Shown here: piece after piece, positions 1 to 64,000 of the stretch | Numbering within the stretch: position 1 is the first letter of the stretch | Layout: the number at the start of each line of letters is the position of its first letter | Source: Apostichopus japonicus | Lineage: Eukaryota; Echinodermata; Holothuroidea; Aspidochirotida; Stichopodidae | Assembly: GCF_037975245.1 (NCBI RefSeq) | Contig: NC_092565.1 | Span: forward strand, 14,785,499-14,849,498 | Reading direction: 5' to 3' | DNA: 64,000 nt | Translations under genes and position numbers: made by a program | The notes under the pieces: generated by a model | Told to the model about the DNA's origin: nothing | The model's database searches: none | What the model saw: the letters and a program-made list of their open reading frames with translations, nothing else

Positions 1-264
1 AAGAACATAGCACAATGTACTGCCTAGGTATCCCTCAATGATATTCGTGGGCAGAAATTGTGCAATATTAATATTTTGTCCCTGTTAACTTCAATGGTCA
101 ATGTTCTTTAATAACTTGATCTAGTCTGCGGAGTAGATACACTTTGTTATTATTATTTTCGGTTTTATAAAAAAAATTTAAAAAAGGTTAAGAAAGAACG
201 GCTTGGTATTGAAAACTGCACGAATGTTTGGCAATGAAATGCATCTCCTCTTTGTTCCGGACAG

Positions 265-1599
265 AACCCGAAGAGCCTGAAGTAGATGATCAGCCTTTTT
301 ATGATGAGACCGAGACTCAAGAGCAACCCTTGTATGATGAAACTGACCTGCAACCTCCACCACAACAACAACAAGAACCTGAAGAGGAACTTTATGAGGA
401 AGCAGAGGTCCCTCAGTCTCCCCCTGCCCCAGGGGGAGGAGGAGGAGGAGGTTTGAGGGCTCAAGCGCTCTACGATTATCAAGCAGGTCAGTAGAATATG
501 TAACCTGGTATTCTGCTAGTTAGTACTATCAAACTGCTTATGGGCTTTTTTAAGATATTCTGGCAATGTAGTACATGGAACGTCTCTTGAAGTATTATGT
601 AATCAGCATTTTATGGTCGAACCAGAAAAATTATTCCTTTGAGTATCTTTCTTTGCTAAACATTAACCTATTATGGTATTAACAGGGTTAGTTAAACCAG
701 AATCATATACTTGTCCACACTGTATGAGGTCTATAGAAATATTGTTCCATTGCTGTAATACAACCATCTGAAACACTGACTTTGACAGTACCAATCACTC
801 GGATGCCATGTCAAGGCTTAATATAGAAGTAAAGTTAGGTAATAGTAAAAAACTATAATAGAAGCTCAATCCACATGTGTAGTAAGATGTGCAAACATTT
901 CAGTAAATGGCTTTTGACATCCCACGAGGAGTAAACATTTGATATCATGTAAAGGAATTTAACATGCTAAGTATGTGGTTTATCCAATGTTCCCTTTCCA
1001 GAGACATCACTTGTCTGATAACGTTGATCTCACATGAAATTTGGCATCCACCAAAACAGTAGGCCCCTATTACAGGGCATTCTCATTAAGAATATGATGA
1101 GATCTCTACAAGATTAACCTTCTTGAGGTTGTGTTTACAAGGCTTTCACATGTCAACTCAAATGACATTCGATATGCCCCCCAAAAAACAAACAAGGATC
1201 TCCAGCTCAGCAGAGGAAACAATATTGTGAAATTTACCTTTCTGTCCCTTCTCGCGATACTGCGTGTACAAGCTATTTGTCACACAGGTACAAACCAGTA
1301 CACACATGGTTGCTAAGGTTACAATTGTCATGAAAAGCAAAGCAAAGCCTTGATTTGTTGAAGTCTTTTGCCACCTTCTACATTGACCCCAATGTCACAG
1401 AATGACGTCAAGATGGATGTTAATTGACTTTCTTCATTTTGTTTATATTCAAATTTCAGAGGATGAAACAGAGATAACCTTTGACCCCGGTGACATCATA
1501 GAAGACATTGAACAGATCGATGAGGGCTGGTGGAGAGGGACAAGTCCAGACGGCACCTATGGATTATTCCCAGCCAACTATGTGGAGCTAATAGAGTAA
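265..1599 (+). CDS. DBNL: Drebrin-like protein (DBNL/mAbp1), last two coding exons
   Basis: Two exons (265-486 and 1460-1599) join at phase 1 to give a C-terminal SH3 domain. The first exon follows an acceptor ending in ...TTCCGGACAG. It encodes an acidic, Pro/Gln-rich linker with repeated tyrosine motifs (FYDET, PLYDET, ELYEEA) and a glycine run, then the SH3 start ALYDYQA. The second exon supplies [11 protein letters not shown], the WWRG ligand-binding tryptophans and the closing [10 protein letters not shown], then TAA. In the family this SH3 domain binds proline-rich partners such as dynamin and links actin, through an N-terminal ADF-H domain, to endocytosis. The ADF-H part would lie left of the window. 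Exon joins and the domain are seen; the family is recognised from the near-canonical mAbp1-type SH3 and the YDE-rich linker. Confidence 0.9.
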
Positions 1600-1768
1600 C
1601 ACCGAGTTGCCCCAATTATAGTGCCAAAAACTCTTGGACAGAACATTACTTGCTAAGGTACTGAAAGAGAATATTAGCAGCAAGTTTAATATATAGAGGC
1701 AGATATATATCAAATCATGCTCAGCTTAGAAAGCTTTCATTCCAGCAAAATAGATAGCTTGCTGGTGT
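1600..1768 (+). other. Probable start of DBNL 3' UTR
   Basis: Non-coding sequence directly after the DBNL stop codon and before the minisatellite. No clear polyadenylation signal was seen in it, so the transcript end is not placed. Confidence 0.4.
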
Positions 1769-2740
1769 TATTGATGCAGCCCAGCCCATTCCTAATCATG
1801 TGATCTAGCCCAGCCCATTTCCTGATGCTGTTATCTAGCCTAGCCCATTTCCTGATGATGTGATCCAGCCCATTTCTGATGATGTGATCCAGCCCAGCCC
1901 ATTCCTGATCATGTGATCCAGTCCAACCCGTTCCTAATCATGTGATCTAGCCCAGCCCATTCCTTATCATGTGATCCAGCCTAGCGCATTTCCTGAGGAT
2001 GTGATCCAGCCCATTCCTGATCATGTGATCCAGCCCAGCCCATTCCTGATGATGCGATCCAGCCCAGCCCATTTCTGATCACGTGTTCCAGCCCATTCCT
2101 GATGATGTGATCCAGCCCAGCCCATTCCTGATGATGTGATCCAGCCCAGCCCATTTCCTGATGATGTGATCCAGCCCAGCCCATTCCTGATCATATGATC
2201 CAGCCCAGCCCATTCCTGATCATATGATCCAGCCCAGCCCATTCCTGATGATGTGATCCAGCCCAGCCCATTCCTGATGATGTGATCCAGCCCAGCCCAT
2301 TCCTGATGATGTGATCCAGCCCAGCCCATTCCTGATGATGTGATCCAGCCCAGCCCATTCCTGATGCTGTGATCCAGCCCAGCCCATTCCTGATGATATG
2401 ATACAGCCCAGCCCATTCCTGATCATGTGATCCAGCCCAGCCCATTCCTGATCATATGATCCAGCCTAGCGCATTTCCTGAGGATGTGATCCAGCCCATT
2501 CCTGATCATGTGATCCAGCCCAGCCCATTTTTGATGATGTGATCCAGCCCAGCCCATTTTTGATGATATGATCCAGCCCAGCCCATTCCTGATGATGTGA
2601 TCCAGCCCATTCCTGATCATGTGATCCAGCCCAGCCCATTTTTGATGATGTGATCCAGCCCAGCCCATTTTTGATGATATGATCCAGCCCAGCCCATTCC
2701 TGATGATGTGGTCTAGCCCAGCCCATTCCTGACCATGTGT
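1769..2740. repeat. 29-bp minisatellite downstream of DBNL
   Basis: Tandem units of about 29 bp built on CCTGATGATGTGATCCAGCC plus CAGCCCATT. Variants interchange GATGATG and GATCATG, and some units are shortened. About 33 units. Overlapping open frames on the - strand simply translate the repeat and are not taken as genes. The array may lie within the DBNL 3' UTR. Confidence 0.9.
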
Positions 2741-4286
2741 TTCCTCAATAGTCTTTGAAATTTCCAGATATACAGGTTATCTTTGAGTCATTCCATACAT
2801 ACATTCAACAGCCTGTAGCTTATTAATAGCTTCTTTTTTTTCTTTTCTTTTTTTTTTAGATTTTAAAATCTTTCTACAATCTTCAATGACCCAATGTATA
2901 AATGATTTATTTTCCCAATGCAATTAAAAGAGTGTACTAAGGTCAAAGCCGACCTGCAAGATTAAAGTTTGTCATTATGAAACATAATAGGAAAGAAATA
3001 GAACCATATCACCTTTCCTAAGTTGGAAAACCAGAAGTAACATTTTCATGCAATATTCCATTCAATATAACTGCATAGCAACAATTTTTCCAATACACCA
3101 ATATAATATTTTTTCTGTAATGGGTTTGAATTGGAAATCTAATGATTGTGGGTTGTACACTCATGCTGCACCATGCCTTTCATCTCTGTGAACTCATCAA
3201 GTGACGATCCATAGGCAAGTTTCGACTGGATAAATACTTCTGGTAAATACGCTGCACGCGTAGTTTTGTAATTGCCTTTTTTAATGATACTTAAATAGAA
3301 AACAGGGACATTATATTTTCGTGATGTTCTCTTTACTTGATGGTCTCTGTTCTCCGGGTCTCTTAGTAGCAGTTCCGTAATCCAACACATAACCAATTAG
3401 TTGCAATGTGTCATTCCTATTAAATGTAATAAATTATATGAAGAAAAATGTGTCTCAGTTTAAAAGGACTGTAAACAGAGTTGGATCCAGGATTTTAATT
3501 AAGATGGAGATGTGACCCTGAAGTGGTTGAAGCCAACTCCAACTTTGGGGTGCTTTGGAGTTCTCACCCCGGAAACTTAAGATGTGAAATTATGTATTTT
3601 GAGACATATTGAGACTATGATTTGGTCAACATGCAAGGTGATAATAACTTTTTTTTTCTGTGGTTGAAGGGAGAGGGCAGTACACCCCACAACCCCTTCC
3701 CCCTGATAAAATGGAAGAACAGATGTCAATGTTGGTTCAGTTCATACAACCCCATGACCTGTCAGAACATTACAAATATCAAGCAAAAATAGATGCTTGG
3801 TAATAGTCAAAACTGCTTAATAGGTTGTTTTAAAGCCCGTGAAAAAATAGTGTGGCCGTTTGAGCATATCTACCAAATGTGTGTTGCTACAGATGAAGGT
3901 AAGCAACAAGAAAACTTTTACGGAATATTAAAGGGATAGTCTGTTGGTTAACGGTGTAAACCTTATGTTAAAGAACAAAGTATTGTAGCTAAACCTCAGG
4001 ATATTAATCCAGGTCTATGCAGCAAAAAAAGAAAAAGATAAGAAAACATTGATTACGGAGTAGATATTTTGACCTGATGTTGGCTAATCGCAAGCTTCCT
4101 TTCTTTTCTTTTGCTGGTGACAAACATCTTGTAAAATAAACAGTGTGTAATATGTTTATACATTGTTATCTACTACAAAACAATATTCCTTTATAGAAGA
4201 ACACTTATTGAAGAAAAATCACTTCTTTCTTTCTTATTTTCCAACATAAAATCAAAGTACAAAATAAGTCAAAATTAGAATTGAAC
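2741..4286. other. Intergenic, no supported gene
   Basis: Lies between the convergent DBNL and sialyltransferase genes. One - strand open frame of 85 codons (3139-3396) has coding-like composition but no recognisable motif and no linkable exon, so it is not called. Confidence 0.5.
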
Positions 4287-4292
4287 TTTATT
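4287..4292 (-). terminator. Candidate polyadenylation signal of the sialyltransferase gene
   Basis: AATAAA on the - strand (TTTATT on +), about 215 nt past the stop codon at 4509. The position fits a short 3' UTR. Inference from motif and position only. Confidence 0.5.
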
Positions 4293-4508
4293 ACACACAT
4301 CTTATACAGTATTACTATCTCAGCAATACATCTTAGTGTTGACAGATAAATTGATAGACAAATATACTAAGTTTTGTAGGAACAGTATTATTGTTGGTAG
4401 CCTCTAGTTAGTGGTTCATATTGAATACATAAGACACTCAGTTATCATTTCTGAAAGAATATTTCAAACCATACAGTCTGCAAGCTTAGAAATACACAAA
4501 GGAGGTCA

Positions 4509-4747
4509 TTAATGTCTCTTCAAGTCATCCTTACATTTTCCAGCATGGATCTGTATTACTCCTCGTTCGTGTAAGTGTGCTAAATGGAGAAACTCCAAAT
4601 GAAAATCATGCATTATGGTTGGCGAGGGTTTATCTTCGTAGTAATGATACTTTACTTGGTTGCCATGGATATCAATAGGAAGTGGCCAGAATCCGTACAG
4701 GTCCACTTTCTCACAAAGAGCTATGGCTGTTGTGGTCAAGTAAAGGC
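4509..4747 (-). CDS. Sialyltransferase coding exon 7 (motifs S, III, VS; stop)
   Basis: Residues 333-410. Completes motif S (TTTAIALCEKVDLYGFW), then motif III KYHYYE, the HDFHLE VS motif and a terminal GKC followed by the short tail KDDLKRH. Acceptor CTTCCATCAG. Confidence 0.95.
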
Positions 4748-5994
4748 CTGATGGAAGAAGGGAAAAAAAAGGATTTTCGAAAATTTGTTGGTGCCAGGTT
4801 TTTCGGTTGAGAAAAGGAAGAAATTAGAAAGTCAATGGCTGGTACGTGGCGAATCAATTGTCATGCTTACTTTATAGAAGCACGGGCCAAGCGTTTTGGT
4901 TCAGGTAACAGACCCAATGAGGGAAGGTGATAGGGTTGTCTGAAATCAATTCTGTGAGTAAACAACTAACATCTCATAAAACTTGTGATGATACAACTCT
5001 TGAAAACCCCAATATTCTTCAATATCCTTCCGGATTCTGACCTAATAACAACATTTGAGTACAGGCAATATTAAGTTTCAACACATAACCGATATTTTCG
5101 GTACGGCGCGTTGTGGGTTCCATATCACTGTTATTGATTGGTATCTATTTGTATCACTATCTCATAAACCATAGTTGCAGCACAGGACAGAATTACAACA
5201 ACAAGCCTGCCCCTATTAATGTTTTTTTCTTTACTTTAACTCTCTAAGTTTACCTGTACTAGGTCGGTGTACTATACCCTTTGCCTCCCAAAACTGCTTG
5301 ATATTTCTGAAGTGTTCTGGATGACCGACCAGTACTTCTAAATTCGTTCCGTTCAGTTTAGTGTCCAAAAAACGCAATACTCTTAATCCAAAGGAATATG
5401 TCGAGCCCATCCCGAATACTGGCAGCCAAAAATGACCGCTGTACTCTTCTAAATCACGCAGGAATTTGTCTTCTTCCAACGAATTGAAAAGAAGATGGTA
5501 CCTGGACAAGAAAGACAAAAACAAAATGGAGGGATAAAAGTTATTTAGGCAAGTTTAAAGCAGAATGACTGCTGGCTTATCAAGACTTATCAATTGTTTT
5601 TACAGTTATTCAGCATCGCCCCCCCCCCCTACTCCCTCCGTGAACAAGTCAAAAGACCGTTGTTATCTTGTATATTTATATGAGTAAAATATGTGTTATC
5701 CAAGAGAGTAACAACTCCCTGCGTGAACTAATGCTGTGTTGCTGTAGAGGACAGTCGTTCTCTGGAGTATTGAGGGTAAGGTGAGTAGAAGTTTGTGTTT
5801 TGACCGTACTAGCATAGGCGTACGAGGCGGGGGGGGCAGGGGGGGAAGACTGCCCCCCCCCCAAATTTCCAGAGGACAAGAAATTCGGGCAAAAGTCCTG
5901 AAAAATTCGGGCAGCCTAAGAGGAGAATTTTTTTTCTCCTCTTAGGCTGCCCGAATTTTTCAGGACTTTTGCCCGAATTTCTTGTCCTCTGGAA

Positions 5995-6043
<49 letters not shown>

Positions 6044-9000
6044 GTAGCTTGCCCGAATCTTTTTCAAATTTTTGCACGACAATTCCATGATTTTCTTTAT
6101 TTAGCATCATGATGCCCGAATATTTCCGTGTAACACCACTGTAAGCACAGTTCATCTGGGCTACCATGCTTTTTGCACGATCAGTTTTTTCTAACTAGTC
6201 AATTGTATACCTGGACCAAGGGCGGTGGAACCGGGGGAGGGGGCACAGGGGGCACGTGCCCCGCTTTTCCTCAGGTTAAAAATGTGCCTTTTTCCTACAT
6301 AAAAATTGAGGTGCCTAAAGTTAGCAAGAGGCCAGGGAACCAGAATGAACACTCGGGAAGGGCCGTTTCCGGCCATCTGAGGGGTTTGTAAAACCAAAAA
6401 TTTTCTAGTACGCTCCGCGCCAACCGATGGTGGCGCTCCGCTCAGATAGTCGTGCATACAACTTTGCAGATCCTGGCTAAGCCCGTGACTTTAATGAAAT
6501 TCTGTGGGTCAAACTCAAAGCTACTTCGAATGGAAAGAAATAATTGTTAAGATATCAACAAGAAAAATACTCTAATTCGGAAGATTCCTACATTAGCAAC
6601 TAGCGGCATGATTTCACCTCATTTTGTCTCAAAAGAAAACTTGTTCCTTGTTTCCCAATTTGCGCATATGATATTGCAGTGCTAGTATGCATATTTTCCT
6701 TGAGGGTGGAGATGGGGCGTTGATGGAGTGATGTGTACGCAAATAAGATAATACAATACGAGATATAAAGGGTACTAAATATAAGGCTGTATCATTCCAA
6801 TCGAATTTCTGCAAAGTGCCCTTTGATGTCGGTGCCCCCCAGATTAAAAGTTATATTAAGATTGTTATATTTTATATTTTTTTGTGAGACAAATTGCAGT
6901 CTCATCCGACGCAGCAACATTATCTCGCCTACGTGTCGTTGAACAATGTATGTTTTTCTGGAGGTAGCTGAGTACTGTGTTAAAATAATAAATAAGGTAA
7001 GTAAATAGGAGCTTAAAAAATATACTGTCCCATTTTTCCCCTTCAAAGTGATGTTACCATTTTTTCTTCTTCTAATTTACCAAATTTTTGGGGAATTGTA
7101 AATTTCTAAAACGTGAGATTATAAAATTAAGATTGTTTAGATGCAACTTGCAAGGCCTCAGAAGTGCCGTTTCCGGCAATCTGAGAGGCATTGTTTGCCA
7201 AAAATTTTCTTGTACGCTACGCGCCAACCGATGGTGGCGCTCCGCTTAGATAGTGTCACGGGAACTTTCGGGCACAAAAAGTTCTGGCCCCCCAAACTGA
7301 AATGGTCCCGTACGCCTATGCGTACTAGTACGACAGATAAACACAATGTTACAAATACTTCACGCCATAGACTACCAGCTAAGACTCCCCCTTACTCCCT
7401 CCATCGAGTTCCTTAAATGACATCGTTGAATCCCTCAGTATTATTGGTTTGAGTAATGCTGACATGCACGTACCTGTCAGCAACAATAGACATCACGTTC
7501 ATAGTAGTCAGGTTGGATCGAGCACCAGCATCATCCTTGAAATCTTTTATAGGAGGCATATTACACCTGTTAAAAAAAACACAACAACAGGTGCAAAGGT
7601 TTAACAATGGTATGGTCGCCGCCCGTGATGTACTATTTTGTAGGTGTTTTTTTGCGGGCCGGGAGGGGGAGAGGGGGGTTTCTCAGTATGTTGTCGTGCA
7701 CTCAGTATCATAAAATGCGAACATCAATGGTAATATATCTCACAACTAGTTAATCATATTAAATCGAAATATCGATATATGATATGGGGCAAATACGCAC
7801 ACTGAAAGAGACTGAACAAAATATCATAACAACAGAAGCCCTTATTCAGACCAGTTAACAGGCCCCCTACTAAATTCGGACTCCGACTGAACTGGATTAT
7901 TCAAAAACTGTAAGACAGTGACCTTAATATGTCGAAGAATCAATGTAATGCAAAAGCGTTCGAGGTTTGTAGGCATTTACCAAGAATAATACAACTTTTC
8001 TAGAGAAGAGGTGGAAGGTTAAGAGAAAAGGGGACGGTAGCCTACCGACTGTTGACGTGTACTGACCATGGGCATAGGAGCAAAATTTCATTCTTTTGGG
8101 TGGTGGGAGGGGGGGGGGCTAAAACGCTTTGCCCGAAAAATGATACCAACATGGAAAAGGCTTACTGGTGAGATCACCCTCACCTTTGAATTTCGAGTTC
8201 GTTTTAAAAAATGCCAACAGTGAAACCTACCATAACATCGTCTTGGACAGAGAATTATGAAAGTATGGAATGTGAACTGTGTCAAAACTCCATAACATCA
8301 ATGTCAGATTAGTCGTACAAGCTTAGAAAGTTAGTCTTATTTCTGACTCTCATTCACAAGATTATTCTAGTTAATTTTATGTTTTGCAGTGTCTGAAACA
8401 ATATTGGCATATTGAGTTTTTACTGAAATATCTTGTTTGGGGCTGCAGCCCCCCTCCCTTCCCCGCAACCTATACGCCTATATGCTCGTGACCTACCTGA
8501 AAACATAATCTGCGTTGTCAATCTCCGATCCACAGTGACTATTGGCCAATAAACCACTGCTTCCCATTACCACGCAACGGGGAAAGGTTACTCCTTTGAA
8601 CGGGGATTCCTTAAAAAAAAGGGATCATTGAGATATAGTTACCATCTTTTGAACGTAAAGAAAAAAATCATTTGTAGTTTCCCGTCTTCAATACTTACAA
8701 TAGACATGTCCACGAAAAAATAAGAATAGGCTACAGGCTTAGGCTTAAGTCTCGAAACATTTAATGTAAACATAATAATTTGAAGCGTTTGAAGTGTAAT
8801 TTCAATACATGTGATGTGTAAACTGGTCCGAAAACTGTCGTTCTAAACGTCTAATTCTGATGACGTCAGTACTTCGAAAGCAGTTATGTAGGAGATACCA
8901 AATATGATAATAACATCAAGTTACTAACTAATTCTACATTTAGAAAGTCCATTACTTGTTTAAAAAATGTTGTTAAGTTAATTTGTTTACTACTTGAATT

Positions 9001-11402
9001 GTGTTATACCTTCGGTAATCGTGCATGAATATCGTGAAACACAGTCCTTGATACTTTATCTTGGTGAGCCATTGTTAAGTTTTCTCCTGGCTTTGTGTTC
9101 TCCTGGGTAACAGTAAAACACTCGTGAGTGTTTACGAGACTATCAATTTCAGACCTGTACCAAAACAAAAATTAAAAGAGAGCAAAGTGGACTCAATGAT
9201 GTCTGATAAATTAAAAACAAAATCAAGGATTCGGTCGTTGCATAATTATGAAAGGAAGAATGAAATAAGGTGCAGTAAGACGTGTAGTCCCTTTTTTATC
9301 AGTGTGAGAAATGGCTGAGTATCAAAAAAGATCCTGTCATGGACTGAATAACATATCAGAGATTTGCTAATTGCGATCTTTATCTATCAACAACTAAAAT
9401 TTCATAACTTTCATCAATTACGTGGTAATTCGAGAAAGAAGCCCGCGAGGACGGCATTTTAGTTCGTTGTCCAGAACCTATATTATTTGACCAGACGGTT
9501 GACACCCAATTTATAACAGTAGACTGATTTAAAATTGCAACATAAGATCTACTTTTGGCGTGTATTCTACCAAAAACCGACAGCTGGAAAAAAACTTTTT
9601 TTCTGTTCCTCCTTATCTTAAAACGTGAGAAATATTTTGATGCCTTCGAAACTGCGAAACAGTAAAATGAATGCTCCATTCCGACACGACCATCGCCCGA
9701 AGTTTACCTCTGAAATGTTCCAGTTGACAAGTAAGTCACATGCGTAGTCTTTCTCTGATAATTTATGGTATGTCACGTGTCACTATTTGAAATCAAAATC
9801 ATGACTAGCGACAGATCCGTTCCACAATAATCAGATACAAATTCTGTAGACCGAACTTTACGACGTGTTGTGCAGTACACTATTGGGACTGAGTTGTCCA
9901 TTTATTCATAACTGGTTAGAATGGAGTGCAGTAGTTGTGCAGAGATATGTAAATGAGAAGTTAAGTGAATGAAGTCATCTTACCTAATGGACATAAAGTT
10001 AGTTTTGTTTTCTCGCCAGGTAGTTGAGAATATCCGTTTGATATCAGTAATATTGACGTCTGTCTGAGGAGTCAGGTGGACCTGTTTAGGTTTGCCTTTA
10101 TGTCGTTTAGATTGGAAGTCTTGGATCTTTGTAATGAGCGCTTTATCGCCTGCCTCCGTCTTGTTTGGTCTCCTTGACAACGGTTTGTTGTGATTAAACA
10201 TCCTGTTTTGTATCAAATAAGCAGTAACATAATCTGAAATTCTCAAACCGAGGGAATGCGTTGGGGGGGGGGGGGGGGGTGGGGGTGGGATGGGTTGGGT
10301 TGGGGTGAAGGGAAAACCAAAATGTAAAGATATATTATTTGGACCATAGGAGCAGAAGAAGGTCCCTAGTCGTTCGACTTCCAATACCTCCTCCCCCCCC
10401 CCCCCTCCCTTCGGCTGAGCCACTGACACCAATGATTAAAAACCCAAGCATTATTTAAAGTATAGAGAAGAAGAAAAGAACATAAGAGATACGGTACAGA
10501 CTGTTAAGTTTGATATAGTTCTTTTTATTGTTTAATTCGAGATATACAGAGAGGTCTAGCCATGTGCCTGGATGACCATTGTTCCTTCTACTTTTGTCCT
10601 CTTCATGAACGCATTGTATGTAGAATACACACAAAGAGGTTTCTATTCCATCTGTAATGAACCAAATAAACTTGAACCTAAAGAAAATATTATTTACATA
10701 AAGCTTTCTTTGCGAATTATCAAGGTCTGTCGACCTTCCTTTCTAAAGGCTAAGTTCCTCACGTAAAACAGACAGGCCCGAATCACGTAAGTATTGACCA
10801 AAACAGAATGTATATATCTGTCTTTCTTCATCTTTACTCCTCCAAGTAATTAACAAAGGACAAAACAAAGGATTAACAAAGGACAAAACAAAGGATTAAC
10901 AAAGGACAAACAAAGGATTAACAAAGGACAAACAAAGGATTAACAAAGGACAAAACAAAGGATTAACAAAGGACAAACTTGAACAAGGGAATTACAAAAG
11001 TCTTCGGACGTCATTTGAATAGAATTGTCGTCACATTCTCAGAAGTATTCTATTGTTCAGGGGGTTACTTGAAGATTACGGTACATGAAATTGAACAATG
11101 GAAAAAACAATGGTCGCATCAATCTGAATGTTAAACCAACATGTGTGTGTGTATGGGGATGAGGATGTGGGGCTGGGGGGGGGGGGGTGCGAAGGACAAT
11201 GTTTTTCTATTACACAATAGACCTACCTTGTGTAAGACACATCGTGCAAGTGATCTTTTGTAGGTATTACGACTGGTTGCGGACGAATTAGTTTATAATG
11301 TACACTGACTAAAATAAAGAAGACTGCAGCACACACAGCGATCACCTTCTTTAACTTCTTGACTACAAACTCGCCGGCCATAGTTTGTTCATCGCTATTC
11401 AT
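4509..11402 (-). CDS. ST8Sia-type sialyltransferase, complete, seven coding exons
   Basis: Exons 11402-11227, 10202-9984, 9154-9010, 8609-8497, 7566-7474, 5501-5254 and 4747-4509 join with consistent phases into 410 residues. Layout: short cytosolic tail, one TM segment (about 20-35), a basic stem with sequons N72, N109, N124 and N157, then a GT29 catalytic domain. Sialylmotif L is about 190-236 (RCVVMGSSG...CGSEID...VFRCN). Motif S is about 328-352 (HRPSTG...LCEKVDLYGFW). Motif III is KYHYYE (364-369). The VS motif is H378-xxxx-E383. Cys192, 206, 343 and 403 sit where family disulphide cysteines lie. Such Golgi type II enzymes transfer sialic acid from CMP-sialate to glycans. The alpha-2,8 class is inferred from motif similarity; linkage and acceptor are unknown. 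No break is visible. Confidence 0.93.
5254..5501 (-). CDS. Sialyltransferase coding exon 6
   Basis: Residues 250-331 plus the first base of Gly332, the central catalytic domain up to HRPST, which opens sialylmotif S. Includes sequon N299. Acceptor TTTCTTGTCCAG, donor AGTACAG|GTAAAC. Confidence 0.92.
5865..5996. repeat. Perfect 61-bp inverted repeat (hairpin)
   Basis: Arms 5865-5925 and 5936-5996 are exact reverse complements around a 10-nt A/T loop. A TA dinucleotide tract follows at once. The exactness implies very recent origin, ongoing arm conversion, or an assembly fold-back. Confidence 0.95.
5997..6040. repeat. (TA)n microsatellite
   Basis: Alternating T and A directly after the palindrome. 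Confidence 0.95.
6355..6450 (+). repeat. Interspersed hAT subterminal module, copy 1
   Basis: About 100-bp module: GCCGTTTCCGG near one end, then TTTTCTNGTACGC, then GCGCCAACCGATGGTGGCGC and CTTAGATAGT. The GCGCCAACC...GGTGGCGC part is a near-palindrome. This copy lies inside the 1508-bp element. Confidence 0.85.
7153..7254 (+). repeat. Interspersed hAT subterminal module, copy 2
   Basis: Same module and orientation as copy 1. Its AGATAGT edge is 66 bp from the right terminus of the 1508-bp element. Confidence 0.9.
7474..7566 (-). CDS. Sialyltransferase coding exon 5 (end of motif L)
   Basis: Residues 219-248 with split Arg codons on both sides. Contains CNMPP, DDAGARSNL and TTMN, matching the CN-P...DVG...TMNPS pattern of the family. 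The donor GACAG|GTACGT is at 7473. Confidence 0.92.
8497..8609 (-). CDS. Sialyltransferase coding exon 4 (sialylmotif L, first part)
   Basis: Residues 181-217 plus two bases of Arg218. Contains RCVVMGSSGLLANS, HCGSEID and DYVFR, the nucleotide-sugar-binding core of sialylmotif L. Acceptor TTTTTTTTAAG, donor TTTTCAG|GTAGGT. Confidence 0.95.
9010..9154 (-). CDS. Sialyltransferase coding exon 3
   Basis: Residues 133-180, running from the stem into the fold that precedes motif L. The segment KPGENLT, followed later by the HDIHARLP stretch, resembles the KPGD...HDLHSLLP region of ST8Sia enzymes. Acceptor TTTTGGTACAG, donor CCGAAG|GTATAA. Confidence 0.88.
9984..10202 (-). CDS. Sialyltransferase coding exon 2 (stem)
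   Basis: Residues 60-131 plus two bases of Arg132. Basic, hydrophilic stem with three sequons (NKT, NIT, NKT). Acceptor ATACAAAACAG, donor ATTAG|GTAAGA. Both boundary phases match the neighbouring exons. Confidence 0.85.
10260..10310 (+). repeat. G-rich tract in sialyltransferase intron 1
   Basis: A run of about 18 G followed by further G3-G5 runs, which could fold as a G-quadruplex. A C-run at about 10393-10405 could pair with it. Confidence 0.6.
10855..10982. repeat. Short tandem repeat, about 22 bp, in intron 1
   Basis: Five to six units of AACAAAGGACAAAACAAAGG plus ATT, with length variants missing one A. Confidence 0.9.
11227..11402 (-). CDS. Sialyltransferase coding exon 1 (membrane anchor)
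   Basis: Encodes residues 1-58 plus two bases of Arg59. It starts MNSDEQTMAGEF, then a Lys-rich stretch and the hydrophobic segment VIAVCAAVFFILVSV, as expected for a Golgi type II signal anchor. It ends ACACAAG|GTAGGT. A second in-frame ATG lies at codon 8. A likely 5' UTR acceptor (TTCTTCCCACAG) ends at 11428. Confidence 0.85.
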
Positions 11403-11427
11403 TCTCTGTATTTAGATCAAATTGCAT
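11395..11427 (-). other. Overlapping upstream ORF at the sialyltransferase start
   Basis: If the 5' UTR intron is spliced at the strong acceptor ending at 11428, the exon begins with an ATG that opens a 10-codon frame. That frame ends at a TAG overlapping the main start codon in another frame. Such uORFs usually lower initiation at the main ATG. The sequence is seen; its use is inference. Confidence 0.45.
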
Positions 11428-11429
11428 CT

Positions 11430-12735
11430 GTGGGAAGAAAATGAGTATTAAGTGCCGATAAACTATGGATGAGGGAGCACGGGATTGGCTGACTGTGAAA
11501 GAATGGGAGTAGGTTGTGGTATAGTATGATAAGGTAAGGTATAGGGTAAGGCAGAAAATACTTCGCATATATTAGCACAGATAGTAGGATCACCTAGACA
11601 TTGAGCAATTCTATAGCATGCTCAGTCTACCCATACACATGTCTATATAATACTGGCACATTCCTATTACATAGCCACCATCACTGTACTAGATCTGAAT
11701 AGTTCCCTGGATAAATAGTTTGAGTACACAAAGGCCTGTTCACTCACACAAAAGATGGCCCAGCTTACTATCACCATAGTAAAATACCATGGCATATCAT
11801 GGCATATCATTTCTAATGTGACAATGTTCTCCCTAATATGTTTTAACATTATATCCCTTGGTAGTTTTCTCTTGATTGACTGATTGAAATGAAATCGAAT
11901 AAATCGAAAACCAACATTTTATTTCTTTATGGAGGGGTGGGGGAGCACATGTGCCAAAAGTGGGCAAGTTAACGGTCGTGGTTCACGTTGAAATGCTAAT
12001 TCATCTATTTAAATATATGTTTATCCATGTGAGCTTTCCAGTTACTTACAGTTATTGATTGTATCATGCATTTGACCTAATGAGTGCACGAGGTACGTAC
12101 CTCAGTGCAGGGCAAACTTCTTCCTGACTTTTAAATTCCTGCCTCATCGTGATACAACAAACGATACAATAACACTGATTCTAATTTCCACACGTAAATA
12201 TAAACAGTTAGTATACTTTGACATAAACATTCAACATTTCGAAAACATGTAAGTGAATGATTACTTTGACTCTTCGTCGAATTATTTATATGAAAGGTAG
12301 AAGGCTTACCGATATTATCAGATCTCCCTGAACAAATGATCCAAGCCTCGGTTTCAAATTTCAGAATCTTAAGTCATCTGCCATTATGATCCTTATACTT
12401 CACACAATTTTTCGGAGCTTAATGGATCGCGCACTGCATGCTTTCAAAACAAACCAAATGTACATGTAGTAAAGCTTTGGTTTTAGTGCAAACACAGCCT
12501 ATTGTACAGTGGTTAGATGCCTCGTCTAGCCCGCAAGAGTACAAAGGTTGTTTGATAAACTAATTCGGAGATCGATAAACATAAAAACAACGATCAACAT
12601 CAAGTTAATCTTCAAGAAGAGGTGGCAGCACGTAGCTCCCTGCAGAAAACAAGGATTCATTGATTTGATTTATTTCGTAAATAAAGGGCTACAGTCTATA
12701 GTTTCATATATGCATACATACACCCATACACACAC
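11430..12735. other. Upstream region of sialyltransferase, no supported gene
   Basis: Probably holds the 5' UTR exon and promoter of the sialyltransferase gene, but no start site or core promoter can be placed with confidence. Confidence 0.4.
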
Positions 12736-12738
12736 TTA

Positions 12739-13249
12739 AGCCCGGGTCGCGTATTTTTTTTTCCCAGGGCGAACGTGGGCATCGGCCAATCAAATCCCTG
12801 GATTCCAAACATGTGACGCTCTTTCAAAAAACATGTTTGTGAATCTTTTTTCCTAGTTTTGACCCCAGATTATGAACGACAATCCTTCATTTTCACAGTA
12901 CCTGAATCTCTAACCCACTTTTTAAACCCTAACCCTTATTTCAAACGAATTTGTAAATTCCAGAAAAACCTGAAACCCACGTTCGTCCTGGGAAAAAAAT
13001 TACGCGCCCGGGTCACATCTGCGCGATTCAACACGCGATTCAACTCGCATCTAAAATCACGCGAATCAGAAAAGTTGCTTCTGAGAAGTTGCGCTGATTA
13101 GGGACATTGCTCTATTGCAAACCAACCCAAATCGACGGCGCAACTTTTATTGCGCAACAAGTTGATACCCGTGTCTAACTACGCGATTCAAACTTCAATT
13201 GTATTGCGAGTTGAATCGCGTGTTGAATCGCGCAGATGTGACCCGGGCT
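12739..13249. mobile_element. Compound fold-back MITE with CCCGGGT ends, 511 bp
   Basis: Ends are AGCCCGGGTC / GACCCGGGCT flanked by TTA on both sides (12736-12738 and 13250-13252), as in PIF/Harbinger-type 3-bp TWA duplications. Inside are two fold-backs. One pairs 12739-12783 with about 12977-13017. The other pairs 13011-13060 with 13200-13249. This suggests two related hairpin elements sharing a junction. Superfamily is tentative. Confidence 0.65.
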
Positions 13250-13252
13250 TTA

Positions 13253-14230
13253 CACTCGCACTCATCTGCTTACATAACGAAAAGGTTACAATTATCATCG
13301 AAACCAAAGAGTTCTATGACACTTTGCAACTGTTTCTAAACAAATTGAGAGATTTGGTCGCTATAGGAGGAGAGGTGAGGTTGTTGACTTCACGACGGTC
13401 ATTGGTTCTTTTTCCGTATTTTACTTTTATCGTAGAAAGTATTAAGAAATGACTTAAGAAAGACAACAAAGTGCTTATCGGTGATGTAAAACGTTGTTTA
13501 TAATGATGCCGTTTAGAGGACACCGTAGATACGTAGCGAGGAATTGTCGCGGTAAGAGTGGCAAACGGGGACCAGAATCAGAATCAATTTTGAACCTTAT
13601 GTTATAGTCGTCCATTGACCTTGAACGAATGGGCCTACCGTGAAAACGTACGGGAAATTCATCCATTAATATCTCCAAGAGATGATTTCACAGGATACAG
13701 AAATACCACTCAGAAGTCGTTAGATGTTACCAATGTGACAACCAATCTAAAAGATAACTTTGGATAACAAATTAAAGGCATGGTGAAAAAGGAAATTTGT
13801 CTCAAAAAACGAAGTCACTACGGATGCCGTTTAGTGACGTTTATCCAACGTGTGTATGTATTTACGGTAGCTCTTTTGTGGAGAACTTCGAAATATGCTT
13901 AAAGCTGAGAGCTGCTCTATGCATTTTAAACTGTGCACGTTTATCTTTATTTGGAAAACGTTGATCAAATTTCATTACTGCTATTTAAAACAAAAACTCC
14001 GTGATTGAATCAATTTCATACAACTATCCATAATCCATTGCCTTGTTTATTCATTGAAAGAGAAATTGTTTTACATATTGTGATTTTATTCCATTAAAAG
14101 ACCAAGGGAGAAAAAAAACAGGTTCCACTTTGCAAAATGGATTGGCTTTGATGTCAAATGTTGTGGTACATGGTTTGTTTCACTTTGTTGGCAATACACA
14201 TACACACATACACCCCCACCCCCCACACAC
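13253..14230. other. Intergenic, no supported gene
   Basis: Only short unlinked open frames. Ends in a CA/CACC-rich microsatellite (about 14195-14232). Confidence 0.5.
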
Positions 14231-14233
14231 ATA

Positions 14234-14282
14234 CTCAATACTCAGCTCATAGCCTACCCGTATATAGTGTCGTCCATCATGT

Positions 14283-14374
<92 letters not shown>

Positions 14375-14420
14375 ACATGATGAACGACACTATATACGGG
14401 GCTATGAGCCGAGTATTGAA
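14234..14420. repeat. Inverted repeat flanking (TA)n, upstream of the luciferase-like gene
   Basis: Arms of about 50 bp (14234-14285 and 14372-14420) are nearly exact reverse complements, with a 2-nt indel and a few mismatches. They surround about 86 bp of alternating TA. It may be a small fold-back transposon whose loop expanded as a microsatellite. Confidence 0.85.
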
Positions 14421-14614
14421 AAACAGACGTACACATTTAAAAGTAATATTGGGTCATGCAACTAACCTTTTATCAAAAGCAGCGCCACTAGACTATAACC
14501 TTTTACCTCGCATACAAACAGGCAAGATAAAGAAATGTACATATACACAATATAATCTTCTTTATAGTGCAAACTAAGAACATTGACGCTTCAATGCACT
14601 AGTGCACAACCGAC

Positions 14615-15058
14615 ATGGAGCATAACAGGGTAACAGAATCTCGTTTTCTTTGCTTAGCCGGGCACATGAAAACTCACAACGGGAACTTGACGGCACAACT
14701 GGCTAGCAACATCCCGATAATAACTGCGAATCAATGGTGGAAGCAGCATCAACGCAAGAAGATTCATGACGGCGAGATCAGCTACTATGATTCTGATCCG
14801 ACGCAGACGACATCCAAACGGGCGGTTGTTTTCTTGCATGGCAACCCGACATCTTCATATCTGTGGAGAGGGGTGATTCCGCGCGTGGAGGGTGTCGCCA
14901 GGTGTCTTGCACCGGACCTAATAGGTATGGGAAGATCCAGTAAACTTGCCAGATCTATGTATACTTTCGCCGATCATTACAAATACCTAAATGAATGGTT
15001 CGAGTCCATGAACTTGCCACGCAAGGTAAGCCAATGCTGCTACTTTTCTGGTATAATA

Positions 15059-15154
<96 letters not shown>

Positions 15155-16190
15155 ATATGTGTATATATTTATAACAGTAGCGTAGGCTACAGACGTGATT
15201 GGAATGGCGAAGAGCTTGTCATGCTTAGCTGTTTGCATTGACGTTTCGGGTGTATACCTTATTACATGTAGACTACCACAATACCCCTAATGAAGTGTTG
15301 GTTGACTCAAGTCAAATCAGAAGTCGACTTTACTGATACCAAAGGTGTAGTTTTTCAAGTTGGGTGAACGTAGGGTTGGAGTGGGGTCAGTGGGTGGAAG
15401 TGGATATAGGGTCCGGCCATAAACTATAGTAACGGTAAGCAACGTAATTTCATGGAAACTAGTGGTAGACATATAATAGGTGACGTAAGTCAAGATTTTG
15501 TGATATTGCAACTTGCATTAAACTTCCATAGTTTAAACAATTGGTTCATCGTCGTTTTAATGAATTATTATTTTTGACCATTACTCATTCTCTCCCTGAC
15601 AGATCACGATTGTTTGCCATGACTGGGGTTCCGGCCTGGGCCTTCATTGGGCCCATCAACATCAAGATCGTATCGAGGGGTTGGTCTACATGGAAGGCCT
15701 TCTTATTGTTCCGCCCAGTCTGGATATGTTCCCTCCTCAAGCCCAGAAAACATTCGGTGATCTTCGATCGAATGCTGGAGAAGAAATTGTGATCAAGAAT
15801 AATTTTTTCGTCGAGAAAATGCTTCCAAATTCCATCATAAGGAAACTACACCCAGATGAAATGGCAGCATATAGAGAGCCGTACAGAGAACCGGGAGAGT
15901 CCAGACGACCCACACTGACCTGGCCGAGGGAAATACCCTTCCACGATTCCGGACCGCAATATATGGTAGAAATCGTTGATGCATATTCCAATTGGTTGGC
16001 AGAATCTCGAGATCTACCCAAGTTGTTTATCGACGGCGAACCTGGATTCTTTAGCGCGGGTCTTCGTATCGTAACTAATAGTTTGGAGAATCAGCGGACC
16101 GTAAAGGTCAAAGGTCTTCACTTCTTGCAGGAAGATTCGCCAATTGAAATCGGTGATGCCGTAAAGGAATTTGTCTCATCTTTGACATAA
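14615..16190 (+). CDS. Renilla-luciferase-like alpha/beta hydrolase, complete, two exons
   Basis: Exons 14615-15025 and 15603-16190 join in phase 0 (CGCAAG|GTAAGC ... CTGACAG|ATCACG) to give 332 residues. The protein is close to Renilla luciferase and bacterial haloalkane dehalogenases. It has QWW near the N-terminus, HGNPTSSYLW (oxyanion Asn77), PDLIGMGRS, the nucleophile elbow HDWGSG (Asp144, Trp145), acid Glu168 in VYMEG, NNFFVEKMLP, RPTLTWPREIP and base His310 in GLHFLQED. The Asp/Glu/His triad is intact. Relatives either oxidise coelenterazine with light emission or act as hydrolases/dehalogenases; sequence alone does not decide. An in-frame TAG precedes the first ATG. Met18 is a second possible start, because an acceptor-like TTTCTTTGCTTAG lies just before it. 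Confidence 0.92.
15056..15175. repeat. (TA)n microsatellite in the luciferase-like gene intron
   Basis: About 115 bp of alternating TA with occasional TTTA interruptions. Confidence 0.95.
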
Positions 16191-16211
16191 ATTTGTCTCA
16201 TCTTTGACATA
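16168..16211 (+). repeat. 22-bp tandem duplication across the luciferase-like stop codon
   Basis: Two exact 22-bp copies (16168-16189 and 16190-16211) of the last codons. Translation ends at the TAA spanning their junction. Confidence 0.95.
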
Positions 16212-16214
16212 AAT

Positions 16215-16224
16215 ATATATATTG

Positions 16225-16265
<41 letters not shown>
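16215..16265. repeat. (TA)n microsatellite
   Basis: TA tract directly 3' of the luciferase-like gene. Confidence 0.9.
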
Positions 16266-16267
<2 letters not shown>

Positions 16268-17123
16268 TCTATCTTTATTAACATTAACTTAGTCATGGCG
16301 TGGCAGACGAATACTTCGTCAAAAATACGTTACGCTAACCAGATAATACGTAACGATACATTACCTAGGAGACGGAATGACTGTCACAGATATACACATA
16401 GTTTTATCATTCATACTTTATACCAGCATATACCACATCTTCCTTTCAATTTTAATGTATCTCATTTTGCAATGATCTTTCCATTCTCAAACAACAACAA
16501 AAACACAAAACCATGTAATATTTTCTCGTGCATGTCTCTAGAGTGTTGTGGTAGGCCACCTCAATTCTGGGTGCGGTGGTTTAACCGCAGTGTCGCATAT
16601 AGAGAGTGTTGCAACATAGAAAGGTTACAGTCACGTGATTGGAAGTGCCATTTTGTATTGGTTTATAAGTTCTATTCCGACGCGTGACTGTAGTAAACCC
16701 ACTATGTAGTGGGTTGCCGTTATAAAGTTATTACCGCAAAAATACATGTTTAATTCACAAAACACTCAGAGATGTTCCGTACTATATGTCCTTATTATAT
16801 ATATCGTAATTGTTAAATCACTGGATTTTACTGAAATTATGAGTATTAAAGTTTGGAGATTAAGCAATTAAGCAGTTTTGTTTTGTCTTGTCTTGGTTTC
16901 TAGTATATGCCCACCTGCTTGAGAGGTTTTGTGTGGTTGTTGAATCGCTGCTTCCTCCTGAAATGTTGATGTACGACTTAAATGCTGTGTCCGATGTGAC
17001 CTGGGCTTTGTATACTATTGCGCGGGTTAACCATTTCCCGTGTGGGGGCAGCATTCTAAAGACTTACAGTTACTTGATCTAGCAGGGGTAGAAGTGCTGG
17101 TCTGCTAGATCATCAAATGTTAT
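16266..17123. other. Intergenic, no supported gene
   Basis: No recognisable coding or repeat structure beyond short unlinked open frames. Confidence 0.5.
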
Positions 17124-17525
17124 AATCCTTGTAGACTACTATCGATTACTATTTTCATCTCTTCCAATCAGAACACTTGAAAATAACATGTGACATTGGT
17201 CGTCCAATGAGAGCACGAGAAACTTACATATGTCAATTTAATTCGACTCGGCATCTGTCAATTTCAGAATAATGGCATAATAGACTCACCATATAAGTCT
17301 GCGAACGTCATTGTAATTCACAACGGCAAAGGTATGGTCATGTTCTGGTGGCACAAATGTCATCTCGGAAAATGAAATTTCTCCCACCTTAACATCATAC
17401 TCAGTGGTTGTACACTGTAAAGTATGGCCACTCGCTATCTTTTCTAGAGTGGGTGGGTGGGTGGGTGGGGAAGTGGAGGGTGAGGGGAGAGGGAGTCCTA
17501 CACCTAGATGCATACTGACACTATC
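17124..17525 (-). repeat. Duplicated segment, copy 1 (pairs with 34870-35245)
   Basis: About 400 bp that aligns with 34870-35245 over its full length with a few substitutions and small indels. It contains the exon-like stretch at 17290-17443. Homology stops at 17525, just where a hAT-like terminus (CAGGCGCGTATCCAGG) begins. Confidence 0.9.
17290..17443 (-). CDS. Candidate duplicated exon, copy 1, unknown protein
   Basis: A 154-nt open stretch on the - strand between an acceptor (CACCCACTCTAG) and a strong donor (ATATG|GTGAGT). It encodes about 50 residues beginning KIASGHTLQCTTTEYDVKVG and containing FVPPEHDHTF. The paralogous copy at 35030-35161 is also open, and at least three of its differences are synonymous (Leu, Cys and Ser codons). 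I do not recognise the family, and no partner exon was found. Confidence 0.4.
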
Positions 17526-17541
17526 CAGGCGCGTATCCAGG
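17526..17541 (+). mobile_element. hAT-like terminus (left end)
   Basis: CAGGCGCGTATCCAGG matches 15/16 with the inverted terminus at 19492-19507. The flanking octamers differ (ACACTATC versus GTTAACAT), so the two may belong to different insertions. Confidence 0.5.
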
Positions 17542-17570
17542 GGGGGCGTTGGGGCGCGCGCCCCCTGGAT

Positions 17571-17686
17571 AAGAAAAAGAGGAGAGAAAAAAAAGAGAAG
17601 AAAAAAGAGAAGAAAAAAAGAGAGGAAAAAAGAGGAGGAGAGGAAGGAAGGGAAAAGAAGAAGAAGAAAAAGAGAAAAGGAGGGAG
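17571..17686 (+). repeat. 116-nt uninterrupted polypurine tract
   Basis: Only A and G on the + strand, in irregular GA/GAAA runs. It gives long lysine/glutamate-rich open frames on + and a phenylalanine/leucine-rich one on -, all treated as artefacts. Confidence 0.95.
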
Positions 17687-18121
17687 TAAAAGTAAAACGC
17701 CAAGACACCAGAAGGAGAAAGAGGAACAGTGACATCATTACAGCCCTGATCCCTATTATATACACAGGTTAGCCAGTGACGGATCAATGATTTCGTAAGG
17801 GGCGTGTGACTCACCCTACCCCTGTATACACCGACAACTCCATTTTTGACGTTTCCATTTTCCTCTCTCACTCATGATCTATATATATATATACTATATA
17901 TGGTCTATCATAACGCGTGTGTATATACGCCTTAAACAATTGTAGAATTGTGCTACGAAACCAACAGTGGCTGGTCTCGAACTCGACCGTGTCGTCGGGG
18001 AACATGACGCATTTTGGGAAGAGGGCGACCGCCCACCCTCCCCCCCCCCCCCCCATTCAGCACATATTTTTAATGTTATCGCTAGTAATATTAAAACAGA
18101 AAATGCTTAGATGCAACTAAC

Positions 18122-18222
18122 AAGGCCTGGGAAGTGTCATTTCCAGCGATCTGGGAGACACTTTCGGCCAAAATTTGCTTGTACGCTTCGCGCCAACCTA
18201 TGGTGGCCCTACGCTTAGATAA
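18122..18222 (+). repeat. Interspersed hAT subterminal module, copy 3
   Basis: Most diverged copy. A terminus-like CTACGCGCCTG follows about 50 bp further on, at 18272. Confidence 0.8.
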
Positions 18223-18272
18223 TTTGCCTACAGGCTTCGCCCCTCCCTTGGCAAATTCCTCGCTACGCGCCT

Positions 18273-19140
18273 GTTCGAATTTGTAAAGCATACAGCAGAT
18301 ATCACATCATATCAGTGAGCATGCAAATGGTGTTCCAGGATGAAAAGCCTCAAAACTGTCCGACTTGCCTGAAAAAAAATAACCAACAATTTTCGCTCGC
18401 GCGCGTTCAACATGTTAATATCATATGAGCAAGCTTTGGTTATTACATCGCATGCCATCGTGTACCGCACGGTCCGTTGAAATTGCGCAGTATACCGTGG
18501 GATGCTAATGTAAACAACGAAATGTCTTATGTAGATGCAGAAAAAGCATGGAGGTCCAATTATGTCAAAACTCTCTTTTACATTAGTAATGGCGAATAAG
18601 GGGCTGCCCCCCTCCTCCTACGCCTATGTGAGTAGTATTCGGTTTCGGGAATATCTGCTATTTTTTTTCATTTCCTTCAACCAAGTTTTATAATAGCCTT
18701 TAAAAGAGGTTTTAATATTTGTACACCAATAAATTGACTGTGTCTGAATTTTTGAAAATATCAGACCAACATTCTGCGAAAATTTCTCACCAACTTCCTT
18801 CTACTCGTGCAATTTTCACCGGTCTGTTGGGTGCTGAAGGAAGTTTTTCTATAGTGTACAACATTTTCGGTATGTTTTGAAGTGAGTTTATTCACGAGAA
18901 ATGTGAATTTTCAAATTCTGAACAAATAATGGGCTTAAAACCTTGAAAAGTGGGGCTGACGGGTAATGTGGGTCGCGACGTAGAATCACACACAAAAGCA
19001 ATGACCCACAGGAGATGCGATGAAGTTGAACATGATGTGTGCCGGGATGACAATCTTCAAAAAGGTTATGGATGGAGAAAGAAAAAAAACTATTAGGAAA
19101 TACTTGGTTCTCAGGCAAAAAGTGTACATCTGGTTGGTCA
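18273..19140. other. Transposon-rich intergenic DNA, no gene
   Basis: Contains a CTCCTACGCCTATG end-like motif at about 18615-18628, but no full element could be bounded here. Confidence 0.4.
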
Positions 19141-19144
19141 TTTC

Positions 19145-19244
19145 AAGCCCGAGAAGTGCCGTTTCCGGTGATCTGGGTGGTATCAAAACAAGAAGTTTTT
19201 TGTACGCTGCGCGCCAACCGATGGTGGCGCTCCGCTTAGATAGT
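19145..19244 (+). repeat. Interspersed hAT subterminal module, copy 4
   Basis: Same module as at 6355. It is followed at once by the fold-back at 19253-19487. Confidence 0.88.
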
Positions 19245-19252
19245 AATTCACG

Positions 19253-19487
19253 CTCCCCGGGTTGCGTTTTTTCCCCGCAAACATAGGTTAACCTGTGAGC
19301 GTGAAATTCTGCCTCCTGATTTGTTCAGAGGTATACGTTACATGAATATTCATGAGCTGAGCTGCAAAGATGCTGCGAGTTCAGCTCATGAATATTCATG
19401 TAACGTATACCTCTGAACCAATCAGGAGGCAGAATTTTACGCTCATAGGTAAACCTGTTTGGGAAAAAAAATCGCCCCCGGGTTAGA
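19253..19487. mobile_element. Fold-back MITE, arms about 105 bp
   Basis: Left arm about 19253-19363 and right arm about 19381-19487 are reverse complements with few mismatches. The innermost part (GAGGTATACGTTACATGAAT) is exact. The outer part CCCGGG-GCG-TTTTTTTCCC is looser. Ends TCCCCGGG / CCCCCGGG. Confidence 0.8.
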
Positions 19488-19628
19488 AAATCCTGGATAC
19501 GCCCCTGGTTAACATGAACTTTAAGGATAATGTAGAAGAATACCATAATGCGTCGAACCCAGTCCAAGGAGTGCTTGACCACAGGCGCGGCGGAACGGAA
19601 AAATTATTGGGGGGGCTAATGTGTGGAG

Positions 19629-19725
19629 ACTATCTAAGCGGAGCGCCACCATCGGTTGGCGCGGAGCGTACAAGAAAATTTTGGGTTTTTTCAAACCCCC
19701 AGATGGCCGGAAACGGCACTTCCCG
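19629..19725 (-). repeat. Interspersed hAT subterminal module, copy 5
   Basis: Inverted relative to copies 1-4. Its ACTATCT edge is 47 bp inside the left terminus of the 1088-bp element. Confidence 0.9.
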
Positions 19726-19898
19726 ACTGTTTTATGCTGCGAATACCTAGCCCTAAAATATGGGTCTCAAGCCTGCAATTTCTCAGATTGCACGTAAAAG
19801 TCTGTAAAAACATTGTAATTTGTATATTCGATGGTGTTTTAAGAGAGTAGCTATTACTCGTAGTGTACTCGCAAAGACGTTTTTGAGTGTAGTAAGGG

Positions 19899-20295
19899 CA
19901 GTGGCGGAGCTAGGGGTATTGGTCAGGGGGGAGGGGCAAGAATGGTCTGTAGGGGCGCTTTCGACACTATCTAAGCGGAGCGCCACCACAGGTTGGCGCG
20001 GAGCGTACAGAAAATTTTTGAGTAAAGTTACTCCCTAGATTGCAGGAAATGACCCTTTCCGGGCCTTGCTAATTTGCAGATAAACGGAGAATAAATAGGT
20101 GTCGTCGCCATTTTGTCACCAACAGAATATGACAAATGTCAATAGGTATATGAGAGCGCAATAAAATAGTCAATAATCGCGAATAAGTTAAAAGTAGTGA
20201 AAAGCTGAAAAGGGCGCCAGCAGTCCATTTGAGTCCGTCAGGAGAGGGGGGGGGGGATCCGCCCCCTGACTGTATATATGGACGCTCCGCCACTA
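19899..20295. mobile_element. hAT-like element, 397 bp, nested
   Basis: Starts CAGTGGCGGAGC and ends GCTCCGCCACTA, with a perfect 8-bp duplication AGTAAGGG (19891-19898 and 20296-20303). Inserted inside the 1088-bp element, so it is younger. CAGTGGCG-type ends and 8-bp TSD fit hAT. Confidence 0.88.
19966..20070 (-). repeat. Interspersed hAT subterminal module, copy 6
   Basis: Its ACTATCT edge is 67 bp inside the left terminus of the 397-bp element, matching the placement of copies 2 and 5. Confidence 0.88.
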
Positions 20296-20677
20296 AGTAA
20301 GGGGATGTTGGAGAACTGGCTGAAATGAGGCAAGTCATTGGCCTAAGACGAAGTTGTGTTACGCTTACCGGTACTCACACTCACTGCTTCCACTTTTCAC
20401 GGGGCGTGAAGACGCGGTTGGGGTGACAATGTGGTCTATAGCCAGGGGACGGGCCGAGTGACCAGGGTCCCCCAGCAATTACTAAAATTATTACACCTAT
20501 ATAGTATACGTGTGCATCGGACAGATCGACAAGTATGCATTGAAAAATGGGCAGATGCACGTTTCGGAGCCTTGGTAAATATTGGGGGGGCTTATCATGC
20601 ATTTGCCCCCTCAACTTTTTCATTGGGGGGGCTGAGCCCCCCCAAGCCCCCCCGGTTCCGCCGCCACTGCTTGACCA

Positions 20678-21240
20678 TTTAAATTGACCACTACATCATC
20701 ACTTCTTAAATTAATGTCATTCTCGTATGTTATGTATTGTACGTTTAGTGTCAACCGGTAGCATTTCAAATTGCACTTTGGACCCTAAAGGAATGAAAAA
20801 AAGTAACTCGTTTTAAGTGCATTCCAATTAATGGCCGCATGTCTATATATGGCCAAATTCTGTAGGAATGTTTTTACAATTTTAGAAAGTTACCTCTAAA
20901 TGACTTCCGAATTCATTGATATGTCAGCCTATTTAACACTTAACTTGCGCAAATCACTTACGAAATTTTAGCCTAAACAAAGGGGAAATTTGCAATGTGG
21001 CAGTTATTTGAACACAATTGCATAAAGCGACAGCATCTTTCCTGGGCTGTAGCAACGCTGTAGCAGGCATGTTGCAGGCACTTAAAAGCTCAACTGAAGC
21101 TTACAGCCGGACAAACAATCAAATTAATAAACCATCCCCTAGGCCTACCATGCATTAATGGCACATGCAATAACGTCCAAGCATTGAACAATATCACTTA
21201 GGCTCTCGTTTTGATAAATCTGCTGGATAATGATTGTGCA
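20678..21240. other. Intergenic, nothing recognised
   Basis: AT-rich sequence without coding signal between the nested transposons and the 180-bp array. Confidence 0.5.
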
Positions 21241-22610
21241 TTAGTCATTTGTATTGGTCAAATACTCTTTGGACCGTATAAGACTGACTATGGGACTCTT
21301 CAATTATGTCCTTAGAATTCATATGACCTATTGGTTGGGTGGTCCGAGGCGTGCTGGTTTTAATTATGGCCTTACGTTTTTTGTTTTTTTTTAGGTCCCG
21401 TTACATTGATTTATGAAGTGATGATTTAGTGGTCAGTTTAATTGGTCAAGCACTCTTTGGATCGGGCAAGACCATTATGGTACCCTTCTACAATGGCCTT
21501 GGACTTCCTATGACCCATTGGTTAAGTGGTCCAAGGCGTGCTGCTGGTCTTGACTGGGCCTAAAGATTTTTGCAGGTCTATTTACATTCATTAACGAAGT
21601 GATGATTTTGTGGTCAGTTTAATTGGTCAAGCACTCTTTGGACCGGGCAAGACGCATTATGGTACCCTTCTACATTGTCATTAGAGTTCATGTTAACCAT
21701 CGGTTTGGTGATCCAAGGCGTGCAGCATGGATTAGGGTCCAAAGCTTTTTCGTGGTCCTGTTACACTCATTAAAGAAGTAATGATTTAATGGTCATTTAA
21801 ATTGGTCAAGCACTCTTTGGACCGGGCACGGCGCATTATTGTACTCTTCTACAATTTCCTTAGAGTTCATGTTAACCATCGGTTTGGTGATCCAAGGATT
21901 GCTGCATGGATTAGGGTCCAAAGCTTTTTCGTGGTCCAGTTACACTCATTAAAGAAGTAATGATTTAGTGGTCATTTAAATTGGTCAAGCACTCTTTGGA
22001 CCGGGCAAGACGCATTATGGTACTCTTCTACAATGTCTTTAGAGTTCATGTTAACCATCGGTTTGGTGACCCAATTAGGCGTGTTGCATGGATAAGGGCC
22101 CAAAGCTTTTTCGTGGTCCCGTTACACTCATTAGAGAAGTAATGATTTAGTGGTCATTTAAATTGGTCAAACACTCTTTGGACCGGGCATGACGCATGAT
22201 GGTACCCTTCTACAATGTCTTTAGAGTTCCTATGACCCATTGGTTGGGTGGTCCATGGCGTGCTAGTTTTGATTAGGGCCCAAATGTTTTTATTTCAGTT
22301 CCCGTTACATTCATTTAAAAAAATGTTAATTTAGTTGTCATTTTAATTGGTAAGCACTCTTTGGACCGGGCAAGACGCATTATAGTATCCTTCTACAATG
22401 TGTTAAGAATTCATATGACCCATTGGTTAGGTGGTCCAAGGCGTGCTAGTCTTGATTAGGGCCTAAAGTGATTCTTTTCAGGTCCCGGTACATTAATTTA
22501 AGAACTGATGAAGTAGTGGTCATATTAGTTGGTCAAGAACTATTTGGACCGGGCAAGATGCAATATAGTACTCTTCTTCATAGTCATTAGAGTTCATGTG
22601 ACCCATAGAT
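21240..22610. repeat. 180-bp tandem repeat, about eight units
   Basis: The anchor CACTCTTTGGACCGGGCAAG recurs with 178-185 bp spacing, near 21267, 21451, 21630, 21809, 21988, 22169, 22350 and 22535. Units carry 10-20% differences and the outer ones are more diverged. Confidence 0.92.
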
Positions 22611-25600
22611 AAACCTCTTTCCACGACCAAATGTTGAACATCTTGTAAGAAAGCTTTTGTCTTGCCAGAGGTGTTACGTCGATACCATTGTCGAATACGT
22701 AACTGAATAGGTAGCAGTTACTCATTCGCGAATATCGAACGAGGAACAGGGAATAAGTATCTAACTTCACACCGGTCAAAGTTTAAGCTAAGGAGCGCGA
22801 ATTATGATCTGTATATAAAGCTCACGAAAAGTTGCACGAGCAGTTCGCTTCCTGGCAGCCGTTGGCTAACAATTCATACGTTATTGTAATTTGTAGCCTA
22901 TTCTGTACGGGTAGTAACTGCCAAAGAATTTGAATGGCGAAGGTTGTTCATTAGTTTTGTGGAGCAAGTTAGTAATAGTACTTCACATTGTTTGAGTCAG
23001 CGAGCTTGAGAAATTAGGCTAGCCTATCATATATAGTATCGCTTAGGCCTAACGATAGGCTAGCTGACGTAGGCACTGGCGTCTATAGTAAGATGGAATG
23101 CTAACCTAGGCCCAATATAATATTCACTAGACAATTTACGTACAATTTACGACAATTTATCTTCCGACAAAATACTAAACCTAGCTGGTTGGGCCTAATT
23201 ACTTTCTGGTTAAGTCTAGTACTATTAGGGTATGCCTAACTTAATAAATTGGCCGTGGCTATTTTTACGACTAGTGGTAACAATAATTTATCAACTATTC
23301 TTACAACATTGGCGAATTCAAGCGCAGTAAAGTAAATAAAGCAACTGCGCATGTAGTAGGGGTAAACCTAACCCTAAACACTAACCCTAACAGGAATTTC
23401 GGAAATTATTGTTACTCCTAGCCTAGTCGTAAAAATAGTACTCCTAGTCGTAAAAATAGCAACGTTAAAGCAACTGCGCATGCGTATTTACAAATTATTC
23501 TTACGACCAGTCGTAAGAATATAGCCACTTAATTTGTAATTAATTGTCTTTAAATTCCTACCAGAGTAGCCTACCATAGCCTAGGCTATGCCATCTAGCA
23601 CTTAACAGTAACACATTCTCAAGAAACTAACTCGCAACCGGACAAATTAGCTTAGGATGATAGCTCTCTCTCATTGCTTTTTTTTCCCATCATGACAGAC
23701 CGGCTCCTGTTAGATATTTAATTATTTTTGTAGGGTTAAAACAAACAATTTTCAGGGGAGGAAAAGAAAGACCCAAGTTGGCTGAGGAAAGAATTCATTT
23801 AGGTAGTGAAGCAACTGTACGTAGTAAATGTATCTTGTGATTTAAGAGAGTTTGGTGAAAGAAAGGAACATATTTCAAAGAGACACTTGTAGAAATTGAA
23901 GAAACTGGTAAATGGGAAAACAACAATTTTAGGGGAGGAACCAAGGAAGGCATATACCTATACTATGGGCTAAAGTTATTTCATTCCTACAATGAATGCC
24001 ATACAACCCATAACCACTATGGATTCCACGCATGTTAATTACCCCATGTTCGCATACAAACAAACAGGCCTATTCACAAACACTTTTCATCTTTCAATCA
24101 CTGAACAGTTACACAAGTACAGTAAGGTACCTGGTCACATTTTCTATTTTCCTTCATACTATCACAACTTTCTTTAGCTTACTCTACCAAGAAAATATGC
24201 CGTCAGAGCCTACAGAACAACAGTCCCTCCAATGAAAATAGTATGTTAGTTTCTTTTAATAACCATGTTATTTTTCACCCTTAACGTTACCTTTTGTAAT
24301 GTTATTGAATATGCATTCATATGTACGTGTGCAAACGATGCACTACATTGTATAATCTGCACCTGTATGTTAATGAGCTGTTACATATTGGTATATAAGT
24401 TAAAGCATGCCGTCTGCTCATCCTTGTTCACCCTGTCTCTCCATCTGTCAACAAGTAACCTTGGACATGTCGTCCTATATCTGTCCTTTACAGGCTACAG
24501 CATGATGTAATGCAATAAATTATAACATGTTATTTGTTAATACTCTATGTCAACTGTGTTCTACTTGATTGCTTAAAGAACTCATACCTAAACAAGGATA
24601 CATGACACCTTTCTCCCTTAAATCTTTCCCTACAGTTATTCCACTTACAACATCTATTCTTTCCACATAGTCTAGCCAATATGTCTCCCATGAAAAACCT
24701 TAGTTAACTTCCCTGAAAATGTTAATTTCCCATGAAAACGTACAGTACTTGACTCCCTATGATGAAGGGAAAGTAAGTTACTCAACTTTTTAGTGGGAGG
24801 AAAATAACGTTGTTAGGGGAGGGAACAAATGGCCCCAGGCTAGGCCTACCACCCAATGAAAATGGGAAAACCTAGGCTAGCATACCAAAGCGGAGGCTAG
24901 ATAGAGATCAGGACGAACTAGCTTATCCTAGGCTTGTTATACAAGCAACGGTACTTTGTAAAATGAAATTCTCCAGCAATTAGGCCTAGCTCTGTGGTCT
25001 AATTGATGTTGGTGATGGTTCAAGTATGGAGAAAACTCTCCATGCAAGCTGATGTTACCTAGCATAGGCAACTAAATTGATATACATGTATTAATTTGAT
25101 CAACTAGCATAATTTTGACCTGAAGCTAGGCTTAACAGTATTGGTCCAACTCTTGGCATATCTTTATCAGATCATAGACTTCTTTTGATGCCTAGGCATG
25201 ATTTTATAGTCGGCAGAACTGTATCACTGAAACTTTGATTATTATTAAACGGAATTCAAACTTTGCTAAATCGACCTCTCATTGTTGAGTAATTGTCTTT
25301 AATTTGGTTTTTAATTTGAAACATTGAGGTGTGAGGAACACAGCTCATGGTAAACACATATTAAGAGTATTGAGATATAAGTACGTTATATATATAGTAC
25401 ATTATCTCTGTCCTTGTTGATATAGAATATTATTACACAGGTGCTAGAAGTCATGGAAGCACATGAGGGTTTACCATGAATATACCAATATGTTGTTGGT
25501 ACTTGTGTAAGGCTGAAAAGCCAGTCTTCATCTCTGCTAAGTGTACATGTTGTAGCTTAAGTGTCGGTCCTTAATTCACTTATCAAGTTTCTTGTTTCAA

Positions 25601-26640
25601 GAATGATGTTTATTTCAGATATTTTTCAATTTTCCAGTTCTTCATGAATGTGCTTGCTAAGTTTGTTTAAACTAGTACATGCTCTCTAAAACTGTTTGGC
25701 TGATGAAATGTTCTCAAAATTGTGTTCAATTCATTCCTTACTATTGGCTTGACCGTTATAGTGAACAATGTACATCAAAGGAAGTTTTGGCATTTTGTGA
25801 AGTACTCCATATGTAGGTTTGATAGCAATGTCTAGTAAGATTCATTAATAAGTCATATATTGCAAGTATTAAAAATAAACAGGCACTTAGTAACAAAAAG
25901 AGGTACAGTTTATTCATGTTTGTAAACATTCATCGGAAAGGTATCTGCATACGCAAACTGGGAGATGATCTTATGTAAAACTACTAAAAAAATTACTAAA
26001 ATTTATTTCACACCATAGGTATATACTGTATACATATTGCTTTTATATTTGTCTTTACAGCATTGCATTGGCCACACTGATTCACAAGAAGACTCCATGA
26101 ACTGCCTAACATCCTGCTGGAGGTCTGAGACATTAAAGATTCTGTAATGCTTCCATTTGGGTATGCAGTTTACTATAGTAACACAGAAATATTTAAGCTC
26201 TGGTATTTGTTTCGTTTATTTCTGCCGTTAAACCACAATGATGTACATTTGTTTATACATAGTTATATCAATGAGGCAGCAGTCAGGGTTGTTTAGGTAG
26301 TCAGGGGGAGGGAGGAAGGGAGGGAGTGGATAAAAATGAGTCTAGTTGCAATGTCTACAGTATCTGCTTTCCAATATATGAAATCTTCTTATCTTTTACA
26401 GTACTGTCTCAGGTGAAAGAAGAAGATGAAGAAAATGTCAGGAAAATTGTGAGTCTTGGATGTCTGTAATGAAGCTGGATCAGGTTTAGAACAAGTGGTT
26501 GAGAGATCATAAACTCCACCAAAAATGAGAAGATCCTTCAAGCCTGTCCTCTACAGAGAGATCTGGAAGTGTTATCTCGAGGTGATTTAACACATCAGTG
26601 TGAGCCAGTATCATGAACATCAGTCTTGTCCTCTCAACAG
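22611..26640. other. Long AT-rich stretch without a supported protein gene
   Basis: A TATA-like TATATAAAG at about 22812, and short exon-like segments at about 26062-26131 and 26401-26451 with fair splice signals, could belong to an untranslated or non-coding transcript. No conserved protein was found. A short telomere-like CCTAACCCTAA pair lies near 23368. Confidence 0.4.
23246..23545. mobile_element. Possible fold-back MITE
   Basis: The left part GTGGCTATTTTTACGAC is inversely repeated at about 23500-23535 as GTCGTAAGAATATAGCCAC. Both ends lie next to CTTAAT. Element type not determined. Confidence 0.4.
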
Positions 26641-26644
26641 TTGA

Positions 26645-27195
26645 TTGTTGTCAAGATCAGTGCTAAATGTAGGAGATGCGGTGCCTTAGCCTGTTGGAAG
26701 CAGTCGGTATTTGGTTTTGTCTGTTTTTGTGCTTAATGTACGAGACACGGTGCCTTAGCCTGTTGGAACCAGTCGGTATTTGGTGTTGTCTGTTTTTGTG
26801 CTAAACCTACAAGACACTGCCTTAGCCTGTTGGAACCAGTCGGTATTTGGTGTGTTCTGTTTTGGATAAATTAAAGAGACATTGTGCCTTAGTTTGGTGG
26901 AATGAGTAGCTAATTAGTGTGGTCTGTTTGTGCTTAATTGAAGAGGATCGAGTGGTGTGATAATTTGTTGGTAATTAGTGTGGTGTGTTTGTATTAAATT
27001 TATAAGTTTAATTGCCTTAGTTTATTGATATGGGTTGCTAACTAGTGTGGTCTGTTTTGTGCTAAATTAATGAGACCTGGTGCCTTAGTCATTTTGTAGT
27101 TAGTAATTTGGTTGTCTTAAATTGATGATTGTTGCCTTAGATTGTTGGAAAGGGTTGCCAATTAGTGTGGTCTGGGTTGTGGTTGTTGTCAAGAT
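26645..27195. repeat. Degenerate tandem repeat, about 75-80 bp
   Basis: GGTGCCTTAGCCTGTTGGAA, followed by a NNCAGTCGGTATTTGGT-like stretch and TGTCTGTTTTGTGCTAAAT, recurs about seven times with increasing divergence to the right. Another partial unit lies near 27350-27410. Confidence 0.8.
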
Positions 27196-27779
27196 CAGAA
27201 AACTCAAAGATGAGCTGATTTGATGGAAAAACACCAGCTAAGCTGGATAGCTGCAATATACAGTCAAAGTTAGTCATAAGAAGGAAAGGTTCCTAAAAGT
27301 GTAATATATATTTACTTATGTTTCCACCAGTAAAGTTTCAATCACAGCCTAAAGTTTGTTGGAATTAGTTGCTTATTAGTGTTTAATGTTTTGTGCTAAA
27401 TGTTCGAGACTTACTTTGAAGAAAATTGGCTAATTTCTTTTGCATTCCTCTCCTTTCATTAGGGATCTGAGGATTATGTTGGTCAACAGTTAGCTTTTTG
27501 ACATAGCGCCACCCCATCATCCTTCACTCTATTACTTACCCGCCATTTACAAAACGTACGCGTCCTTGGATACCAACACAACGCTACCGAGTACACTTTT
27601 GATTCATAGTGTGTCTCTCCAAAGTTCCTATTCTTTCTGTCTGCCGTCTTAGGCTGGAGACTAATTCTTTCTGGTAAGTGAAGTCTATGATAAATTTCAT
27701 TGTATAGAAGCCATTTAAAACCCGTAGGGAGGGGCTGTTTTGCCAATATGACAACCCCTTACCCACCTATAACCGCCCC

Positions 27780-30485
27780 CCTAGTCGAAAACCTAACCCT
27801 CTCTGATTTTGGCATAGACATTAATGACTGGATCCCTGAACAAAAATAGCAGAAAAAGACAAAGTCCAAACTCCGTTGAAATAAACCCATCTCCTAACTC
27901 AAAACCAACCACCAAAAAGTCCGCTCAAACAATCACTGTACCAGGAATCTTACCAGAACTATCAAAAAAGCCAATAACACTTGCTAAACTTATCAATGAA
28001 GAAAAACCAAATGCCATGATCTCAAATATAAACGTCTTCGTAGTAACAACATCCTAATCACCCCCATGACCCTAAATCTGCAAATATCCTCCTGAAACCA
28101 TGGACTAAACTAGGCAACCCCAAACCAAGAATCCCCCGAAAAGTAAGACAAAGAAACTTCTCCGTAGAACCCTGTGGCATAAACCCTGAAATTCAAATCA
28201 AAGATATTGAACAAGAACTCAAAGACCAAGAATACACCCCCAATACAACTTAAAGACTCATTAGTCATGCCACAAACAATCCAACTTGGAAAGTAAAAAT
28301 AACGTTTGAAGAACAAGAGCCTCAACAATCCCTAATCAAACACGGTTTCTACTAAGGATACTATAAACACAAAACAGAAGAATACCATGAACCCCCCAAA
28401 TCACTCAATGTTTCAAATGTCAACTTTTTGGACACACCCACCATACTTGCAAAAATCAAACCAGATGTCTCAGATGTGGCGAAAACCACAGAGTTGAAGA
28501 CTGTCCCGAACCAAAAGAAAACACAAAATGTGCCAATTGCTCAGGGACTCATGCCGCCCTTTACAAATGATGCCCAAAATTTAGGGAAGCTAAAACTGAA
28601 GCTATAATAACAAACAACAAAAACAAAGAACCTACGCGAATGTAACCAAATCTACCCCAAAATTGAAATAAGAAATAATATCGCCACTGAAGAAAAACTT
28701 TCTTCCTTTGTCGCAACCTTTGTAATTGAATTAGTACAATACACCTTCCAAAAAGCCGACAGTAATATTAAATCCAACGACCTTGCCAGTTACGCCACAG
28801 TGTTAGCACTAAAACACCTAAACTTAAATATCCCAGAAACTGTAATTATGGAACATCTCCACCAACCTTCAATATTTAGCCCTCCTCAATCACCTACATG
28901 ACAAGCACACTCCCTCCTTTGGTCAAGTTCCTCCACCTAAACATCAACAGTATCCTTCCAAAATTAAGCCTCCTACTTATTATATTCACCAACCACTCCC
29001 CGGAGATCATTTCGTTAAACGAAACTAACTAAATACAAATTCCCACCTTAGCATCCCTGGTTACCAAACTTTCAGACACGATATCTCTCGGTCTATGGGA
29101 GGAGTACTTATTGCTGAAAAAAACAACCTCAAAGCCACCCTCCTCCCAAACCCAACCCAAACAAACAATTGAAATTGTACTGGAAGAGACAATAAACCTC
29201 TCCACATTATTGGCTTTTATAGTCCCCAAATGAGCCCATATCCACAATAAAAAAACGTTCTAATAAAAACACAATACTACTAGGAGATCTAAATGCCCAC
29301 CACATCATTTTTGGTAGCACCAAAATATCTGAAAATGGCATATCCCTCTTAGAAATATGTGATAAACACAACTTAACAATAACTAACCAAAATACCAAAA
29401 CTAGGATAAACCTGATAAACAATAATACTGAACTACTTGACTACGCCATAACCTCAAACCACCTGCAACTAAACTCATTCTATTCAAATCCTAGAAGATA
29501 ACCTAATCAGTGACCAGTGTCCACTCCTTTTTGAGCTAGACATAAACCTCAGTCGCATCCAAAATAGGAATTAACGTATAATTACTATAAAACAGACTAG
29601 ACATCATTTAAAAAGGAACTCGTAACAAACAACACTATCCCCAATTACCACAACAACAAGCTAAATTACATCGGCATATATAGTGACAGCATTGCCCAAC
29701 ATATCTTCAATACCTTAAAAAAACACTGCCCCTTAAAAACAAAACAGAAACCGAAAACTAAATAGGAATATTCTTACACTAATTAACTCAGATGTCGCCT
29801 ACATAGAACCTATATGATCTCCCCAGATCCAACTCTAAAAACCCAAATTTAACCAACTTAAAAAACAAATAAATAGACAAATATTGTCGGTCGACCAAAA
29901 CCGAGTCCAAAACAAATGCGATTCAATCATTAATGACAAAAACCCAAAACACTTTTGGAAAAAATTTAAAAAATATCATAAACCCATAACAACCCCAAAC
30001 ACAGGTAATACAGACCAATGCCTTAGAGATAAAATAGGTAACCTGATCACAAAAACTTAAGACCAAATAAAGCTTATTGAATCGTACTTGAAAACTATAT
30101 TCAATATCTTAGATGGCCCACCATACGACAACAGATTCCAACACGAAAAAGACCGTACAATTATCTGTAATGCAACCAGCTTTATCCCCGACTTCTAAGG
30201 ATGTCTCAACAAAAACATCTCTCTACTCAAAGAAATAGATATGAACAATTGGTATAGTGCCACTAAGTATGCAAAAATGCCTCCTCCCCTGGTCATGACA
30301 ACATAAATGACCTAATGCTAAAAGATTCCCCTCTGTCGGCCTCCGATATTCATTAATTCTCATATTTTCCCATTATTAAACAAACTCCTTTTTTCCAAAC
30401 CCTGTGGAAATCTGCCAAAATGATTTTAATACCGAAACTAAGTAAAGACACACCAAAATTCAAAACTATTGACCAATTGCCGAAA
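27780..30485 (+). pseudogene. Decayed non-LTR retrotransposon (Jockey/I-like), lacking its 3' part
   Basis: On the + strand and interrupted by many stops and frameshifts. In order: an ORF1-like N-terminus (about 27824-28057); a gag-type region with three CCHC zinc knuckles (about 28411-28570, the first CX2CX4HX4C); an endonuclease-like start (about 28900-29460, with NIN...SLNET and later GDLNAHH); and the N-terminal part of a reverse transcriptase ending near the KMILIPK motif (about 30415-30480). No RT catalytic core or 3' end follows. The strand is strikingly poor in G. Clade is inferred from ORF1 knuckle type and domain order. It is inactive. Confidence 0.8.
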
Positions 30486-30489
30486 CTGC

Positions 30490-31300
30490 CGAGTCCATTT
30501 GGAACCTGGGAATTGAACCCTGCTACTGAAACAAATGTTTTCCATCAGAGCATAGACAATGATTCAGAGAAATATGGCATTTATATTAATAATCTGTTGT
30601 TTTCTTTTACAAATTTTTCTCTTTGGTTAAACAATGAGTGAAAAGATTCATTCAGTTGGAAGCAGCACTGCCCTTTTCACCCCCTTTTTTTTGGGGGGGG
30701 GGGGGGTGGAGAGAAATATTAGCCCTTAGGGTCTGAAAATATTACAATAGGATTATTGTAGTGGACAGGACAGACAACAGTTATTTTTGCTCATAGCTGA
30801 ATGTATGATGTCCAGGGATCACAAGGAAGTATCAAAAGCCCGATCAAAAATGCCGTTTTTATTGTACTATCGAAATTTGTCAGAATAAAGAAATTGAAAG
30901 CCAAAATAAAAAGAGTTTATCTGGCCTTGTAGACTGATTGAACCAGTCTCTGTCTTCTCCAAATAATAGAAAGTGGGTATCCATTTCTGTTTGTGACAGC
31001 AACAACAAAAAATGACTGCAAATTATCAAGTTTTTGTAAACTTTCTCTATTCAGGGATTCAAATCTTAAATTCCACTCCAATATACCCCCCTACTTATGA
31101 ACTGTCAGGTAGCTCAAGCTGACAAACTTACTACAAAGATGAGAATAGGCCTTATGTGGTTCCTAATTGAATGACATTTCTCACAATTAATTGAATTGAC
31201 TTCCCCCACCCTTCGACTACTCTCACCCATGGAAAATACCCTCCACCCAAGAATACTTTAAAAAAAAAGGCCATGGCTTACCAAGAACCTCTTTGCGTTA
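30490..31300. other. Intergenic or intronic, no supported gene
   Basis: Contains a T8G12-type homopolymer junction near 30687-30707. No coding signal. Confidence 0.5.
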
Positions 31301-31308
31301 ATTTTCAG

Positions 31309-31522
31309 ATGCCAATGAACCTTCCATCAGCAAATGAATGGCGCAACTCGGTCTGAAGGACAATCAACCGCTGGTGGACTTAAAGCTGTCACCGTGCAAA
31401 CCGCTCTTCTTTGACATAGTGCTGAACCATATAGAGTTTCCCTCCTTGGACGAGAAACCGTCTTGTTTAGAGAAAAAGAAGAAAAAAACAGCATCTTCAT
31501 TTGATGGGGCTTTAAAGTTTTA
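31309..31522 (+). pseudogene. SRP68: SRP68 C-terminal exon-like fragment with in-frame TGA
   Basis: An open stretch from ATG 31338 to TAA encodes 61 residues, including PCKPLFFDIVLNHIEFPSLD and then a lysine-rich tail. The PCKPLFFD-LNH--FP-L core matches the C-terminal end of SRP68, the signal-recognition-particle subunit that pairs with SRP72 and aids secretory targeting. An acceptor-like TTAATTTTCAG ends at 31308, and the frame from there meets TGA at 31335-31337 before the ATG. No other SRP68 exon was found upstream. It may be a pseudogenic exon copy, a real last exon with a sequencing error, or a real exon using an unseen acceptor. Confidence 0.55.
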
Positions 31523-32650
31523 AAAATGGGTTTCGGTGGTTGATTTCTTGGTCAACAAACATTGTGGTGCTTGACCAACTGACACTTTATGGGGATGTTA
31601 AGGTGACTGAATTTGATATTGGCAGGAGTTATGGATGGTGGTTGGAAGGACCAGGGGTGGGGGAGGGGGTGGTGAGGCGAAGGATCGAGAAGGAGAAATG
31701 AAAGTGAAGAGGGAGAATCTTTGAATTGAATTTTCAGTTTGCAGCAGCACAGGTTTACTGATAAGGCTTTATTTAAAGAAACTTTCAATAATGCACTCTT
31801 TGTGTATATAATTTGGGGTGTAGTAGTCGGAGCGGGGGGGGGGGGGGGTGATTGAGACGGCAATGAAAGGGAGCAACCTTTCCACATTTATGTTGTTTGT
31901 GCTATGGTAGTATCGTTTCCTTTTTCAAACTGGAGGGCAAAAATGTAAAAGTTAAGAGTTATCTAAAACTAATTCAAAATCAGATTTAATTAATCAATGA
32001 AAGTTAAAGAAAATAATATTGATGGTAGCAGGGGTGCCATGGTATTATTGTAAACTGAATCATCAATCAGCCATGGAAGGCCACCTCCTTTTTATTGGGA
32101 ACTTATTCTCAAGCAAACCTATGGATTCAAGCCCTGTCTGGCTAAAGTAAGATGGGGTTATTATTTTTATCTAGGAGAAATCCATTCTTTTTCCCCTCAT
32201 GTGAAAATGGTCTTCCAAATGTTTAAAAAACAAAATGTCCAAAAAGAATGTACCGGTGTGAATTGGATAGCCCACCTGGTGTGAAGTAAAATGCCATAGG
32301 GCATATCCCATATGTACATGTGACTGCTTAGCATCATTAAATAACTGCCCTCCAGGCTGATATTATAAATAATAGAAACATTATAGAAACTAACTGTCTG
32401 TTGTCACCCAACCATCTCAATAGTAGATGCAGGTATCACTAAGAATGTTTATGATAGATGTATTGCATGTTTTGATTAGTATTTGATAAGGGATAACCTG
32501 TTACTGGACAGGTAGTTGAAGGGTATTAACTGTGGTGGGAGGGATGAAGAAACATCCTGCCCATGAACTGATTTGTCATTAAAAAAAAAAGAAGTTACTT
32601 CCAAGCATCACTCTCTTCTTTTTCTTCTTTTTACTGGAGTATTGTAAAAG
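31523..32650. other. No supported gene
   Basis: AT-rich, with a G-run at about 31833-31848. The - strand open frame across 31552-31887 is proline/serine low complexity. Confidence 0.5.
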
Positions 32651-32654
32651 GAAA

Positions 32655-32735
32655 AGCAGAGGTTGAGTTTGAGCCAGGGACCTTGAGATGCAAAAGCAAA
32701 AGTCTTTACCACTAGACCATTAGGTGGGCCTCTGG
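32655..32735 (-). repeat. tRNA-like (SINE head) unit
   Basis: On the - strand, TGGTCTAGTGGTAAAGAC resembles an A box and GGCTCAAACTC a B box at normal spacing. No reliable acceptor stem. Confidence 0.5.
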
Positions 32736-33032
32736 TTTTAAATGCTTTACAAATATTTAAAGATCCTGCTGTTTGGACTTAGTCGTTTTTGTAAAAGATT
32801 TTCTCCACTCCCTCACCCCCGAATAGCTAGTCAGGGGGAGGGGTGGCGGCGAACTCCACTTGTCTGCGCGTGAACCTTGTCAGGGGGGAGGGGGTGGCGG
32901 CGAACTCCACTTGTCCGCGCCTTTACCCTGTCTCCCCTTCGGTACTCACCTTATCCACCTGTCAGGAGGAGGGGGACCGCCCGCCTTCGGGATTCACCTT
33001 ATCCACTTGTCAGAACTCCTTTTGCGAATACT

Positions 33033-33112
33033 CACCTGGGACTTGAACCGATGCAATCCAAACCAATCGCTTACTGAACGATGGAACTACCAATTACACC
33101 ATTTCGGTTCCC
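33033..33112 (-). repeat. tRNA-like (SINE head) unit with intact A and B boxes
   Basis: - strand A box TGGTGTAATTGGTAGTTC and B box GGTTCAAGTCC, the latter matching the pol III consensus. Different from the units in the array to its right. Confidence 0.6.
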
Positions 33113-33212
33113 TCTGGAGAAACTTCGTTTCTTATATTTATACTTCCACTCCCTCTAGAGAGTAGAAAAGTAAAAGGCTCTGCCTGGACATGAACAGCAG
33201 ACATGGAGCTTG

Positions 33213-34092
33213 TCTGGGAATCGAACCGGAGACATGGAGTTTGTCTGTCTCTCTCCAGTCCAGAGCACTACCAACTGCGCCACTAGAACTGTTGAGAATT
33301 AATGCTCGTTTCTAATATTTAAACTTCAAAGTCCAGAATGGAATCAGTAAAAGAGCAAAAATATAAAATGCTCTTTCTGGGGTTCGAACCGGAGACATGG
33401 AGTTTGTCTGTCTCTCCAGTCCAGAGCACTACCAACTGCGCCACTAGAACTGTTGAGAATTAATGCTCGTTTCTAATATTTAAACTTCAAAGTCCAGAAA
33501 GGAATCAGTAAAAGAGAAAAAATATAAAATGCTCTGTCTGGGTTTCGAACCAGAGACATGGAGTTTGTCTGTCTCTCCAGTCCAGAGCACTACCAACTGC
33601 GCCACTAGAACTGTTGAGAATTAATGCTCGTTTCTAATATTTAAACTTCAAAGTCCAGAAAGGAATCAGTAAAAGAGCAAAAAATCAAAATGCTCTGACT
33701 GGGGATCGAACCAGAGACAGAGAGTTTGTCTGTCTCTCTCTACAGAGCACTACCAACTGCGCTACTAGAACTGTTGAGAATATGCTGGTTTCTAATATTT
33801 AAACTTCAAAGTTCAGAATGGAATCAGTAAAAGAGTAAAAGTATAAAATGCTCTGTCTGTGGTTCGAACCGGAGACATGGAGTTTGTCTGTCTCTCCAGT
33901 CCAGAGCACTACCAACTGCGCCACTAGAACTGTTGAGAATTAATGCTCGTTTCTAATATTTAAACTTCAAAGTCCAGAATGGAAGAAGAAAAAGAACAGA
34001 AAAGCAAAATGCTCTGTCTGGGGATCGAACCGGAGACATGGAGTTTGTCTGTGTCTCTCCAGTCCAGAGCACTACCAACTGCGCCACTAGAA
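33213..34092 (-). repeat. Tandem array of six tRNA-Ser-like units, 160-bp period
   Basis: Units (- strand) at 33213-33289, 33371-33450, 33531-33610, 33692-33771, 33851-33930 and 34011-34092. Each has A box TGGCGCAGTTGG, then an AGACA...TGTCT pair like a class II variable arm, then B box GGTTCGAACCC or variants. Linkers of about 80 bp are also conserved. Acceptor stems pair only partly, so these look like tRNA-derived repeats rather than working tRNA genes. Confidence 0.8.
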
Positions 34093-34114
34093 CTGTTGAG
34101 AATTATTGCTCGTG

Positions 34115-34868
34115 TCTACTTAAAGAGAGGTTTTGAGAGCACCAACAAAGGTGTGAACATATATTATTTTTAAACCCCCCTTTTCAATGGGGTTAAACAT
34201 AGTAAGTCTCCTTACTTTATCAGTTTTCCCGTTCGAAATAAATCAAAATAGTACTTTGGATCTTATCTGTAAAATCTTTTGGAGGGCTAGGCAGATTCCT
34301 TTGGGACCACGTATCTCCCGAACGGAAGCAGATATGGACCTGGGAGATGCAAATTTGGGCTCCTGAGCATCGGTTAACCCATGTTACGTCATTTGGGCGA
34401 AATCGATTTTGGGTCGATTTTTTGTCAGTTTTGGCAAAAACTGCAAATCAGGTTTTTTGCCCCCACGCCCCCACACAACACCCAATTCCAAATTAAACTT
34501 CAGATTCGTAATCAGCGTGTCGCGAACTACCAGAAAAGATACACATTGATCGCTTTTGCGACAAAAAGTTTTTTCACCTCAAAAAAAAGTACGACCGAAA
34601 AACTTTTACGACGAACAAAGGATTAAAACCTTTTGTTGTCCCTAAAAGTTTTTCGTTTTTCTATTGTTCCTCTGGAGTTGCAAACTGAGCGAAAGAATTG
34701 TCATAAGAGTGCGCTCGACGTATCTTGCCAGTGATACGTGATTTCAAAGCAGTCAAATCGGACCTTTGTTTGTCATCTTGAGTTTTATCTTGACATTTAT
34801 AAATAAATGGGTCAGTTTTGGCAAAAACTGCAAGGTATACGTACCCATTACGGTTTTTTATGGTATTA
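34115..34868. other. No supported gene
   Basis: TCAGTTTTGGCAAAAACTGC occurs at about 34426 and again at about 34811, a short palindromic direct repeat. Nothing else recognised. Confidence 0.5.
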
Positions 34869-34869
34869 T

Positions 34870-35245
34870 ATATAATCCTTGTAGACTACTATTTTCATCT
34901 CTTCCAATCAGAGCACTTGAAAATAACATGTGACATTGGTCGTCCAATGAGAGCACGAGAAACTTGCATATGTCAATGTAATTCGACTCGGCATCTGTCA
35001 ATTTCAGAATAATGGCATAATAGATTCACCATATAAGTCATTGTCCTTCACAACGGCAACGGTATGGTCATGTTCTGGTGACTCGGAAAACGAAATTTCT
35101 CCCACCTTAACATCATACTCAGTGGTTGTGCACTGTAGAGTATGGCCACTCGCTATCTTTTCTAGAGTGGGTGGGTGGGTCGGTGGGGAAGTGGAGGGTG
35201 AGGGGAGAGGCAGTCCTACACCTATAGATGCATACTGACACTATC
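34870..35245 (-). repeat. Duplicated segment, copy 2 (pairs with 17124-17525)
   Basis: Same order and orientation as copy 1, but lacking 12 bp and 10 bp inside the exon-like part. Homology ends at GACACTATC. Confidence 0.9.
35030..35161 (-). CDS. Candidate duplicated exon, copy 2, unknown protein
   Basis: Shares acceptor CTCTAG and donor position ATATG|GTGAAT with copy 1. It has an in-frame 12-nt deletion and a 10-nt deletion that changes the exit phase, yet no stop codon. The donor is weaker (GTGAAT versus GTGAGT). May be a decayed copy. Confidence 0.3.
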
Positions 35246-37950
35246 AATTCCTGTACCTTCATAAATAAATAAAAACTTTAGTGTCAGTAAAAGTCTATGC
35301 AAGTTACTACAGGTAATACGTAGCAAAAAACGTCGGGTTAACAAAAATGACACAAAAGTTGAAGGTGACGGGAGGGATGTGGAGGAGCGGAGAAATTTAA
35401 GAGGTTTCAAATGGTGTAAGGGGGTGGAGAGGAATGGGTTTGTGGGGGGGGGAGGGGATAACCTCATTGGAGTTTATCATACTATAGTATCAACTATTTG
35501 TATGCTGCTGGGATGGGGGGGGGGGGGAGGGGGACTCATATGGTTGGCAAAGTGATCTGAAGAAGAGTTATATTACCAATCCCAATTCATAATCATCTAT
35601 AGAATACAGAGATAGGAATTTGCTTTACTTTTTTTTTTGCACCAGTTCACAAGTCACATGATTTACAAATGTTTACATAGTTCACAAGCTGTTGCTTCAT
35701 TCTCTCCCCACCACTCCCTCCTGGCAACATATCTTGCCTCCATCAGATGGATTCCTCTCCATATAAACAATTTATGAATGATCTTAACAATTACATATTT
35801 CGATCAAACAAGTCTCAATAATATTACCTAACAAAACTAGACAAAGTCACTCTTATATACGAATTCCTGTCACTAAAATATTTAACTAGCAAGACAAAAT
35901 GCAAAAAAAAAACAGGCAACTTCTCTCCAGAGATGAACGTAGACCAGACAACAGGAAGAGAAGAGAAATAAAAAACGACACCATGTACTCTCGAGTAGTC
36001 TAAGAACCGCCCTCATTACAGAACACATGTCAATGAACCCACTCTATTTAGGGAACACATGCCAATTGAAACCACTGTAATTAGGGAACACTGAAACCAC
36101 AATTCTTGCCCCTCTGTGACACCCTCCCCCCACCCTGCCCCCCCCCCCCCGTAACAGCAATGGATTTTCCTAAAAACTGTTATAATGCATGATTAACCAA
36201 TATTATCACTGTAGATAGCTAACTCTGTACCCTAAGTTACCAGTTTTAAACCAAATCCCATCTTTGAATATTCATAAGACTAATTTAAATGGCTCAAATC
36301 GTAATGTTTGGTTAATTAAAAGTTGTCAATAGCACAGTTACACTCCACCCTGTTATATATCTACACCAAGGTGTGTAACTTAAAGTTCTCTTCAAAACCT
36401 GGCCTCCATGTCTGGTCACAACTATCTCTTGATCAAAGTTTACTCAACCTATCATAAAATTTGCAAATAAATTAATAATTGAACGATAATAATTGAAACG
36501 TTCGTATATAGAAGAACATTAAAATCTTTTATAAACTACCAAAACTGTTACACTACCAGACATTTGGAACAAGCTGACAAATTCACATGAAAAAATTAAA
36601 TAAATTTATTTACAAAGTAATTTGTCTCACATCCAACCTTTTCCATCTGTTTCTTTGTTTTTGAGAATTTTCAAATTCTTATGTCAGTATGTCTTCGACA
36701 AGTATAACTCAACTTTCACTTATTGAAGTCATAGGCTGCCTGGATGCCATAAATTTAAGTAGAAGAGCAACAGCACCCTCCTGAAGTATAGTACCAGTAA
36801 TGTATAGGTACTACTTTAATTAATATCACTGCATACGTTAGAAATACAATTCAAGGCACTCAACAGTCTTAATCATTATTGTTGTTCAATGTTAATGTTT
36901 ACCTTATAAACACCATATCAAGATTCCCAACATGTGTCTTTGATACACAGCAGCCAACCCTCTCAAACCCCCCCCCCACCCCCTTCACCCTCGTCAATCC
37001 TTCCCACTAGTAAAGAGGGTATGTTTGCTACAGTATTAAAACATAACTTTCTTAAAAAATACTCAAAAGTTAATCAATCCCTTCTTTTACACACATATTA
37101 TTGCACAATACACTGTCATTAGCATATAAATGCTTGAATTTAAATATCTTAATAAAAACTCTTCATTTCACAAATCCAAGAACAGTCAATTGGTTTTGGG
37201 GTTTTTTGACAATGAAATTAGTATATGACAGACTCATCTTATTACAGCCGTACCCTTTGGTGTACCGTTTGCGACGAAGTCAACATCAACTCTAAGATAA
37301 CATCGCTTTCAAATTTTAACAAAGTTTTGGACCTCTATTATGAGCACAGCAAAGCTAATACCTAATATTTTTAAATTAATACAGCGATACGTTACTGAAA
37401 GGGAGGGGATGAATTTATTTCTTTGAAAGATAAATTTCTAAAGACTGATTTTCTTTAAAACTCAGGGCCTCAATCTGAGTTTATAGAAGAAAAAAACGGG
37501 ACACTTTTGTATCATCTGGTGCAACCAAAGACTGAGTTAATTTATAATTACATAAACTAATTTTCTGCATTTTTCTGCATATCATTTGCATTTATTATTG
37601 AATTCAAGCCCTCACAACTTGAATTCAATTTTAAATGAGTTTTTTTCTCTAAAAATCTATTGATAATGCTTTCACTCGTTCATGCCATCACGCAACAATT
37701 TCTTTACTAAAATTTCCCCTACACCTCCATAATGTAGGTTAACTAGTATATCTAGGATACATCTTTTAACATATGTTACTGCTGTACTAAACATATCTCA
37801 GTATTTGAACTTATCAGTATACTTTTATATGCTATGTAGCCTTTAACTTTCTTCACGTGGTGTAATATAAATATATGCCCGATACTGTTGATATACTCAA
37901 ATATTAATCAATACTGTGATAGGAGTACTAAATCTATTCATCTATGATAT
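35246..37950. other. Intergenic, no supported gene
   Basis: AT-rich DNA with G/C homopolymer runs (about 35515-35531, 36140-36151, 36967-36977). No coding signal. Confidence 0.5.
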
Positions 37951-37954
37951 ACTT

Positions 37955-38260
37955 GATATGTGTGTATCTATTTATTGTCATAGCATAAATATACTATATA
38001 CCATTCAATATAGTATATAATACATATGTGTGTATCCTTCTTGTCATAGCAAAGCTATACAATATACTATTAAGTATACTATACTGTATGTGTGTATCTA
38101 TTTCTTCAGCATAACTGTACTATGTACTATTAAATATAGTATATAATATATGTATGTGTGTATCTATTTCTTCTTGTAACAGCAGAAATATAGTATACTA
38201 TCAATATGTATCTGTTTCTCGTCATAGTATGACGATACTGCATACGATATATGTGCTCAG
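37955..38260. repeat. Degenerate AT-rich tandem repeat
   Basis: ATGTGTGTATCTATTTCTTC-type segments followed by ATACTATATACTATTNAATA recur about four times at 65-75 bp spacing. Confidence 0.65.
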
Positions 38261-38833
38261 ATATTTTCTCTCGTACAAATATACTAGAAAAAGTTTCTTA
38301 CAATTTGATATTTTAGCTGTCTATACTCCCTTATCTTGCTCGATATCACAGATGAAGATGTAATAATTCCATGGCTTTGGTGTTTTTTATATAGTAACAC
38401 ATGTTTTGACATTAAAAAAACACTTCTAACTCCACCCATACTCTGCCTCTTCCCATCCCTCTCCCCTCGATTTCTTCCCCAACTTTAGTTATGTCTACAT
38501 CTGCTGCTCAGATAGAAAATTCCCTATTATATGAAACAATTTCTTGCATTCAAATGACAAACTATTTTGCCTTTTCTCATTATAGTTTTAGTTCTTAATT
38601 TTTAGTAACACAATGGTAATAGATATTCATACGTCGATCACACGAATCTCTTTATCTATTAAAGTGTTTCAAGTTACTAACATCTTCTTAAAGAAGGCAC
38701 ATGGCTGAAAACTATTGGCAAGCTTACTTTGACTTTGTCTAAATTTACTTGTTCTTGTTGCTCAACCTTTTGACCAATTATCTACTTTATCTAGAGATGG
38801 AATTTAAAAAGTTATTTTCTCCCTCCGAGATGT

Positions 38834-38980
38834 CTAACTGATTGGGGCAAGGTCATCCGTAGAACTCGAACCGAGTCTGCTCTGAGATCCGCTGGTGAAT
38901 GTGAACTGAGTCGTGGCGCCAACTTTGTTCTTCTTCCCGAATAAACCCTTGGACTTGCCAGATTTACTTGTTTCTTTCAG
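38834..38980 (-). CDS. aGPCR exon O (tail and stop)
   Basis: Residues 494-541. KSGKSKGLFGKKNK, then a Ser/Thr-rich end ...STDDLAPIS and TAG. No consensus PDZ-binding terminus. Confidence 0.82.
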   Translation of the reverse strand: MKETSKSGKSKGLFGKKNKVGATTQFTFTSGSQSRLGSSSTDDLAPIS

Positions 38981-41900
38981 CTGTGAACAAAGACAAAAGT
39001 AAAAAAGGCTATTCTTAGTTCACAGAACCAGGGAGAGATGTACCTTAGTCAGGCTGCCCGTGTATTGAATCAGGTATAGGACAATACTGTAGTTCACAGA
39101 ACCAGGGAGAGATATGCCTTAGTCAGGCTGCTTGTGTATTGAATCAGGTATAGGACAATACTGTAGTTCACAGAACCAGGGAGAGATATGCCTTAGTCAG
39201 GCTGCTTGTGTATTGAATCAGGTATAGGACAATACTGTAGTTCACAGAACCAGGGAGAGATATGCCTTAGTCAGGCTGCTTGTGTATTGAATCAGGTATT
39301 GGAAAATACTGCAGTACACCAAACCAGGGAGAGATATACCTTACTCAGGCTGCCTGTGTATTGAATCAGGTATTGGACAATACTGTAGTTCACAGAACCA
39401 GGGAGAGATATGCCTTAGTCAGGCTGCTTGTGTATTGAATCAGGTATAGGACAATACTGTAGTTCACAGAACCAGGGAGAGATATACCTTATAATCAGGA
39501 TGCCAAATCAGCAACTCAACATATTTTAGTTCAAGCCAAGTTCTAAATATTATGCTTTATTAGGCAAGTGTGCAGCAGTTTCTACAGTGGAGGACCAATT
39601 GTAGAGATGATTCTAGATTGATGAAGTAAAATTAGACAAGAGATATATCTTTCTTACTCCTGTGGTTGAGCCCTGAATGGTGCTGGCATCTTTAGACCTT
39701 CGTATGTACTGACTGATCGCATTCCTGACCTGAGAAGATATAATGGTATACCAATATAATATTTCCTTTCATCCAATTGATGTGTTTACTATTAGAAGCC
39801 GATTGTTATCCAGAATCTAACCTTTTTTTCCATAAGTGATTTAATACTGCTCTCATCTAACCATGACTACCACTCGTTAACTAACTCCCTGAATTCAAAT
39901 TCATTGCACGGTAGTGAGCTCGTCAAAGCTGGGACTGGATGAGTTATATAACCAAACTCGCGAACGGATGAAATCTCTACAACTGAAATCATTCAACCAA
40001 GTTGATCAAAATAATACAAATCAATTTGTAATGACAATAAATTTAAAGTTAATAAATGTAATTGTGCCAGATGAGGGTGTGTTTGCATAAGGGAGGGGGG
40101 GGGAGAAGGGGGCAATTGACAATGCATAATCATGGACGTTAAATATGAATCTAAGAGATTGACTTTGGTCAGCTTGCAGCTTTGGTAAGGGAATGATGGC
40201 TTCTTCAAGAGTTCCTGCTTGCAGGAGGATCTTAATATATACATACAATACATACATACAGTGAAGTAGTAGTCATTTCTCTCCATCTAGTTTTCACTGC
40301 ATAACCAGATATCTCATACTTACCTCTGAGTTCATGGCACAGTAAAACAAAGCAACAAAGAGTCCCTGGGAAAAATATAAAAGGAAAGAAAAACCTGACT
40401 ATTTGCTTACAAATTCATTCCCAAACAAATCTGATGTCAGAATTCTGCAAAATATCACAGAAAGTGTCCTCTCACTTGAAACAACTCCTTGATATAGTTT
40501 TGATCAATTTGTTCTTTTTAAGATATTTTCCCCTCAGCTAGCCTAGTTATATTCCATGCCAAGTATTAAATGCAGTAATACATGGAATATTTTGCCATGT
40601 AGGGTTTCTTAGTTCGCAGGTTACCTGCGATTAATGCCTTAATGAGAAGTATCTGGGCAAGAAATTGTTCAGGACAGCGTCATATATTAGTTTGTTCTCG
40701 AATGAACCTTTATTTTGTGAACATCAAAACAGATGGCTGTCTGAGTTTGATTTGCAGAAATTTTTCTTAAAAAAGAAAATGACAGGTTTTGTTTGTCTGA
40801 GCAAATATAGAGCAAAATCCCAAATATAATCTTTTCATTTCACATGTATAAAACCAGCTGTTACAAACGACATTTCAGCTTGTCTGGGAATTTCTTTAAT
40901 ATCTTACAGGTTCTGCTCGTATAATATATGTACTTCAAATAACCACAGGCAGTCCAATTAAGCTATGGGAGAAAGTTATGGTCACAGAGCTAAACTCTTG
41001 AGATATTCTTCAAACTGTTCCGACATATTCTGCGGATGCAGCATTGATCTGCTTCCTGTTTCGTCATTTAATATCTGAATGAATGAATTAAAAAAAATGA
41101 TCTATCTTATTGTTACCTGTAATGAGTTGAGAACGTCATTAAGTATCTGCATAACACCGTTATTGCTGGCTAGAATAGACAGTAGGTGAGTACTTCCGAG
41201 TAGAGGCATCAGCAAGAGGGCGCTCCTCACTCCAGCCCTATGATACGAGGGTGAAACGAGAATCTGACAGTTAACTTAACACTGTTAACTTAACACTTTT
41301 TGTAGCGACACTAACAAAACGTCACTTGCAAGCAACAGAAAGTTAACTTTTTCAGATGGCCGCACACGGTTTGGGGCGAGTCTTCAATGCCTTTAAAGAT
41401 TAGTTTGTCAGATTTGTTGGTTTACTCTAGCAGTCACAAAGTGTGTGCTGATCGAGTCTAAGACTTACTTTACTTGAGTCACTTTCTCCGAAGATTCCTT
41501 CTCAGCCTGAAACTTGACTGCTTTGACTACCACCAGGGTGACTCGAATTAAGATGCAAAGATTTATCTGAAAGGACAAAACAAGAAAAGGAAAGGATCAG
41601 ACCGAGATTAGAAACCAATTCTGAAAGGTCACAGGAAATCTGTGGCTGCAACCAGATTCTCAACAGTGACCTCTGGATATAAGGCCAGTCACACAGAACC
41701 AAAGATAACCAAAGATAACACCCAAGTTACCAAAGATAACACTCAAGTTACCAAAGATAACATCCCAAGTTACCCAAGATAACACCCCAAGTTACCAAAG
41801 ATAACACCCCAGTTACCAAAGATAACGCCCAAGTTACCAAAGATAACACCCCAAGTTACCAAAGATAAAACCCAAGTTACCAAAGATAACACCCCAAGTT

Positions 41901-44900
41901 ACCAAAGATAACACCCCAGTTACCAAAGATAACACCCTAGTTACCAAAGATAGCACCCAAGTTACCAAAGATAACACCCCAAGTTACCAAAGATAAAACC
42001 CAAGTTACCAAAGATAACACCCCAAGTTACCAAAGATAGCACCCAAGTTACCAAAGATAACACCCCAAGTTACCAAAGATAACACCCCAAGTTACCAAAG
42101 ATAACGCCCCAGTTACCAAAGATAACACCCCAAGTTACCAAGATAACGCCCAAGTTACCAAAGATAACACCCCAAGTTACCAAAGATAAAACCCAAGTTA
42201 CCAAAGATAACACCCCAAGTTACCAAAGATAACACCCCAGTTACCAAAGATAACACCCTAGTTACCAAGATAAAACCCAAGTTACCAAAGATAACACCCC
42301 AAGTTACCAAAGATAAAACCCAAGTTACCAAAGATAACACCCCAAGTTACCAAAGATAGCACCCAAGTTACCAAAGATAACACCCCAAGTTACCAAAGAT
42401 AATACCCCAGTTACCAAAGATAACGCCCAAGTTACCAAAGATAACACCCCAAGTTACCAAAGATAAAACCCAAGTTACCAAAGATAACACCCCAAGTTAC
42501 CAAAGATAAAACCCAAGTTACCAAAGATAACACCCCAAGTTACCAAAGATAGCACCCAAGTTACCAAAGATAACACCCCAAGTTACCAAAGATAACACCC
42601 CAGTTACCAAAGATAATGCCCAAGTTACCAAAGGTAACACCTCTTTCAACCACATTTGTACTAGACAGGACCTGTAAACCAATATGGAAAGTGTTTGATA
42701 GCAACATACATTGTCAACAAACTGACTGGTGTTTTTATCATGACATGGATTAATCATGCAAAGTCAAGAAGTGAATTGATCAGTTTCTTACTGTCATTGA
42801 GAAGCATCAACATACTCTTTATTTTTCCTTTCTTAACTTAAGACAACATTGACAATCTAAAGCTGTCAGCATGAATAAAACTGGATCAGATATTTCCAAT
42901 AACTTTCTTAGTTCTGTGTCTATATTTATCTCAAAGCTCAGTCTGGTCACTGATGTGAAAGAACTTCTTACCACCACAATGATCAAGATGGGAATCACCA
43001 CAAACCAAATGTGACCTTCATCATTTGTTAAATAGCATCTGCAAGAAAAAAAGGAAAGGAATAAAAACAGTAAAAAAAAACAATAATGAAGAAATGAAAG
43101 ACAATGTTAGGGAAACAATAATTACTCTCGTGAGATGATACCGAAGGTATTATTACGACTCATTCCAGGTTGATTGCCCTTGATGGTGTGTAGAAAACAA
43201 ACTTGTCCAGAGACAACAGAAAACAACCATTAATGGTCAAATGTTTATATTTCTGAACCTGTCACACAGCTACGGAAACATTACCGTGCCGTCAATATGT
43301 AGTGATCTTTCTCTTCAGTTTTTGCTGCAAAATGGAAAATTGCCATATCTTCTGAGAAAGACATGTTGACGTCACGTTAATGTTTCCATAAATGGCAGGC
43401 TGAAATTTATGTTTTGAACTAAAGGGGCTCCCACACGGTTATAAAAAGCTTGCTAGATACCTTATCATGGTTGCAACACACTATGAAACACTCTCATACA
43501 GTAAGACAAAGCTTGCTAGATACCTTAACATGGTTGCAACACACTATGAAACACCCTCATACAGTAAGACAAAGCTTGCTAGATACCTTAACATGGTTGC
43601 AACACACTATGAAACACTCTCATACAGTAAGACAAAGCTTGCTAGATACCTTAACATGGTTGCAACACACTATGAAACACCCTCATACAGTAAGACAAAG
43701 CTTGCTAGATACCTTAACATGGTTGCAACACACTATGAAACACTCTCATACAGTAAGACAAAGCTTGCTAGATACCTTAACATGGTTGCAACACACTATG
43801 AAACACTCTCATACAGTAAGACAAAGCTTGCTAGATACCTTAACATGGTTGCAACACACTATGAAACACCCTCATACAGTAAGACAAAGCTTGCTAGATA
43901 CCTTAACATGGTTGCAACACACTATGAAACACCCTCATACAGTAAGACAAAGCTTGCTAGATACCTTAACATGGTTGCAACACACTATGAAACACTCTCA
44001 TACAGTAAGACAAAGCTTGCTAGATACCTTAACATGGTTGCAACACACTATGAAACACTCTCATACAGTAAGACAAAGCTTGCTAGATACCTTAACATGG
44101 TTGCAACACACTATGAAACACTCTCATACAGTAAGACAAAGCTTGCTAGATACCTTAACATGGTTGCAACACACTATGAAACACCCTCATACAGTAAGAC
44201 AAAGCTTGCTAGATACCTTAACATGGTTGCAACACACTATGAAACACTCTCATACAGTAAGACAAAGCTTGCTAGATACCTTAACATGGTTGCAACACAC
44301 TATGAAACAGCCTCATACAGTAAGACAAAGCTTGCTAGATACCTTAACATGGTTGCAACACACTATGAAACACTCTCATACAGTAAGACAAAGCTTGCTA
44401 GATACCTTAACATGGTTGCAACACACTATGAAACACTCTCATACAGTAAGACAAAGCTTGCTAGATACCTTAACATGGTTGCAACACACTATGAAACACT
44501 CTCATACAGTAAGACAAAGCTTGCTAGATACCTTAACATGGTTGCAACACACTATGAAACACTCTCATACAGTAAGACAAAGCTTGCTAGATACCTTAAC
44601 ATGGTTGCAACACACTATGAAACACTCTCATACAATAAGACATACTTGCTAGATACCTTGACATGGTTGCAACACACTATGAAACACCCTCATACAGTAA
44701 GACAAAGCTTGCTAGATACCTTGACATGGTTGCAACACACTATGAAACACCCTCATACAGTAAGACAAAGCTTGCTAGATACCTTGACATGGTTGCAACA
44801 CACTATGAAACACCCTCATACAGTAAGACAAACCTTGCTAGATACCTTGACATGGTTGCAACACACTATGAAACACTCTCATACAGTAAGACAAAGCTTG

Positions 44901-47900
44901 CTAGATACCTTGACATGGTTGCAACACACTATGAAACACCCTCATACAGTAAGACAAAGCTTGCTAGATACCTTGACATGGTTGCAACACACTATGAAAC
45001 ACCCTCATACAGTAAGACAAAGCTTGCTAGATACCTTGACATGGTTGCAACACACTATGAAACACTCTCATACAGTAAGACAAAGCTTGCTAGATACCTT
45101 GACATGGTTGCAACACACTATGAAACACTCTCATACAGTAAGACAAAGCTTGCTAGATACCTTAACATGGTTGCAACACACTATGAAACACCCTCATACA
45201 GTAAGACAAAGCTTGCTAGATACCTTAACATGGTTGCAACACACTATGAAACACCCTCATACAGTAAGACAAAGCTTGCTAGATACCTTAACATGGTTGC
45301 AACACACTATGAAACACTCTCATACAGTAAGACAAAGCTTGCTAGATACCTTAACATGGTTGCAACACACTATGAAACACTCTCATACAGTAAGACAAAG
45401 CTTGCTAGATACCTTAACATGGTTGCAACACACTATGAAACACTCTCATACAGTAAGACAAAGCTTGCTAGATACCTTAACATGGTTGCAACACACTATG
45501 AAACACCCTCATACAGTAAGACAAAGCTTGCTAGATACCTTAACATGGTTGCAACACACTATGAAACACTCTCATACAGTAAGACAAAGCTTGCTAGATA
45601 CCTTAACATGGTTGCAACACACTATGAAACAGCCTCATACAGTAAGACAAAGCTTGCTAGATACCTTAACATGGTTGCAACACACTATGAAACACTCTCA
45701 TACAGTAAGACAAAGCTTGCTAGATACCTTAACATGGTTGCAACACACTATGAAACACTCTCATACAGTAAGACAAAGCTTGCTAGATACCTTAACATGG
45801 TTGCAACACACTATGAAACACTCTCATACAGTAAGACAAAGCTTGCTAGATACCTTAACATGGTTGCAACACACTATGAAACACTCTCATACAGTAAGAC
45901 AAAGCTTGCTAGATACCTTAACATGGTTGCAACACACTATGAAACACTCTCATACAATAAGACATACTTGCTAGATACCTTGACATGGTTGCAACACACT
46001 ATGAAACACCCTCATACAGTAAGACAAAGCTTGCTAGATACCTTGACATGGTTGCAACACACTATGAAACACCCTCATACAGTAAGACAAAGCTTGCTAG
46101 ATACCTTGACATGGTTGCAACACACTATGAAACACCCTCATACAGTAAGACAAACCTTGCTAGATACCTTGACATGGTTGCAACACACTATGAAACACTC
46201 TCATACAGTAAGACAAAGCTTGCTAGATACCTTAACATGGTTGCAACACACTATGAAACACTCTCATACAGTAAGACAAAGCTTGCTAGATACCTTAACA
46301 TGGTTGCAACACACTTTGAAACACCCTCATACAGTAAGACAAAGCTTGCTAGATACCTTAACATGGTTGCAACACACTATGAAACACTCTCATACAGTAA
46401 GACAAAGCTTGCTAGATACCTTAACATGGTTGCAACACACTATGAAACACTCTCATGCAATAAGACAAAGCTTGCTAGAATACCTCAACATGGTTGCAAC
46501 ACACTATGAAACACTCTCATATAGTAAGATATACTTGCTAGAATACCTCAACATGGTTGCAAAACACTATAAAACACTCTCATACAATAAGACATACTTG
46601 CTAGATACCTTGACATGGTTGCAACACACTATGAAACACTCTCATACAGTAAGACAAAGCTTGCTAGATACCTTAAAATGGTTGCAACACACAATGAAAT
46701 ACTTTCATACAGTTCTTTAATATATCTTTGTATCATAGTTATATATACTTGTGTAACAATGCTTGTGTAAATCCAGAGTATTCATGATTACACTGAATTT
46801 TAGTAGCAGCAAGCCATGCTACATATTGTGCCACCTTGCAGTCCGGTTGAATAAACAGCAATTTTGAATGATTTCAATCGAATATCGGTATCTCCAAAGT
46901 GACTTATTATCAGCCAAGCAATAAATACTCTTTCAATTTCTGTCTGTTGATAGGCTTTCCTCAACCTGAAGTATAAGATGCTGTTAAATGAACCAATTGA
47001 ATTACCAGTCTCAGGTGGTTGAACTTGGTTTCATTTTTGTACATTGCATACAGCTCTCCAAACCTTAATTATTGGTGACCATTTTAAAGGGTGTGAAGAC
47101 TCGCGCACAAAGAAAAGTCTGATGCCGGTAATCTGACCTAGATTCGAATGAGGTGTAACAGAAGTGTTTAACACCACCATCAATCCCAGATAATACACAC
47201 ACAGCTTGCTACCGTCGGTAATCGGGCACTAGTGTACAGTCAGAACATGCAACGGAAAGTTAACTTTTTCAGAGCGCGGCACGCGGTTTGGGGCGAGTCT
47301 TCAATGCCTTTAAATGAACAATTTGAGTACTTCTCATCATATTAACAGACATCACTCACATTTTCTTCTCTTCCGTTACTGGAGTTGTCATCATGAAAGC
47401 CAGAGCTGCTACCACAAAAATTAGAGGTAAACCTGAAAAGTTTAGAAAACAAATTTCTTTTTAATCCTACTACGCTGGTCGGGATTTGTAACATATCTCC
47501 TCTCGGTCTGTAAATCAATCAGTGCTCACTCAGAATATTTAAAATCATAGCAAGAATAGCAATTAGGAATTTTGGCACCACAAAAAAGTCAATTACTTGG
47601 CAGAAAGAATGGATCAAAACAAAATGTTTCTTAAGGTATCATGAAAACTTCTCTTTAAAATCTTAACACCATAATCACTTGGAAATCTCAAACTGGTGTG
47701 AGGTGAAATAAGAGTTGCAAGATTTCAAAAAAAAAGAAACTGCAAGTTAGGTTTGCTTCACTTCATATTCAGTATTATATTTCACTGACCAGAACCTCCC
47801 CTATCACAACACTGAGTCACCATCCTCCTCATCGAATAAATCTCATTTATTATTGGGGACCCGTTGTTCGATCTCCAATGGCAGAAGTTGATTGCTCATT

Positions 47901-50900
47901 AAACAAAAATTGCTAAAACATTTTCTGAAGTTTTACGTTGATATCGTCGTCCTCCTCATCATAATCATCATCAAATCATTTGTTGAGATTTTTTGTTTCA
48001 AATTTGGTGATATTTTGTGAATGCATCTAGCAACAGCAGAAGGAAAGATGTCGTCATGACAACTGCGCTGAAGGTGTTTTTGCTTTCTAAGTGAAGAAAA
48101 GCTTGCCATGATGCACAGACCACTAACTGAGTTCCACTACAGAGATATAGAGATCGGGTACAGACTAGTCAAGATAGGTAACATTCAATTAACCATACCT
48201 CATGTTAGGAGTAAGATATCATTGAGATTGGGTTTTCAACAATCAGTGTGGAAATGTGGAATATACCTTTTCCTAAGGTGGACTTTAAAATGAGTCAAGA
48301 ACTATGGCGGGCCATCAGTCTCAAATCATGGGGAATCGACTTCTACCGATTTAAATCGACATATACCAATTTCCTTTGACTTATACAATTTTCCAGCAGC
48401 TTAAATTGACTTCTACCGATTTAAATCATCATCACCGAAGTCTAAGGAAATTGGTATATGTCGATTTAAATCGGTATAAGTCGATTCCCCATGATTTGAG
48501 ACTGATGGCCTGCCATAAAGAACCTCCCCCTTGCATAATAATAATAATAACTAAGATTTATAATGCGCTAATTATAAACAAAATAGTTGTCAAAAGCGCC
48601 ATACATATAAATATGAATAGAAAGAAAAGCAAAAATAATAATGCAACAATGAAATATAATTACAAATCAAATTGAAAAATGTTTAGCATAGAGGTAAGTT
48701 TTTAGTTTAGATTTGAAAAGTGATTTATTAGGTATACATTTTAAATGGTTTGGGAGGGAATTCCACAATTTGGGACCAGAAACTGAAAAAGCACGGTTGG
48801 CATAAGTAACCCCATTGGTCCGAGGTTCAAGGAGGGTAATAAATTTTGATTGACGGGTGGCACGCTTGTATTGCTTTACTATTAGAAGTTCTGAAAGGTA
48901 GTTTAGAGATAAATGGTTATAAATACAATTGTGGATTAAAATAAGGACTTTGAAATGTATACATCAATAAAAACTCAGTTTTAGAAGGATTAAGTTTCAG
49001 TTTGTTAAGTTTCATCCAATTGTTGATTTCAGAAAAGGTGCTCTGAATTAAATTGACTTTAGTTTGGATATCAGTTGGGTCATCTAGGTTAACTTTAGTC
49101 CATATCTGCGTATCATCTGCATACATGTGAAAAGAGATGTTAGACTTACTAGCTAATAAATTATACATAAGTATAAATTATACATAAGGCATACTTTTTA
49201 GTGTTGTAGTAGTAGTAAGTTATAATTTTAGTTGTGTGTGTAAAATAAGTCAATCCATTTCTTGTAAATATTTGCAATGGTTTGAAAAGCTGTTACTTGA
49301 GATCGGAACATATTTTCCAATTTAAATTTTAAGTTGCCTTGACACTCTGACTTCTTAGTGGATACAGACATGTTTGTTTTCACTGGATGTGCTATACTTG
49401 ATCATGCTATTCATAAGTATATTTCTATTACAAAAACTACATTATTAATTATTCCATCTTTATCAGTATAGTTAATATATGATTATAGTTTTCAAAAAAC
49501 TAAGTATAAAGAACGTCGCTTTTCATGAGCAAGATCTCTTAAATTTGATGGTTGCCTAAATAAATTGCTCACCCTGGAATGAAATGTTAGTACTCATTGA
49601 AGAAACACATCAGAAAAACACAACTATATATATGGCCAGGACAGGAAGGAATTGAATTGGTGGTGGTGTATGCGGGAAGGAGGGAGGGAGGGTTAGTTTC
49701 AGTTGTCAGTAGAGGGTGATAAGAAGTATTCAAAGATATTTAAGGACAAGACCCTGGAAGGAAAGTGTAATTAATTAACAATCTTTTTGAGCAAGTTTAA
49801 ATTACGCACAACTGGTTTGAGAACTTACCCCAGCCAATGGCAAAGTAAACCCAGGTATGTTTCTTCTCAGATTCAAAGACGGTGATAATCTGCCGGTACA
49901 GATGGACACCCTCAGCCAACATCCAACAGAATGAAGACAAAAACAAATACTGCAGCAGGTATGTGGTAAATTGGCACAGCAGCTACGGGAAGAAAGATCG
50001 AGAATGTAACCATCAGGTACATGGTAAATCGGGCAAAGCATCTACGGGGAGAAAGATCAACAAGGTTAAACCATCAGGTACATGGTAAATCGGGCAAAGC
50101 AGTTACGGGGAGAAAGATCAACAAGGTTAAACCATCAGGTACATGGTAAATCGGGCAAAGCAGTTACGGGGAGAAAGATCAACAAGGTTAAACCATCAGG
50201 TACATGGTAAATCGGGCGAAGCAGTTACGGGGAGAAAGATCAACAAGGTTAAACCATCAGGTACATGGTAAATCGGGCGAAGCAGTTACGGGGAGAAAGA
50301 TCAACAAGGTTAAACCATCAGGTACATGGTAAATCGGGCGAAGCAGTTACGGGGAGAAAGATCAACAAGGTTAAACCATCAGGTACATGGTAAATCGGGC
50401 GAAGCAGTTACGGGGAGAAAGATCAACAAGGTTAAACCATCAGGTACATGGTAAATCGGGCGAAGCAGTTACGGGGAGAAAGATCAACAAGGTTAAACCA
50501 TCAGGTACATGGTAAATCGGGCGAAGCAGTTACGGGGAGAAAGATCAACAAGGTTAAACCATCAGGTACATGGTAAATCGGGCGAAGCAGTTACGGGGAG
50601 AAAGATCAACAAGGTTAAACCATCAGGTACATGGTAAATCGGGCGAAGCAGTTACGGGGAGAAAGATCAACAAGGTTAAACCATCAGGTACATGGTAAAT
50701 CGGGCGAAGCAGTTACGGGGAGAAAGATCAACAAGGTTAAACCATCAGGTACATGGTAAATCGGGCGAAGCAGTTACGGGGAGAAAGATCAACAAGGTTA
50801 AACCATCAGGTACATGGTAAATCGGGCGAAGCAGTTACGGGGAGAAAGATCAACAAGGTTAAACCATCAGGTACATGGTAAATCGGGCAAAGCAGTTACG

Positions 50901-53900
50901 GGGAGAAAGATCAACAAGGTTAAACCATCAGGTACATGGTAAATCGGGCAAAGCAGTTACGGGGAGAAAGATCAACAAGGTTAAACCATCAGGTACATGG
51001 TAAATCGGGCAAAGCAGTTACGGGGAGAAAGATCAACAAGGTTAAACCATCAGGTACATGGTAAATCGGGCAAAGCAGTTACGGGGAGAAAGATCAACAA
51101 GGTTAAACCATCAGGTACATGGTAAATCGGGCAAAGCAGTTACTGGGAGAAAGATCAACAAGGTTAAACCATCAGGTACATGGTAAATCGGGCAAAGCAG
51201 TTACGGGGAGAAAGATCAACAAGGTTAAACCATCAGGTACATGGTAAATCGGGCAAAGCAGTTACGGGGAGAAAGATCAACAAGGTTAAACCATCAGGTA
51301 CATGGTAAATCGGGCAAAGCAGTTACGGGGAGAAAGATCAACAAGGTTAAACCATCAGGTACATGGTAAATCGGGCAAAGCAGTTACGGGGAGAAAGATC
51401 AACAAGGTTAAACCATCAGGTACATGGTAAATCGGGCGAAGCAGTTACGGGGAGAAAGATCAACAAGGTTAAACCATCAGGTACATGGTAAATCGGGCAA
51501 AGCAGTTACGGGGAAGAAAGGAAGATATATGTGAATCAGGCATAAAGTAAAAAGATTTGTGGAGAGGAAGGATCATAAGTTTTGCATCAGGTATACCGGC
51601 AAAATATTGATTTACAATGAAAATTCCAAATCAAATCACATGAAAGAGGGCTTAAGGTGCATGGATATTAAGTTCAGTTACTGTATAATGAGATAGAAAG
51701 TAAGAGTTAAGGGATGCAAGAGGCAAATGGTTAAATGAAATTAGAATCAAGGGAAGTAAATGTCCCAAGACAGATCGATGACGGATATTTTACATACATA
51801 AGTAACAGAGCCTATCACTTCAATTACTTCACCTTTGGCTCTGTTCGCTCTAATAACGAGAGGAAGACCACTGCAACCAAGAGTAGAGACACCATGAGAT
51901 TTGAATGGATTGCATACCGAGCAGAGGAGATGGTTGATCTGAAAGACGAATGAAAGTTATCATTATAGCAATCAAAAGTCTTACGTTAAATCTTGTATTA
52001 CATGTTTAGTACTGAAATCCAGTAACAATGCTTACATGACTGGACTGACTTCTGATGGTTTGGAAAAATTTCAAAATCTCAAGTGCATGTTTGGTTGTGC
52101 TATAAAGGGGCAAAGGGTCCCTTGGTCTGTGGACCAGCTGACACTTACCAATGTTTCCTGGCTGAGGTTCTGAACCCAGATGCAAATTGCCAACAACAAT
52201 AAAAACAACAAAAAACTTACATACTTTTCGATTATCAGTCATACATTAACATCTGGATTCTGGAAGGATCATAAACTTTAACAACGAAATGAAGCTGAGA
52301 TGTTTAATAAATCTAGCAGCACCGTCTGTATAATTGGCTGGCAAAAATGAATTTCCGTCTTGTAGAACCGTCTGACCCCACACAGAAATGTAACGAGCAA
52401 AATATAACAAGGTTTATACCGACTAAATACACTACAATGCCTTAAAACTGAACAGGATCTGAAATAATTCTGATATACTGTATTGCTACTTTTAATAATT
52501 AAATTAAATACATACCTGAGGACAAAGTAAATCAAAAGAGCACATACTAATGCTACAATCGATATTGATAGGCCCACTTTGGTCACTACGGATCCAATCT
52601 CATCCCATAACTAAAATTACAACAAAACAAAAAAGAAAGAAGGAAAATAAGCAAGATATAACTAATATGAATGAAATTGACAGAAATCAATTGATGCTAT
52701 AAATGGCGGACTCTCCAAGCTTTCTCTGAAAGACATGCATCATCCTCTCAAGATGGAATGTGTACCCAATGGAGGGGATTTACCCTCCACCCTTTCACCT
52801 GGGAGTCTACAAAAACTATTGCCACACTGCCTCCTTTATAAACTCCTGGGCAGCCCCATGATTTACTTTGATACAAGATCAGATACATTCAACCTCTGAC
52901 ATTTGCTATAAATATTGAGGAATTTTACTTAATTATTTGCAAATGCATTTGTGTTTATACCATAAAGAAAATGATATTACTTTCTCCTCCTGCTTTCCCC
53001 CGTCCCCCAACAGATGCCAACTATTCTATTAATCAACAGATTTTCAAAATATACTGTGCTGGTAATTATTGGCTCCATTAATGAAATGTTCAAATACTAC
53101 ATGTCACTTCATGCATACATGATAATATATGCTTGTAATGTCATGCACCCTTGATGTCAGAATGCATGTCAATGTCTGGTTTGATTGATGTCATTATACA
53201 TGGAATGTCATGCATTCATGATGTCAGAATGTATGTCATGCACAAACTTGATATCATTTTACATAACATGTCATGCATGTGTGATATAAAGACAGATATT
53301 TCCTGTATGCATGATGTCAGAATGCATGACATGTCCTGTTAGCATGATGTCAGAATGTTTGTCAGGTCCTTTATGCATGATTTAATGATACATGCCATGT
53401 TCTGTATGCATGATATCAGAATGCATGTCATGTCCTGTATGCATGATGTCAGAATGCATGCCATGTCCTGTATGCATGATGCCAGAATGCATGCCATGTC
53501 CTGTATGCATGATGTCAGAATGTTTTTCATGTCCTGTATGCATGATGTAATTATACATGCCATGTCCTGTATGCATGATGTCAGAATGCATATCATGTCC
53601 TGTATGCATGATGTCAGAATGTTTGTCAGGTCCTTTATGCATGATTTAATGATACATGCCATGTCCTGTATGCATGATGTCAGAATGCATGTCATGTCCT
53701 GTATGCATGATGTCAGAATGCATGCCATGTCCTGTATGCATGATGCCAGAATGCATGCCATGTCCTGTATGCATGATGTCAGAATGTTTTTCATGTCCTG
53801 TATGCATGATGTAATGATACATGCCATGTCCTGTATGCATGATGTCAGAATGCATGTCATGTCCTGTATGCATGATGTCAGAATGCATGTCATGTCCTGT

Positions 53901-56900
53901 ATGCATGATGTCAGAATGTTTGTCAGGTCCTTTATGCATGATTTAATGATACATGCCATGTCCTGTATGAATGATGTCAGAATGCATGTCATGTCCTGTA
54001 TACATGCATGATGTCAGAATGCTTGACATGTCCTGTATATGTATGACGTAATGATGCATATCATGTCTTAAATCTGAGCATAAAGTCACTGACACATCTA
54101 CTGTAACAGCTGTTGTTTGTGGGTATGAATGTCCAGGAACCTGCAAACTTACAGTTGGTGGACGTGGTGTACCAATACTCAAGAGAACCGAAAAGCTGGT
54201 TGTATGAGTACATGAGCACTTTGCGACTAATTCTGTAGCATTATCGTCAATTTTGCAGCCATCAAACTTCCAAAATATAGTGTCACTGTAAAAGGAAGAA
54301 TAAAATGTATTATTTACTCAAAGTAACAAATAATAGTCCTCATAGCAGTAGATTTAAACTTCTTACTTTATAGCTGGTACGGCTGCTAAACTTTCAAAAA
54401 ACAAGCTTCAATCAAACAATTTTTTGAACAGCAAAGAAAGGTTTTTGTTATATTCTTTACCAATTTTCTTCTTTCTTTCTCTATATCATTGGGATGAGCT
54501 TAAGGTTAAGGTTAAGGTGGTAACACTTGGTAAAGCGCACATTACTGTTAAAACACTCAATGGCGCTGAACAACAATACAATTATAAAAACGATTTCTTA
54601 AATAAGTGAGTCTTCAAAGCACATTTGTCATAATTCTTAAAACTTCATAAAGTAAAATTATCATACCAAAATAAATCTATATACTTGCTTGAGCTACTTC
54701 CTTCTTCCCCCCCAAAAAAGTTATAAAATCATATCAATTTTATTAAAATCATGTAATATGGTTCATATCGCAAACCAATCAACTTCCTATGAAGTTGATA
54801 AATTTCAGTTTTTTCAAATTTTAGCAACACAAAATAACAACAAAACCTGAATGTCAAATTGTCTAATCCAATGAATGAACACCTCCTATATCCTTCGTAT
54901 TGTCTTTTGTTTCTTTTGAAGATGAAAATATTAGACACACTTTCGATGAATATAAAATTCAGTCTACCCAGAAAATGACTGAAGAGATATACAGCAAATG
55001 AAATTTCAAACTTTTTCTGGAACTTTCTGAAACAATGTATGTAACCAGATTCCACCACCCCCCCTGCCCCCAGCATATCTTACAATGCTAACATATTAAC
55101 ATAACCTTACTTTATGGTCTTGCATTTTTTTTTCATTATGTAAAAGTATCTTCTGTTGGCTGAAGTTGTTTATGCGGCAACATTCATGTAAATAAGGCAA
55201 ACACCTCATCCTCATCGCATTTTGAATTGTGGAGATATGAATTATTCAAATTTTGAAGATATTTTGTAAATATGCATCTGGCAAACAGCAGATGAAAGAT
55301 GTCATCAGGGTGCCTCAGCTGATTATGTCTTTGTTTCCTTTATAAATATTTCAATAATTCATCCACAGAAAATGATAGTGACGAGGAGTATTTCTGTAAA
55401 CAGATTTTTGATGAAATTCATAATACAGAGAACTGCATTGACAGCTAGCTAGGCAACCATTGCCAAATGTGTCAGGGATCAAGGATAAGTCAACAAGACA
55501 ATCATAATCACCTATTAAATAAGTAAAGCTTTTGAAGAGCATTTGCCCAGATGATATCACAGACCTCCCACTGTGACCCAACTTCCTTGAGCAGCTGAAA
55601 GTTTAGTCTTTCAAAATAGGTTATAATTCAAACATATCTTGAGTTAAGGACCAGAAATTGAGATAGGGTTTTTAACTAGCAGTTTGAATTATTTTTTCTT
55701 TTTGTTTGAACACTGTTTTGCCAACAGAATATCCCTTTATCAGCTTCTTACATTTTAACAAAGTGTAAAGTACTTGACAATAATAATTATTTGCTATAAA
55801 TCAATGATGATGGTTAACTGGGCAAGAAATAAAAGTTTAAATTAGCACTCACTTCCAGTCAGTGTCCTCTTCTTCAAAATAAGCACAGTGTGGCTCCTGG
55901 TACTCGGAGAGATTCTGTGGCGTTCATGAGAGGATAGATAAATTGATACCAATTGATCCATGTGAAGAGATTACAGGGCAAGTCTGTTTGTCCCCTAGGA
56001 GGGGATTATACGGACAATAACACACAATACAATATGATAACAGGGGAAGGCCTAGTCCTGTTTGACCACTAGGAGGGGACTCTACACACAATAACACACA
56101 ATACAATATAATAACAGGGGTATAGCCCTGTTTGACCACTAGGAGGGGACTCTACAGAAAATAACATACTCTACAATATAATAATCGGGTAGCCCTGTTT
56201 GTCCCCTATGATGGGGCTCTACAGAAAATAACACACAATACAATATAATAATAGGGGTAGCCCTGTTTGACCACTAGGAGGAGACTCTACACACAATAAC
56301 ACACAATACAATATAATAATAGGGGTAGCCCTGTTTCAAGACCGCTAGGAAGGGACTCACAGCATAACATGATAATAGGGGTAGGCCTATTCCCTGTTTG
56401 ACCACTAGAAGGGGACTCTACAGAGAATGGCACAATGTAAAAAGATAAAAGTTTGTCCCCTTTACAGAGAATTACACTAAAATAAATATCGTGCATAAAA
56501 GCAACTTACTTTCCACATTCTCTTAATACTCAGGCTCTTTAGTGGATAAGCAGTTTGCTAACAGTTTTATTTTATTTTGAAATAAATATCACCGAACACT
56601 TTGTGATAATTCCACTTCAAACGCAGTCATTTATTATTCTGCTTGTTATTCTTACGTGCTGTGAGTCAATGGATTTAAGTGCTGTGAGTCAATGGATACA
56701 CCTTGTGATGAAAAATGGTACATACAGTATACTATCACTGCTGTATTTACTGAAAAATACTCGAAGGGGCATTTCAACTTGTGATGCAGGCACCCAGACA
56801 ATTAATGTGCCTCCTTGGCAGGCAGCAGCGCCAGTAAAACATCCTTGACACACTCCTAAGCCAAGTAGAATTTCTTTTCTTACAGATAACATACATACTG

Positions 56901-59900
56901 TAGTTAGAATATTGGAACAAGACTTGTATGCAAGCATACTTACTACATCATTACTACATCCTTACTACATCCTTACTACATCCTTACTATATCATTACTA
57001 CATCATTACTACATCATTACTATATCATTACTATATCATTACTACATCATTACTTCATCCTTACTATATCATTACTACATCCTTACTATATCATTACTAT
57101 ATCATTACTTCATCCTTACTACATCCTTACTTTATCATTACTACATCATTACTACATCATTACTATATCATTACTACATCATTACTACATCCTTACTATA
57201 TCATTACTATATCATTACTTCATCCTTACTACATCCTTACTTTATCATTACTACATCATTACTACATCCATTACTATATCATTACTACATCATTACTACA
57301 TCATTACTATATCATTACTACATCATTACTATATCATTACTATATCATTACTACATCATTACTTCATCCTTACTACATCCTTACTATATCATTACTATAT
57401 CATTACTTCATCCTTACTACATCATTACTATATCATTACTTCATCCTTACTTTATCATTACTACATCATTACTACATCATTACTACAGATATCATTACTA
57501 CATCATTACTACATCATTACTATATCATTACTATATCATTACTACATCATTACTACATCCTTACTATATCATTACTACATCATTACTACATCCTTGCTAT
57601 ATCATTACTATATCATTACTTCATCCTTACTATATCATTACTACATCCTTACTATATCATTACTATATCATTACTTCATCCTTACTACATCCTTACTTTA
57701 TCATTACTACATCATTACTACATCCATTACTATATCATTACTACATCATTACTACATCATTACTATATCATTACTACATCCTTACTATATCATTACTATA
57801 TCATTACTACATCATTACTTCATCCTTACTACATCCTTACTATATCATTACTATATCATTACTTCATCCTTACTTTATCATTACTACATCATTACTACAT
57901 CATTACTATATCATTACTACATCATTACTACATCCTTACTATATCATTACTACATCATTACTACATCATTACTATATCATTACTATATCATTACTACATC
58001 ATTACTACATCCTTACTATATCATTACTACATCATTACTACATCCTTACTATATCATTACTACATCATTACTACATCCTTACTATATCATTACTATATCA
58101 TTACTACATCATTACTTAATCCTTACTATATCATTACTACATCATTACTATATCATTACTATATCATTACTACATCATTACTACATCATTACTATATCAT
58201 TACTTCATCCTTACTTTATCATTACTACATCATTACTATATCATTACTACATCATTACTACATCATTACTATATCATTACTACATCATTACTACATCCTT
58301 ACTATATCATTACTACATCCTTACTATATCATTACTACATCATTACTACATCCTTACTATATCATTACTATATCATTACTATATCATTACTTCATCCTTA
58401 CTTTATCATTACTACATCATTACTACATCATTACTATATCATTACTACATCATTACTACATCCTTACTATATCATTACTACATCATTACTACATCATTAC
58501 TATATCATTACTATATCATTACTACATCATTACTACATCCATTACTATATCATTACTATATCATTACTACATCATTACTACATCATTACTATATCATTAC
58601 TATATCATTACTATATCATTACTACATCATTACTACATCCATTACTATATCATTACTATATCATTACTATATCATTACTACATCATTACTACATCCTTAC
58701 TTCATCCTTACTATATCATTACTACATCATTAGTATATCATTACTATATCATTACTATATCATTACTATATCATTACTACATCATTACTATATCATTACT
58801 ACATCATTACTACATCATTACAATATCATTACTATATCATTACTACATCCTTTAAACCTGAGAACAAAAGCTGTTAATAGTTTGACGCATTGATTTCACA
58901 GACAATGGATGTTCAAAACCTTTAAGTATCTGCCTTTCATTAAAACTATAGCTTTTTTTGGCAGTTTCAGAATACAGATAAAAGGGACTTTTGCTTACCT
59001 TGTAAGTGGTTTTGAAGTCAAATTGTGTCAAACTAAAGATCTCATTATTCACGTAAGTGTTAATCTGTATCAGAGCACTACCAACATTATATTGAGTATC
59101 GTCGTCCTTTACCGAGACATTGGCGCCAGGCTTGTCATAGCTTTCATTTTGTTTTACAATTGTGACCACAATTACCACCGTTACATTTTCTGCATGAAAG
59201 AGATGGAAGATCCTTTGTAAATGATAAAAGTATTGAGAAGAGAGATGGGAGATATGATTGTCTTCATTGACACTTAAAATAAAGCGATACTGGAAGCTGT
59301 GAGATTTCTTGCCTAAATGCTGTATCTGGTTTAGAAACAGAACTCTTGTGTCACTCTGAGAGGACAATATGTTATGATTTAGACAGATATATGCATCCTT
59401 CATAATCTAAGAAAGGCTAAGGTGTGGAGACAAATATATAACAAGAGGTCAATCTATGGAGTTTCAGATGTCATTTGAATTGACTTACAGTATATCAGGA
59501 GTTTTTGACACACATTATTGCCATTTAGGGCCAAATTTGACCTATGACCTCAACCCTTAACAACACATAAGATTATATTTCAATCGTCCCATCATTCTTA
59601 ACATATCTTGTGGTTTAATGACAAATATTAAAATTACTCTATATTTCACTAGAAAATCAGTTTCTAATCATTTTCATCTGTGCTGGCAAACTTTTTTTAC
59701 AAACAAGTTTACAAACTTTGTTGCAGTGACAGCATTAACCTCTAAAGTTAGGCCTATCTTCCTCGTGCCATGGTGCAATTTTGCTTGACTAAACCTTTTC
59801 GGCATCTTCACTTGCCTTAAATTGTCAGGACTTTGTCACAGGTAGCTTTTAAATTGGTGGTATTCAGCACCCCTGATTCATCAGGTCAAAATTATGATAA

Positions 59901-62734
59901 CAAGAACATGAAAAAAAGAACAATTAAGTAATCCTGTATGCAAATTCAGCTCCTGACCTCTCTAAAATGACAGCTTGGAAATGGAGAAATTAATTTAAAG
60001 GGTGTGAAGACTCACGCAAAAAGAAACATCTAATGCCGGTAATTTGACCTAGTTTTGAATGAGGTGTAACAGAAGTGTTAAACACCACCATCGATCCCAG
60101 AAAATACACACACAGCTTGCTACCGTCGGTAATTAGACACTAGTGTACAGTCAGTACATACAGCTGCGGTCAATACCCACTGCACAGTATACAAACAATA
60201 CAGCGATGGACATCTCAGGTCCAGCTAAAGATAACAAGGTATCACATTTCATTACTGTCTGCATTTTGCAGCGACACGGACAAAACATCACTTGCAAGCA
60301 ACAGAAAGTTAACTTTTTGAGATGGCCGCACACGGTTTGGGGGTGAGCTAGTCTTCAATGCCTTTAAGCAATATATCAACCAAGGTCATAATTGTTGAGT
60401 TCATGCCATGTATTGGAACGGAATGGATCTCTCATTTACTCTGTTAAGCGCCTATAATAAGTTTCTTGCAACAACCATGAGAATTTTGTTCAGACTGCTT
60501 GTCATCTATCTGGAAGCCATTTACCTCGACTACCAAACAAAGTCTATTTGGACACCATGCTTGTAGACAGGAACTTTTCTTCTAGAGAATTTAACTTGTT
60601 GATTCTTCCTATGCAGCGAGTGTTTGTTTTTCAAGTTTTTGCGGGCCTTATAAAACTGCAGATAATTTCGGCAGGAGATGAACAAATACTTAGAAGAGGA
60701 GACCTTAATTATGATTTAGGTAGCAGCTCAGATCTGAATTTCTACTAACAAAAACTAACAATACATGCTCGCTTTTGTTCTAAGAAAAGCACACTGCCTA
60801 CTTAGGACCTCAAGGGGCTCTGTAAATCATTTCTGTTATATCAAATTTGTGCCTTAATTTTCAACTTAAATGATGTTAAACATGTACTGTATACGGTGCA
60901 GTACTAGTTCACAGTTTTTGCAGAAAAACTGCTTGAATATAGTTTTTAATGTAATTTGTTCCATAAACTGTCATATAGTCATCTTAATTGTCATGGTCCT
61001 CATCATCTTCATAAGTCATAACGAGATTTATAAAGTGCCATAATTATATGCTCTGCAGGCTGTACTTGTCACTGGGCAAAACAAACATTTACACCCCCAA
61101 GGAAGGTGTCACAGCCTGAACTTAATTGCCAAACCAAAGCAAGGTTTGAAACCAGTTCTGAACCAAACTGGATTAGAGATTTCTGGCCAAGCTTTATGAT
61201 AATAAAGAGGATAATTATTGTATTTACTGCAGACAGAAGTTTTCACCTAAAATGACCTTTGACCTCCAGAGATAAGAATAGAGTTCTGGTATTAAACTAT
61301 GCTGTATCTACATACTAAGTCCAAAGTTCATAAAAAAACTTAACTTTTGAAGTTGTCTTATTTACAAGCTTTTCAGACTTTCACCTCTGGTGACCTTTAA
61401 TGATCTTTGACTTCCATCACAATTAAACAATATGCCTAAAGTTTATTCCTTTTTGGGTTGAACCATATGCAAAAGTATGAACTTGATCTTTAAGCATTGC
61501 TTTGGAGTTTTTGCATTTATTATATTTCAAGACCTTTGATCTCCAATCAGCTGTGTTCTCACTATGTTCAATCAAAATTGAGTCTTATAAGACTTGCAGC
61601 AAGGGTTGCAGATTGATATGAGTGGAAGCACAAGAGTACCCTTTTTACTTTAGGAGTTGCAGAAAATGGTGATGATGAGGAATCACCAATAACAAGAATT
61701 TTCAGCAACTGCTGGGAAAAAGTTAAACCACTCATATACTGTAGTGGTTAACAACTATATATCACAGAGCAAAGTATATTCTGGAAAAAAATGGTTGCAG
61801 TTGAGAAAAGTCTTTCCAGATTGAAGTGAAACTTTGAATACACTTTTCTACTTATTGCAGGGATGAGCCTGGCCGCCTGGGGTAAAAAAAAAAACGGAAC
61901 TTTGCAAAAATTGCGGTATAGGCTTCAGTTTGCATATGCTACAGTGTGTTAGGATAATGACTTTGTTCCCCCTGCAGGTAGAAAAGAAATCACGGATATT
62001 CCGCGAATTCGCGGAAAAGCTCATGCCTGTTATTGGGCCTCACCTGGAAACTCATCAAAAGCTCCGTTGGGAATGCTAACAGATAACTCTGGTTCGCTGT
62101 GATCCCCAACATCATCTTCGCCATTAGCTTTCGTCGAGGTGAATGTGAACCCGTCGTGTTTCAGATTTTCACTCTTATTTCCTACCAGGTTTACTTCTGC
62201 TGTAAAAGTCATAAAATTTTGAACAAGTCCTTTTTTGTGACTACATGACCTTAATTCTATTTGGTAGTGATTGAGGTACTCAGTTAAGATGCATGGGATA
62301 TGGCAGGAATTAGTAGAAATCAGTTGCCAAAGAAGGGTATAGCCTGAACTTGCTTCAAAATGAACGTATGAGCAGAGGCGAGTGCGTGCTGGAACTTCCA
62401 GAAAAGTTGCACTTTAGTGGTAAATATAGAAATTAATAATGATCTACCTTAATGTTCTACGATGGCATGCATGCTTAAATCGGACTTATTTTCTACTTTT
62501 GATAAGTGTGACTATAACTGCACTTCTTCAAAATCATATTTTTGAAGTTTGGTTGCCATTGAATACTACCAAACATTAATATCTCAATTGATTATCTTCC
62601 CTATAAAATGAGATGACTTTAATACCAAAATTGTCTAGTTGCACAGTGGTAGCGAAAGGTTCTTCAGGATATGTCTCTCTCGTCAAGATGTCATCTATGA
62701 TACCAAACAGGGCAACAGCAGCGACTTCAGTATT
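38834..62734 (-). CDS. Adhesion G-protein-coupled receptor, C-terminal 15 coding exons
   Basis: Fifteen exons join with consistent phases into 541 residues, 5'-incomplete in the window. Boundaries (- strand): 62734-62626, 62199-62044, 59189-58999, 55914-55853, 54285-54153, 52610-52516, 51938-51833, 49982-49829, 47432-47360, 43038-42972, 41566-41469, 41237-41117, 40365-40324, 39729-39658, 38980-38834. Residues 1-200 form a GAIN domain ending in a GPS (C162, W172, W178, C183, C196-S-C198, H200-T201|T202). Residues 218-470 are seven TM helices with the TM3 Cys287/ECL2 Cys361 pair, SSFCWMLAEGVHLY in TM3, the RSALLLMPLLG stretch of TM6 and LFYCAMNSE at TM7. A 70-residue Ser/Lys-rich tail follows. 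Family B2 receptors self-cleave at the GPS and expose a tethered agonist, here TSFSVLLSIG. Subfamily and ligand are unknown; N-terminal domains are outside. Confidence 0.95.
39025..39500. repeat. 75-bp tandem repeat in aGPCR last intron
   Basis: About six units beginning GTTCACAGAACCAGGGAGAG, continuing through GTCAGGCTGC and TTGAATCAGGTA. One unit (near 39310) is diverged. Confidence 0.92.
39658..39729 (-). CDS. aGPCR exon N (cytoplasmic tail)
   Basis: Residues 470-493, beginning VRNAISQYIRRSKD, the usual helix-8-like stretch after TM7. Donor GGA|GTAAGA. Confidence 0.85.
40324..40365 (-). CDS. aGPCR exon M (TM7 micro-exon)
   Basis: A 42-nt exon, residues 456-469, GLFVALFYCAMNSE, matching the GFFVFLFHC-LNSE pattern. 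Acceptor ATTTTTCCCAG, donor GAG|GTAAGT. Confidence 0.93.
41117..41237 (-). CDS. aGPCR exon L (TM6 to TM7 start)
   Basis: Residues 416-455. VRSALLLMPLLGSTHLLSIL is the TM6 signature region; family members usually have LTW where this has STH. Confidence 0.93.
41302..41398. mobile_element. TTTAAAGG-ended MITE, partial copy
   Basis: Right-hand part only, ending GCGAGTCTTCAATGCCTTTA. Same family as 47083-47314 and 59994-60367. Confidence 0.75.
41469..41566 (-). CDS. aGPCR exon K (TM5 end, ICL3)
   Basis: Residues 383-414. INLCILIRVTLVVVKAVKFQ, then the charged AEKESSEKVTQV loop. Confidence 0.9.
41699..42640. repeat. 22-bp minisatellite in aGPCR intron
   Basis: About 42 units of ACCAAAGATAACACCCCAAG plus TT, with variants at AACACC/AAAACC/AGCACC and the CCCA run. 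Confidence 0.95.
42972..43038 (-). CDS. aGPCR exon J (ECL2 and TM5)
   Basis: Residues 361-382. CYLTNDEGHIWFVVIPIL gives the ECL2 cysteine and TM5. Acceptor TTTTCTTGCAG, donor GTGGTG|GTAAGA. Confidence 0.93.
43441..46715. repeat. 63-bp minisatellite, about 52 units, in aGPCR intron
   Basis: The unit starts AGCTTGCTAGATACCTTAAC and ends CATACAGTAAGACAA. Units are almost identical. Because 63 is a multiple of 3, several frames stay open for hundreds of codons. A block of 21 units is repeated with a 1322-bp offset (44635-45955), including a marked 62-bp unit. Confidence 0.97.
47083..47314. mobile_element. TTTAAAGG-ended MITE, short copy
   Basis: Termini TTTAAAGGGTGTGAAGACTC / GAGTCTTCAATGCCTTTAAA form imperfect inverted repeats. 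Internally aligned with 59994-60367 but lacking about 140 bp. No coding capacity. Confidence 0.8.
47360..47432 (-). CDS. aGPCR exon I (TM4)
   Basis: Residues 337-359, LPLIFVVAALAFMMTTPV. Both ends split codons (Gly336, Ile360). Acceptor CTTTTCAG, donor AAAAT|GTGAGT. Confidence 0.88.
48304..48518. mobile_element. Fold-back MITE, arms about 75 bp
   Basis: GGGCCATCAGTCTCAAATCA... on the left returns as reverse complement ...TGATTTGAGACTGATGGCC on the right, with CGATTTAAATCG-type internal palindromes. Ends at ATGGC/GCCAT. Confidence 0.85.
48538..49170 (-). pseudogene. CR1/L2-like LINE fragment, 5'-truncated
   Basis: On the - strand: reverse-transcriptase catalytic motif YADDTQIW, then the LNPSKTEFLL stretch (from about 49130). 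After a frame break comes the C-terminal KLWNSLPNHLK...FKSKLKTYL segment (about 48800-48670). The 3' end is a TTATTATTA microsatellite at 48538-48552, as in CR1/L2 elements. Internally deleted and inactive. Confidence 0.85.
49829..49982 (-). CDS. aGPCR exon H (TM3 to TM4 start)
   Basis: Residues 285-335. LLCQFTTYLL, then SSFCWMLAEGVHLYRQ and HTWVYFAIGW. The acceptor TCTTTCTTCCCGTAG at 49983-49984 is also the founder-like unit of the adjoining 61-bp array. Confidence 0.95.
49985..51516. repeat. 61-bp tandem array, 25 units, homologous to the aGPCR exon H acceptor
   Basis: Regular 61-bp units of the form CATGGTAAATCGGGCAAAGC-AGTTACGGGGAGAAAGATCA (+ strand). The unit aligns with the exon H/intron boundary (GTGGTAAATTGGCACAGCAG|CTACGGGAAGAAAGATC). 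On the - strand each unit reads polypyrimidine CTTTCTCCCC then GTAAC, whereas the real site has GTAGC. Only the exon-proximal unit keeps AG (50042-50043). Confidence 0.95.
51833..51938 (-). CDS. aGPCR exon G (TM2)
   Basis: Residues 250-284. ARYAIHSNLMVSLLLVAVVF matches the IHxNLxxSLL pattern of family B2 TM2. Confidence 0.93.
52516..52610 (-). CDS. aGPCR exon F (TM1)
   Basis: Residues 218-248. LWDEIGSVVTKVG, then the hydrophobic LSISIVALVCALLIYFVL. Donor CTCAG|GTATGT. Confidence 0.9.
53140..54060. repeat. 33-bp minisatellite in aGPCR intron
   Basis: About 28 units of CATGATGTCAGAATGCATGT plus CATGTCCTGTATG. A higher-order block of eight units (264 bp) recurs at 53351 and 53615, then again at 53915. 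Open in frames on both strands because 33 is divisible by 3. Confidence 0.95.
54153..54285 (-). CDS. aGPCR exon E (GPS, cleavage site, tethered agonist)
   Basis: Residues 174-217. IFWKFDGCKI, then CSCTHTTSFSVLLSIG. Cleavage is expected between Thr201 and Thr202 of HTT; family members usually have HLT or HLS. Donor CCAACT|GTAAGT. Confidence 0.93.
55853..55914 (-). CDS. aGPCR exon D (GPS, first half)
   Basis: Residues 153-172 plus two bases of Asn173. EPHCAYFEEEDTDW carries the first GPS cysteine and tryptophan. Donor TGGAA|GTGAGT. Confidence 0.9.
55965..56440. repeat. About 70-bp tandem repeat in aGPCR intron
   Basis: About seven units containing GCCCTGTTTGACCACTAGGA, GGGGACTCTACA and AATAACACACAATACAATAT. 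Confidence 0.92.
56938..58851. repeat. 11-bp minisatellite, 1.9 kb, in aGPCR intron
   Basis: About 174 units of ATCATTACTAC/ATCATTACTAT/ATCCTTACTAC, with occasional length variants. It creates + strand open frames of 600-650 codons rich in Leu, His, Tyr, Ile, Thr and Ser that are not credible genes. Confidence 0.97.
58999..59189 (-). CDS. aGPCR exon C (GAIN, beta-rich)
   Basis: Residues 90-152, including NVTVVIVVTIVKQNESYD and SALIQINTYV, alternating beta strands of GAIN subdomain B. Sequons at NVT, NES and NVS. Confidence 0.88.
59994..60367. mobile_element. TTTAAAGG-ended MITE, long copy
   Basis: Longest of three related copies. Starts TTTAAAGGGTGTGAAGACTC and ends GTCTTCAATGCCTTTAA. No coding capacity. 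Confidence 0.8.
61251..61266 (-). promoter_or_regulatory. DR1-type nuclear-receptor half-site pair in repeat-like sequence
   Basis: TGACCTTTGACCTCC, i.e. AGGTCA-A-AGGTCA on the - strand, a perfect DR1 spacing. Similar motifs (TGACCTATGACCTC near 59540, degenerate near 61390) suggest a dispersed repeat. Function is unproven. Confidence 0.3.
62044..62199 (-). CDS. aGPCR exon B (GAIN)
   Basis: Residues 38-88 with split codons on both sides. Ends SIPNGAFDEFP before donor CCAG|GTGAGG. Acidic loop GEDDVGDHSEPE. Confidence 0.85.
62626..62734 (-). CDS. aGPCR exon A (GAIN, N-terminal part)
   Basis: Residues 1-36 of the visible protein (NTEVAAVALFGIIDD...LDNF). Acceptor TTTTTTACCTGTAG, donor TTTTG|GTATTA. 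Helical, typical of GAIN subdomain A. Confidence 0.8.
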
Positions 62735-62879
62735 CTACAGGTAAAAAATGGCAAATAAGGATGTTAAAAAAAGTGCCTTCTACTATCAATTTTACTTATG
62801 ATCAATAGTACAGCTGTTTGCAAATACCAAATGGATTTCTAAGAGAAGGTACTACTATGTACCAGACATCATAAACACT

Positions 62880-63990
62880 TTCATATGACGAAAGCATTGA
62901 TAAATGCTGAATACCTTTTTACTTTTGTAGGTAATACTATCATGTATCATCCACAGTAACTTACAATAAAAGCATTCCTACAGCCTTGATTTGGTACATA
63001 GCTTGTATGTAATACTACCAGACATCACACACACGTTCCTACAATAAAAGCATTGTTACCTTGCTAGATTCCTGTTTACATTTGTAGGTAATGCTATCAT
63101 GTATCATCAACAGTAACTTATGTTAAAGCATTCCTACAACCTGGATTTTTTATACCAAGCTTGTTTGTAATACTCCCAGACATGACACACACACTTTCCT
63201 ACTGTAAAAGCATTGCTACCCCGCTAGATTCCTGTTTACTTTTGTAGGTAATGCTATCATGTATCATCTACAGTAACTTAAAATAAAATCATTCCTACAA
63301 CCTGGATTTTTGTTACCTAGCTTGTACGTAATACTACCAGACATGACACACACACTGTCCTACGATAAAAGCATTGCTACCCCGCTAGATTCCGGTTTAC
63401 TTTTGTACTACTATCATGTATCATCCACAGTAACTTAAATAAATACAACCTGTATTTGTTACCTAGCTTGTACGTAATACTACCAGACATCACACACAAA
63501 CTTTCCTACGATAAAAGCATTGCTACCCCGCTAGATTCCGGTTTACTTTTGTACTACTATCATGTATCATCCACAGTAACTTAAATAAATACAACCTGTA
63601 TTTGTTACCTAGCTTGTACGTAATACTACCAGACATCACACACAAACTTTCCTACGATAAAAGCATTGCTACCCCGCTAGATTCCGGTTTACTTTTGTAC
63701 TACTATCATGTATCATCCACAGTAACTTAAATAAATACAACCTGTATTTGTTACCTAGCTTGTACGTAATACAACCAGACATCACACACAAACTTTCCTA
63801 TGTTAAAAGCATTGCTACCCTGCTAGATTCCTGTTTACTTTTGTAGGTAATACTAACATATGATGCACAGTAACCTACAATAAAAACATAGTGTTACCAC
63901 CTGCAGTTCTGTTACTTTGTTGGTAATAGTTCCAAACACCACATACAATTACCTCAGATAAATGCATTGCCACCTGCTTGATTGCTGTTT
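62880..63990. repeat. Tandem repeat of about 145-160 bp at the right edge
   Basis: Units carry GCATTGCTACCCCGCTAGAT, then GTTTACTTTTGTA, ATCATGTATCATC, and CATCACACACAAACTTTCCT. Three central units (63382, 63528, 63674) are nearly identical at about 145 bp; flanking ones are older. Runs to the window edge. Confidence 0.9.
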
Positions 63991-64000
63991 ACTTTGTATG

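What the first reader, a model, noticed from the sequence alone, without database searches (positions are those of the whole stretch)
49829..51516. A 25-unit tandem array that looks like an amplified splice acceptor of the GPCR TM3 exon
The 61-bp unit aligns with the exon H 3' splice site: polypyrimidine tract, acceptor and about 28 coding bases. Distal units carry AA where the acceptor AG stands; the unit nearest the exon keeps AG (50042-50043). Using that decoy would add 59 nt and shift the frame. The array thus holds one live acceptor, one decoy and 24 silenced copies, each keeping a polypyrimidine tract that could bind U2AF or PTB. I know of no described equivalent. The alignment is seen; the origin and any regulatory effect are inference.
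Basis: partly seen in the sequence, partly recalled or inferred. Interest (0 to 1): 0.82.

Follow-up and report, generated by a model that had tools for sequence, protein, structure and literature searches.

The report
Tandem-amplified splice acceptor ("mirage" repeat)
A stretch of what is probably sea cucumber DNA that starts an exon of a receptor gene, including the signal where the exon is joined on, has been copied about 25 times in a row into the neighbouring intron; repeats of this kind are already known from lancelets, so it is a new example of a known oddity rather than a new system.

Summary
A 61-bp unit repeated about 25 times (49955-51520) is a copy of the 3' splice site of an adhesion-GPCR TM3 exon: 30 intron bases with pyrimidine tract and acceptor, plus 30 coding bases. 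The alignment scores 58 against a maximum of 33 in 5,000 shuffles. In the 671-Mb assembly all 25 matches found to the unit core lie here. The genome is probably the sea cucumber Apostichopus japonicus. Among 58 further exon loci I saw four more boundary duplications, two acceptor and two donor. Boundaries are not hot spots: 3 of 88 exon ends against 23 of 352 background points. AA in 24 of 26 copies is best read as one G>A change later amplified. Regulation is untested. Verdict: new member of a known kind; I found no echinoderm report.

The parts
49829..49982 (-). Exon H: TM3 exon of an adhesion-type class B GPCR, 154 nt; reads LLCQFTTYLLQYLFLSSFCWMLAEGVHLY...IGW; donor GG|GTAAGT
   Evidence: PF00002; PDB phmmer best ADGRD1 8.6e-12; borders read
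49983..49984 (-). Live acceptor AG (ttcccgtag|CTG)
   Evidence: inferred from frame and homology, no RNA evidence
49955..50012 (-). Exon-side copy of the unit (58 nt) holding the live acceptor; alignment to the unit consensus runs to 49953
50013..50073 (-). Unit nearest the exon, with the decoy AG (50042-50043); its use would add 59 nt and shift the frame
50074..51476 (-). 23 full 61-nt units with AA in place of the acceptor AG (12 of one sequence, 10 of another differing by one base, 1 with CCCAG)
51143..51144 (-).
51477..51520 (-). Partial distal unit (AA acceptor), where the array meets ordinary intron
52515..52607 (-). TM1-coding stretch of the same gene, upstream of the array (stretch tested, not exact exon borders)
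   Evidence: PF00002 17.5 bits alone, below the 20.6 cut-off; TM1+candidate TM2+TM3 66.4 bits in one stretch
54183..54285 (-). GPS-motif exon of the same gene (acceptor read at 54285; 3' border not set)
   Evidence: PF01825 1.5e-05, residues 574-606 of window:54050-56000:-; acceptor read

Best explanation
This is a "mirage" minisatellite. A short tandem duplication took in the end of the intron (branch-point region, pyrimidine tract, AG) plus the first 30 nt of exon H. One copy lost its AG (G>A) and that version expanded by unequal exchange or slippage to about 25 units inside the intron. The copy joined to the exon stayed functional under coding and splicing constraint and escaped homogenisation; the unit next to it kept an AG. 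The gene most likely still splices at 49982, and the array acts mainly as intron length with some cryptic-acceptor risk. Shown: array, homology, no other copy found in the genome, similar cases elsewhere in the genome. Inferred: order of events, neutrality, splice choice.
For: Homology across the boundary far above shuffles. Exon H aligns with other class B TM3 sequences through the duplicated stretch (residues 3-52), whereas the unit has one extra base there, so it is out of frame: the exon is the source. Of 14 paralogous TM3 loci used (L010-L023 of 28 found), a plausible acceptor was picked in 12, and in 10 of these 12 it lies at the same codon as ours (my comparison of offsets with query starts), so the intron position is older than the array. 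No copy found elsewhere: 25 of 25 pattern matches and 13 of 13 matches of a 201-bp query lie here. Other exon loci of the genome: L010 donor array, 45 bp x4.2, GT kept; L077 kinesin donor, 113 bp x1.9, GT lost; L062 kinesin acceptor, 168 bp x1.9, AG kept; L013 acceptor plus about 54 exon bases copied 735 bp away, AG kept. No boundary-spanning hit in inverted orientation in 59 loci. [quoted passage not shown]
Against: No RNA evidence that 49982 is used. The mirages described in the passages I saw are all from amphioxus, so common mechanism with this genome is inference. The coding half alone does not exceed the single highest of 5,000 shuffles (30 against 31). Loss of AG in nearly all copies could reflect selection rather than one amplified change. 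L013, L077 and L062 are two-copy duplications, not long arrays, and L013's copies are not adjacent.
Confidence: 0.87

Rival explanations
1. The array is a copy-number-dependent splicing regulator: about 25 branch-point/pyrimidine-tract modules, nearly all without AG, compete for U2AF/SF1/PTB and, with the decoy AG, set how much in-frame TM3 mRNA is made.
For: The decoy unit has a yTnAy motif at -25 where the live copy has only nTnAy, though the live copy also has yTnAy at -31 and -43. Live, decoy and 51143 AG score equally (7.4 bits, 19-site model, training median 12.8). AG-free run of 1,101 bp, the longest on this strand of the window. Decoy use shifts the frame.
Against: 22 of 24 full units are one of two nearly identical sequences, so shared elements need no selection. 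13.7% of mononucleotide shuffles of the unit also lack AG, and the plus strand of the window has a longer AG-free run, 1,245 bp, in another array. Three of the four other boundary duplications keep AG/GT. Boundary duplications are no more frequent than background. The amphioxus examples are said not to disturb splicing.
Confidence: 0.07
2. Reverse origin: an older intronic minisatellite supplied the acceptor and the first 30 nt of exon H.
For: Unit and exon edge are homologous in either direction; the distal flank shares only part of the unit.
Against: The 30 nt encode the start of TM3 in frame with other class B receptors; 10 of 12 paralogs with an acceptor picked start the exon at the same codon; no other copy found in the genome.
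Confidence: 0.04
3. Assembly artefact in copy number; the array is real but its length is not.
For: Near-identical units are hard to count; only one assembly seen.
Against: Blocks of variant units and single-unit variants in order; if the genome is the one I think, it was assembled from PacBio HiFi reads (PMC10344927, passages).
Confidence: 0.05

Closest known systems
"Mirage" minisatellites of amphioxus (Adh3; globins BflGb6, BflGb9; also troponin C and PGBD5)
   Same: Tandem units spanning an exon-intron boundary next to the authentic boundary. BflGb6 has the same polarity as ours (3' end of intron plus 5' part of exon). AG/GT in many but not all units; homogenised inner units with excluded cluster boundaries (PMC3087553 and PMC3902484, passages).
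   Different: Host is not amphioxus but, it seems, an echinoderm; 26 boundary copies against 6 and 3 repeat units in the two BflGb6 haplotypes; 24 of 26 have lost AG. The original 2002 Adh3 paper was not held.
Variable internal tandem repeats of human genes in segmental duplications
   Same: Minisatellite-type repeats, some at exon-intron boundaries, that change splicing (PMC2812944, passages).
   Different: There the repeats lie in exons or at boundaries and some become novel introns with transcript support; here an intron is extended with copies of an exon edge, without transcript data.
Intron gain by tandem duplication of splice sites
   Same: Duplication carrying splice signals; proposed outcome of mirages (PMC3087553).
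   Different: No new intron or exon shown here.
Interferon-induced 6-16 (IFI6) minisatellite with repeated splice donors
   Same: Minisatellite supplying repeated splice sites (recalled from memory; one search looked for it and gave listings only, none read).
   Different: Donor, not acceptor; short unit, human (recalled).

Membership tests
Mirage minisatellite | Repeat unit spans an exon-intron boundary, with coding bases and splice signal | tested here: met
   Unit aligns over the acceptor with 30 intron and 30 exon bases
Mirage minisatellite | Array abuts the authentic boundary, in direct orientation | tested here: met
   TRF array starts at 49956, inside exon H; only direct hits at this exon
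Mirage minisatellite | Unit length in the range reported (Adh3 10-72 bp; globins 150-160 bp) | tested here: met
   61 bp; range from PMC3087553
Mirage minisatellite | Splice dinucleotide kept in some units, lost in others | tested here: met
   AG in 2 of 26 boundary copies, AA in 24
Mirage minisatellite | Inner units homogenised, edge copy diverged | tested here: met
   22 of 24 full units are one of two sequences; exon-side copy diverged
Mirage minisatellite | Normal mRNA splicing not disturbed | not testable with these tools
   No RNA data
Mirage minisatellite | Length polymorphism, somatic instability | not testable with these tools
   One assembly only
Exon with AG-exclusion zone and distant branch point (class recalled, no paper read) | Long AG-free stretch directly upstream of the used acceptor | tested here: not met
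   Decoy AG lies 59 nt upstream; the 1,101-bp AG-free run lies beyond it

The most novel reading that the evidence does not exclude
The array is a length-variable splicing rheostat: 24 AG-less branch-point/pyrimidine modules plus one decoy AG of equal local score set the share of productive receptor mRNA, so that array length, which may vary between animals or cells, tunes receptor output.
Probability: 0.07. Interest if true: 0.8.

Novelty: new member of a known kind. Interest (0 to 1): 0.37.

Why it matters
It suggests that boundary-spanning "mirage" repeats, described in the papers I saw only from amphioxus, also occur in an echinoderm and are not rare there, so they may be a general by-product of frequent local duplication in minisatellite-rich genomes. 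They give natural replicate tests of how the spliceosome chooses among near-identical acceptors, and a possible starting point for new introns and exons. If mirages do no harm, that says splice choice depends on more than local acceptor sequence.

Tried and rejected
Dispersed repeat or transposon origin: rejected, since no copy of the unit core was found elsewhere (the tool calls its counts lower bounds).

Reverse origin (repeat gave the exon edge): unlikely, because the exon edge is in frame with the family and the intron position is shared with paralogs.

Amphioxus as host: I expected it after reading the mirage passages. Rejected: contig C35 (16,099 bp) is mitochondrial (COX1). Its COX1 has AAA where I recall conserved Asn (as in GGFGNWLIP), so I read it with table 9; the code was my choice, and an open frame alone does not prove it. 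ND1 and ND2, named by eye, lie on the COX1 strand; that this order fits echinoids and holothurians is recalled. Size and contig count come close to the published Apostichopus japonicus assembly (671.64 Mb, 34 scaffolds, chromosomes 18.21-46.02 Mb; PMC10344927 passages) against 671.58 Mb in 35 contigs, the largest seen 46.04 Mb.

Exon boundaries as duplication hot spots: not supported. With 44 loci (14 TM3 paralogs, 30 kinesin; window locus and L024-L037 left out), 3 of 88 exon-match ends had a spanning direct duplicate and 0 an inverted one, against 23 direct and 3 inverted of 352 background points. One of the 3 (L071) is intronic by inspection, and L077 and L062 are not caught by this count.

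Dropped from the list of boundary duplications: L037 (E 0.9 match, whole stretch copied, probably not an exon), L071 (array begins in the intron), L061 (68% identity), L070 and L072 (weak, counted exon only); L028, L057 and L061 have short arrays 11-27 bp from the match without overlap, of which only L057 was read.

Other exons of this gene tested for local copies within 2.5 kb, with borders and the names TM5 and TM6 set by eye: GPS, TM1, TM5 and TM6 none; the C-terminal exon only a match from its upstream intron to the 74-bp array. TM6 alone reached 17.0 bits with PF00002 (cut-off 20.6), TM5 alone none; a TM2 candidate had no match alone.

A 19-site acceptor model (19 of 44 loci gave a site) is weak; equal scores mean only that it cannot separate the three AGs. 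ARAGORN found no tRNA in the window.

Full report
What is there. The window lies on contig C5 of a 671.58-Mb, 35-contig assembly. On the minus strand it holds an adhesion-type class B GPCR gene: a GPS exon near 54.2 kb (PF01825), a TM1-coding stretch near 52.6 kb, and the TM3 exon 49829-49982 (PF00002; best solved relatives ADGRD1). From inside the TM3 exon and upstream of it a 61-bp repeat runs from 49955 to about 51520. The unit holds a yTnAy motif, a pyrimidine tract, an acceptor position and 30 bases homologous to the exon start.

Is it more than chance? The exon side against the unit consensus scores 58; 5,000 dinucleotide shuffles reach at most 33, and the best other tile of the window 25. 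Taken apart, the intron half exceeds its shuffles (31 against 26), while the coding half (30) stands 5.7 standard deviations above the mean but just below the single best shuffle (31). Collinearity of both halves makes the case. In the whole genome a 22-base pattern over the boundary, with up to two mismatches, gave 25 matches, all in this array or at the exon; the reversed control pattern gave 1; the tool calls its counts lower bounds.

Copy by copy. There are 26 boundary copies: the live one (AG 49983-49984), the nearest unit with a decoy AG (50042-50043), and 24 with AA, of which 23 are full length. Among the 24 full units 12 have one sequence, 10 another that differs by one base, one has CCCAG and one is the decoy unit. 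The CCCAG unit makes a third AG at 51143. In a model from 19 acceptors of this genome's other exons the three AGs score alike (7.4 bits; training range 2.8-19.8, median 12.8). The decoy unit has a yTnAy motif at -25, the live copy nTnAy there, with yTnAy at -31 and -43. Decoy use would add 59 nt and shift the frame; an extension from 51142, entered in phase 0, would open with a stop codon (the phase rests on an unconfirmed upstream exon).

Direction of copying. The 30 exon bases encode, in frame, the start of TM3, which aligns with other receptors from residue 3 on. The unit has one extra base there. Of 14 paralogous TM3 loci used, out of 28 found besides the window's own, 12 gave a plausible acceptor and 10 of these share the codon position (comparison). 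So the exon came first. G>A first, amplification second, is inferred from the near identity of the units.

Same thing elsewhere in this genome. Of 59 exon loci (29 TM3-like, the window's included, some of them weak matches; 30 kinesin), TRF arrays overlap the exon match in L009 (the window), L010 and L077. Reading the sequences: L010 repeats the exon's 3' end and donor about four times, with GT kept; L077 doubles a kinesin exon end and donor, with GT lost in the copy; L062, from the same kinesin cluster, doubles the next exon's acceptor with AG kept; L013 has a second copy of an acceptor and about 54 exon bases 735 bp away, AG kept. A self-search found boundary-spanning hits only in direct orientation. 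Against a special process stands the background test: 3 of 88 exon ends, 23 of 352 control points with direct copies. Local duplication is common here, and exon edges are not favoured.

What it is. Tandem repeats that span an exon-intron boundary were named "mirages" in amphioxus. PMC3087553 (passages) describes them in globin genes and cites the Adh3 case; PMC3902484 (passages) adds PGBD5 and troponin C and says that the Adh and troponin C mirages do not generate aberrant mRNAs. The present array meets each structural feature that I could test. Effects on splicing and length instability could not be tested.

Host. The mitochondrial contig was read with the echinoderm code, chosen by me on recalled conserved residues, and has ND1 and ND2 (named by eye) on the COX1 strand. 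Assembly size and scaffold number come close to the 2023 assembly of the sea cucumber Apostichopus japonicus (passages). I found no printed report of mirages in an echinoderm in searches (open-licence full texts only; I saw the listings, of which only part was shown, plus passages of the papers named here). That is a limited search.

Mechanism. Most likely neutral: tandem duplication over the boundary, loss of AG in one copy, amplification of that copy within an intron that tolerates length. Splicing at 49982 is expected from frame and homology of the exon, not shown. A regulatory array is possible but has no positive evidence beyond sequence motifs that come free with the duplication.

Noticed in passing
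L010 (G000:C7:1610703-1613852), 1340-1528: Donor mirage in another class B GPCR TM3 exon: 45-bp unit x4.2 carrying exon end and GT donor, GT kept in the copies read.
   Followed up: partly
L077 and L062 (G000:C16, around 12.357-12.359 Mb): Two boundary duplications in one kinesin cluster: a donor copy (GT lost) and an acceptor copy of the next exon (AG kept).
   Followed up: partly
L013, 862-976 and 1597-1710: Acceptor plus about 54 exon bases of a TM3 exon copied 735 bp away into the downstream intron, AG kept; a possible nascent alternative exon edge.
   Followed up: partly
39016-39491: 74-bp array (6.4 copies) ends about 35 bp upstream of the acceptor of the gene's C-terminal exon (38980, by eye); homology does not reach the exon.
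   Followed up: partly
43445-46713; 56940-58849; 53129-54038; 1772-2739: Window is very rich in minisatellites, e.g. 63 bp x52, 11 bp x173, 33-bp and 29-bp arrays.
   Followed up: no
48917-49177, minus strand: Fragment of a reverse transcriptase (RVT_1, 1e-4, below Pfam's cut-off) in the intron downstream of exon H.
   Followed up: no
33211-34118: 161-bp array whose unit seems to carry tRNA-like A- and B-box sequence (by eye, motifs recalled); ARAGORN calls no tRNA.
   Followed up: partly
52100-52260, minus strand: The exon encoding TM2 of this receptor is not clear; the candidate reading lacks the start I recall for TM2 and has no Pfam match alone.
   Followed up: partly
G000:C29, about 14.7-31.2 kb: Further COX1 matches in pieces with in-frame TGA codons on another contig: nuclear copy of mitochondrial DNA or another mitochondrial haplotype.
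   Followed up: no
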